The notes below the pieces were generated by a model that did no database searches, had not been told where the DNA came from, and saw only the letters and a list, made by a program, of their open reading frames with translations. Position numbers and translations under genes: made by a program. Shown here one piece after another: positions 1 to 64,000 of a DNA stretch of 64,000 nucleotides (positions within the stretch are counted from its first letter, which is position 1; every line of letters starts with the position of its first letter). Source of the DNA: Lineus longissimus (taxonomy: Eukaryota > Nemertea > Pilidiophora > Heteronemertea > Lineidae); contig NC_088317.1 of assembly GCF_910592395.1 (NCBI RefSeq), positions 3,534,001 through 3,598,000 of the forward strand, written 5' to 3'.

Positions 1-791
1 TGGCGCTCATGCGATCATGTCAGTCGTTGAGTAAACAAAAATACTTGCGGTTGCTGAGGACACGTCACAGAGGATGCAGATTTGTCTATAAACTATTTAT
101 GTAGGCCAACTAAATGCAGTATATCCTGCGTCGTGTCTCCGTCACATAAGGCATTTTTTGCGCAAGCCTTCCGAGGAACAAATACGAAGTTCTGCGAAAA
201 CTGTCCATTGTGTCACGAGCACCAGTTTTTAAGAACCATTGGTCTATATCATTGAGGACAATATTATCCAGCTGTCGACTGCCCAGTCACCTCCTATTCT
301 CCTTATCCCAGTTGCAAGGTACATTTTATGATTAAAAAAAAAGTATTAACCAGCCAAATGAGCAACAGTCACATGGAAGAGGAGCTAAATCAATCAAACG
401 CCCCCTGATTATCAGAATTCGGTACTTAGTGCCAATGCAAACTATGAAATTATTTGTCACACATTTTCTCCTTTTACATTTCCCTTTATACATGTACACT
501 TTTGATATCATTGAAATCCAATGTCATAGAATTACGAGCAGTTCTAAAACTTTTTCTCTGTATTCCCGAAAAGAGCTTTAGTTTTTCGTAACGAAAGGTA
601 TTCGGATTTCAACACACAAACGAAGGAAAGATATACAGCCCAACCTCTCAACTTTTATTACACCATTCAGTACACAGTCGGCATGCAGCGCACTCAACGT
701 TGACCATGAGCATGAGCAACTGACCACTTGTTGTTGAACAGTGACATCACAGCAGGCTAAGTGCAGTAGATCGAAGATTTTGTGAAAACAG

Positions 792-980
792 ATGAACGGT
801 TCGTACCTTGAGGAGTATGAGGCAGTATGTAATTTTAGTTTCTCCGAGTCTTATCACAATTCAATTTTTAATAATTTATGTGTGGCGATCTCAATCTCAA
901 CAAGCGACCGCAAATCCTCATTGGCGGAGGCTGACCTGGCAACGCCAGTTTCCGCCAAAAAGGTATTGCGGTCGGAATGA
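792..980 (+). other. Small conserved upstream ORF/5' flank of GPCR units (repeated at 3423-3611)
   Basis: A 62-codon reading frame beginning MNGSYLEEYEAVC lies about 520 bp before GPCR copy 1 and is repeated with two changes before copy 2 (3423-3611). In units 3 and 4 the region is partly deleted and the first Met is lost. The conservation follows that of the surrounding non-coding DNA, so it is more likely transcribed leader or promoter sequence than a real peptide gene. Confidence 0.3.
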
Positions 981-1315
981 TATTATACGTACGTGTACAT
1001 GTACATGTACTAGCATTCCTTACACACAGTTGCAGCGATAATGGAGACAGCGCGCGACGGGCTCCTTACAGAGTTGAATCAGAGTTGTATGTGTGCATCG
1101 AGAGCAAGAGAGGTTGGAGGGACAACTCCCACGGAGTCTTTGAACACTGAAGCTTGAATTTCGAGCATAAGTAAATAGTGAAATGCCCGAAAACGAATTT
1201 CGACCATGACAGACACATGGCTCAGCTGACGGCGGAGACGATTCATCAGACGATTATTCACTGATTGGGCCTATCAAGCCAATATTACATCTATTTCTTA
1301 CTCTGAGGCAGGTCA

Positions 1316-2530
1316 ATGGCTAAAATAACAGACGGTTATCATTTGAACGCCGATGGTCGTGAGTTCACACAAATCTTGAGTGTCGTCACAAATGGCACAA
1401 CCCTCGTCGGTCCTCATGCCTCTCGCGCTATCATTGAATTAAAGAAGATCACAGGTTTCATCCAGGTCTATGTTGACTTAGTCATTGTTTGCGTCGGACT
1501 ATTTGGAAACATTTTCTCCATCATCGTGTTTTCGAGATGCAGGAAAAAGGATACAGCGAGCATTTTTTATTTGACCTTTCTTGCTGCAAGCGACAGTGGA
1601 AATCTCGTAATGTATATTGTTGCGTTTTGGAGTGGTCATGGCCTAAAGGAACTATCTCCTGGCGACATAGTTTTCAATATGATGACGTTTTCAACAACAA
1701 CTTGCAAGTTATTTATTTATTTGATTGACATTTTCGCCTTCTCGTCTGCGTGGACCATAATCGTTTTTAGTATGGAGCGCGTTGTTGCCGTATGGTGGCC
1801 ATTAAAAACATCATCTCTCCTGACGTCATTCAGACGGAGGACGGCCATCTTGGTTTTGGTGACGGTTGCGCTGGTTTCGAACATCCCAGTTCTTGTTTTC
1901 ACAGAAATATTTGAAGAGAAAGGATTCACGAAATGTTTTTACCGCCTCGACGGATTCAGTGGTGACGGGAAGTTTTTATTCGTATTTTTCTTTTTGACCA
2001 CAAAGAACTACGCTCTTCCTTGTCTCCTGATTCTAACCCTAAACTCAGTCTTAGTGGTCGGCATAGTAAAGCCCAAAGGCAAAGGGGCCGCTGTTCGGAC
2101 GAGTAACTCAAAAATTGAAGCTATGGAAATGAGATGCGTTATAAACCTTCTCATTATCACTACAATCTTCATTCTCTTTAACATCCCATTTGTTACGTTA
2201 TGGACTTATTACAATTATGAAAACTTCATCCACGGCTTTGCAAGACAGTCAAGAGACGAAGTTGACATGTTGCACGGAATCGGCGTATTTGTTGTATCCT
2301 TGACCATGATCAACTACAGTATGAACTTCATAATATATTCAAAGTCGCTTGATTACTATCGCAATGAAGGGAGGAAGATTCTTCAGAGTCTACTATGCTG
2401 TTGCAGGCACACTGCTGGCTCTGGTGCGGAGGAATCTGTTCTCAGTTCGAACAAGAGTCCACAATTGACCATGACATTAACGTCAGAAAATCGGCCACGC
2501 AAACAGACTGCAAATTTTAAAAATATTTGA
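1316..2530 (+). CDS. Rhodopsin-like (class A) GPCR, tandem copy 1
   Basis: A 404-residue single-exon seven-helix receptor. Approximate helices: TM1 49-73, TM2 82-105, TM3 128-152, TM4 174-197, TM5 218-250, TM6 274-298, TM7 318-341. The TM3/ECL2 disulphide pair is visible as Cys130 and Cys207. The DRY box is replaced by Glu154-Arg155-Val156. The TM7 NPxxY box is changed to N333-Y-S-M-N-F-I-I-Y341, with no Pro. An N-glycosylation site lies at Asn26, and three cysteines at 361-363 could be palmitoylated. The ligand is unknown; the family resembles invertebrate peptide or orphan receptors, but I cannot name a subfamily. The start is the first Met with a complete N-terminus, just after a ctgaggcag sequence that could be a 5'UTR splice acceptor. 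The TM7 region is closer to copy 4 than to copies 2 and 3. Confidence 0.88.
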   Translation: MAKITDGYHLNADGREFTQILSVVTNGTTLVGPHASRAIIELKKITGFIQVYVDLVIVCVGLFGNIFSIIVFSRCRKKDTASIFYLTFLAASDSGNLVMYIVAFWSGHGLKELSPGDIVFNMMTFSTTTCKLFIYLIDIFAFSSAWTIIVFSMERVVAVWWPLKTSSLLTSFRRRTAILVLVTVALVSNIPVLVFTEIFEEKGFTKCFYRLDGFSGDGKFLFVFFFLTTKNYALPCLLILTLNSVLVVGIVKPKGKGAAVRTSNSKIEAMEMRCVINLLIITTIFILFNIPFVTLWTYYNYENFIHGFARQSRDEVDMLHGIGVFVVSLTMINYSMNFIIYSKSLDYYRNEGRKILQSLLCCCRHTAGSGAEESVLSSNKSPQLTMTLTSENRPRKQTANFKNI

Positions 2531-3935
2531 GAGTTCCAATCAGCTTATTTGTGTTGACTTATTTGCCCTTGCCAGTCAAGGCCTATATCGACCCCCATAG
2601 AATCTATTTCACCCTGGTCGATGTTGTCAAGATTTACCCTGATGGAATCAGACAGCTTGGCGCTCATGCGATCATGTCAGTCGTTGAGTAAACAAAAATA
2701 CTTGCGGTTGCTGAGGACACGTCACAGAGGATGCAGATTTGTCTATAAACTATTTCTGTAGGCCAACTAAATGCAGTATATACTGCGTCGTGTCTCCGTC
2801 ACATAAGGCATTTTTCGCAAGCCTTCCGAGGGACAAATACGAAGTTCTGCGAAAACTGTCCATTGTTTCACGAGCACCAGTTTTTAAGAACCATTGGTCT
2901 ATATCATTGAGGACAATATTACCCAGCTGTCGACTGCCCAGTTACCTCCTATTCTCCTTATCCCAGTTGCAAGGTACGTGCTATGATTAAAAAAAATAGT
3001 ATTAACCAGCCAAATGAGCAACCGTCACATGGAAGAGGAGCTTAATCAATTAATTGCCCCTAATTATCAGAATTCGGTACTGAGTGCCAATGCAAACTAT
3101 GAAATTATTTGTCACACATTTTCTCCTTTTACATTTCTCTTTATACATGTACACTTTTGATATCATTGAAATCCAATGCCATAGAATTACGAGCAGTTCT
3201 AAAACTTTTTCTCTGTATTCGCGGAAAGAGCTTTAGTTTTTCGTATTCGGATTTCAACACACAAACGAAGGAAAGATATACAACCCAACCTCTCAACTTT
3301 TATTACACCCAGCATGCAGCGCACTCAACGTTGACCATGAGCATGAGCAACTGACCACTTGTTGTTGAACAGTGACATCACAGCAGGCTAAGTGCAGTAG
3401 ATCGAAGATTTTGTGAAAACAGATGAACGGTTCGTACCTTGAGGAGTATGAGGCAGTATGTAATTTTAGTTTCTCCGAGTCTTATCACAATTCAATTTTT
3501 AATAATTTATGTGTGGCGATCTCAATCTCAACAAGCGACCGCAAAACCTCTTTGGCGGAGACTGACCTGGCAACGCCAGTTTCCGCCAAAAAGGTATTGC
3601 GGTCGGAATGATATTATACGTTGTATATGTACATGTACACGTACTAGCATTCCTTATACACAGTTGCAGCGATAATGGAGACAGCGCGCGACGGGCTCCT
3701 AACAGAGTTGTATGTGTGCATCGAGAGCAAAAGAGGTTGGAGGGACAACTCCCACGGAGTCTTTGAACACTGAAGCTTGAATTTCGAGCATAAGTAAATA
3801 GTGAAATGCCCGAAAACGAATTTCGACCATGACAGACACATGGCTCAGCTGACGGCGGAGACGATTCAGACGATTATTCACTGATTGGGCCTATCAAGCC
3901 AATATTACATCTATTACTTATTCTGAGGCAGGTCA

Positions 3936-5150
3936 ATGGCTAAAATAACAGACGGTTATCATTTGAACGCCGATGGTCGTGAGTTCACACAAATCTTGAG
4001 TGTCGTCACAAATGGCACAACCCTCGTCGGTCCTCAGGCCTCTCGCGCAATAATTGAATTAAAGAAGATCACAGGTTTCATCCAGGTCTATGTTGACTTA
4101 GTCATTGTTTGCGTCGGACTATTTGGAAACATTTTCTCCATCATCGTGTTTTCGAGATGCAGGAAAAAGGATGCAGCGAGCATTTTTTATTTGACCTTTC
4201 TTGCTGCAAGCGACAGTGGAAATCTCGTAATGTATATTGTTGCGTTTTGGAGTGGTCATGGCCTAAAGGAACTATCTCCTGGCGACATAGTTTTCAATAT
4301 GATGACGCTTTCAACAACAACTTGCAAGTTATTTATCTATTTGATTGACATTTTCGCCTTCTCGTCTGCGTGGACCATAATCGTTTTTAGTATGGAGCGC
4401 GTTGTTGCCGTATGGTGGCCATTAAAAACATCATCTCTCCTGACGTCATTCAGACGGAGGACGGCCATTTTGGTTTTGGTGACGGTTGCGCTGGTTTCGA
4501 ACATCCCAGTTCTTGTTTTCACAGAAATATTTGAAGAGAAAGGATTCACGAAATGTTTTTACCGCCTCGACGGATTCAGTGGTGACGGGAAGTTTTTATT
4601 CGTATTTTTCTTTTTGACCACAAAGAACTACGCTCTTCCTTGTTTCCTGATTCTAACTCTAAACTCAGTCTTAGTGGTCGGCATAGTAAAGCCCAAAGGC
4701 AAAGGGGCCGCTGTTCGGACGAGTAACTCAAAAATTGAAGCTATGGAAATGAGATGCGTTATAAACCTTCTCATTATCTCTACAATCTTCATTCTCTTTA
4801 ACATCCCATTTGTTACGTTATGGACTTATTACAATTATGAAAACTTTATCCACGGTTTGGAGAGCAAGTCCATAGACGAAGTTGACATGTTGCACGGAAT
4901 AGGAACGTTTAGTATATCTTTGACCATGATTAACTACAGCATAAATTTCATAATATATTCAAAGTCGCTTGATTACTATCGCAATGAAGGGAGGAGGATT
5001 CTTCAGAGTCTACTATGCTGTTGCAGGCACACTGCTGGCTCTGGTGCGGAGGAATCTGTTCTCAGTTCGACCGAAAGTCCACGAATGACCATGACATTAA
5101 CGTCAGAAAATCTACCACGCAAACAGACTGCAAGTGTTAAAAATATTTGA
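3936..5150 (+). CDS. Rhodopsin-like (class A) GPCR, tandem copy 2
   Basis: A 404-residue intronless receptor almost identical to copy 1 up to TM6, with scattered changes such as Ala for Thr at residue 80 and Leu for Phe at 125. It keeps the TM3 and ECL2 cysteines, the Glu-Arg-Val form of the DRY box and the Pro-less TM7 motif. From the third extracellular loop onward it differs sharply from copy 1: the loop reads GLESKSIDEVD and TM7 contains Ile where copy 1 has Met, as in copy 3. The reading frame is intact, so it is probably functional. The ligand is unknown. Confidence 0.88.
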   Translation: MAKITDGYHLNADGREFTQILSVVTNGTTLVGPQASRAIIELKKITGFIQVYVDLVIVCVGLFGNIFSIIVFSRCRKKDAASIFYLTFLAASDSGNLVMYIVAFWSGHGLKELSPGDIVFNMMTLSTTTCKLFIYLIDIFAFSSAWTIIVFSMERVVAVWWPLKTSSLLTSFRRRTAILVLVTVALVSNIPVLVFTEIFEEKGFTKCFYRLDGFSGDGKFLFVFFFLTTKNYALPCFLILTLNSVLVVGIVKPKGKGAAVRTSNSKIEAMEMRCVINLLIISTIFILFNIPFVTLWTYYNYENFIHGLESKSIDEVDMLHGIGTFSISLTMINYSINFIIYSKSLDYYRNEGRRILQSLLCCCRHTAGSGAEESVLSSTESPRMTMTLTSENLPRKQTASVKNI

Positions 5151-6491
5151 GAGTTCCAATCAGCTTATTTGTGTTGACTTATTTGCCCTTGCCAGTCAAG
5201 GCCTATATCGACCCCCATAGAATCTGTTTCGCCCTGGTCGATGTTGTCAAGATTTATCCTGATGGAATCAGACAGCTTGGCGCTCATGCGATCATGTCAG
5301 TCGTTGAGTAAACAAAAATACTTGCGCTTGCCGAGGACACGTCACAGAGGATGCAGATTTGTCTATAAACTATTTCTGTAGGCCAACTAAATGCAGTATA
5401 TACTGCGTCATGTCTCCGTCACAGAAGGCATTTTTCGCAAGCCTTCCGAGGAACAAATATGAAGTTCTGCGAAAACTGTCCATTGTTTCACGAGCACCAG
5501 TTTTTAAGAACCATAGGTCTATTGAGGGCAATTGAGGGCAATATTACCCAGCTGTCGGCTGCCCAGTCACCTACTATTCTCCTAATCCCAGTTGCAAGGT
5601 ACGTTTTATGATTAAAAACCGTTTTAACCAGCCAAATGAGTAACAGTCACATGGAAGAGGAGCTAAATCAATTAAACGCCCCCTGATTATCAGAATTCGG
5701 TACTTAGTGCCAATGCAAACTATGAAATTCTTTGTCACACATTTTGTCCTTTTACATTTCCCCTTATACAAGTACATGTACACTTTTGATATACATGTAA
5801 TTGAGTCCAATGCCGAGCAGTTCTTAAGTTTTTTTCTCTGTATTCGCGGAGAGCTTTAGTTTTTCGTAACAAAAGGTATTCGGATTTCAACACACAAACG
5901 AAGGAAAGATATACAACCCAACCTCTCAACTTTTATTACACCATTCAGTGCACAGTCAGCATGTAGCGCACTCAACGTTGACCAAGAGCATGAGCAACTG
6001 AGTATGAGGCAGTATGTAATTTTAGTTTCTCCGAGTCTTATCACAATTCAATTTTTAATAATTTATGTGTGGCGATCTCAATCTCAACAAGCGACCGCAA
6101 AACCTCTTTGGCGGAGACTGACCTGGCAACGCCAGTCTCCGCAAAAAAGGTGCTGCGGTCGGAATGATATTATACGTGTACATGTACATGTACTAACATT
6201 CCTTATACACAGTTGCAGCGATAATCGAGACCAGCGCGCGACGGGCTCCTTACAGAGTTGAATCAGAGTTGTATGTTGGATCGAGAGCAAGAGAGGTTGA
6301 AGGGACAACCCGCACTGAGTCTTTGAACACCGAAGCTTGATTTCGGGCACATAAAATTGAAATATCAGCAGACGAATTTTGACATTGACAGACACATGGC
6401 TCGACCGACATCGGAGACAATTCAGACGATTATTCACTGATTGGGCCTATCAAGCCAATATTACGTTTATTACTTATTCTGAGGCAGATCA

Positions 6492-7694
6492 ATGGCTACT
6501 ATAACAGACGGTTATCATTCGAACGCTGGTGGTCGTGAGTTCACACAAATCCTGAGTGTCGTCGTTGACGGCACAACCGTCGGTCCTCATGCCTCTCGCG
6601 CTATAATTGAATTGAAGAAGATCACAGGTTTCATCCAGGTCTATGTTGACTTAGTCATTGTTTGCGTCGGACTATCTGGAAACATTTTCTCCATCATTGT
6701 GTTTTCGAGATGCAGGAAAAAAGATGCAGCGAGCATTTTTTATTTGACCTTTCTTGCTGCAAGCGACAGCGGAAATCTCGTGATGTATGTTGTTGCGTTT
6801 TGGAGTGGGTATGGCCTAAAAGAACTGTCATCTGGTGGTATAGCTTTCAAAATGATGACGTTTTCAACAATACCTTGCAAATTATTCAGTTATTTACTTG
6901 ACGTTTTCGCCTTCTCGTCTGCCTGGACCATAATTGTCTTCAGTTTGGAGCGTGTTGTTGCCGTATGGTGGCCACTAAAAACATCATCTCTGCTGACGCC
7001 ATCGAGACGAAGGACGGCCATCTTAGTTTTGTTGGCGGTTGCGCTGGTTTCGAACATCCCTGTTCTCGTTTTCTCTGAAATATTCGAAGAGAAAGGATTC
7101 ACGAAATGTTTTTACAACCTCAAAGGATTCAGCGGTGACGGGAAATTTTTTTTCGTATTTTTCTTTTTGACCGCAAAGAACTACGCTCTTTCCTGTATTC
7201 TGCTTCTAACTCTAAACTCGGTCTTAGTGGTCGGAATAGTAATGTCCAAAAAGTCCGCTGTTCGTACCAGTAACTCAAAGACTGAAGCTAGGGAAATGAG
7301 ATGCGTCATAAACCTTCTCATTGTCTCTACAATCTTTATTCTCTTTAACATCCCATTTGTCACGTTATGGACGTATTACAATTACGAAAACTTCATCCAC
7401 GGTTTGGAGAGAAAGTCCAAAGACGAAGTTGACATGTTACACGGAATTGGAACGTTTGTTATATCTTTGACCATGATTAACTACAGCATAAATTTCATAA
7501 TATATTCGAAGTCGCTTGATTTCTATCGCAATGAAGGGAGGAGGATTCTCCAGAGCCTATGCTGTTGCAGGCACACTGCTGGCTCTGGTGCGGAGGAATC
7601 TGTTCTCAGTTCGAACGAAAGTCCACAAATGACCATGACATTAACGTCAGAAAATCTGCCACGCAAACAGACTGCAAATTTTAAGAATATTTGA
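6492..7694 (+). CDS. Rhodopsin-like (class A) GPCR, tandem copy 3
   Basis: A 400-residue intronless receptor of the same array. It is shorter than copies 1 and 2 through loss of one residue in the N-terminal tail, a shortened third intracellular loop (MSKKSAVR) and one fewer residue near the C-terminal Cys cluster. The TM3 and ECL2 cysteines, the Glu-Arg-Val motif and the N-Y-S-I-N-F-I-I-Y form of TM7 are present. Substitutions gather in the second extracellular loop (NLKGFSGDG) and the TM2-TM3 region, as expected if ligand contacts are diverging. The N-terminal half of its upstream conserved block is truncated relative to units 1 and 2. Confidence 0.87.
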   Translation: MATITDGYHSNAGGREFTQILSVVVDGTTVGPHASRAIIELKKITGFIQVYVDLVIVCVGLSGNIFSIIVFSRCRKKDAASIFYLTFLAASDSGNLVMYVVAFWSGYGLKELSSGGIAFKMMTFSTIPCKLFSYLLDVFAFSSAWTIIVFSLERVVAVWWPLKTSSLLTPSRRRTAILVLLAVALVSNIPVLVFSEIFEEKGFTKCFYNLKGFSGDGKFFFVFFFLTAKNYALSCILLLTLNSVLVVGIVMSKKSAVRTSNSKTEAREMRCVINLLIVSTIFILFNIPFVTLWTYYNYENFIHGLERKSKDEVDMLHGIGTFVISLTMINYSINFIIYSKSLDFYRNEGRRILQSLCCCRHTAGSGAEESVLSSNESPQMTMTLTSENLPRKQTANFKNI

Positions 7695-9040
7695 GAGTTC
7701 CAATCAGCTTATTTGTGTTGACTTTTTTGCCTTTCCCAGTCAAGGCCTATATCGACCCCCATAGAATCTGTTTCGCCCTGGTCGATGTTGTCAAGATTTA
7801 CCCTGATGGAATCAGACAGCTTGGCGCTCATGCGATCATGTCAGTCGTTGTGTAAACAAAAATACTTGCGCTTGCTGAGGACACGTCACAGAGGATGCAG
7901 ATTTGTCTAAAAACTATTTCTGTAGGCCAACTAAATGCAGTATATACTGCGTCGTGTCTCCGTCACATAAGGCATTTTTCGCAAGGCTTCCGAGGAAAAA
8001 TATGAAGTTCTGCGAAAACTGTCCATTGTGTCACGAGCACCAGTTTTTAAGAACCATTGGTCTATATCATTGAGGACAATATTACCCAGCTGCCAACTGC
8101 CCAGTCACCTCCTATTCTCCTTATCCCAGTTGCAAGGTACATTTTATGATTAAAAAAAAGTATTAACCAGCCAAATGAGCAACAGTCACATGGAAGAGGA
8201 GCTAAATCAATTAAACGCCCCCTGATTTTCAGAATTCGGTACTAAGTGCCAATGCAAACTATGAAATTATTTGTCACACATTTTCTCCTTTTACATTTCC
8301 CCTTATACGAGTATACTTTTGATATCATTGAAATCCAATGCCATAGAATTACAAGCAGTTCTTAAGTTTTTTTTCTCTGTATTCCCGAAAAGAGCTTTAG
8401 TTTTTCGTAACAAAAGGTATTCGGATTTCAACACACAAACGAAGGAAAGCTATACAACCCAACCTCTCAACTTTTATTACACCATTCAGTGCACAGTCAG
8501 CATGCAGCGCACTCAACGTTGACCATGAGCATGAGCAACTGAGTATGAGGCAGTATGTAATTTTAGTTTCTCCGAGTCTTATCACAATTCAATTTTTAAT
8601 AATTTATGTGTGGCGATCTCAATCTCAACAAGCGACCGCAAAACCTCTTTGGCGGAGACAGACCTGGCAACGCCAGTCTCGGACAAAAAGGTCTTGCAGT
8701 CGGAATGATATTATACGTGTACATGTACATGTACTAACATTCCTTATACACAGTTGCAGCCATAAATGGAGCAGCGCGCGACGGCCACCTATTTCAGAGT
8801 CGAATCAGTGGTGTATGTTGCATCGAGAGCAAATGAGGTTGGAGGTTCAAACCCCACTGAGTCTTTGAACACCGAAGCTTGACTTCGGGCACGAGTAAAT
8901 ATTGAAATGCCCGAAGACGAATTTCGACCATGAGAGACACTTGGCTCGGCTGACGGCGGAGACAATTCAGATGCTTATTCACTGATTGACCCTATCAAGC
9001 AAGCCAATACTACATTTATTACTTATTCTGAGGCAGATCA

Positions 9041-10180
9041 ATGGCTTCTATAACAGACGGCTATCATTTGAACGCCGATGGTCGTGTGTTCACAAAAATC
9101 TTGAGTGTCGTCGCAGACGGCACAACCGTCGGTCCTCATGCCTCTCGCGCTATCATTGAATTGAAGAAGATCACAGGTTTCATTCAGGTCTATGTTGACT
9201 TAGTTATTGTTTGCGTCGGACTATTTGGAAACATTTTCTCCATCATTGTATTTTCGAGATGCAGGAAAAAGGATGCAGCGAGCATTTATTATTTGACGTT
9301 TCTTGCTGTAAGCGACAGCGGAAATCTCTTGATGTATGTTGTCGCATATTGGAGCGCCTACGGACTAAGCGAACTGTCGTCTGGCACCATCGTCGTCAAT
9401 GCGATGACATTTTCGATAACATCGTGCAAGCTATTCAGTTACTTAGCAGACGTGTTCGCGTTCACTTCTGCATGGACCATAATTGTCTTTAGCTTGGAGC
9501 GTGTTTTTGCCGTGTGGTGGCCACTGAAGACATCATATTTGCTCACTTCCCGGAGACGTCGGATGGCTTTAATTGTCTTGATGACGGCTGCGTTGGTTTC
9601 CAACATCCCTGTTCCGATTTTTGCAGAAATATTCACGGAAAAGGGATATACCAAATGTTTTTATAGTCTCCCTGGCCTCAACGGTAATGAGAAATTCTTA
9701 TTCGTATTCTTCTTTCTGACAACGAAGAACTATGCGCTGCCGTGTGTTTTGATTTTGGCGCTGAATTCTGTCTTGGTTGTCGGGATAACTAGGTCCAAAA
9801 CCTCCACTGTTCGGAAGAGCAATCCCAATATGGAATCAAGAGAATTGAGATGCGCCATTAACCTTCTCATTATCTCGACCGTCTTCATTCTCTTGAATAT
9901 ACCATATGTCACATTATGGTCTTATTATAACTACGAAAACTTCATCCACGGCTTGGCAAGACAGTCAAGAGACGAAGTTGACATGTTACACGGAATCGGC
10001 GCATTTGTAGTATCCTTGACCATGATAAACTACAGTATGAACTTCATTATATATTCAAAGTCGCTTGATTACTATCGCAACGAGGCGCTGGTGATCTTTC
10101 GTATAATATGCTGCTGTTGCGGGCGGACGACTGCGGCCGATTCCAGCTCTACTTCGAACGGAAAAGGAGGGCGAAAATAG
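9041..10180 (+). CDS. Rhodopsin-like (class A) GPCR, tandem copy 4, divergent tail
   Basis: A 379-residue intronless receptor, the most diverged of the four. TM2, the first extracellular loop, TM3 to TM5 and the third intracellular loop carry many substitutions, while the conserved cysteines, Glu-Arg-Val and the Pro-less TM7 motif remain. After residue ~350 (YYRNE) the C-terminal tail is unrelated to the other copies: it has a Cys-rich CCCC patch then a Ser/Gly/Lys-rich end. The repeat homology also stops here, so this is where the duplicated unit joins different DNA. It could be the founder copy, or a copy whose end was replaced. Confidence 0.87.
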   Translation: MASITDGYHLNADGRVFTKILSVVADGTTVGPHASRAIIELKKITGFIQVYVDLVIVCVGLFGNIFSIIVFSRCRKKDAASIYYLTFLAVSDSGNLLMYVVAYWSAYGLSELSSGTIVVNAMTFSITSCKLFSYLADVFAFTSAWTIIVFSLERVFAVWWPLKTSYLLTSRRRRMALIVLMTAALVSNIPVPIFAEIFTEKGYTKCFYSLPGLNGNEKFLFVFFFLTTKNYALPCVLILALNSVLVVGITRSKTSTVRKSNPNMESRELRCAINLLIISTVFILLNIPYVTLWSYYNYENFIHGLARQSRDEVDMLHGIGAFVVSLTMINYSMNFIIYSKSLDYYRNEALVIFRIICCCCGRTTAADSSSTSNGKGGRK

Positions 10181-10317
10181 AATGGTTCCTGTCTTAGCGA
10201 TCGCGACAACCAACCGCGATTTTAAATGATAGGCGCTATTTAGCCTCTTTGGTGCGTCCGTTTCACCTACTAGCCTGTAATCCGGGCCTGTAACACGTCA
10301 TATAGGGCTTTCGTATC

Positions 10318-10560
10318 AGGCCAACTGCTGTAGAACCTCTCTCATCAGTACCTTAGTAAGCAGGAGACCTCTCTATTAGGCCAACTGCTGTAGAACCTCT
10401 ATCATCAGTACCTTAGTTAGCAGGAGACCTCTCTATAAGGCCTACTGCAGTAGCATCTCTCGTACCGGACGTCCCCTTTAGCAGGATGCCCTCTCTATGT
10501 AGGGCACTGATTTCGGCCACAAATATTGGTAATTTCCATTTAATTTGACCTCTCCGTAAT
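10318..10560. repeat. 60-bp tandem repeat related to the cagtagaacctctct MITE family
   Basis: Three head-to-tail units of 60 bp (starting about 10319, 10379 and 10439) contain ctgtagaacctctct and caggagacctctctat, followed by a region ending in atttaatttgacctctccg. The same words occur in the MITE copies at 33289, 42980 and 55300, so this is a rearranged, internally amplified relative just downstream of the GPCR array. Confidence 0.7.
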
Positions 10561-10785
10561 CACAGGACTCTGTTCTGTTGAGGACAGCTTCTGTCAGTCC
10601 CTAAACCAAAACACAAGCTGGAAGCTGGAATGTATACAAAATTAAAGGATTCGGAAGGAACTTTTAATCCCTTCGAGTGTCATCGAGACCAATTAAGTGT
10701 TGACATTCACGAATCGATCTGCTCATATCTAATGCTAAAAAAAGACGCATCAGAATTCTAAAAATGGCGGTACAGACGTCTCCAA

Positions 10786-12633
10786 CTAAACATTGTTTAT
10801 TAATATTGTGGCGATCGAGACAAAAATAATAGACACTGCAATCTCTTCTTTATAGAACAGTTCAGTTATTTTCAATTTCTTCTCTCTCATCATACGAATG
10901 AGTTCAAATATCGAGACAAGGACGAACACCCAATCGGGTATCATTAAGCCAAGATTCCTTGCATTTTGAAAACCCATTCCTTTCTTTAGAATCACATGGA
11001 CAGCGAACTGGTCCAAACCAGCGACGAACACGTGTACTACGTTTATACTGATGATAATCAGGAGTTTCCAGGTTGTGAATTCGTTTTTGACGTCGCACAA
11101 ATGTAATGCGACTATCGTACTGATCCACTCTGAGACTGAGAAGAAGATATCGTGGTACCAATGATCGTAGAACTCCTCGTTCAGATAGCTGAAGTAGGAC
11201 CACCAGGTGTAATAGTGCGGGTAAATTGAGACTAAAACAAGGAGAAGCATCGTCGGACGGATTTGGCTGTATCTGGCAGTGGTGTAAAGGTGGCGTATAG
11301 TCTCATAGGCAGCAAGGACGCAAGCAACAGACAGGAGGCATATCTTTAATGTACTGCTGGTTGCATTGAAGTAGATATGCTTGTAGCCACTTGGTGGGTA
11401 TTCGTAGCTTCCTGAAATTAACAGTGGGATGCATATGAATAAGTTACAGTAAATACGACAGTCATAGGGCGACGACCTTTAGAAACAGCAGCAGTATGAA
11501 CTACACTTTGGGGTGAAGGCAGACGAAACATTGAGAACTGCAGACGACTGTTAATTCAGTTGACAGTTTAGAAATAAACTCACCTCGGAATATTGTATCA
11601 AAACAGCTACATGAGCATTTCGCCCTGTCAACCTTTCCTTTGCCTGGCGTCCAGAATATCATATAGAATATACCTGAAATTCAGTCAAATATATAACTTG
11701 TGAATCTGAAAGGGACTAGCATTGTCAAATCTTGATTTGAAGTAGGCGTGAATGATCATTGCACAATAGCCTGGCCAGTACTTCATTCAAACGTTTTTTT
11801 ATCGTATGTGTTTATAAGTAACAAATTTAATGTCTAATATCATTTGGATCTCATATACATGTATCATTATCATGTATCATTCATGATTAATTCAGTTTAT
11901 TTGGAGTTTTACTCCTTCTAAGGCAACTTGGAAATTACCTAAAAATGATTCATTAGTGACTGTTTTTCATCAATATTTTGTTTTTCATCCTTTAGTTATT
12001 TGATTATTTCAAGTTGACTGAAGTAGGTCAAGCTGGAAACATAAACATCATTCTACCCCCAGGCAGAAATTTCCATAAAAAAATATGGGGTCATCCCTAT
12101 GTTCCCCGGTACCTATCTTCCCCCAAGAGGTACCTATCTTCCCCCAAGAGGTACCTATCTTCCCCCAAGAGGTACCTGTTACTTCATTCTGTGAAGTCTT
12201 TCCAGGAATTTGTGGAAACAAACCGTATCACAAAAAACACACTTTTCTTTGCGGACATAGGTACTGGGAACATAGGTACCTGGGGAACACAGGTACCCGG
12301 GAACATAGGTACCTCATCGGGGAACAGAGGTACCTCTTCGGGGAACATAGGTACCTCATCGGGGAACATGGGTACCTCATCGGGGAACATAGGTACCGGG
12401 GAACATAGGTACCGAGGAACGTAGGTACCGGGGAACATCGGTATGCTCCCGAAAAATATATGTATGTACACGTATCGCTTACCTATATGCACATAGGGCA
12501 GAGCAGTAATGAGTGTCACACCAAAGAGCAACGTCAATACAATATCCCTCACGTTCCATTCTGAAGAAGTTGCTGCATTATGGACCTTCATCAGCTGTTG
12601 TTCGACAAAGCTCATATTTATGCCTGGATGCAA
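10786..12633 (-). CDS. Multipass membrane protein of unknown function, three exons
   Basis: Exons on the minus strand: 12633-12483, 11673-11584 and 11411-10786. Joins are GT-AG and phases close (151 + 90 + 626 nt), giving 288 residues from the first Met to a TAG. It has about six to seven hydrophobic helices, the first around residues 30-58, then a Cys-rich linker C70-S-C-S-C74 leading into FRGSYEYPP, a second helix near 102-118 and several more to the C-terminus. Conserved-looking aromatic stretches are IYPHYYTWWSYF and WYHDIFFSVSEW. The join across exons 1-2 restores a continuous helix and that across exons 2-3 restores FRGSYEY, which supports the model. I recognise it only as an uncharacterised animal transmembrane family. 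Intron 1 carries an inverted minisatellite. Confidence 0.8.
12108..12445. repeat. Inverted 21-bp minisatellite with KpnI-like palindromes
   Basis: The left block has four GGTACC palindromes at 12108, 12129, 12150 and 12171, exactly 21 bp apart, with unit ggtacctatcttcccccaag. The right block, from about 12258, has further GGTACC sites spaced 16-21 bp apart, with unit ggtacctcatcggggaacat, which is nearly the reverse complement of the left unit. About 85 bp of unique DNA separates the blocks. Both lie in intron 1 of the membrane-protein gene, and transcripts could fold into long stems. Confidence 0.9.
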
Positions 12634-13209
12634 TAGAAGAGCATTTTAGAGGCAATAATATATTTAGGGGTTTCTTTTTGGGTTTAGTAGTGATGAAGGG
12701 TAGACAACAGCCAATTCCTGGAGCAGCCACTGCCAACCCATTTGCATACGTAAAAGCCTGGGAAAGCAGTCTCCAGCCCATACATGTCCTGAGTGAGCCT
12801 TGTCTTTCATTCATTCTTTCTGTCATTTCGTTAATTGCTGGAGGTTTTTTTTGGACACCCTGTTACTGTAAACTTACACGGTCACTCTGTTTCTCTGAAC
12901 AATCGAATATCTAAAACTGTCACACTTAGTTGTTCACGTTTACAGATGCAAATATAACTTTTCTTTGAGTCTGACAATACTTTAATAGAATCGTGTGCAC
13001 GGAAAGTGTAGAAACTGGGCAGTTTATGAGAAATTTTGAACACAAAACAAATAATTATTTGCACAGCGCCATAGCCTCGCTCGAAATAAGCCGGGAATTC
13101 CAGCTCAAACGCATTTTAAAGGAAAACCTCTCAGTGTAAAAATAGTTTGACGTCACAAGGCTAGCCAACCAATCAGGCCATTGATTCGTCAACCAATCCT
13201 TTTCAATAG

Positions 13210-13336
13210 GCACCTCGCACTTCAATCTCCCGAGCGCCGGGCCAAATGTCCAATTTACATGCACCCGCTGTAGGTCACAGTAGGTCGTGTGAGACGGGCT
13301 TGTCAACGATAATCAGCATTGACGACGCTTGGAGAA
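13210..13336. repeat. Dispersed repeat copy in the S28 peptidase promoter (partner at 39880-39999)
   Basis: The 21-mer cattgacgacgcttggagaa(t) occurs at 13317 and 39979. Upstream of it both sites share weaker matches (ccaaatgtc..aattt.catgcac and gtg.gac..g). The copy here ends only 65 bp before the start codon of the S28 peptidase gene, so it forms part of that gene's 5'UTR or proximal promoter. Confidence 0.5.
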
Positions 13337-13401
13337 TGCTCGCACTTCGTCCCTTTTGGGGACGAAGTACTGGTCTATGGATCATGTGACCGACGAACAA
13401 A

Positions 13402-16400
13402 ATGGCTGCCCCCGGTAAGGACGATTTTCGCTTTTTTAGCCAAATTCTGCTGGTTTTCTGTGTTTTCTGTTCGTCAAATGCATTGTTCCATTACCGAAAT
13501 GGTTTCCTTGGTTCTCCTCGAGTTTCTGCGAATGTGACTTTACCACCTGATGAATGGTTCATACAGAAATTAGATCATTTCAACGCTGCAGAAACAAAAA
13601 ACTGGAGACAGGTAGGCTGCATAGTTCTTTTATTTACCGCTAGGGGTTAACCCCGCAACAATAATGCCAACAATTAGGAGCAAACCATTGAGAGCCACAA
13701 TAAACCAACAACAAACAAAAGACCAAGTGGCAAGCGTGGGTTTGTTCAGTGTGCCTTTGCAGCTTTATTTTTACGCTTAAGTAACTGCCTACTCTGACCC
13801 TTGCTTACCCATCTACTTTGTTTTTCAACTTGGATGCAGAATCCTATGTTAATTACATTAGTTTTCACTTTCAGCGCTATTTCACAAATGCCTCATTCTA
13901 CAAAGCTGGTGGTCCAGTTTTCTTAATGATAGGTGGTGAAGGCACAGCTAATGCGAATTGGATGGTGGCAGGCCAGTGGCTGAGAAATGCTAAGAAGTAC
14001 AATGCCTATTGCCTCATGCTGGAACATAGATATTATGGGGAAAGTCATCCAACAAGGTAGCCTTAAATATCATTACTTTGTTGAACTTTGGGGGGGAAAA
14101 GTTTGGGGTTGCTGTTCCAAATAATTTGAGTCGAATTCTTAATTTACAGTGCATGCAATGTGAACATATATCAATCCTTTGGATGGTTTCTGTTTGGTTG
14201 GGTTACAATAGCATTCCGCGAAGATGACGTCACTGCAGCTGCTGCCCTCTATTTCCCCATCGCTGAATTACAGGCAATGTCGGACAAACATGCGGTTTCG
14301 TAATGGATTCAGGCTTTCTAACTAGGGCAGTTAGATTCAATCTGGCACATGCCCGAGTGTTGGAAATACTACATAATTGTTCTGAATATTTCTCTCTCTG
14401 ACTCTATGGTATCATTCATGCTAAAAACAATGCAGGGTCAAAGATAATTGACTTTGAAATAAGCTCAAATGCGTAGAAATAAGTGTCGATGTCCGACTGT
14501 CACGTGACTAAAACGTCATCAATATCTTATGCAAATGACCTTGTGAGCTATAAATAGTATTTTCGCGGAATGCTATTGATCTGTGGTTTTAGTGAAAGGA
14601 AGCTAATTTCGCCTTTATCGTCGTTTTTTAGCAGTATGACAACTGAAAATCTCCGATATTTGAGCAGCGAACAAGCCCTTGCAGATCTGGCAAATTTCCG
14701 AAATAAAATGGCAGTGAAACTGGGTTTCGAGAACAACAAATGGATTGCCTTTGGAGGGTCCTATCCAGGTGAGCAGGTATCTAGATTGTTGATGCCCTCG
14801 GGTTATCCTCCCTCAGGAATAGATTTTAAAAGGATAAAGACACTGTTACTTCCGAAATCTCTCCTTCAGAGTACTTGTCCCACGAAATGTGAAAGATTAG
14901 GAATTAATAAAGACAACTTATTCTTGCTGACATTCATGACATGAAACATACTTATCTTATTTTGTCAATTCTAGGCACCCTTGCTGCCTGGTTCAGAATG
15001 AAGTACCCACATCTTGTTGCTGGATCTGTAGCGACAAGTGCTCCAGTATTTGCCTTGGTAAACTTTAAAAGTAAGTTTTCTTCTGCATCTTTGATAATTG
15101 TATTTTCTCAAGCTAAACTGAATGTTTGAGGATCACAATGATAGTGAATGAGACCTTGGCCTCACTAGTGGCTGATTTAGACAAAAAAGTATATTCAATT
15201 TTTACCACAGCTATACCTTTTGAAATAAGGAAAAGCAAAGTTAGAGGCAATAGTTTACAATACATTTTATAATACCTGATGTATCCCAGAAGGGTGTCTG
15301 CAAGCAGGGGGAGGGGTAGAGGTGAGTTCAGGTTTCCCCCCTAATGCATTGTCATGCACAAAGTCATGAAGAGCAAACCATGGTATGACAATCGACCCAT
15401 ATTTTTCATTTTAATTCCAGCGTATCTCTCTGTGGTGAGGGACTCGCTAAACACATTCAGCAGCACCTGTAACCCCCAAATCAAAAAGGCAAATGAAGCT
15501 ATAACAAGCCTGCTAGCAGACGCAAGTGGACGAGAAAAACTAGCGAAGATGTTTATGTAAGTTCTTGCTCAAGCTTTGCAATAATTGCTATAGTACCCTT
15601 TACCAAACAAAAGTCCACCCGAGCTTTGCTTTGGGCATTTAGGATCTAAGATCGTATAAACAGGTATTATGTTTTCCTATTGTCTGTCTTGCAATCCTAA
15701 TGTCTTCTTTGAAACTTTCAATGCCATTTCTATCCAATGAATTTGTTTTCTCCAGGACGTGTGATCCAATTGATCCAACAAATGAAAATGACATGGCCAA
15801 TTTCTACAATTTGCTGTCCTTGAACTTCCAGAATGTTGTGCAGTACAACAAAGACAATAGAGCTTTTGAGGTATGATGATTGTGTCCTTAGGGAAGTCTC
15901 TTATTGTTTATTGCTTATTGCAAGTCTATACTGACCAATGTTTACTGATTAAGGCTTATTGCCGAATGAGCCTTATTTGCACCCAGTGAGAAGCCAAGTT
16001 GTGTGTCGTGAACTTTTGGCCCGAGGCCCTCCCTTAATAAGTTTCAGTGTACTGATTAAGGCTTATTGCCCAATGAGCCTTATTTGCACCCAGTGAGAAG
16101 CCAAGTTGTGTGTCGTGAACTTTTTGCCCGAGGCCCTCCCTTAATAAGTTTCAGTGTACTGATTAAGGCTTATTGCCCAATGAGCCTTATTTGCACCCGG
16201 TGAGAAGCCAAGTTGTGTGTCGTGAACTTTTTGCTCGAGGCCCTCCCTTAATAAGTTTCAGTGTAATTCCAGGGTGCAGTCGACACACAGCTTACCATAG
16301 ACTTACTCTGCAAAATGATGAATGATGACAACATTGGTGACACTCTTGGCCGCTATGCTGCTGTAAACGCTCTGGTCCTGAAAACGTACGGCACAAAATG

Positions 16401-17709
16401 TCTCGACTTCAAATATACAAACTACATCAAGAATATGCAAGTGACTGATTGGACGTCAAAGGAAGGAGTTGGAGGTACGTTAGGGTGTTGATACACTTCA
16501 AAGGATTGTCACTGATAACAGTGCATTGCTCAGTGTTTCTTTTGCACAGAGAGAGAGGATATGAACAGAGAGAGATGATAATGAGTTGTATTGACACGGC
16601 AAACACGCCCATTCGGTTGGCGTGAGATATGAAATTAGATGCGGTCTTGTAGGTTACCGTTTGAAAGTGTTGACATTTAAAGACATAAATAGTCAATACA
16701 TCATGTTCAAATTTGTGACAGCATTGTTGACCCTGAAGTTTATGAGATCACTAAGTCACGCGATAGGGGTGTAGCAGCAAACCCATAATTGAGAGCCGCC
16801 TCAATTATATATTGTTTTCCGCAGGTCGTCAGTGGATGTACCAAAGCTGTGTGGAGTTTGGTTTCTTCCAGTCCTCAGATTTAAAGGATCAGCCGTTTGG
16901 CCAGCACTTTCCCATTAAGTGAGTAAACAACAATATGTCTCGAATGCGCACACAGCTTACAAAATTATCTCAAAAGCTTTGCCACAATTTTAGAGAAAAG
17001 AGACCTGATTTCGTTTATTCCGACCAGCGGTTACAGGTCAGCTGTCAATAATAGGGCTGTACTCAAGTTCTCAAAGAAGATGCCCGGGGCCTTAAATTAG
17101 GTGGTCTCTGGCAACTGGACCACTGCTAACATCTGACCCTGCTAACTCAAAGTGTAGTTTGATTTATTGAATATTAAGATAAATCCTTTTCAGATTTTTT
17201 ACCCAACAATGTGCTGACATCTTTGGTCCAAAGTTCACACTCGAGCTCCTCCAGCGTGGCATCAATGAAACCAACACGAATTATGGCGGTTATCACATGA
17301 AAGTCACAAAGGTGGTCTTCCCAAATGGTGCTATTGACCCATGGCATGCACTTGGCATCACCAAGGACTTAAATCCAACTGCAACTGCTCTCTATATTCA
17401 AGGTATGAAAAAGTCAGTTTGATTTTTTAACAGACTTTCATCGTTTTTCATTGCAAAGTAATTTCAGGGTGCGAACATTTTTTTTTGTGATTTTGACCCC
17501 TTTCCATTTTGGGGCACGCACTTTTACAGGAGGTATCTTTTTAAAACTGAACAGCCTTAGCTTACAAGATACATCTGTGTGACTGTTGTCTTTCAGGGAC
17601 GGCTCACTGCGCCAACATGTACCCAGACAGTCCTGATGATCCACCCCAGCTGAAGCAAGCCAGGCAGAAGATAGAGGACTTGGTCGGTCAGTGGATAGCA
17701 GCCAAATAG
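13402..17709 (+). CDS. Lysosomal/secreted serine peptidase, family S28 (PRSS16 / prolylcarboxypeptidase type)
   Basis: Ten exons: 13402-13611, 13875-14056, 14632-14768, 14975-15070, 15421-15556, 15756-15870, 16273-16474, 16825-16918, 17194-17402, 17597-17709. Phases close to give 497 residues, the normal size for S28. A signal peptide covers about residues 1-27. The catalytic triad is visible: Ser174 in GGSYPG, Asp439 in [12 protein letters not shown] and His464 in GTAHCANMY. The oxyanion/substrate region [11 protein letters not shown] is also typical. Family members cleave after Pro or act in antigen processing in lysosomes; which substrate applies here cannot be told. The sequence is closest in feel to thymus-specific serine protease (PRSS16) and its invertebrate relatives. 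Intron 2 holds a MITE and intron 6 a triplicated 107-bp repeat. The exon 3 acceptor is 53 bp after the MITE. Confidence 0.93.
14206..14578. mobile_element. MITE with 17-bp perfect terminal inverted repeats
   Basis: The left end caatagcattccgcgaa (14206-14222) is the exact reverse complement of the right end ttcgcggaatgctattg (14562-14578). The 373-bp element has no reading frame of note and sits in intron 2 of the S28 peptidase gene. No clear target-site duplication could be confirmed by eye. It is a non-autonomous DNA transposon of unassigned superfamily. Confidence 0.85.
15944..16264. repeat. Three tandem 107-bp repeats in an S28 peptidase intron
   Basis: The word actgattaaggcttattgcc starts at 15944 (with one change), 16051 and 16158, giving exactly 107 bp per unit with very few differences. 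Each unit ends with cccttaataagtttcag, which resembles a 3' splice site. The true acceptor (aattccag at 16272) follows directly after the third unit. Confidence 0.92.
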
Positions 17710-18032
17710 ACGATATTCCTCTGTAAGGAAGCAGCGTCTGATGTAGCCGGCAAGTTATTGACATGTATGATGTCGCACAACATACTCAAGACTTCTGATG
17801 TAAAAACAATATTCATTGTATTCTTGGTGGTAGGGACATCTTTTTGGAACATCCTGTATATGAGCTGCAACTTGCCATCCAGTGAAACTGTTTGTATTAA
17901 CTAGTAAAAGCTGAAAGCTGTGCTAAGAATTGTGTGATCAACTTGATTATTTTGCCATAAAGAGATAAAATTTATATTCTCTTCACCATAACGTATATAC
18001 ATGATGTGATATGTTCTAAAGCATGAAATGGA

Positions 18033-18038
18033 AATAAA
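18033..18038 (+). terminator. Polyadenylation signal AATAAA for the S28 peptidase gene
   Basis: AATAAA lies 324 bp after the peptidase stop codon and is the first good signal there. The next gene converges from the other strand with its stop at 18159, so the two 3' ends are within about 120 bp. Confidence 0.55.
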
Positions 18039-18158
18039 TTTATATATATTTCTTAAATTGTTCTTATGTTGCTCCTGAAATTCAGTCTTGAGTTTGTCCA
18101 CCCGAGGTCACATGTTTGGATTCGTTGGCTACAATTATGTCACTGTAGAATAAAGTCC

Positions 18159-18227
18159 TTAGTTGGAGTCTTCTTCTGCTTCCTGCTTTCTGCTGTCTTC
18201 GGCTGTTGGCTCTCCAGGGCCAGGCTT

Positions 18228-18287
<60 letters not shown>

Positions 18288-19656
18288 GCCGTCTTTTTTT
18301 GATTTAGGTTCAGATTTGGGTTTCCTATCTCTTGAACGTTTCTTCCCAATACTCCTCGCTTCATGCTCTGGTAAGAAATGGTGTAAGTGCCTATGAGCTT
18401 CCCTTTCTCTGCCATGATTTGTCGCTTTATGCTCTGGTAAGAAATGGTGTAAGTGCCTATGAGCTTCCCTTTCTCTGCCATGATTTGTTGCCTCGTACTC
18501 TGGTAAGAAATGGTGTAAGTGCCTATGATGAGCTTCCCTTTCTCTGCCATGATTTGTCGCTTCATACTTTGGTAAGAAATGGTGTATAGTCTCATGAATC
18601 ACCCTCTCTTCACTCTTTTCCCCAATACTCGTTGCTTTATTCATTTTAGAGTCCTTTGACCCCAGGGAATCTTTCTTTGCACCGGGCATTTCTGTAGAAG
18701 TACTCTTTTGGACGACTTTTCCGACAGTCTCGTCACTAGCTTTCCGCACAGAAACGACCTTGGTCTTTCCTCCAGTCTTGCTTGATTTTCCTTGAGAAAC
18801 AACTTCTCTGATGACCTTCCCGCCTGACTTATCGGGAACATTCCTGGCACTAGATGTATCTTGACGAATGATCTTGCGAATGATTGTCCTTCCTCTCTTT
18901 GGAGCTCTTCCGAGGCGAATTACCTTTTGAACTACCTTACCTCCAGTGTTACTACCGGAGCTTCTATGACGAACGACCTTACCAACCATCATCGCGCCAT
19001 GGGGAACAGTCTTGCCTCTTGTCATCCCTCGATAGACGACTTTCCTACCCTCTATCTTACCAGTACGCCCTTGGCGACGCATTATATCCAGCATGTACTT
19101 TGGAATGTTCTCGCTCGATGTCGTCTTAAATTTGTTGCCGATGACCTTCGCAGTGACTGAAAGATAACAGGATAATCTAGACTAGGATTTTTTTCAGTCC
19201 GACTGTTCCCTCAAATTGTGTCGTTCTGGCGTGACTTTTCAGGGACTATAGAGATCTATATACACTTGATTGGGAACATCGTTAGCGAAAGTCACAATGA
19301 CAATTCACCTTTCCGGAAGATCTGAAAATATTGGTCACGAAGATATGATTTTGAAAAGCACATTCAGTATTTCTGACTAAGAAAGAAGTCCATTTCTGAT
19401 AAAAGGTATACGGGATAAACTCGGTGATATTTGCCATGGTATCGTGCCTACGTGTTTTTGGTAGCGAAACTTTGCAGCTAAATTTCGTCGTTTCGGAGGC
19501 TGCCGTCGCTTCAAATACCGTTCTCGTCGTGTTCAAACTTTTAGGTCAATAAATAAAAATAAATAAAGTCTGCAAATACACACCTTGATAATTTCCCAGC
19601 AAGTATAGGAAGAGAATGCAAGGTATTCCGAGAAGGAGCCGTGTAGAACGCGTCAT
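18159..19656 (-). CDS. Secreted basic repeat protein with C-terminal poly-Asp tract
   Basis: Exon 1 is 19656-19584 and exon 2 is 19156-18159; the join is phase 1 and gives 356 residues. Residues 1-24 form a signal peptide with a hydrophobic core (LLLGIPCILFLYLLG). Then come: a short region with IPKYMLDIMRRQ (42-53); about 120 residues of degenerate, strongly basic GGKVV-x-x-VIR repeats; a Ser/Lys linker; four 22-23-residue repeats of the form HLHHFLPE-x-(EK)ATNHGRERE; a basic KKRSRDRKPKSEPKSKK stretch; 19 consecutive Asp (about 315-333, encoded only by GAT); and an acidic Glu/Asp tail. It lacks any domain I recognise. A secreted protein with separate poly-basic and poly-Asp blocks would suit a mineral- or matrix-binding role, but that is inference. 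No family function should be assumed. Confidence 0.75.
18231..18287 (-). repeat. Pure (GAT)19 coding microsatellite
   Basis: Nineteen uninterrupted ATC triplets on the plus strand read as GAT (Asp) on the coding minus strand. Only one Asp codon is used, so the tract is a young microsatellite likely to vary in length between individuals. Confidence 0.97.
18356..18590 (-). repeat. 66-69-bp coding tandem repeats (HHFLPE units)
   Basis: The word gtaagaaatggtgta recurs at 18371, 18437, 18503 and 18572, giving 66, 66 and 69 bp spacing. The extra 3 bp add one His. Each unit encodes HLHHFLPE...ATNHGREREAH, and the last copy (toward the C-terminus) degenerates into EARSIGKKRSRDR. Confidence 0.93.
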
Positions 19657-19699
19657 GGCGCCACTACTCGTCCTAGTATCTGTGAAGCTTCTCTTTTAA

Positions 19700-21540
19700 C
19701 TTGAAATTTCTGGAATCGTTGTTAGAGAAGGAGAATAATAATTATTCAAGAAGGGGCAGCTTGGGTGTGGAATTTACCACCATGCCACCACGTAGAGCCA
19801 CAAATTTGAGTTACTTTGTCATAGAGGTGAAAAAATGCCTTAGGGGATATAGACCATGATGTTCAGGCTGGTTGGTCCTCAGCGAGAAAAAAAACTGGCT
19901 ATAAAGTGGGTTATCGAACGGGATCAATTGGGTTGGGTTAAAATAATTGAATCGATTTACTGATTCGAAGTGTTGGTGTTGGCCACATGTTTTCGTGTAT
20001 ATTGGTAGGCCTTGTTTTATCTTTCGTATTGGTTAGAATATCAGTGACACCCTTCCATTGCTATTGATTGCCCCATCCTGCCGAGTTTCTGGGGTTAGAA
20101 CCAATAATTATTATCCAGAAAAATGTCCGACTTGGCCCCTTCTTTTTCTTTCTTTTTGAGCTCAATTCTTTTTTCAGGCCGGTCCATTTGCATGCATGTA
20201 TCCCCCGAAATAGTTAGACGAGACTCATTTTAATGATTGATGCTCTGAGTCAAAACATGGAAACAAATAATGCCCAAGGACCTTTCCGTTTTCGTCATTG
20301 GATTTTCTTATGGCACAGTTTATAAACATTATTGCCGTATACATTTGAAGTAAAAAGATTATGCCCCCAAATTCGTAGGGACGTACGGTATATACTGAAA
20401 GTTTAGTCATGTTTGTGGGGCCGAGCACCGAAGATTTGAGGAGTTCGAAAGAAGCGGGGACCTGGGGCTTTTGAGAAAATTGGACCATAATAAGTATAAT
20501 GCATCTCCCGTGTGAGATGGATTTTGAGGGCGAAACCGAAACTTTGGATGTCGTATGCGTCAAGCTTATGAAGATGGATTACCGGTTTTAGCAGCCGCAG
20601 ACGAAATATCCTTTTGTCGCACAAATCAGCGATTATAAGCGCAGGTATGCGATCTAAAAGGCTAATTTACGGGGCGCTTAAAGAAAAATAAACTACATTT
20701 TCCAGTACTTACAATATTACAATTTGTATTGTGTTTTATCCGATTTTTTCCAGCTGCATGGCTTCGCAGTCAGATGGCCATTTTGGGAGGGGTGAGCTCA
20801 GGCCAATTACCGATTGATCACATGGCGCCGGGAAAAAAATGGGCAATTGATTTTCGTTGAAATCACCAAGACCAATTAGACCCGGTGCATGATGGTGCTG
20901 ATGGTTCACGTACTTATTTGAACCATCACCCTGTGGCCGGGCAACACCGGTCAATTCCTTTTCAATATACACATTTTTTTATTAGGCCGGGTCTATTTGG
21001 CAAGCCGCTCGCCGAACAGGCATCTTTTTTTGTCCTGTTTGGAGAGCCGCTTGCCAAACAGCACTAAAAAGCCACCCTGTTCGGCCAGCCGGGCTTGCCA
21101 AACAGGTAAAAAATCTACCCTGTTTGGCGAGCTGGAGACTTTACTTTAATATTAATGAGTTCGGCTCTCCATTCAGGACAAGAAAAAGTCGCTGTTTGGT
21201 AAGCCGGGCTTGCCAAGTAGTCACTTCCTTTTTATTATAGACACACATCTCGCTATAGCTGATGGGGTAGCTTTTGATAAGTTAAATACTAAATATCTAA
21301 AAACGTTTTCCGAAACATGGAGTGATTGATATTAGTTTGTACCCATTCTCAGGCCAACAGTTTTTTGGATGAAAAACCGAATTGAAATCGCTTTTAGAAA
21401 GTACACTCCGAACGCAGTGGACCGGCCTCGTTCCTCGCCATAATGAGACCCAATTAGGGTGACGCAATGGGCTGCCCAGGGAGTCTATTAGAAAGCTGCA
21501 GAACGTGTTATTGACACACGAACATGGACGCTTCCGCGGT
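19700..21540. other. Intergenic, no gene recognised; contains gccgggcttgcc repeats
   Basis: No reading frame here resembles a protein. At 20990-21225 there is a cluster of direct and inverted copies of a ~20-bp motif (for example ccgggcttgccaaacagg, ccgcttgccaaacagc and cctgtttggcgagct), which looks like a decayed palindromic repeat element. Confidence 0.5.
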
Positions 21541-21542
21541 CT

Positions 21543-23822
21543 TCAAACGCTAGGAGTCCAGTCCTCCGTCGTCGAATTTATTGCATAATTAGCCATCACC
21601 TTCATGTTTCTGTTCAGGAGCGATGACTGCGAATCACAACTTCCTACAGACGCCACTTCTTCAATGTCGCTCAAATGAGGGACGAACCTCCGCCGGGCCG
21701 GACTTTCCTCTCCTGGGAGGGAGCAGAGCTCGGGACACTCGTGCTCCTCGTATTGCTGTTCAGCGAGCTGTTCCGTGACGGAGCGCTCGTAAGACTTGTG
21801 GTAATACAACACAGCGGTCGTGATGATGACGCCTAGGACGACAGGGAGGAGAAAACAACATAATAGATATATCCATTCCCGCGGATGGCAAGTGAGGGTC
21901 AATCTGATTGGTTGAAATGTCTGTTCTAAGTCTTCGTAATCGATGTAGATTTTCTGGTATGTCTTCGGGAACATGTCGAAGGAACATAACTTGGTGTAAA
22001 AGCACATATGGTTGCTTTCTAAGCGGTAAGTCCGGCGATTGAGGTAGATGACGTAAGGCAAGATTTGATCTTCGCAGTCTTTTTGAGGCTTGAATATAAA
22101 ATAGTACAAGTCTGTATCCTTAGCATAGAACGGAAGGGACGTCACTGTTTGGTTTAATGAATATTCCGCCATGACGCACGTGACACATTTGCCCTTTGAG
22201 TGGGACCACGACTCGTAATTTTCCTCTCCTTTTATGATAAGAAAAGTGACATTCAAAACTGGTCTGAGCAAATGAAATGAGACGTTTGAGCGTTCTATGA
22301 TGTGAAATTTCCAAGGTTTTATAGTCTTGTTCACGCCGAGTTCTAAAGCGAGACGTGGTGACGTCACGTTATAGATGCCGCCATTCTCCGCCGGTGGGTA
22401 ATTCACTAGCACCATGTTTATATGCACTGGTGATTGTACATCCAAGTACCTGCACATCGTTCTGGAGATTGGCGAAATTGGGTACTGGTCCGTCGGCGAA
22501 ATGAAAATGTCCTCCTTCCCGTAGATGATAAATATTGATACGCATGCTAGGGATGTTGGCAGGATGATGATAATGGACCAGCATGAGGCTAGAATCGCCC
22601 AGAGGAGGGCCTTGCCCTTTCGACCCTTGACCTTGAGCCCCTCGGTCTGCTCGAGCTCGTAGCTGTGAATCATGTCGAGACCAAGTTCATACCTGAAAGA
22701 AACAATAGGCCGATTAAGATATGCGCGGTTCTTCGGGCGAAGAAAGCCATCTCGATAAATAGCCAGAATGAATTCCTTTTTCCAAAGCTCAAAAACTTTT
22801 ATTTCTAAAAGACTATATATACTTCCTTTTCTTGATCGCGATGAGTCTATCACAAATCAATTTTGAACGAAGTTATTGATCGATGGCGGCAGTTCTGTTA
22901 TCGAAAGATCATCGACGCGGCAGATATATATATATATGTATATCACCAGTTATCTGTCTGATAATCGATCACCGGTCATTTTTTAAAAGAGAAATGTCTC
23001 ATGACTTCCTCGATTGCACTTGATGTTATCGCCATATGTACATCACGAGCTTGTCTCTCGTGAACAACTTAACCGTTTGCGACGCATGGACACCGACATC
23101 AGAAAAACAGGAGTAAAAGTACGCTGCTTATGGACTGCAGAGATGGCCGAACATACCCCACCGACTTTGTAATCATAAGCTGCTCTTAGTGACACTCGGC
23201 AGTAATCATCCTTTCACAGCAGCCCTTTGTATCATCGTTCCTAAAATTCATTCGCTTTGATTGGGGTCTACAGTGGGTGGATGACACCTATAAATTTTCG
23301 TTGAAGACAAAGTGGGTCACCACAATTTAGCGCATGCCGACTTATCGGCGGTGAATATTATCAGTCCCAAAGTCTCCTCCTTTCAAGGAGAATGAATACA
23401 CACACAACGACGTTGGATCGGCATGATTTAGCGAAGTGCGCGATGTAGGCCTATACATGTATCACTTTCAGTGCAACATGTGGTGATCGTCGGCTACGTC
23501 ACGTGCCTCGACGGTTTTTTCGTTCTCGGGTGCCCTACCGGGAAACTAAAAGGCTTAAAAGGTACGCAACGTATGACAAGACCACTCATTTATAAAGACA
23601 TGAGAGATTTCTTTCGCCGCCAATGAGATTATGACGATCATTTAATCATCTATAAAAATTAATGCCAATGACTCCAAATAAGAAAGGGTTTGAATACACC
23701 GTGGAAAAAATGCCAGGGGTAGACCTCTGATATGAACCTGAAAAAATAAAAAATAAGACGTAGGCTTACCTCTCGCCATCTTTTATTGGTCGCCTCGGTG
23801 TGGGTATTGGAACTAATAACAT
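21543..23822 (-). CDS. Two-pass membrane glycoprotein with large extracytoplasmic domain, two exons
   Basis: Exon 1 (23822-23770) encodes 17 residues plus 2 nt and begins MLLVPIPTPRRP. Exon 2 (22692-21543) follows a cttttcag-type acceptor and continues YELGLDMIHSYELE. The total is 400 residues. There are two hydrophobic helices, at about 47-75 and 291-314. Between them lies a ~215-residue region with several N-glycosylation sequons (NVT, NKT, NVS, NVT, NQT) and paired cysteines including KGKCVTC. The C-terminal tail (~86 residues) is polar with PELCSLPGEE and Ser-rich clusters. The two-helix layout with a large middle domain recalls the N-terminal part of APD-type membrane proteins, but no RING domain follows and I cannot confirm that link. 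The open frame upstream of 22692 is intron read-through. Confidence 0.72.
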
Positions 23823-26800
23823 AAACTGCCTTCTAGAACCTGCCTTCACATGACGATTATATCAGTATCCATGGTAACTTGTAGGTAGGCGATAGCCACG
23901 CCTGACGTGAACCAGTGATCGATCTTTTCAAAATACAGGTGATTATGTTCTAAGTGGAAGGTTTCTTTGGGCGGAGAATATGACATAGCATAATACGCTA
24001 TGTATACGCTACTAGGTGTTACATAATTCATTTAACACTTTTCATCACGTCATCTGCGAGTCAAGGTGACAACACCTTCCAGCTCAAAGAAAAATTACAG
24101 GGAAATACCCTTCGGAAATATTACTGCGTAACTTGCAACGGTTTCGGTGCCAATCATGACCGCAAAGGGTGAAACCGGTATGGGAGAAATATCGAATTGA
24201 GCTAAAATATAACAGATTATTATTTGCCGCTTTAAATATCAACTATTATTCGAAAGGCTGCGTTATGTCACCGGACATGTATTTCCATGGTTCTTTTATG
24301 TCAAATTTGCCCGTTACACACTGAGTTGATACTAAGCAGTTTGTGTCATTAAAATGTTCATTCAAAATTATCAAATAAATTTATAGACACCTAATATAAT
24401 GGTAAACATCGCTTTGAGGTCATGTCTTCTATTGATTCACTTGGCCTAAAAATAAACGGTAATTTATTGAACTCCCCTTTGATTTGTGATAATGCTCTGT
24501 GCATATTGATAGAGATGATATCATTGGTCTGAAACAACAGACTTTTGTATTTATATTTATACATCTTTATTTGTTCATCCTTTGGTCACACAATTTAATA
24601 TTTACTGCGTCACACGATCTCCGACAGCTGAACCATGTAAATTTATACATACAGTACATGACACAAAAAATACCACGTATAGACATTAGTTTTTGTCTAC
24701 CAAGATACACCGTAATACAATCATTTAAAAAAGTATCAATTTAATTTGTACATTAGTAGAAACAACTTATCTGGTAGTTCCCATTGTAACAAATGCGAAA
24801 TAAATGTCGTTGTGAAACTAACCATGAATCACTTGATCTACAGCTAAAAGAGTAGTAAAAAGTATTGAAGAACTAATATATTTGAATTCAAATGGTTAAG
24901 AATTACTAATACGATAGTTAATACCATACTATACCCAATCTGTATTTAATTTTCCTAGTTAAAAAGTGTCAAAAGTGACCGAAAAGACCCATTTTTCAGC
25001 ACTCCCAACCCTCTAAAAAACGACGTCTGAATCGCTTTACAATTGGTTCCTTCATCACCATGAAGATGGCGTTTGTGTTGTTTTAACGTTGAAGCAGAGG
25101 GCAGGGTGTAACGGAAGTACCTACCCCCAGAACTAAACGTGCCAGCCAAAAAGATAAACCCGTCATATACATATAATCTTCTACCACCGGAACACGAACC
25201 GTTCTCTTTGAAAACTGCCGAATATCATAATTTCATCTGCCAAAGTCTTTCCCTGGGTCTCGCGGCAATAAAACTCGCCATTGATCTCGAGATAAACGCA
25301 TAAAATCAAGCTGGACCGGAGAACTTTATGACTGCTTCATGTTTGTGTGCCGTTATTGCTGTTCGCCATGTTAAACTGCATTAATTGCCGTCTATATTTC
25401 TAAGTTAAATATATCGGTCAGAGGACATTTATGGCAGTGCACTTTGATATCTCAACTGAACTATTAGTCCCGGCGAGGGAGGCGATGTTATGGGAGATAG
25501 AGTACGCAATATCATTTTTTTATATCATTTTACCCAAAAGCCTCGGGCCTCACGAGAGATGTCGTAAACCTGTTGTCAGTGGTCATGGTCTGGTGACGTC
25601 ATAACAAAATGGAATCGCAAATCATCTTCCTGAGACATTTATGATCATTTTGAATTTCCGTCTCTATCAGAATTTTTAACCTATACGTGTTTAGTTGAGT
25701 TCTCCAGCTGGGACTTCCCGTCAAACCCTGGTGGCTTGGTCTGGTTAGGGGCCCATACGTGTACAGTGTATATCCAAACCGGTGTAATGGGAATCAATGT
25801 CCCCTGGAAAAAGTGTCCTGTTGAAAAGTTTAATGGCAGATTAACGTGTATTACTATATGAACCGGTGACTATAGATTAAAGTCGTTCAATAGAAATGCT
25901 TTTCACACTTACATACTCTATCATTGTAGGTTTGATAAAGTAGATACATGTATCTGCATAATACTTATGGCCGCACTTTTAATTTATCTACTTACTTTTT
26001 TGTTCAAAATATTGCGGCGTAAAGCGCCCAAGTGAAGATATGCCTTTACCCTGAGTCGCTATCTTGACTCTCGTATGAAAGCGCGTGAAAGAGCAATGAG
26101 TGCGGCACACGCTTCTTTCGAAAAAAGGCATTGATTTGTCTGCCTTTTTTTACCGACAATGAGCGAAGTCAGCAAGTGTGCTGGCCGGTGTGGGGAACAG
26201 GCGTATCGAATAAATAATCTTGTTTTTCCTCTCAAATCTAACCTAGATTTAACAAACCCACGGCAAAAGAGATATCAGCCGCGATTGATCAATCATGTCA
26301 ATGATGACATCTTCCCAAATACTTTCAATAACCCCCAAAAGTACTCAAGTGGTCCTGCCACGACGCAGACAAAGGGAATGAAATGCTATATGACAATACC
26401 ACCAAGAATGACGAAAAGACTCAAGTCTTTATATCTTTAATGAGAGTGAGCCATGCTAAAGCTTCCACTGATACCATGGAGAGTTTTGTCTATGCTTCAT
26501 ATCCGAATCAAAATCTTCATAAGTATCACAATTCAGTAAAAAAATTATTGAAAAGTTTATCCTGTGCAATTGAACGCGTGCTATCCGCGGCAATCTTTGC
26601 GCGTTTTGATAATTCTCTTTGAAGTATCATATACAAGCTGGTGTTCTTTCCCCGACCCGTGTTGCCAGGGTTAACACGAATCTCTCGCTCGTAAAATATC
26701 TTAGTCAGGCACTACATCAAATCGGGCCATAACCAAGCAGAGCAAGAAAGGGGTGAACCGCGTGGAAGAAAACAATGTACATCACCAAAATCACCATCAC

Positions 26801-29800
26801 AATGATGTGGAAGACTCGTGAAGAATTTAATGACTTAAAATGGGTTTATTACCCTTTGGAAGTAAAGATCAGTAAAATATCACGGGGCTAGCGCCGATAT
26901 GGTGGACGCGTTTCAGTGGCCTTGTCAACAGCCTTCCCCGCACTGAGTTCGCCGGTTTCACGTCCCGGAATGGGGCAATAAAACTCATGATCGAGATTGT
27001 GCCGTGCGGGAAAATGCACTTTACATGGTGTATATAATATGTCAATATAATAAAAGAGCGCCAGTGGAGAATATGATGGCTGTGTGTGGATTATAAAATG
27101 TTTGAGCATTCACTAAGAGAAGCTACGAGAAAGGGGAAACATCCTGACAGTCCTTTAGCGAATTTCGTAGTCGGACGTTCACAACCTGCTCTCGAAGACC
27201 AACGTCAATTTTGTCTATAGACATCTAATGCTTTTTAAGCCTACATGTACTCTTGAGATTCCGTCGAAACAAACCTGTATACTCTCTGTATTCCATGCTG
27301 ACCTATTCCATTGTTGAGTATCAGACTTCAGAGGAACGGTAAGTAAACTAAAGCTGTTGCAATTTCTTCTACTTGTTTTGCTCCTGGATGTAATAGGCTC
27401 TTTCACTGTAGCCATGAGCATGAGGATACCAGAACATGTATGTTACATCCCCAATTTCATCCCCTATTATATTTATTGGTGTTTGACATTTCTGACGACC
27501 GACCTACTCTGTCATACGTGTATACTAGTATATTGATGACTCAATTGGCTATGTATTAACTTGATGCCGAAAGCAGGTTCCCGATGGATAAGGCCTTAAA
27601 TACACCAAATTACACTTTCATGTGTTTTGAATAGAATTGGACACCACATTATCGGCATGTATCTGTCTCGACAAACACCGCTATTTCGCCCAAAACCTCG
27701 GCGGCCCCCTCGGCTTTTGCCTAGTTCCTTCTCGCGGGGTTTGACTCCAGTTCGGTACGTCAATTCCCTTGAGCCACAAGCGACATAATAGGTGCCCCTC
27801 TCAGAAGAGAGACATATGCTCCTGATCCTTCATCGGCATTGGTTATGGAACTGCCTGCAGGGAATATAGCTTGATTTTATGCAAAATATCTCAATTTCTT
27901 TCCCAATATTACATGTACATGTTCTATTTGTTTGTTGATTAACTCTGTACCAGTTTATTTACCGTTGGTTTCCCTTCATGATTGATCATGTACAGCAGTA
28001 TGTTCAGTTATCAGCTACCGTATGTTTATTTTTTATAACATAAGACATTGAAGGGCAAACATTAATAGACCGACTTCATGATAGCAGACAGACAGTTAGA
28101 TCACTTGGAACTACATTGTAGATCACTGATATCAAGAATAAAGAAGTAGGCCTATATATATCAGTGCCTATACCACGACCAGATATCTTATTTTTCACTT
28201 ATGTCGTGTAATTACATTAACCGTATTCTGAACGAAAAACGAAGGCATTGGCAACCTTTTTATAAAGTGCGATGCGATTTCTCAAGGATTATTTCTTTAA
28301 CATGTGTAGTGGTTTCGCCATCGAGCAATTAGAAGGTATCATTTAAAGTGGACAATGTATCTATGTAAGCATTTGACTTGGAAGGAAAAAGGCTGTTTAA
28401 CATTTGACCAATTGTGTATCTTAACGTTTTCCTGTATCATTTTGCAGTGTAAATTCTCAAAAAGAATCGTATGTATTGAAACCTTTTTCAATCTAACTAT
28501 TTTCAGATTCATAGCTCGAGAAGAAAACAAGGACACGTCGATCGTCGATGTTTAATGGAATCATTTCACGAGACTCACTGGGTCAACGGTCCATTGGATT
28601 AGCTGAAAGTACGTCTGCATGGGGAGCAGTTACCTGGGTTAGCTAAAAGTACCTCTGAACTGCACGAGAGCAGTGATTTGGATAAGCGGCAGTCCCTCTG
28701 AACTGCATGAGAGCAGTGACTTGGTTTGCTGCAGTCCCTCTGAACTGCACAAGGGCAGTGACTTGGATTAGCTAAAAGTGCCTCTGTGCATGCGAAGCAG
28801 TCTGACTTGGATTAGCTAAGGTACCTCTGAATTTCGTCGGAAGCAGAAACTTGGATTAGCTAGTACATCCGAACTGCATGAGAATCAGTTCCTCATTGGA
28901 ATCAACACGCCTACCTGACGATCAAAGTATCTACGGCCTTTACGACGAGGCGGAAGGAACCTTCGTAGAGTTCCTCCGATCCTGCGTAACCCACTGAACA
29001 CATAAATCTGTTGTGAACTTACCTTAAAGTACGATCGAACCCAGGAAGTGTTGCTACTGTCAGCCCTTATCGGATTGTACCCAGGGTCACGCGTTGTTGT
29101 TTAAATCTCTGACACCTTTCAATATCATTTGGTTCCATTTGGTGAGACTTTGGTGGTTGCTACAGTTCCAATAACGAAATACATGCACACTACACGTTAG
29201 CAAGTATAAACTTTGCGTCACTCAGTCGTTTATCTATCATTGATGAAAGCTTTAATGTGTTACGAGAGACAACGTTTTTGATTGTTTTCTGGTAATAACT
29301 AATCAGTGTCGGCCAGCCAACAACAGCTTCTGCGAATCCTTCATGGAATCCAGTTCCCTGCAGATAACAAAGCTTCGTAACATTCTGGGCCAATAGCTAA
29401 AGTGCAAACTATCGAAGACATCCACAACTGTGCACAACCTCCTTTGCTTTGTTTACGCTCGCGGCCTTTCGTCACTTTCTTGGGATAAGGCCCGCAACTT
29501 TATGATACCGCTACCCGGTATAGCCCATACACTTCGGTTACCAACTCGGGAATAAAGAGCCTCCTGGAAATCTATAAACAGTCCAAGGATAGCATACCAC
29601 AGCAGAAAATAGCTACAGTGACAAAAAATAACTTTATCATATGTTACGAGTCACGTTTCTTAGGACAGTTTGGGACAATACATTATCAATTCTTAGCTAT
29701 CATCAAGGATCGGATAGTTGCGGGATTTCATTATACATTATTACACGAAGAGATAAATTAAACGCATTCTGGACGATCTAAAACAGCTCAAGGATAGCAG

Positions 29801-29852
29801 AAAATTACCGAACAAAAATACCGTTTCTATTTGTGGTGTACAATAGAGAAAG
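23823..29852. other. Gene-free stretch of about 6 kb
   Basis: AT-rich sequence with only short, unconvincing reading frames. The one visible structure is the tandem repeat at 28592-28888. The right end probably holds the promoter of the FAM151-like gene starting at 29853. Confidence 0.5.
28592..28888. repeat. Degenerate ~45-55-bp minisatellite
   Basis: About seven units share the words ttggattagct, aaagtacctctgaactgcatgag and gagcagtgac, with variable length and substitutions. No coding potential is seen. Confidence 0.8.
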
Positions 29853-32800
29853 ATGGATAAGAGGACAGTTTGGGCGCTCGTGGCGTCCCTTATTCTGATC
29901 GGGACCGGAATAGCGGTGGCGGTGTATTTTGGAGTTTCTATGGGAGGCAAGAAAGACCCTTATGGATATGGTAAGTATGGACATCGTCGTCTCCCCCCCC
30001 CCCCCCCCGCCCGAAAAAAACATATGATACATATATACCCTTCTTTGGCGCTTATGCAAGCCTTAAGGCCCCACGTGATGAGGCGTCCCGAATGTCACAT
30101 TGGTTCTAAAGCTATAGTAAGACAAGACTGAAGTCATGATATATAACATCCGCGCTAAAAAGGTGAGGTACCTTCTCCAATCAATGCAAGATGAAAAAAA
30201 TAGAAAATGGAAACATCGTCAAATAAATATACATGTAGATCGTTAAGTTTTATAAACGTCTAGGTACATGTATGATGCGACAATACCGGTATCTTGATAT
30301 TAAACAGCTGTATTCAACAACAGGCATACACCTGATCAATAGACATTGATATATTGAATCAACTTACAACACGAGTGTACACGGATTTATCAGCATGTCG
30401 ACAATCTAGTGTATGTTCGCCAAATTGCCGGAGTGTGGACGTCCTTGCCACAGGTTTTGGTGCGCACCGGCCGCAGGTTCTGGTGGGTACACATGGCCGT
30501 AAGGTTCTGGTGCCTGTTCTGTTTCGGAATTTTTGTGTTCGTCTCCCTGCTCGTGACTGAATGTTTTCGGTTCGATTTCTGTCCAGTGTCACGTAGGTTT
30601 CTTAACGGTGAGTAGGATTTCCCATCAGGTATCATCTCATTGTGTCTCAAACAGACCCCCCCCCCCCCCCCACCCCTTCCTTTTTTGTAAATTCCCATAT
30701 TGGTATAGGCTTTCTCTCGTTCTGTAAGGTCTATACTATCGAACACGAAAGTCTACGTGCGTGGTAGCCTTATTGAAGGAGCATAACGCATAAAATCGAT
30801 ACTACATGTATGTCAAGGTCAAGCACACGGCGCAGACAATACTTGCTGGTATTGTAGGGAGGTTTCGCAAATTCCCCGAAATGCCAACGCGGCCGCGCGG
30901 ATGGCTATCGCATTGTACAACATCGTTATCAGGAGGTCGAATAATATTGAGACAGGCGTTCACGTCGGCGTTTCGGGGGATTTGCGAGAACTCCCGCAAT
31001 ACACCACCTGCAGAGTCGGGAAACAAAACATCTTTACGCTAAAGGGCATATACCGGTGTGCAAGGGATAGTAGTTCTAGGGCTGATAGTCCGTGTAACAA
31101 TAGCCCGCATTGCTAAATGTTTTGGTTAGGGTTAGCGGTACAATAGATCATGCTGCTTAATTGGTCAAATATAGTGCTACCGGACTATGACTCCAGGGGG
31201 ACCATATCCGCTGTCACACCGGTGCTTGCTGGCAGGAATACTTGGACTATGAAAACCAAGGATTCATTGAAACTTCAAAAATATCGAAAACGTGAATTTC
31301 TTTTCAAGTATTTTCTATGAAAGGGTTAACTGTTCTAATAGATTCATAATCATCATCTCACACTTCACAGTTGTTGACTAGACATTAGCGGTAAATCAGG
31401 TGCAATGCCGCTGTCGATAAACAAATAAATGTACATGTACTTAATGGCCTCAGAATGATGAAGAGTAGGCCTCTGGCAGGCCTCTACACCTTCGCCGATT
31501 GGTAATGGTTGATTGGTGTTTTTGTTGCCTTCCTTTTTTGCTGCGCCTTTCCAAAAACCAACAGTCAGATTTTGCAATATCCGACCCGAGTTATTTTGCA
31601 GCTCAAACATGGCCATCCTGCAGAATAGGCAGTAAATATTCACCGATACGCTGAACTATCAGATATATCAACCCAAGATAACACTGATATCGAATAGATT
31701 GGCGGCGCCTTTGATGTTGGCTTGTAGCATTATTTAATGGGCCATTCCCCATGTCACGCGACCATCCGGGGAAAGGCAGCCATGTTTCAACAACCGATTC
31801 TCATAAAAATCGCCGTTTAACGCGAGACTTAGTCATCCGTTTGATTTGCTTGACCTGGTACCCAGTATTCTGCACTTATGAATTCTGTGATGAACCAAGC
31901 ACACACCTACGTATACATGTATGAACATTGAGCTTGGTTATTTTTTACATTGTACCCAGACTCATCTAGAAACGATATCATCGCACATTATCATGCATGG
32001 TAACAGTCATGGGGAGAGGTTGGCATCGGAGTTCGGATGAACCCTTAGTTGTTTTACGGCTTTTGTCATGTTGTATTCGATCAGATGCTGGGGAAGAGTG
32101 ACATGTACTTTTTGGTGATTAGGGATCATCAAAAATGTGGTCTACGATGTTTACAGCGCCAGTAAAGCAATCGCAATATGGTTTGCGCTTTCTTGGTTTT
32201 ACTCACGTGAAGATGATTTTGTCGTTAAATGCTCCCAATCGGCCCTATTGAAAAATGCCAGAGGATATTTCATAATGCAAAAAATTACCTAATAGCTTGT
32301 GTGGTTGGTTGCAAGTCTATAGAAGTGTCGCAAAACGCGCCTGCGGCTACCAAAATAAGCACTGGAGGCGACCGGATCAAGCCACATGGGAAAAAGCTTT
32401 AGTGGGAGCGACGACCGGCGTAGCTAGCTTGTACATGTAGTAGCGGATCCGATAACTTAAAACGGGGTAACCTATCCTTTCATCAGCTGCTAAGGTATCA
32501 TAGACTACTGCAGGCCATCGATGGGGATTCTATTTCACCTGAGACCCGCTGCAGCGCTCACCAGTCGCACACTAATTAGGCAGCTGCTACAGCGAACCCG
32601 CGATAATAGAATATGAGTTGTTATGAGTGCTACAACCAAAACCTCCGGTGAAATAGTACCTTTTAGTTGTTAGCCGTGAATCCGTACAATACATCCCAAC
32701 CACCATCTCGGATTACAAGTAAATGCCAGTATCTGTTTCACGATTTTTACATTCGCAAGTTGATCTTAATATTCCCAAGTCCACAAGGATTTTACGGTTT

Positions 32801-35800
32801 ACATTGTAATTGATTTTCTATAAATTACATGACCCAGCTAAAAGTCAAGAAAAGGAGCTCTTATAGGACACTTGCGTCTTCTTTTACTGCTACGAAAAAA
32901 ATGAACTACCGTTAATTCTAATAACATACGCCAAATTACTAAATAATCCTCTGTGTTCCTTCTCAACATTCTGAAACTCGTAAAATATCATAATTACCAC
33001 GTTTAACTATACGTCATGACTTGCACCACAAGCATAACAAACTGAATGCACAATTTACACCAAGTATCCTTTTCGTTGCAGTTCCCGGCAGTGACTACTT
33101 TGACACAATGGGTGACCCCCTGACATTTTTCGGTGTGAGCGATGCCCTGGACATCGTCTGGTACCACGGAGCAAACACCAGGGCACAGACAAGGGACGCA
33201 CTTACGGGCTACTTTATGATGGTGGAGGGGGACGTCACGCTAAGGTTGGTGCCAACTTGATACCCTTCCCCTTTCTCATCAGCTTGTACAGTGGAATCTC
33301 CCTTGGCAGGATCCTCTCGACTGGGACACTCTCTCTATTGAGAAGACTAGCTTTGGTCAAAAATTTGTTGTTTCCATTCCATTTGACCTCTTTAGTCAGG
33401 AGACCTCTCTTTTAAGGAGAACACTATTGTCAGTCTCGAGGATGATCTCAATATAAGAGAGATTCTATGAATGGCTTCCGTTCTCATACGGAAGCATGTC
33501 AGGCGTAATTTACGTTCTTCTAGATCCGGTTTAATTCTATTGATAAGTTCTACTCAAAGGCAGTTGCAGATCCGAGTAGTCCGTGTTTCCCTTCATCTTT
33601 AGTTGGCCTAATGAGGACTAAGTCACAACAAGTAAGCCAAGATAAGATTGCTTTAACATTTGTCTTTATCCGCAGAGCTGTTTCGACCATCGTAGAATCA
33701 TCGTCACAGCATTTCGTTTCCCTTTCAGATATCAGGGTCTTCCGAATCAAACAAACATTCCAATAATGGCTCAACCTCCCGCGGTAGATAGCGATATCAC
33801 ATTTTATGAATGGCTTCAAACGTCATTAACGAGACAAGACAAGGGTAAGAAAGGAAAACAGTTTCTTAACTCGAGCAGTTATTCTTTATTATTCAAAATT
33901 ATAGTCTCTTAAGCATTCTCCACCTTTCTCCATCAGAATTTTTTGTTTTCAGGTCTAAAAATCGACTTTAAGAGTCTGGAGGCGATTGAGCCAACACTCC
34001 GGATCCTCAGCAGTCGGCGGTATCTTGACAGACCTGTCTGGCTGAACGCCGATGTGGCCATCGGGCCAGGTGGAGCGAACGCCAAGCAGCAGCCAATTGA
34101 TGGCAAGCGGTAAGATACATTTTGCTTGAGACAGGTGGCTGTGGTATTACCTGCTTTGTACTTTTCGAACAAGGATAGTCAACGTAAAACAGAGCACTGG
34201 GATCATTCGCTCCAGGAATAGACCCGACCCTCCACAGAGAAGGACTGGTCGTCCTATTGATTCATCTCACAGCACAGAATGGTGATGGCAATTGGTATAT
34301 TTTTTTACAATTCTCTTTCTAGATTCCTGTCTTTGGTACAGAAGAACTTCCCCCGAGTGACGCTCTCCCTGAGCTGGGTGACTGACTGCTGCGGGGAGAC
34401 CTACACCCGCGCCATGATGGAGGAAATGTGGCAGCTCTGCAAGGACTCGGTGCAGCCTATCACCATTGGCGCAAGGGCGTCGCTGCTGACGCAATCGTGG
34501 CCTGAATTTAAGTGGCTGCTGTCCAAATCATCAAAGTAAGAATCAAACATAAATGTATACCTGTGGAAATTAACAGCAAGTGTGAAAGATCTAACTAGCT
34601 TATAAAGAAATACGACTGTTGTTGAACAGTGAGCTTAAATGTGTACAAACCCTGAAGAAATGACAGAATGACTCTCTCAGCAGCCAAGACATAGAATTTC
34701 ACCAGAGTCTTTCAAATTATTTATTTTGTGGTTACCATGATGAAGCCCAAAATAAAGACATTGTGCCACCTTTATTACCTCTTATATTTGCGTTTTATAG
34801 AATGACAATCACAGTTTCGACACCAAAAGGTGCGGAAGACTGGGAAAACGTCTCCATCTTCGACATGCTCCACATCTGGAACGACTTCGACAAGAGGCGG
34901 GTCTATTTCGACCTGCCGGGAAAACGCTTCGAGATGTTGCAAAAACTCGCAGTGACGGCTGCCAGTCTCTTGAACTACTTCCCGCTCAAGTCTCGCGATG
35001 CTCTCGGGATCACGTGGGCTCATGCTGCCAACAGTAAGGCGGAGGTGTCCAAGGCTTTAAAGAGTGAGTAGATTGGAATACTCTTGCCAACAACTATCGG
35101 ACGATTATGATGCGGAGTCTTCTCCTAATGTAAGATACATCGACATCCGAAATGCCTCCACACATTAAATATTTTGTTTTAAATATATTTGTAAACTTTT
35201 GTTTTTACAGGTGATGTTCTGATGCTTGAGGCCGATATCATCGTGAGGGGTAGAGGAACAGCTAATGAGACCACCGTCCCGATAATGGCACATCCTCCCG
35301 CCACAGACAGCGACAATACGTTCTACATGTGGCTACAAGCGGTCCTGATGACCAATAAAGGTAATGTAAATAAACTGCTAAAGTTTCGGATTTTGCGAAA
35401 ACATGTTATCTCAATTCGCGAAAATGAAAATCGCGGGAAAAAATTGTATCGGAATAACCAAAGAACTCTCCTGCACAGCGATTCATCTGTTTGACAAGAT
35501 CACTCCAAGATGCCTGAATTTTGATATACATGTATGACTCTTATCTAACTATTCGCTCATTTGGCATGCTTCTTTAAAAGGTGTTTTTAACAGTTAAAAT
35601 TTCTTTTGAAAGCTTTCCGTTTAAAGTGTCGGCCATACTTTCCAGGGATCAAGTTAGACTTCAAAGACCTGGCGGCGGTCAAACCCACCCTCGAGTACCT
35701 AAAACAGCAAAAGCACCTAATCCGTCAACCAATATGGCTGAATGCTGACATCCTCAAGGGCCCACAAGGAAAAGATCCTATGGACGCCAAAATGTTTTTG

Positions 35801-36458
35801 AAATATTGTGAGGAGTACTTTCCTATGGCGACTCTATCGATAGGTTGGACGACGGGATGGAGTAATAGCGGTAAGGATGTATAATTTGTATTTTGTTATT
35901 AACCATGTCACAAACGTTCGCGTGACTCCAGGAGCCCTAAAAGTCTCACAATAATGAAATGGCTCGTCAAGGCAATTCGGAGGCAATGGCAGCCAATTCA
36001 AGCAGAGACCAAACGACGAGAGTTCCGGTCCTGCTCGAGAAGGATTGGATATATTGTTCTATAAGTAAGCGAAGATAACCCTTTGCAATATTGATTATTC
36101 GTTATTATCATTATCATTATCATTTATCAGTTTATTTTCATTTGTAATTTCAGATTCTGATCAAGTTTATACGCAAGCTATGATCGACGAAATGCTGGAG
36201 TTAATAAAAGACGTAGAACAACCAGTGACTTTCCCAGTACGGGCAGCAATGGTGAAAAAATCGTGGCCTATATTAAAGAACTTAGTTGAAAAATCTATAG
36301 CATATACGTTGAGTATTTGGTCATCTACAGCGGACATTGTTGACTCTGATGACATGGTGCATGTAAGGAATAATATAGCTAAAGAAAAGGTTTATTACGA
36401 TCTCCCTGAGCCACTCAATAATGCATTTATGAACAAGATAGGATTTAAGTATAACTGA
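29853..36458 (+). CDS. FAM151A/menorin-like protein, two DUF2181 (GDPD-like) domains
   Basis: Nine exons: 29853-29970, 33082-33244, 33729-33844, 33953-34109, 34323-34535, 34801-35063, 35211-35360, 35646-35870, 36154-36458. Phases close to give 569 residues, close to human FAM151A. A signal anchor lies at about residues 7-29. Domain 1 (about 58-305) has WYH68GAN, E88-G-D90 and P-I-M-A-Q109-P-P. Domain 2 (about 320-569) has WAH330AAN, LE350AD352, PIMAH371[21 protein letters not shown] and VYYDLPEP, all hallmarks of the FAM151/menorin family, which adopts a glycerophosphodiester-phosphodiesterase-like fold. C. elegans menorin acts in dendrite patterning. Here the second domain is the canonical one, and the first has Gln where the HPP His should be. 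The exon 2 donor (gttggt) is weak. Intron 1 is about 3.1 kb. Confidence 0.92.
33289..33470. mobile_element. MITE-like element, diverged copy of the cagtagaacctctct family
   Basis: It starts TA-cagtggaatctccc and ends aagagagattcta, with internal tttccattccatttgacctctttagtcaggaga that matches the cleaner copy at 55300-55477. It lies in intron 2 of the FAM151A-like gene. Confidence 0.65.
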
Positions 36459-36629
36459 GCTTCAAATGAATCTCTTGAGCTTCAAATAAATCTCTTGAGC
36501 TTCAAATGAATATCTTGAGCTTCAAATGAATCTATTCAGCTTCAAATGAATCTCGTGAGCTTCAAATGAATCTTTTCTGCTTCAAATGAATCTTTTCAGC
36601 TTCAAATGAATCTCTTGAGCCCCAAATGA
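36456..36629. repeat. 20-bp minisatellite starting on the FAM151A-like stop codon
   Basis: Nine near-perfect units of tgagcttcaaatgaatctct run from 36456. The TGA that ends the FAM151A-like protein is the first three bases of the first unit. Confidence 0.93.
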
Positions 36630-36894
36630 ATTCGTATAAGAATAGTTAAGGGAGCAGTTTGATAAATTTTCCAAGCAGACTACCATTCAAGCGTGTCTCT
36701 GCCAGTACATAGCTTCCATGTTGTATAGTGCCATTTTTGTGCGATGGCCAGCGACCTCCTTGGATGACAATGAAGGCGATGCAGACACCATAATTATGAG
36801 GTCAGGTTTGCGACTGTCACACACGAAGTGATGAAAGGCTTGTACAATTGCATATTTTCATCGCCCTAGTTACGACACCAACGCTTTTTCATTA

Positions 36895-36900
36895 AATAAA
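36895..36900 (+). terminator. Polyadenylation signal for the FAM151A-like gene
   Basis: AATAAA 437 bp after the stop codon, the first such signal downstream. A second AATAAA near 37869 is an alternative. Confidence 0.5.
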
Positions 36901-39879
36901 CAAGTCTGTTGTGGCTTCTTGGATATTTCTTGGATGATATTTGATGAGTATACTATTCGGACGACGTCAAACGTGGAGAGATTCTATGGCGGGTGCGGAT
37001 TGGTTGCTGTCGTTTGTCTCATTCTGTCCTCGCCGCGACAGCACCGTATTTACAGTGAACTCACCAGGAGCCGTCATGACCGAAACTAACATACATTATG
37101 GGGGGGGGGGGCATAGTATATACATGTAGGTTCCCAATGACTGTTATGGTTAGCCATAATGTACATAATTGATATGAGTAAGGTAGTATTCATAACTTGT
37201 GTGGTTGTATTGTCCAACATTATATGTTGGGGTAAGGTATTTAATGATTAAATTGTATTTGAGTCAAACATCCTATGTTGTTTCTGCTTGGTGGATATAG
37301 TACTTTCCTAGTGACGAGCGATAATTATCACCGCTCAGCTCAGCTAGCGGGAAATTCGATTTTGATAACATCGTTCGTCGCACCAAAACCAATTATCTGC
37401 GATGACCAGCTGACTGGCAATTTTTGTTTTATGCAATAAATATTGCACATGAGAAAAATCATTCAGGGACAACAATACTCAGGGCAGATAATTTTCCTGA
37501 TTCTGACTACAAAAACTGTGCATTTAATTATTGATGGTTAATTACTTTTTGTTTTCAATATCATCATTAAGTGTGTACAGTAAGCCTATATCTGGTGTCA
37601 TGAAATCGAAACATTGGGCAGAAAATGCAGTAATTTTAATTAAGTGCCATCACATTACTGTTTTTGTATAGAAATAACTTGAATTGTACTGATTTAATTG
37701 AATTGATTGTATACGCGTCTTCACTGACGGTGGATCGTAAACACATGATTGCAATGTCGAATTGTAATAACGGTCCGGATATTTTTTTACCAGCCCTGGG
37801 AAATTCAAAACATCCATCGGCCAGTGCTTCTATGAATATACTGTAATGTTATTATTTCTACTGATTTCAATAAAGTTTTGAACTTTAAAACCCTCTTCGT
37901 TAAAAATTCCTGTTTGTCGTTCGTCGTTTGTAGCTCTTCGTAAGAGTTGCGAAACCTGCCAAGGACAACATGTGCAAGTTTGAGAAATAATAATCTCGAC
38001 ATGTCATGCTGCGTGATTCTGTAATTAATGTTGCTCTGAACATGAGGCAAAGGACATTTTCCTTTCGGTTCTTGCTCCTTGAATGATGTGTAAGATCATT
38101 CTCGGCGCCCGTTTTTAAGACATTTCGCTCGTATTCTTTTTCTTCATCTGCGTTCAGCGTCCTTTGGCGGGGATGGACTGGCTTCCCTTCACGCCCGCCT
38201 TTTTTATGTCTACTTGTTCCTCGACTTCGGTATCGACGGGACATGATTTTTGACGCATGTCATGTTCAGGGGACAGTCTATTCATTTCAAGAATCGCATT
38301 AATATCTCATTTTCCATTCATTGGTGTGTCGATGAAGGCCATCAACACATCAATAGCCTGCACCTTATCCTTAATGGTAAATCTGACGAGAGTAACATTG
38401 CAATTGACAAACGCCATCACTGCTAGCGATTGTGTGGGTGTTCGAAAAGAGGACGACAAGAAACGAATCGCTTATTGCGCTGGTGAACTGATGAGAAGAA
38501 GCCATGCAATGCGAGATCGTGCGATGGAGAAGAAGGAACAACTCTGTGTTCTTTACTGATGAGACTAGCGTTTGGGAGAAGTGTCACGGCTTTATTGCAG
38601 ATCGAGTACCCGACAAAATTTTGGTTAGCCATGGAATATTTTGGTAGTGATGACCTTCTTTTGTGAGTTTGTCAGGGATTCTGCAATTAAGCAATTCAGT
38701 TGAAATTTATATTTAGAACGTATTTCATTTTTTGAACGAAGACAGCTGGAGGATGATGGCGTCAATGAAACGGGCTGCGAAAGGTAGGGATGCTTAAATC
38801 GGGGGGCATGTACTACCTGTGTATATTCATTTGGAATTTCGTCACCCTGCGCGTTCTATCATGCACCTTTTTTCAATTTGATAGTTGCCTAAATCAATAT
38901 ATCAATACCGAACCACCAGAGACCCCGACACGGGCACAATGCCCAGGCTGTTGATGTGTGAATGTCTCTCTGGCCCAAGATATCTGGGAATGCCAATTTT
39001 CCTGATTGAGTTGGGCAACATTTTACTGAAAAACAACTGCGATGGCTCCTGGCGCGGGTATTGTCAGTGAAACTGGGCCGAGCGCCTATGCGTCCACGCA
39101 GGATTCGAATCCCGCGAGGAGGGTGTTTTGGAGTTCACCCCAGGAAGAGAACTAGCAGATTCCCTTTTTCTCAAAGTCTGAATTATTAAGGTGGGTGTAA
39201 TCATGAATAATCATACCAGGGTGACGATTATGCAGCCTATGCGAAGCGCTTTGAAAGGCGCTATGGCTCCCAACCGAGTTTTTTGTATTTCTGATGTTGC
39301 AAACGTTTGTCTAAATGTCGTCAGCGTTGGTGTATATTCGCAATGCATGTTGAACCCAGTCCAGAAAATTCATAAAGCGGAATCTCAATCACTGTTTTGT
39401 CACGATTTTTTACAGCTAAAAAAGCTGAGAGATGAGCCTTATCCTTGCCTAGTGGTTGTGACTTTGTCCTCTTTAGCTCGACCAGCATGATTAAAAATCA
39501 CACGCACCAGGCCCCCACACAGTCACTTCGCGAATGCATTGTGATCTTTAGATCTCTAAATCGAAGACGTGATAGTCATTATTCGTGCTGGTCTGGCAAT
39601 ATCTACGGACCGGCGAGACGAGAGGGAGGACACTAAATTCAGGCCCTGGGGCATTGGATCTCGAGATACTGGATTGGATCGAGCAGCATCTTGGACTCGA
39701 CTATCGATCTAGTTATACAGTTCGAGATCGAGCCCTATCCCTAGCTTTGACAGTTTCACTATCGAAAGCCGGGATCTGCGGTCATCAACTCGAGACAGCA
39801 GCTGTGACGGCTCCTGACCAAGTTTACAGCATCGGCCGCGTACATAGAATCTTTTTAGTTTAACTATAATTCAATAGAT

Positions 39880-39999
39880 AGCGCACCCGGTCTTCGGACC
39901 AAAATGTCGAATTTGCATACACACGTTGAAATTCTCACATAGTCAGTAGATAGAGTGCGACTTGGCGAAAATGATCATCATTGACGACGCTTGGAGAAT
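39880..39999. repeat. Dispersed repeat, partner of 13210-13336
   Basis: Shares the 21-mer cattgacgacgcttggagaa(t) and weaker upstream similarity with the copy in front of the S28 peptidase gene. Both copies stop similar just after the 21-mer, which suggests a common element end. Confidence 0.5.
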
Positions 40000-42979
40000 A
40001 GTTCAATAAGGTCAAGGCCGATTTGTATAATTCAACATTTTGTCAAAATAAAAACATCGTATTCTGTGAAAATGTGCGTAGTTTTAGTCCGGTTGATCAA
40101 TCCTGCTGTTACACAGCTTACCGTATACCAGAAAGATATCTAGTAAGTTAAATTAAGTTGAGTGGAATGTGTAAAAATCGAGGTTCAAAAGTGAGCACTG
40201 GACTGTGAGTCACTGACGACGCTGACTGTCAGTCAGTGTCAAGCACTTTCTGCTACTGTAGGCCCTACTGCTTCGTGCATTGGATTGCCATTTATGCACT
40301 CTTAAGCACTGTGCAGTGCAGCTGCCATGCCAGGGCTAGCAAGTTATGCATCCAAAATTTACCAAGATAACTTCTTTTAATATCAATTTTGATAAGTTCT
40401 TTTTTGATTTATTTCATAATTTGATCCCTCCCCATGGTCCCCTGAGTATCGAATAGACTTCAATAGACACTATCGCACCGCCACCAGTTGGGGGTCACTC
40501 GTGACGAAGCAGTGGATAACAAGTAAATGATCATGAGGGGTTAATGGCAATGGAGGGACCCCATTTACAAGAACCTTTTTTACAAGATAACCCTGTTCCA
40601 CCTAGGGTCAGGAAAACAAACCATCTTTACAATAGACCTTCATCAGGCTTCACCGTTAAAAACGATGGCTTGAAAGGGCTCTGTTAATAGTTGGTGTTGA
40701 TGTCCAATGAGGCGATATGAGAAAACAAATTGTTTTTTCTTTCAAATTCTTTATTGTTGTACATTCCAAGGATGACACATGGCGTTTTGGGATGTCTTGT
40801 AGGAGGAAACCCGCACACCGGGAGAAAACCTACGCGATCGGAGGGAGTCGCCAACTCCATCATACAGGTGACAGGCGCAGCCCAAATATCTATCATGACT
40901 TCATCAAACATGAACATTACATTGATGGTTGTCTTAAGTATTTACTGCACCACTCCGAAAGCCCAATTAGGAGGAGGACCAGGGAGATCTTTGTAGCACT
41001 ATCCCTTTAAAACATGTTCAACTCCTTAACAAAGGAACACTAATAAGTGTCCAAGAAACACAATGCTAAATTGAGATCATACTATTGTTCGACTCCAACA
41101 CAAAAGTATAAGCCAGCAGTATTCACAACGGAAACGCCAGCACTAAACCTCTGCATGCATTCATCATGTCTCTATACATGGATTAGCTTTTGTATTATAA
41201 AAACCCATTGTAATACGACTGGTCACTTTGCTGTCAATTGGTTAAGGACCCAATTTGAATAACAAAAGAACCACATTTCTCATGGCTCTGGAGAGCTGGT
41301 CTGCCAACTTTGCATGACAAAAGGAGCACCTTTGACATTAATCTGCATGACAAAAGATGTGACCTTGACATGGCAAAGACTAAAAGTTGGTTTGCCAGCT
41401 CTTTTTTGGCAAGTAGAGTCTTGATCTCATTTAGACATTTTATTTACGAAACATTCGTTTTTACATACAAGATTTACAAGTACATGTACATGCATACAAG
41501 ACAAATATTCTAAAAACGTCAAAAAGTGGACGTTCTTAAAATGACAATTTGCTTGATCCATTCAGTACCAATCTAATCTAAAATCTTTTTGACGGGGCAA
41601 AAAGATATTTTTCGTAACTCGCAGAATGCTTGAACGTTGAAGAAAAGACTTGAGCTTTGTTCCTGTGCGACCACTGGGGTAGGATCAGGAACCAGTCTAG
41701 TCGGTTAAATTCAGAGTTAAACTAACTATTGATCATGGTAGGTTTCAATAAAACAGTGAGAGTTTTAAACTTACTGTTTTATTAGATGGTACGAGGGTAT
41801 TAGTAAATTTTAATTTACTGATACCCGAGGAAATGATTTCAACAAATTCACTATGTTGTTGGTCAGTTGTCTCAAGCATTGGCGCTGAGCGACTGAGCCA
41901 GCCATTGACGATAACAAGTCGAGGGCATTCAGGTTATCGGATCTCAGGCCGATTGTCAGTGGATTCTGTGGTACTAGAGAGATCAAGCAACATTATATAA
42001 GAGGCCTACGTTTCCATCAGACACATGTGTTCTTGTTTCCTGGGGTCAGAGAAACAACAACACATGGACCCCATGTCTCAAGTGATGGACACAATCAAAT
42101 GAAATATCGACGAGTTTAGGTGATTTATGAGCAGAAAAATCAATTTTGCTTGAAAACAGTTCAAGTGTGGTCGTTGGCTACCCTGGCAGCTGCAGACAAC
42201 GCTGTCCCATCCATTGTTCACCACCCCACCCTGTATTTTGCTTTCTTGGATCCAAAAGTGCTCTGTTGCTCCCCTGCCAGTCTCCTGGTAACCTCAAACA
42301 CCCCCATCCCATAATTTCGATTCCATCTTTTGATGGGTGTAAGATTTTGACCCATGGCAATCGTAGAGTCATTGCCATATAAAGAAGGTAACTTTGCAAT
42401 CTCACCATCAGAAAATATTAGGATTTTGATTAAATCACCTTTCAATCAGATATTTCAATAAAACACAACTTGGTATAAGGATAAGGCCTACGATGACAAA
42501 AATACAATCAAACCGTCATCAAATTGTTCCTTGATGACAACTGGAGAGGATGTGCTGGGTCGACATCATCCTTCTCTCTTCTGTGGGATGCTTCACCATG
42601 CTGAAAAGGAATAGATAGCATTTTAACATGTTGCAGGTGCATATACTCTAGTTGATACAAATGCTAGGTGTATGCTTGAAACCAGTCGGGCAAGGATCTT
42701 TGTTTGGTGAGTGGCCACAAATTTGGCGTGTTGTCGCCAATTCGAGTGCGCGGGGCCCTTGAAACTCTCCTTGACAAAGCGAGCCATGGACCGAGTTACC
42801 ACAGTGTGTTAATAGATGGGGGAGTTTTTCACGGAAATAAGCAAGATCCAGCTACACCGACGCTGGGCAGGAACAGCATCTTTATGACAGAGAACGTTGG
42901 GAATTCCCAGTTGAAATCAAGAAAGATATGCGCAGATGCTTCTTTGTGCAAACCTAATTTTAGAAATACACTGCTGGTA

Positions 42980-43621
42980 CAGTAGAACCTCTCTATTAAG
43001 GACACCCTCAGGACTGAAAAGTGCTCTCCTTAACCCTATAACCGTCTTACGTACAGATCAGCACGTTGGGTAATGACCATTGTAATGCCTTAGGCTGGCC
43101 TGGTTCCATCGATGATCGTATAGATGGCGACGTTGTTCTCTACGAGGCTCTTGCTGGTGCGGGAATGCTCAGAACATGTTTCGTAAACTTTTGACCTTAT
43201 AGGGGGGTTGGGACAAGCGGGGAGGCAAAAAATAACAATATATAAATGTTTTTGGGCCCTCTAGCCTGTCTTCTGAAGGGGCACCCCCATCTCGACACAA
43301 GGTCAAGGTCATCCTGAAGGTCATGACCTGTTACAGGGTGGCAAATTTGGTATCACTGGAAAGCGGAGATCAAGGGCTATCCAAAAATTAATAGTTTTAA
43401 GGGGTTATCTCTTCATATAACTGAGGTAAAAATCTTTACCCCATAATTCACGGTTCCTGATTTGCAGAAAGACAAATTAGACACTTAAAGGGTTAATAGA
43501 GAGGTGTCCTGATTAGAGAGGTCAAATTGAATGGATGCAACCTATTTGGGACCACAACTAGTGTCATCAATAGAGATGGTGTCCTTAATAGAGAGGTGTC
43601 CACTAAGTCAGGTTCTACTCC
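42980..43621. mobile_element. MITE of the cagtagaacctctct family, interrupted by ~430 bp
   Basis: The left part begins TA-cagtagaacctctctattaaggacacc. The right part (from about 43490) reads ttaatagagaggtgtcctgattagagaggtcaaattgaatgg and ends caggttctact. Between them is unrelated sequence containing the words agcacgttggg and ggaagcggagatcaagg, so either an insertion occurred or two copies flank a spacer. Confidence 0.75.
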
Positions 43622-46600
43622 AAAAGTATTAACTGGTAAATTTTGCAAGGGCTGATATGACTTGGCCACGAGGGGCACTTCTGCGGGTGTGAAGGGCGAA
43701 ACTCTGTGGACTGGCGACAACTTGCAACACAAGATCCTTGCAGGACTGGTGAAAATCAAGCCACCAGTGAGATATCTATGGGTGACAAACTAATTTCACT
43801 TATTTCATCGAAATCAAGTATCGAGTTGTTGCCACTTTTCTTTGGAAATTTTGCCTTGTAAAAGCATATTTCTGAATGATGCAATCATATATCGAGTAGC
43901 AAGCTTTAATATGCTTAGAACGAGTAGCAGATGAAGCTGTGAACATTCCTTATTGTCTAGTTCTTTTTGCACATTTTGCAACAGTGTATTGTTTTACTAA
44001 TTAAGACTGGTCCAAACTATCATCACTGTGAGTCTGATGAAAATCACACTATAATTGGTGTCCCGAAAACAAGATCGGAAAATTGTTCCTCGACAGAGAG
44101 CTCACGATCTCTAAATCAGGCCACACCTAATCAAGGACATTTGAAAAACTGAAATTGATTTGTTTATATTACCGTGTGATAGCATCCTTCCAAATGTATG
44201 AGATAGGCTGTCCTCGTGGTGGCTGCAGGATATCATGTCCGGGCTCTATGTCCGTAGCTTTCCCTAAGTCCAGAGAGTCCCTTCGGAATTCGAACGTCAT
44301 TATAGTCTATTAGAACATTGTCATTGTAGTCTATTAGAACGACGGACATTTCGGTGTCCAATCCATCCACACAGCAAACACGTTCCCTTCCCGATCTTAG
44401 CGAAGGTTCTCCTTGAATTGGTCTGTCAAGGCATCGTTTGCTGAACTGTGGTTCGTCATTCCTGCACATGGATATCCCTCAGCGCAACCGTTCGATCCAC
44501 TGAATCCACTCGGCTCTCGGTCGTCTGCTGTATCTGTGAGCGACTGGAAAACAAAATTTAGGGTTACTCCATTGTTCTACCATGATTAATGCACTTGTGC
44601 CATGAGGCCTTTCATTCAGTTTCATCAACTTCACCAAGGTTGTTTGATGATAGAATCACAACCCTTAAATCCTACACCATTCGTTACAAACTAGAAATTT
44701 TTCCAATTGCACTCAGATTAGCTGCTCTCCATCAGCACTACAACCTGAGCATTTTCAATGGGTGAGCCTGAGAGCTCATGAACACTTGTTAGAGACCCAA
44801 ACCACTGCAAAACTGAAGTGCTTTCACTTTTGATGCAGTTTGTGTTTGGTAAAGTGCAACTGGAGTGATGCAATGATGAAACCATGGATGGAAAATCTAA
44901 TAATAAATATCGGCACACCCTGTAACACGTTAGGGCCGAATTCGTTCGGTTTCCCGAGTAAAATCTCCCTCAGTTGCTGAAGTCTTCAAGCAATATCGGA
45001 GTATCGTCACCATGGCACATCTCTGCCTGAATGACCCGGTCGATCAAAACAAAATGGTGGCTGAAGTGGGTTCACTAGTTTCTGGAAGCGGTTGGATCTT
45101 CTATACTGTCATGTCACCTGTTTATAGTTACCGTTTATGTGTTAGATTCCTTCGTCATCCAAAATCTTGGAGAGTCCCGTCTACCATAGTACGATTGTAG
45201 ATCTTGGTTGAGTGGTTGGGTCGTCTCGACAGCCATCATCTCACTCTGCAGAGGGCTAGATAACAGGAAAAATACATTCAAGGACCAATCTCAAACTGAA
45301 TAGATTGAAATTAAAATAATTCCTTTTTTTCATTTGGGCGAGATGGTTGTCTCTACTAACAAATTCTCAAGTTGTCTACCTCTTTAAAAATGAGAACGTT
45401 TGGCATTTGTTTGGTTTGACTGATAACGTAACAATGACCACGATGTCACTGCAATCATCTTGTGACAGTTTCAGTGAGGATTTTGAATAAAAATATGCCT
45501 CTCATTCGCTGTGACACCTACAAAAATATGCAATAATGATTAATGTTATATCAAAATATGTCCTATTGATTTGCCCCTTTTTTCATCAGGACTTTTCAAT
45601 AGTTGCATCACGTTGTTGTTTTTGAGTGCTAAATCTCTTGAAAATGGTGTTCATTGGAGCTCGCTATGCTCTTCTCGTAAATATATGTCACAGACAGTGT
45701 CAACTGATTTCAAGTCTTTGTTGACTATTTCCACAATTTTTTTTTCTTCTCTGACTGCTGGTTGGACAGTCATGAAGTTTGGATCATGGGGACATTTTAT
45801 ATTTAATAACGAGGACTAAGTGATGCTCACCCTGCAGGCTGCAACAACTTTTGTGTCCCTTGTCCTTGTGTCCCTTGTCCTTGTGTCCCTGGTCCTTGTG
45901 TCCCTGGTCCCGTGGCCCTGGACCTTGTGGCCTTTGTACAATGTTGGACCGGGCTGCCAAAAAAGAAAAAAAATTTTATTGAAGGGATTATCAAATTTCT
46001 GAGTGTTTCCACTGCATTAAGTTCACACTGAATCCGATTTAAAACTGCTTTGCAGAGAGCACTCTCTGGAATACAGATTTGTTACACCGGTTTCAAAACG
46101 GCTGCGCCACACCTGGCCTAATGCGCATTCGATTCGATTTGAAAAGTGTCACCCGCACCTCGTATCATAGAAATGAAAAAAATATACAAACGGCCAGAAT
46201 AATAAAAGTTAACTTCTGCAATGCTTTATTTATTCATAAATCATCAAAATAATGTAAAATGGGCTGGTTTAAAAAGCACTATGCTCCCCCTTTAACAGTC
46301 AACTTTCATTCTAGCACACCAGCTACAGATATGCCCAATACGTCTTAAAGTTGATTGTACAGTCAATTCAGTGTGACCGCAGCATAAATGAAATAGTGTA
46401 CATCAGATTGATACTTTTTCGGACGTAACTGAGGACTAAGTGATGCTTACCCCGTTTGAATCCAACATTGGCATCAAGACTGTATTCTTCGTGTCCAGTG
46501 GCTCCTTGGCTGACCAGCTGGAGGCCGGCTCTCCTTCTTCATCGCCGTCTTGTCGATTTCAGGGGGTGTATATTATTAGCTTTGTGAGGCACAAGGAGGT

Positions 46601-49600
46601 CAAGAACACTGTTGTTATTCAAAGAGCCCAATGTCTTCGTCATATGTACTAAACTGGTTTAGCACAAGTCCCACACGGACACGCCTGACATTTCGTCCGA
46701 CGAAATTCCGCAGGTTAACAACAGGCCTTGGACCCCAGTCATTCCATCCCCCTCGAGATCAGGTAGGGGATCGCTGGCCAGCTATTGCTTACTATTGTTA
46801 ACAGTCGTAAGACTTATCCCGCCAACACTCTAAAACAAGGGGACCAATTGAATGACTAGCGACACGCAACTGTCTATTCCCCCCATCAATCAACCACAAT
46901 GACTCAAGGGGAACACGTACTTTGAACCTAAGTCCATGTCATCACCGTCGAAACTTAGATGAGGACCGCAGAACAAAGTGGCAAGCATGCCTGGGACCCA
47001 GCCACCGCGCTTTGGAAATGAGATGAGATAGACTCAAGTCGCCAGTCACGATAACCAAATACACCAAGCGTATAGCTTGAATCGAACCCAATCTATCATC
47101 GTCATTGGTCACCTGGCCTGGCCTGGACAACTGAAAGCTGAATAGGTTCAAATAGATGATAAGCAGGAAACAAAAGAATAACAACTATAATAGCTAGATA
47201 ACTACGATAGCTAGTAACTACGATAACTACTCTAACAACTAGAATAACAACAATAGCTACAAAATGAGCAAGTCGGTCATCAGACACACTTCCAACTCTC
47301 ACAATGGTCACCATAGTCTCTCCCCCCCCGCCCCACATGACCTCCCGCACCCTTTTCCTATCCCGTCTCAAACACACACACACACACGCACACGCACACC
47401 TACAGATAACAATATGCAACCTTGAAACATATAAATAATCGACCAATTTGCCGATAATGGTGTCACTGTCAATCACTGATATTTTGAAAAATACTTTGGA
47501 TCCAAAAAATGATATCGCAGTGGCTACATGTATGTACAGCAACGCATTAAATCTTGACGTTTATCTCAGATGGTGTGGCATTCGTATAATGGTGCTACGA
47601 GATTTTCTACTAAGTCTACTTCACTTTGCACGTGTTTTGGTCATTCTACTATTGTAATTGCTTTTGAAACACGGGGCTACACTGCTTAATGAGAGGAATA
47701 CCCCTTACACAGGAGAGACTTTTGGTGTCTTCTACTCCACATCAAATATACTATTGACTCTGGGATGTACATGTAATAAGGAGACTTCTGAGAAGAAAAT
47801 AACACAAATTTTGTGAACATAGCTTATTTATTTGTAATTCTTTACAGATTCTTGAAAAACGTTTAAAAGCCTGGCAATTTACAGTCATATTATGGCAGGC
47901 AGTGAAACTGAAAGAATCAGTAAATCTCTTTTAATTCAATATTTTTTTCAACTCTATGTAACTCGTTGATAGGGCTTGGTGCATACTGCGACAAGTGTTC
48001 AACTTCATTTTCGTCATTTTACAAGTTTCTTATTATACTAACAGCAATTTGACAGTGTCACATCTATCGACAAATCAGGCAATTCATATCCTGATACTAT
48101 ACATACCCTTCCTCTTGCGATACGAGATTCTCCCATTGTGGACAAGGTTGCAGCATCTGTAATGATAAATTCAATTCTGCTTTAAGTCGTGATATCATTA
48201 CCTGAAAATGATGGTTATAGTAAATTTTGTAGCAACTGCAGAATAGCCGGGAGACTCTGTGCTAAATGATAGGAATGTGTTCATAATGTACAGAGGGACA
48301 GAGTGTACTTAATGTACAGAGCTACTGCTGTCCCGGTTATTCTGAGGTTAGGCCGTAAATTTCTTATGCATTTTAGGTCATAAGTTTCAGAGGTCTTGGC
48401 AAAGAATTTTCCCGCCAAAAATAGACAAAGAAAGACAAGTTGTCCTCTCTTCCAAAATCTTCTTTGTCCCTAAAAGAAATTGATAATGTCAAGATTCAGT
48501 CTAGGTGATACTCACCTTGTAGAAGATTGATGCTAAACACGAATGATTTTGCTATTTCGAAATGTTGAAACAGTCAAAATCTGAGTGTGTTCTTCTGAGA
48601 AGGACCATCCATGTCCACCCTGCCACAATAAGTGATCTGCCTGCACTACACTAAAAGCATGCATTGGAAGGTCTAAAATGTGACAGGTAGTGGTTTTATG
48701 TAACGCACTCAAACTTTCTTTCAAGGTTGGCATTAGTTTTTGTTGGTAGGTTCAGTCTTTTGTTCACCCGAACATTGGTGTCGGATGATAATGTGATTGA
48801 CCATAAGGAATAAATGAGTAACACTTGTAGAAATCATACAGGATGTTAATCAATAATGTTGTTACTTTTCAAGATGAAATTCTTTTATGTATAAAAAAGC
48901 TTTTTTCCTAAAACAGTGTCTTGAAAAGAAAACTAGTAGCCCAAAAAATGATGAAGTTCCATTGTTACTAAATATTAGTAACATTATTATAGATTTGTAG
49001 AAAATATACTAGGTGTTAATCAATAGTGTTGTTAGTTTTCAAGATGAATATTTTTTTGTATATAATCATAAATCATTTTTTCCTAAAAAACTAGAAAACT
49101 AATAGTATAATTAATAGTAGCAAAAAGTGGTGAACTTCTTGTTGATACTTGCTATTTATTCACAATGAGCCATTTTAAGACCCCTGTTATTTTTAAAGCC
49201 TCAAGTTTTAATGCTCTGTTAGAACGATAGAAGCAGTTATACCAATATCCTTTTTTTAATTACTTTGAAATACCCAGGGGGTCAAGGTGTGTGGGAGGGG
49301 GGGGGGGGGGGGTATCAGGAAGCTCAGGATTCAGGCTTTTAAAAGAGCTCACAAAGTTTTCGATAAACATGATGTAATTACTTTAGCAACGCTGATAATT
49401 TTCCTTGTAACTGTAATACTACATACAAGACCCCGAAAGTCATGTCGCGTAACTTGTATTTCACATCGCTGAATGACACCCTTACTGGCCCCCTGGCTTG
49501 ACATGTGTACCGTTGCGTGCAAATCTCCTTGGCAATGAAAGCGCAAGAAAGACCCACGTGAGATTTTTCCTCATTCTGACATACAAGTTGACGCAAAAAA

Positions 49601-50297
49601 GATTATATGCTTTCGAACTTGAATAACTTCCAAAATATCAATTCAATTATTACCAAATTTCCGCCGTATGTTCATGAATAGCTTAGATCATTACTGTCGG
49701 AGTTCCAGTTGGTTTGTATCAATACCTGGATTGGTTATTAAGCATTTACATTAATTGTAACGTCTGCCGATGAGCAGGTTTTATTTTTCACCAGTCAAAC
49801 TCTCAAACCACAGTAATGCAGGTAATGAGATCAAAAAAGTTACTTGAAACAAAACATTTTGATCTCGGCTAAAGTGTTTTTCAGATAGATAGGTGACATT
49901 CCTGAGTTCAACTAAGGACCTTTGGCACCTAAAATGTGCAGGGATGAGGTTGCTTATGCAGCAAGCATTCAATGCGAGACCTTGCAAATTGGCATGGCAA
50001 TGTACGAAAATAGGTGCTAAAAACAGTCATACCACCTGGCACGTTAATGCACGCTTACACGTGTGATACAAAATGTGTCAGTTCCTGCCATAAATCGAGT
50101 CTTACAACATGTGCCCTAGAGCCATAAATTCAGTTGCATGATACGCTGCTCTCCAGGACATTCTCAAACCGCCCCAATCACAGGATAAACGATGATGATT
50201 GGAGCAAAATCTCAGTGACGTTTTCCCTTCCAGGTTTATATTGTTCGATAGTTCGCTGGCCAGGTTTGATCAGTTCGTGCTCGAGCCCGACACCGTG

Positions 50298-53200
50298 ATG
50301 GAGAAGGTCTTATTGATGAACTGGGATGGCCTTAAAGGCCTGACCAGTAACTTGGGAATCGCCAATGAAATATTTGGCATCGGCGAAAGTACTGCAGGTG
50401 AGAAAATGAAAGCATTTTGCAACGAATGGGTGAAGGACTTGGCAGTATGATATTATGTGTCATATACCCATTAGAATGTGTTCGGACTGAGATTGTTGAG
50501 CATTTGTATTAAGACTGATCGGTTTAAGGTCCTTGAAACCCCCTTGGCCTGCTGTCTGATGGGTTTCCTGGCAATAGACGAGTCATTTGTGTGTCCTACT
50601 CACTTGAAAATCAGGTATTGTTAAGTCGTATATTGAGATCAAAATCACTGTTCTTGATAGTGATACCGTCCTTGTTCGCGAGAAGAGGGACTTGTCTATG
50701 AACTGTAACTGTCCGATTGTTGTTTTCGTTACATAATTACTGTATTGTTTAAATGTATGTCGGCTGCTTTTGTCAATGTTTGTATTCTGGATTGTTGATC
50801 TGATCTCTGTAACTTTTGTCACTTCATCTCATTCTAGGTTTTATTATATGTGACCCGCTCTACCAAAACTAGGCGCTTGTCGCATCTGAACTTAACAGGT
50901 TGATACGGACTTGTTGTTCATTTCCCTATTGTAGACCTTTTGTGAAATGTGACCAAATCAGTTTGTAATAGATTTCACAAAAGGTCTACAATAGGGAAAT
51001 GAACAACAAGTCCGTATCAACCTGTCAAGTTCAGATGCGACAAGCGCCTAGTTTTGGTAGAGTGAGTCACATATTGTAGCATTACTTCAGAATGTTCTTG
51101 CATATAAATACTCTAGTTTCAACGATCTAAGGCCATTTCTGAATATTCAAGTCTGGCCCCAAAATATATACTTGGTTAATCAGTACCATTTGTATGTTCA
51201 ACTTTAACAGACAATAGCAACTCCAAGTTGTCTGATGCACATCACATCATGTTCCAGATTGGCTCTTCAAATTAATCAATCAACTCGTCTTAGAGTGGTG
51301 AAACTATGGTATTTCCTGCTGATATTTTCTGTCATTTTAAAGAAATATTTTCTTAATTTTCAGACACTCTGGTGGAAATCCTTGATATGCTGAACCCCAG
51401 TCAGGGTTACTCATGGGAAGTACATTTCCAGTTGTTGGGGCTGGAGTTCGTCGAAAAGGTAATACTTTCAAAATATATCACTGGTCTTACATTATTAAAG
51501 GTCAATTTTTTTTGTTCAAAAATCGAAATCGAATTTGAAGATTTCGAATTGTGTTAATACGTGTTGAATATGAAGGCAGATGTACAAATATTTCAGAATT
51601 TAGCCGATGGACTTCGCATAATTTGTGTAAGTGTAAATGACGAAGCATGCAGATAGTTTTAAACACTTTATTTTGTCACTTTCTTTTGTGGAACATGGAA
51701 TAAAATGTTTTCACATTGTTTTTCAGCAATTATGGCCTGTTCTGAAGTTCATGGATGGGGATGAAGAGGTTTTTAAACATGCTTTAAAGTGAGTACGATT
51801 CCAATCGCCACCTGGGTGTTACTGTCATCTCACCTTGTAGGGGAAGCTTCCAGTTTATTCTTTTAGAAAGAAGGTGGTAAAAATCGCAAAATATAAAAGT
51901 ATGAACTTGAATTTTATAAACTCTTCATGAAGAGTGACTGTTTTGTGATGATTTTTGAACTGAACATGCTTGATAATGAATTGACACTTACACAAAATCA
52001 CGAAAGATTCTGTTTAGAAGTGCTCATCGAGAGCTTTTCAATGAATGGTTTTAACAAAGGTTTCTTGTACATTATTTCAGCTTAGCAAAATATCTGACAA
52101 CACCAGAGATGCCCTCATCCGATGATACGAAGGGAACCATCTCGCCACAACTCCACAAAAGCAACAACATCAGCAAACAGCGTTTTGTCGAACTCGACCT
52201 CAGCATTGTTATATTTGAACACATGTTCAACATGATAGATAAGGTATGTTTCTTATGACAATTATCCATACTGCCGTGTATTGAGGTCCGTAGCTAGACT
52301 TTTGGTCTGGGAAAGGCAAATCACCTCCTCTTGGCTTTACTGGCCCTCAAAAGGCAAAAAGTGTGTATGGAAATCTTGTTTTTCAGCGAGGCTTGGGGAC
52401 ATATGACCTTTTCCCCTGCAGGGGAGCTCGACCCCTGACTGCATGATTTTAGTGACGCATGAGTTATGGCCCTAGGGGGTCTCAAATTCCCAACTCCTCA
52501 CGGAATGTATAGATTTTGATCTGTACTTATTCTACTGAAGCTGTTAATTGACGGCGTATTGCTTCTGCATTTCAGACTTGTAATACTTACCCCCCAGGTG
52601 GTCTTCCCCACATACCCCATGGTCATAGTCATTGATTGGTCGGTCGATCGATCGATTGATCAGTCGATTGATTGATTGATCAACTGACAGATCAACTGGC
52701 TAACTGACTGACTGACTCATGGCAAAGTTCCAAAAGGATCAAGATGTTTAGTGACGATGATGATGATTGAGTGTTTGATTGATTGATTGATTATTTGCAG
52801 ATTGATGATGATGCGTTGTCCCCCGAGGTTGAACTCTGCGTGTTGAACTGCCTGAAGCTGTTCCACAACTTGATGTGGACAAGTGAGGATACTGTGAGAA
52901 ACGAAGTTGTTACTTCGGTGACAATGTAAGTTGATTTGTGATGTCAATAATCGTTTTATTCGGAAGGACTGATTGGGGCTGTGGGATGTCACTTGAATAC
53001 CACAGCTAGCCAGTCTTTTGAACCCTGAGATAAAGTTTGGAGGAGGAGGATGAAATCGTGAGAGGAGTTTAACGTTGTTTCGCAAGAGAAGTAGCCTAAA
53101 GTTTGCCAGTTATAATGCCAAACATTTGTAAAATTTGGTGAATTTTTGTTTCAGGTGCCTTTTGAAGCATGGTTTGGTGAGGTTTATTGACCATTCAATA

Positions 53201-56200
53201 CAGTCAACATCCAAAGTAAGTTGTCAATGCATTTTGCCTTGGAAGGACTTCTGACTCTGTTTCGTGGCGATCAACGCACTTTTATCAAGGACGAACTTTG
53301 GGAATCTTTGGCACAAATGCATTCGTTGTCAAGTTCCAGCCGGTAACTCAGATCCAGGCTTCCCTGATAGAGAGCCCCGTCTTGTCGTGTACTGGTTTTA
53401 TTGATACACCCTGTAAGTAGAACAGAACCATTACACTAACAGAATTGCGTGTCTGATTTGTCCGCTGATTTCTTTCTTCATTCTTCCAGGGAGAACATTT
53501 TGGAGCCGTGTCTCAATTACTTCATGATCTCTTAAAGGTGAGTGCTCTACAAGTTCAAACACATTTCAACCAACAGGTTCTGCTTTTAGAAAGTTCCCAT
53601 GATATATCAGTTTTCCCTAAATGAAAATCGAAGAAGAAATGGTGCCATCAACCCTCTCACTCCCGAACCCACCTTACTGCTACCCCACCTCCCATAGATG
53701 TTCTAGGGGACTTGAAAACTAACCGAAGTCATCTGTCATTTTCGTATTCCAGTCGGACCCTGGCCTAAAGAAAGCCCTCCTGCCGTCATTCTGGACAAAA
53801 GAGGGCGACACTATCGTGAACAAGAACGAATCGTGCATGGGCTCGACCGGTTCCGCTGCAAGTGACTGCTCCGAAGCCGAGGAAGCGCCAACTGACGACA
53901 GAAATCAATTGGCGTTACGTGACTCCTCGGGCTCCAAGATCTTAATGGAAAACCCGCTCACGTTGGACAACTGGGTTTTCAAAGCTAGCGGGACTGGCGA
54001 AAATTTCTCCAAGGCGTCCTCACATCTTGGTAAACGCCATGTCACGGACCTGACGTGGAATCAGTGTGACGCGACGTCGTCTAAACTTTGGAAACCATCC
54101 GCTGATGGATTCAAAATGGAGTATGAGTATGTGAGGTAAGTAAAAGTGTCAAATTGGCAGATGTTGCCACTTGATTTCTCCATAGATTGTTTCTGTAAAG
54201 CATCTATTTTGAAGGTTAACTGACATTAGCTGCATGAGGTCTTTGGAATGGCATCTTCAAGCATCCCAAATCAATGGAGAAAGTGACCAGGATTTACAGC
54301 AGCTTGCCCATACTTTGAAGTGCTCACCAATTTCTGTCAAAAGATTTCCATGATAAAGTGCAAGCGTCCATTTGTTTACTTGTCTTTTAACAGGGAAACA
54401 CTGAAGGATTTTGTCACCTCTTTCATGAAGTCTGGCTTTAGTAGCCTAGTTGAGACATTCCTAAAGTCTTTGGTAAGTTCCAGTATCTGTTCACCATTTT
54501 TGTTTGAAAAGTAACCTAGCTACCCGATGCACCTTATCCCATTTTAGGCCCTTCTTAAACTTTTCCGAGACTTGTTGGTTTTCCCACGTATTGAGATCGT
54601 ATCTCCACGGACTGTGGGAGTGTCCATGGACAGTGGGAGTGTCCACAGACAGAGGGAGAGTCCGCTGAGAGAAATGGTGCTCATTTGCTGTGGTGCCTTG
54701 GCGAGAAACTTCAGATACGCAACGAGCAACTGCTACAAAAGATGACTAATAGAGGAGGTGAAGAAAGTGTGTTTGTTTCATTACGCCTTTATTTTTGCAG
54801 ACGGACAGAACTAAGCGGCTTCAATTCCAAGAACTCGAAATGTACTTCACACTTCTTGAAGATTTTGTCCCGTTCTACTCACTCACATCATGGAATAACA
54901 TGGAGTAAGTAAAGAGTTTGTGGTGGTGTATAGCGTTTTGAGTCTCTAACTCTAGATTGCATTTAATTGGACTATCCAAGCAGCGATATTTTCCACAGGC
55001 CCTTTATATTCAAACCATGTACGACAAGGTGTGTATAAACAAAGTGGTTGGTTGTCTTAGAGCTGGTTGAACACAAAAGGCTGTCCGAAATTTCCACAAT
55101 GTGCGGGAGTTGTATCAGGATCACTTAGGAATAACCACAGGGTTTAAATACGCTCTCACTTCATTTTCAGGCCTGCATTCTGTATCGATACGTTCTCCTT
55201 CATGCTGTACGATGGGGTGTCGCTATCTGAAGAAATTATTCTCCGGGAGAAGGAGGGAAGAGATTCTAATGAGCTCCATCAGCGGTACGTAAAACAGTAC
55301 AGTAGAACCTCTCTTAGCGGACACCTCTCTATTAAGGACAACCTCTCTATTAAGGACACCAGTTTTGGTCCCAAACTGGTTGTTTCCATTCAATTTGACC
55401 TCTCTAATCAGGACACCACTCTATTAAGTACAGCACTTGTCAGTCCCAAGGGTGTCTTTAATAGAGAGGTTCTACTGTATATTTTGGGTTGTTCTTTGCA
55501 GTGCTATGTACGGGATGTAGTGTGTAAACTGCCTGTGGTTAAGATCCCACGAAACTGTATTGGTTTACACTAATTTATAAAGCTTCCCACCTGTCTACTT
55601 TTCAGGTGTTTAAGATGTGTACTGTTGTGGCAGAAGATGGTAAAATGTCTCAGCAGCTTTATGGAAAACACAGAGGACAAACCCCAAATAATTCAAAAAA
55701 TAGGTAAGATTTTGTTAAACCTTTTGCTACAGACAGTGTAGTATACATCATATGCATGCGGCAATAACATGTTTATCGGATGGGACACATTGAGTTTGAC
55801 GTTTTGGCAACAGATGGCGACAGTAATGGCATGGACAAGGGTGTGAGGGGGAAGGTTTTATAAAAAGGTGTCAATGGCATATTGAGGCGTCTTGTTTAAA
55901 GGGGTGGGTCATCACGGTTTACCCAATTCCCAGTTGTTTTTTGACGCAACCGCCCCACTTAGTTCATCATGTGTGGTTGACCCTGAAAAAGTTGAAAACT
56001 TTCAGAAAATAATTTCTTGTTTTCATCGCCATCCTGTGCGTCATGCGCTCATAGGCTGTGGGTGCAATTTCCTATCAAAGTTTTTCTTCTCGTTCATTTT
56101 AGAGAACCTCCGACAATTGGAACAGATCTGGCAATTCTTTGTGTTCATGATGCGGTCGTACAATGCCGCCGGTGCTATCAACAATGCACAGTCCATAAAC

Positions 56201-59200
56201 TTCTTCAAATCGCTGGTTGTGACGAATCATCGGCTACTACTACTTCTCGAGGACAAGGACAGCTTTCAGCTCCAGCCAGTTGTAGAACAGTAAGTATCAT
56301 GTCCTAGAAAGTCGTCCTTCCATAGCAGGCCTTTTGACCACTCCACAAAGCCCTGCTGAAGCTGGACCTCATACACGAACAAGTGATGTGAGTTGTGCAT
56401 ACATACGCTCGATTTGACTTGTTCTAGTGTGCAGCCTATCTGTTGACACAGAAGTATCCACCCTTTGTTCACTTTTGCCTGTATGTTTGGCACAGAATAG
56501 AGGTATATTTTGGGCCACCTCTGTGTGCCCGTGTGCATTTGGGAGCTGAGTGTTGCATGAGTGACAGAAGAGCTAATAAGTTCGGAATTGCTAGTACATG
56601 TACTGCTGGGCCAGTCTGCATTAGATCACATTCTAGAATCAGAAAGAATAATAATTCCATAATTTTCTTTTCTCAGATTTGCTCAAGTGGACATCATGGA
56701 CAAATTCACCCTCCTGCTTCAGGAGTTTGCCACAAATGGCAGTTTCGTCAACAACTGTTTATTCACGATGATGCACCATATAGCCGGCGATTGTGAAAAA
56801 CTTGATCTGCTAGTCAAGCCAAAAACGCTCAACACACTGGTACAGATTACAGAACATGAGCTACCATTGGCTGAGGTACGTACGTTTCCTGAAATTTTGT
56901 GATAACTCATGTTGATTCTTCTGCTTTTCTCAATTCACCCATTAGAGTGCCTCGCAAGCTACATATGTTTCTCTCTTGGTGTGGTCTTTTGCTCACCCTG
57001 GCGAAGACACCAGGTAGAAGGAACCTCGGTTTTACATCTTATTTGAAGGACAAAGCAATTTAGGGCCGGGTCTCTTGTTCGAGGATACAAAGACAAAAGA
57101 GTGGTGATCCTTCTGAGAGTTGACCCCAGGACCTACTTTATATGAGCCCAGCACTCAAACCACAATGCCACAGTGGTCTCTCTGGGAAACCGAGTTACGT
57201 ACTATGCGTTGGTTGATTTCAGTACCCCTACAAAAGCCACTCTCTGTTTAAGCAAATCATGGCTCATTTTATCTCGTTTCAGGTATTTGAGGACTTGATC
57301 GACTTTGTGTTTGACAGGTTTATCAACCTTATTGAAGGGAACCCTAACGATTGCGTCACCATTCTGAGTGAGGAGGACAGCACGGAACATGGGAAAAAGT
57401 AAGTGGTAGTAACATTAGCCACTGGGCTATGCGACTCCTAAAGGCTGTGATGTTACTTGGCCTTTTAAGATACACTCTGCTTAGAGGAACAAGGAGTTAT
57501 GATCGGAATACATTTACCATAAACATCTTTTGATTGCAGGGAGTCTATCCAAGATGATTGCCCGCCACCTTGGACAGAGTTGGAAAACACCTATCTTTGT
57601 CTGCATTACCTTGAAAACTTCAACGACTCCAACCTTCTGCAGACAATCCAGAGCAAACTTGCCACTGTCAACATCTCAAAATCACAAAAACAGGTCAGTT
57701 TGATACGAATTCTTGGCATTTTTGCCTCCGGACTAGAGAGTTTGACGATACCAAGTACAGCAGTTGCTGTTAAGTGTCTCAAAGGCCTGTGCAATTGTGT
57801 TGATTGCTGGCGAAACCTATCATGTCTTGCAAGGTCCATACCATTTGCTGGCTCTGTTAGCTGATTGCGTCAAAATGTCTGGCGCAGTGTCATTTGAACC
57901 TCGTTCTAAACCCTTCACCCTTATTCTACAGATTCTAAAGCAGCTCTTCTACGTGGGCCTCCTCGAAGACAATGAATTCAAGAAATTCGAAGCGACATTT
58001 GTGACCGAAACTGATGTCAAAAAGGCAGAGGTCAAATTCTCGGATATGGAGAATGCTGAGTCTATCGAAACCTGTTTGAAGAAAATCTCGGAGAAGGACG
58101 GCTTGCCGATGATCCAGTGGCTACAAAAGTTCCTTCTGGAAGCGTGTTATGTCAAATTAGGTCAGTTTAGTATACGTCATTCTCGGTTAGATGTACTTTG
58201 CAGTGTCAATTTCAATAGTCCTGGGGCTGACACTATCTGACTCATAAACTTGAAAAATGTGTTTCTTAATACATGTCAACATTGCTGAAGTCCATCATTG
58301 TTTTTCAGGAGGAAGGGACTCTCACTCAAAAGAAGAGATCAAACGATATGAAGAACCAGTTCCCCATGTCTCACTTCGTAAGTAAATATCTTTATATGGT
58401 ACCATTGGTGCCCTTTGCCTGCGACCTAATTTTAATGTTGACATATTGTAGGAAACGGTTCCATGGATGCCCTTTGCCTGCGACCAAATTTTAATGTTGA
58501 CATATTGTAAGAAATGGTTCCATTGGTGCCCTTTGCCTGCGACCTAATTTTAATGTTGACATATTGTAAGAATTGGTTCCATTGGTGCCTTTCACCTGCG
58601 ACCAAACTTTAACTTCAACTTAACTTTTCAGTATTGCAAGAAATGGTTCTATTGGTGCCCTTTACCTGCGACCTAATTTTAATGTTGACATATTGTAAGA
58701 AATGGTTCCATTGGTGCCTTTCACCTGCAACCAAACTTTAACTTCAACTTAACTTTTCAGTATTGTAAGAAATGGTTCTATTGGTGCCTTTCACCTGCAA
58801 CCAAACTTTAACTCCAACTTAACTTTTCAGTATTGTAAGAAATGGTTCCATTGGTGCCTTTCACCTGCAACCAAACTTTAACTCCAACTTAACTTTTCAG
58901 TATTGCAAGAAATGGTTCCATTGGTGCCCTTTACCTGCGACCAAGAGAAGATGTTATCAAATCAGTACTTCCACAAGCTTTTGGAGGAGCTCAACTTTGT
59001 CATGCCGCAGGAGAGTAAAATGGTGTATCCCAGGATCCCTCATTCTTGGATGGCAAAAGATCTGTACGAGAAGGCTCTACTGCTTGCTGGAAATGATGAG
59101 TCAGGTATGTTGGAACTGAGGTTTCACGGTTGCCTCTTACGTAGATTAGAATTTCATGCTGTAAAGTTCTGCTGTCATGCTGTCAGGATGATGTGAAGAA

Positions 59201-59413
59201 ATGAAGCCATGACATTATGTTGACAGGACTGTGAGGCCACTCCAGCCTGCCATAACGTTACAGATAAAAGATAAAAGATTTGTGAACAAGCAGTGGATTG
59301 ATAAGGATATCCTCTTTTCTTCAGCTTTACCCGAGATGAAGTTCTCCAATGAGGACCTGCAAAATGCAAAGAACGGTTTCACTGAGATCTCTTCAATGAA
59401 CTTCTTCGATTAG
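50298..59413 (+). CDS. tim: Circadian TIMELESS (insect/TIM1 type), ~20 exons, 5' end uncertain
   Basis: Exons: (50234)-50397, 51364-51458, 51727-51788, 52081-52243, 52801-52925, 53155-53215, 53490-53537, 53753-54135, 54394-54472, 54801-54904, 55171-55284, 55606-55703, 56103-56289, 56677-56875, 57283-57398, 57540-57693, 57932-58160, 58309-58377, 58901-59104, 59325-59413. All phases close; from ATG 50298 the product is 892 residues, shorter than Drosophila TIM. Family landmarks, in order: an N-terminal MNWDGLKGLTSNLG block; LKDFVTSFMKSGFSSLVE; YDGVSLSEE; LVVTNHRLLLLLE; FVNNCLFTMMHH (about 563-574); WLQKFLLEACYVKL; PLVPFTCDQEKM; and YPRIPHSW. They match insect circadian TIM better than vertebrate TIMELESS/TIMEOUT. 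TIM acts with PER/CRY in the clock. The frame is open upstream of 50298 behind a cttccag acceptor at 50233, so an earlier coding exon, or a 5'UTR exon with start at 50298 or 50316, is possible. Confidence 0.88.
50846..51074. repeat. Long inverted repeat (103-bp arms, 23-nt loop) in a timeless intron
   Basis: The left arm 50846-50948 and right arm 50972-51074 are reverse complements with only three mismatches. The arms begin atatgtgac and include aaaactaggcgcttgtcgca. There is no coding content. It is probably a foldback MITE. It lies in the first timeless intron seen here. Confidence 0.92.
55300..55477. mobile_element. MITE, type copy of the cagtagaacctctct family, TA flanks
   Basis: 178 bp with ends cagtagaacctctctta and aatagagaggttctactg (reverse complements with a mismatch), flanked on each side by TA, which suits a Tc1/mariner-related non-autonomous element. 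Internal words: ctctattaaggacacc and tttccattcaatttgacctctctaat. It sits 15 bp after the donor of timeless exon 55171-55284. Confidence 0.88.
58395..58908 (+). repeat. Tandem array derived from a timeless exon and its splice acceptor
   Basis: Eight units (two lengths, 59 and 70 bp) repeat gaaatggttccattggtgcc(c)tttacctgcgacc, which is the coding start of the exon at 58901 (EMVPLVPFTCD). The 70-bp units also carry the real exon's acceptor, taacttttcag|tattg. Acceptor-like sites follow at 58631, 58760 and 58830 before the true one at 58900. The copies starting 58761 and 58831 contain TAA in frame; the copy at 58632 does not. Confidence 0.92.
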
Positions 59414-59603
59414 GACACTACGTCAGGAATAATGTGGATTGTGAGCTTATGAACAACCGGGCTTTGGCTGATTATATCGTAAACATTCCATCGTCGACTT
59501 GAGCATTTGTGATTTGGAGGGACACAGGGACACAGTGGGAAAATATTTGGCTTGACTTAAAAGGCCAGGTTTCTACATTGATGTGCGTACGTGTATGGTT
59601 ATA

Positions 59604-59857
59604 GGGGCAGCGGTAGCACAGTGGAAGAGAGTCGGCCTCATGATCAGGAGGTCGTGGGTTCGACTCCCGGCCGAGTCACTCCTTGGTTCCCCGACTGGTC
59701 GAGTTCAAGTGAGCGCCTTCTGGTTGCTCCTTTAAACCCCTGATTGATTTCTGTGGAGACCGGGGTAATAATTTCATATCCCACAGCGCCTTAACAGTTC
59801 CGTTACTAAGGAGTGCTATATAAATATGTGACATTATTATTATTATTATTATTATTT
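59604..59857 (+). mobile_element. tRNA-derived SINE in the timeless 3'UTR
   Basis: The head ggggcagcggtagcacagtgg resembles a tRNA 5' end with an A box (ggtagcacagtgg). The B box gggttcgactcccgg is perfect about 50 bp on. A ~170-bp non-tRNA body ends in an (ATT)n tail. It lies on the sense strand 190 bp after the timeless stop codon. Confidence 0.85.
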
Positions 59858-60766
59858 TGAAGTCGGGACAATTTGCTGTTTGATCAGAATCGACCATGAC
59901 TTTCAAAGGGACATAATTATATAAATATTAATCTGGTCAGTGAGGTGTACTTTGTGATTTAATTTTATTATTCTGCAGTATTATTACCTCTATATTTTCT
60001 TTAATGTGCTTAAATTAGTTATCAAATTATTAAAGGTCTACGACATTCGTTCAAATTTTGAAATTTTAGAATTGATTTTGGGGTTTTCCGTTATGTAAAA
60101 AAGACTTGCCATCTTTTTGGTAAACATGATTGGAACAAACTTGTTTAGACCATAGGCACCAGCAGTTTAGCTGGAACTTGAAATCCTAGTGATTAAAACT
60201 CTTTCAAAACGAATTGAATGCCAATTTCAAGGGCGGGAGTCAGTTCTTTGTTTCTAAAGAACATACACCCATCCTTGAAATTTGCATTCACTTCATTTTG
60301 AAGGAGTTCCAATCGTTTTAGGATTTCGAGTTCCGGCCAAAATGACGGTACCTTTGGTCAAGTGCTACATAGCTGAAAGCCTTGAACTGCTTAAATTGCT
60401 GTTGATGTGATAAGGAACTTTCAGATACACTTTGGTGCTGTTTTGCTAAGATATTGTGATTGGAAGTTCAAAGTTGTACAGATTTGCCAAATGGGGTGAT
60501 CACTGTGAAGGGGTTTTCGGTTATACATGGAGGTTGTGGTCAAATGTGATTTTAAGTTCCAACAGATGTGTAAGTTGTACAGTTTTGGCGAATGGTGGTT
60601 ATCATGTTGGGCCACTAAGATGTACTTGTGTGTTGTGATCCAAAGGTATTATAAACTGTGATTAAAAGTTCTGAATTGTATAGTATAGCTGTGCGCGAAA
60701 TCATTCTTGAATTGGTCATTTTCTAAATGGTCTATTGTACATCTTAACTGTGTATCATGTTAACAC

Positions 60767-60772
60767 AATAAA
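60767..60772 (+). terminator. Polyadenylation signal for timeless
   Basis: AATAAA after a ~1.35 kb 3'UTR that includes the SINE. The next gene is on the opposite strand with its 3' end near 61030. Confidence 0.5.
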
Positions 60773-61029
60773 TGTTGAGAAGTGAAAGTAATAAATTTTT
60801 CTCTTCATACATTTTTGACAATTTTTTCATGAGAAGTGTCACGTTGATGCCAACGAACTTGTCCGAGTCCTGGTTCCCGCACGCCAATCTACATGTATCC
60901 CAGAACCTCAGTGGTGACAGGCACAGACGTTTTCAATGCGCCACTCCGAAAGCCCCCAAGGCTGTCTTCAAGGAACATCAAAGTTGGATAAAAAACGAGA
61001 CTAAGACATAAGTAATAGCAAACAAATAT

Positions 61030-61035
61030 CTTTAA
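61030..61035 (-). terminator. Polyadenylation signal ATTAAA for the DsbA-like selenoprotein gene
   Basis: On the minus strand ATTAAA lies about 460 nt after the stop codon, which would place the proposed SECIS hairpin (61316-61262) inside the 3'UTR. Confidence 0.45.
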
Positions 61036-61261
61036 TTTCATTAAAAAGATCATTCTTAGAAGATAACTTTCTATATTTAACAACTTCTGAACCGAAAAGT
61101 CGGGGAATATGGCATAAGAATGTTCAAACCAAACTCTGTCTCCTTTTGTTTAAGAGCGTACAACAGGATTGTACAATAAACTTGAGACAGTGGGTCCTCG
61201 CATTGTTACTCCACATACCTCGTGTCCTTGTAGAAAATAGTCCTCGGTCTTATTTCAAAAC

Positions 61262-61316
61262 AAGTCAATTATCAAACTGTTCGAACTGATTTATCAAACA
61301 GGTGTCATTGAGACTT
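61262..61316 (-). promoter_or_regulatory. Candidate SECIS element
   Basis: In the 3'UTR, 178 nt after the stop codon. Read on the minus strand: a basal helix of AAGTC (61316-61312) with GACTT (61266-61262), extended by AAT/ATT; the core ATGA (61308-61305) opposite TGAT, giving U.U, G.A, A.G and C.U pairs; one A-T pair and a C.T mismatch; then the 8-bp helix CTGTTTGA/TCGAACAG; and a 9-nt apical loop TAAATCAGT with unpaired As near its 5' side. About 12 nt separate the core TGA from the loop AA, as in eukaryotic SECIS elements. A SECIS recruits SBP2 and the Sec-specific elongation factor so that UGA is read as selenocysteine. Confidence 0.8.
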
Positions 61317-61494
61317 TCTCTGAAGAAGAATAGAGTTATTTTCTGCAAGAATATGGCAATCATTATAATCATAAACTTAATAGTGTATTATCTATAATTA
61401 ATAAGTTGTTAACTTATATTCTAAAAGCCCAAAGGAGGAGCTCTACATCTATTTAGATCCTTGATAGGTCTGGTCATGAAGCATTGTTCACTGA

Positions 61495-62951
61495 TTACAC
61501 TTTTTCAAACGTGGCAAGGAAAGCGCTGACATCTTGGGCTCCTGAGAAGGTCGGCTTGCCGTTCATCAAGAAATATGGGACACCTGGAAGTAAAGAAAGT
61601 TTATTGGAAATAAAGAGAGACGTGATGTAACCTGAGGGGGAATCTGTCGCAATGTTCCGCTGTAAAAATGGCCCCATCCCGATTCCTAATATGCAATTCA
61701 GGCCAATTCAACTGAAATAAGGAAGTCTATCCCTAATCCAGACTGATTTTTGGCCAATCCCAGCATCCCAAAAAATACCATTTCTCCCGACATCAATATA
61801 ACCTACAGTTCTTTCGGTTTCCTTCAGACATAACCAAAAAACGAACCCAAACTAAGAGCCACAACATATGAGATTCCCACTTACCAGAAACACCTTTTTT
61901 CTTCCACTCTTCGTCCTTCTTGTAAATCTCTTCAAACATCGCCTGATCACTCATTGCTTGATCAGCAGCCGCCACATCAAGGTTCATTTCACGCGCTAGA
62001 TCAAGGAGATCGGCCTTGTTCAGTTGGGTTCCATCGGTGAAATACGCCTTGAAAAATCAAAGAGAGGAATTTCATGACTCATTGAAACATACTCTGTTTT
62101 TTTATCTACATGGTGCATGACTTTTATTACTTTCATTACTTTTTGGCCAATATGAAAGCGACGCCTTCCTAAGAGCCGTAGAGTAACCTCCAGGAACGTG
62201 ATACTGTCATGCCTACTCCTAGAATTCAGGGCTCAATAGGAGGCCAAGCTGACCTTGAACCCTTTGATTTACACTGGAATTGATTGGTTGAACTCCCGAT
62301 TGTGGTGGGAGTGTAGGCCTACAGCATTGTGTATTAGTGCATTTCTGTTTTCCTGAGCCACCAGTAAATACAAATGGTCTACCCCTTTAAGCATGTGACA
62401 GTATCACCTTTCTTTACCTTGAACAAACTTTCTGCAAGATCATTCTGCCTCTCTGCTCCGTATTTCTGGAGAGTGAAATCCATGAGGACATGGGACAAGG
62501 CCGTGTTCGGACGGATGTCTGACTTCCCTGTGAAGTCGATGTTCACGGCCTGACCTGCTGCCTTCAATTGTTGACCAACCCTGCAAAGAAGAGTGACATG
62601 ACACAATGAGCTCGAGGCCAACGGACGTCAGTTTCACCCCCCGAAACCCACTTGGTCTTGGATCCCCTCCCCCAATGGCCGATGCCTGGCCACCCTGGCG
62701 ACTACGTCTCCGTTTCTGCCCATTTTTGTGGCACATGGACATTTATCGCTTTACCTTGGATTTCCCGGTGTGTCTGGTGGCTTCGGTTCACCCTCCAGCG
62801 GTATCTGTGGGCGAATCATAAACGGATGCCAGCGGACTGAGAACTCGTATTTTTTACAAGCTTCAATCGCGGCTTCCAGTTTACGCTTCCCCACCCAACA
62901 CCATGGTCAGATGACGTCACTGACCACATCTACCACAATCTTTGAAGCCAT
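61495..62951 (-). CDS. DsbA/FrnE-family thiol-disulphide oxidoreductase with selenocysteine (UPWC active site)
   Basis: Exons 62951-62755, 62580-62418, 62047-61885 and 61583-61495; phases close to give 203 residues. The N-terminus reads MASKIVVDVVSDVI, then TGA (62909-62907, codon 15), then PWCWVGKRKLEAAI. FrnE-type DsbA proteins have SDxxCPWCYxGKRxLE here, so TGA replaces the first, nucleophilic active-site Cys. Start codon, TGA and Cys18 are all in one exon, so splicing cannot remove the TGA. Downstream features are normal for the family: RWHPFMIRPQIP; an alpha-helical insert; AYFTDGTQLNKADLLDLARE; and the cis-Pro loop SGVPYFLMNGKPTFSGAQ near the end. A SECIS-like hairpin lies in the 3'UTR. 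No signal peptide is visible, so it is probably cytosolic. The likely role is redox or disulphide exchange on an unknown substrate. The alternative, a pseudogene with one stop, is disfavoured by the otherwise intact gene and the SECIS. Confidence 0.9.
62907..62909 (-). other. Selenocysteine codon (in-frame TGA)
   Basis: Codon 15 of the DsbA/FrnE-like gene, between ATC (Ile14) and CCA TGG TGT (Pro-Trp-Cys). It is placed exactly where the family has the first Cys of CPWC, the usual substitution site for Sec in redox enzymes. Confidence 0.88.
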
Positions 62952-63483
62952 TGGATTGCAAAAACACAATCTTCTTCACCAGGAATGTTGAGTTTTGTTG
63001 TTTTGGGGTGGGCGGGTCGTTGTTTATCTGAATACTTTGTATTGATTTGCTGTGTCATGCAAGTACCAAACAACCTTGATTTATGGATTCGACAAATTTT
63101 ATCGCGTGCATTCGCCTGCACATTTTATTTCCTTTCATCCTGGAAGCGAGGATCCGTAGTTCCACTTTTCACCGCTTCATTTTCGTTTTCTCAAATTCTC
63201 TCACAGTTTTGTCGAATAAACCACATCAAAACCAAAGTTATTCATCTACAATCGTATTTCAAAGGTAAAGTGTATATAGAAGAACCCTTCCGCAATGAGA
63301 AAAGTAGCAATTTTGCGATAGTTTCTTTGAAACCATCTAATGTTTTACTTCACAAAATCTATACAACAGCGCCATTCTATATTTAGCACCTTAGCAACCT
63401 GTCAGACTCAATAGTAAATGTGTTACAAAGCCTGTTCCAACTGCTCAAGTCTTGTCCAATGTCATCATCACAAGACCATTGGG

Positions 63484-63792
63484 CTAAACTTTAGAATCCC
63501 CGATCGGAAATGACGTAGTTTGATCGCATTCAACTATAAATCCATTGAACAGTGGTGCTTGGTTAGTCAACCGATGACCTTTCTTTTTTGGGGTGTGATC
63601 GGGGATCGTAAACTCGTTGCGACCATTGTATGCACCATGAATGAAGATGCCAAAGGCAAAGACAAGTAACTTTAGAATTTCTGGCATTTTTTTGTTGGCC
63701 ATTAGCGCTTGCCTGTAGCCTATATGTATAGATTCATGCACTTGATTGGGAACAACAATGCCAACGAGGTATGCTACCGTCGCTACCAGCAT
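63484..63792 (-). CDS. Small hypothetical membrane protein, 102 aa
   Basis: A single open frame of 102 codons starting MLVATVAYLVGIVVP. There is a hydrophobic segment at about residues 2-15 and another near 40-52 (LKLLVFAFGIFIHGAY), then a polar tail. I do not recognise the family. Its start lies 70 bp from the start of the divergent RCBTB-type gene, so a shared promoter is plausible. The C-terminal half looks less protein-like and may be read-through past a splice donor. Confidence 0.45.
   Translation of the reverse strand: MLVATVAYLVGIVVPNQVHESIHIGYRQALMANKKMPEILKLLVFAFGIFIHGAYNGRNEFTIPDHTPKKKGHRLTNQAPLFNGFIVECDQTTSFPIGDSKV

Positions 63793-64000
<208 letters not shown>

Follow-up and report, generated by a model that had tools for sequence, protein, structure and literature searches.

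We found, on the minus strand of the window (the whole 64,000-nt stretch of Lineus longissimus DNA analysed here), a gene that we read, with a probability of roughly 93%, as a functional gene encoding an animal selenoprotein of the DsbA/FrnE family. A Sec gene is by far the best reading because an in-frame stop falls on the codon for the catalytic Cys and a SECIS-like hairpin lies in the right place behind the gene. Sec is very probably used at the active site, an assignment well supported by these features of the sequence, and published precedent for Sec in other invertebrates strengthens it further. The first-pass annotation had proposed a DsbA/FrnE selenoprotein with a UPWC active site and a SECIS element, and the DSBA domain, the position of the TGA and the hairpin all support that proposal.

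The gene comprises four coding exons between 62951 and 61495 (minus strand), which join in frame into 612 nt, with all three introns of the GT-AG type. The coding part of exon 1 (62755–62951) carries both the start codon and the proposed Sec codon, a TGA at 62907–62909 where the bacterial relatives aligned at this point have a Cys codon. It is followed by exon 2 (62418–62580) and exon 3 (61885–62047), each with GT-AG joins, and by the coding part of exon 4 (61495–61583), which holds the GVP motif and the TAA stop. This TGA at codon 15 and the TAA at codon 204 are the only in-frame stops of the joined coding sequence, and the product has 203 residues when codon 15 is taken as Sec. Upstream of the ATG, an in-frame stop occurs at nine codons, with no in-frame ATG between. 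Joining the exons and checking the frame confirmed the earlier description of an intact four-exon gene in which a TGA, in the same exon as the start codon, replaces the first Cys codon of the CxxC motif and is the sole internal stop.

A single internal stop is also what a pseudogene in decay would carry after one nonsense mutation. Such a history is extremely improbable for this gene, given that the remaining 202 codons read through, all three introns retain their GT-AG ends and the frame, and neither the PWC nor the GVP motif is damaged; the stop, moreover, falls exactly on the catalytic Cys, with the SECIS-like hairpin downstream. No second copy of the gene was seen in the window, where tblastn matches outside the gene had E values of 0.39 or worse. 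The three introns of the gene speak against bacterial contamination, as does the small number of long open frames in the window (12 stop-to-stop frames of at least 150 aa in 64 kb), and this reading was rejected.

With Cys typed for Sec, the predicted protein matched Pfam DSBA (PF01323) at E 1.2e-31 (110.4 bits against a cut-off of 25.6), residues 6–197 covering profile positions 1–187 of 191. The UPWC motif occupies residues 15–18, with the proposed Sec first and C18 last. The GVP motif is intact, and its Pro is P177, which we take to be cis and to lie opposite the UPWC motif. The DSBA domain, together with the UxxC motif and Pro-177, places the protein in the DsbA/FrnE family; NCBIfam gave a weak partial match only (NF041057, 27.5 bits against a cut-off of 190). 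Four distinct sequences among solved structures matched at E ≤0.001, the best being two FrnE sequences, followed by SCO1869 and by a possible 2-hydroxychromene-2-carboxylate isomerase. The FrnE structures (5cnw, 5co3, 5coh, 5e59, 5xwh and 5cp1), presumably from the bacterium Deinococcus radiodurans, resemble the Lineus protein over residues 3–200 (E 2.1e-21); their CPWC aligns with the UPWC here, and GVP is kept in both. They differ in being Cys forms and in having 260 residues rather than 203, with the match stopping at FrnE residue 215.

When species genomes of bacteria and archaea were scanned with peptide patterns, 515 matches were obtained, 460 of which encode relatives, and the best 80 of these, at 28–38% identity to the Lineus protein, were kept. 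The sample is biased towards Cys forms, since one of the six patterns used in the scan included the Cys. In this sample of the best 80 of 460, with its leaning to Cys, the codon at residue 15 was TGC in 45 and TGT in 34, with one relative unaligned, and TGA occurred in none of the 79 aligned bacterial loci. Residue 18 is Cys in all 80 of these best relatives, and Pro-177 is present in 79. The relative unaligned at residue 15 (L050) keeps the second Cys (CYIGKRR); in the frames examined, the rest of its motif appeared in neither the Cys nor the TGA form, and it was counted as neither. One exact pattern for the TGA version of the active-site motif found no match in viral contigs, and the 257 matching records in the plasmid collection were all below 60% identity. 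The animal gene, which has introns, is thus far from every bacterial gene compared.

Codon 15 of the Lineus gene is an in-frame UGA where homologues hold Cys, and, of about 203 places where a stop could fall, this one falls on the codon of the catalytic Cys. TGA is one base from TGT or TGC, and all 79 bacterial relatives aligned at residue 15 carry Cys, both of which would fit a sequencing or assembly error in an ordinary Cys-form DsbA/FrnE gene. We consider such an error very unlikely: it would have to strike this one codon of 203, coincidence (about 1%) would have to explain a SECIS-like hairpin at the expected place, and Sec forms of DsbA are reported from several animal phyla (PMC3473315).

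The hairpin (61262–61316, minus strand) is on the same strand as the gene, some 190 nt 3' of the stop codon, in the inferred 3' UTR. It contains an ATGA quartet at 61308–61305, an 8-bp helix II (61301–61294 paired with 61284–61277), a 9-nt apical loop that opens TAAA, with AAA at 61292–61290, a 3' TGA at 61274–61272, and a 5-bp basal helix (61316–61312 paired with 61266–61262); the spacing from TGA to AA is 12 nt. By the descriptor made here, the core elements of a SECIS are present in a 3' UTR whose extent is inferred. The minimum-energy fold from RNAfold holds both helices in three of four segments, the fourth being too short for the basal helix. The sequence and these folds agree with the 3' UTR hairpin noted earlier, with its core quartet, spacing of about 12 nt, apical AA and closed helix. 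The whole looks like a form-I-like SECIS, and its AUGA_AA type is common to almost all invertebrate SECIS elements except those of sponges, as described in PMC3473315.

The weight of the hairpin comes from its position and not from the window-wide count. A strict SECIS descriptor, composed after the site had been seen, found two sites on both strands of the window (61316–61262, minus strand, and 8833, plus strand), and simulated sequence yielded 0.87 per 64 kb on a single strand; the whole-window count about equals the chance expectation. The chance rate of this descriptor was 0.007 per 500 nt at the composition of the window and 0.017 per 500 nt at that of the 3' UTR (67 in 2 Mb). The site at 8833, about 1.1 kb past a receptor-like ORF ending at 7694, was taken as chance. 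A more relaxed descriptor proved too permissive and did not discriminate: it gave 13 rows at nine positions on both strands of the window, and a mean of 5.9 rows per 64 kb on a single simulated strand. Among the rows of that descriptor the site did not stand out by its fold energy. Rfam scans of 60000–64000 and 61230–61480, run without a positive control, returned no match to a SECIS family with an E of 10 or less; the nine matches listed all fell under their gathering scores and belonged to miRNA families, snoRNA families and one lncRNA family. This missing match counts against the hairpin, though weakly, and it is not decisive because the sequence of SECIS elements is poorly conserved.

If the gene works as proposed, its spliced mRNA would carry the UGA at codon 15 and the SECIS in the 3' UTR, and SBP2, eEFSec and tRNA-Sec would recode the UGA as Sec. 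In the resulting thioredoxin-fold protein, the Sec of U-P-W-C would attack in thiol/disulfide exchange, with C18 as the putative resolving residue. The protein is probably cytosolic, since no N-terminal signal sequence was seen by eye. The UGA might instead go unrecoded and a shorter protein start at Met-45, for which exon 1 offers an in-frame ATG 3' of the TGA; older annotations of Ciona and amphioxus genes put the Sec-TGA in the UTR, according to the account of them in PMC2874816. Such a product would have none of the CxxC active site and would miss the beginning of a domain that, in the Pfam match, spans residues 6–197, which makes such a start exceedingly unlikely, and a full-length Sec enzyme remains our reading of the locus.

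Other features were detected elsewhere in the window. Four ORFs on the plus strand (1307–2530, 3927–5150, 6483–7694 and 9032–10180), of 382–407 aa, are near copies by eye; the one that was scanned matches Pfam 7tm_1, the rhodopsin-type receptor family, and the four appear to be a local GPCR gene expansion. Together with the introns, this gene content points to animal DNA. A 437-aa ORF at 21543–22856 (minus strand) matches the E3 ligase APD1-4 middle domain (PF16041, E 1.4e-07); this name is associated above all with plants, and the window it stands in here is animal-like. Tandem repeats, their units about 59–129 nt long, form an array at 58396–58944, just past an ORF at 57746–58240 (plus strand). 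Nested inverted repeats at 60148–60359 resemble a foldback element, one pair having 59-nt arms separated by 6 nt and the other 41-nt arms separated by 130 nt, and four weak miRNA-family matches at 60209–60296 probably reflect only its hairpin. No tRNA gene was found within the 64-kb window.

Judged from its sequence, the Lineus gene is a further member of an already known animal selenoprotein family. Sec-DsbA was published for Ciona and Branchiostoma in 2010, with Sec replacing the upstream Cys and a SECIS after the gene (PMC2874816). Counts from 2012 give two Sec-DsbA in Nematostella and one each in Lottia, Capitella and Branchiostoma, with Cys-form DsbA in Amphimedon and Trichoplax, and the same source calls the family widespread in marine invertebrates (PMC3473315). 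SelenoDB 2.0 lists the family, annotated as FrnE (DsbA) (PMC3965025). The first-pass annotation took Sec forms to be reported mainly from bacteria and algae, a view overtaken by these sources; its claim of rarity falls with it, and the observation itself stands. Its expectation that annotation would go wrong around the TGA has a counterpart in the misannotation described for Ciona intestinalis and Branchiostoma genes (PMC2874816).

The gene is a clean example of a type that annotation has truncated at the Sec codon, and it extends what is on record about how animal DsbA has changed between Sec and Cys. We hold it possible, as a guess at somewhat under even odds, that a lineage unlisted in print has kept a Sec DsbA/FrnE with a form-I-like SECIS. 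If so, the patchy occurrence of Sec and Cys forms of DsbA/FrnE across animals would gain one more data point. Experiments on the function of animal Sec-DsbA were not met in the relevant portions of the cited literature, which were not searched specifically for them, and this locus alone would not settle that function.

The closest published likenesses are the Sec-DsbA genes of Ciona and Branchiostoma, which share with the Lineus gene the DsbA family, Sec at the upstream Cys and a SECIS past the gene, as well as a Sec-TGA in the first exon, reported for C. intestinalis and B. floridae (PMC2874816). They differ in the SECIS of Ciona, where both elements are form II (PMC2874816), whereas the hairpin here is form-I-like. 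The Sec-DsbA of Nematostella, Lottia and Capitella are alike, by their description in PMC3473315, in belonging to the DsbA family with Sec. Sec-FrnE in Mamiellophyceae and M. viride (PMC6627142) and algal DsbA selenoproteins (PMC7539508) are likewise eukaryotic Sec forms under the same family name, and they come from algae and not from animals.
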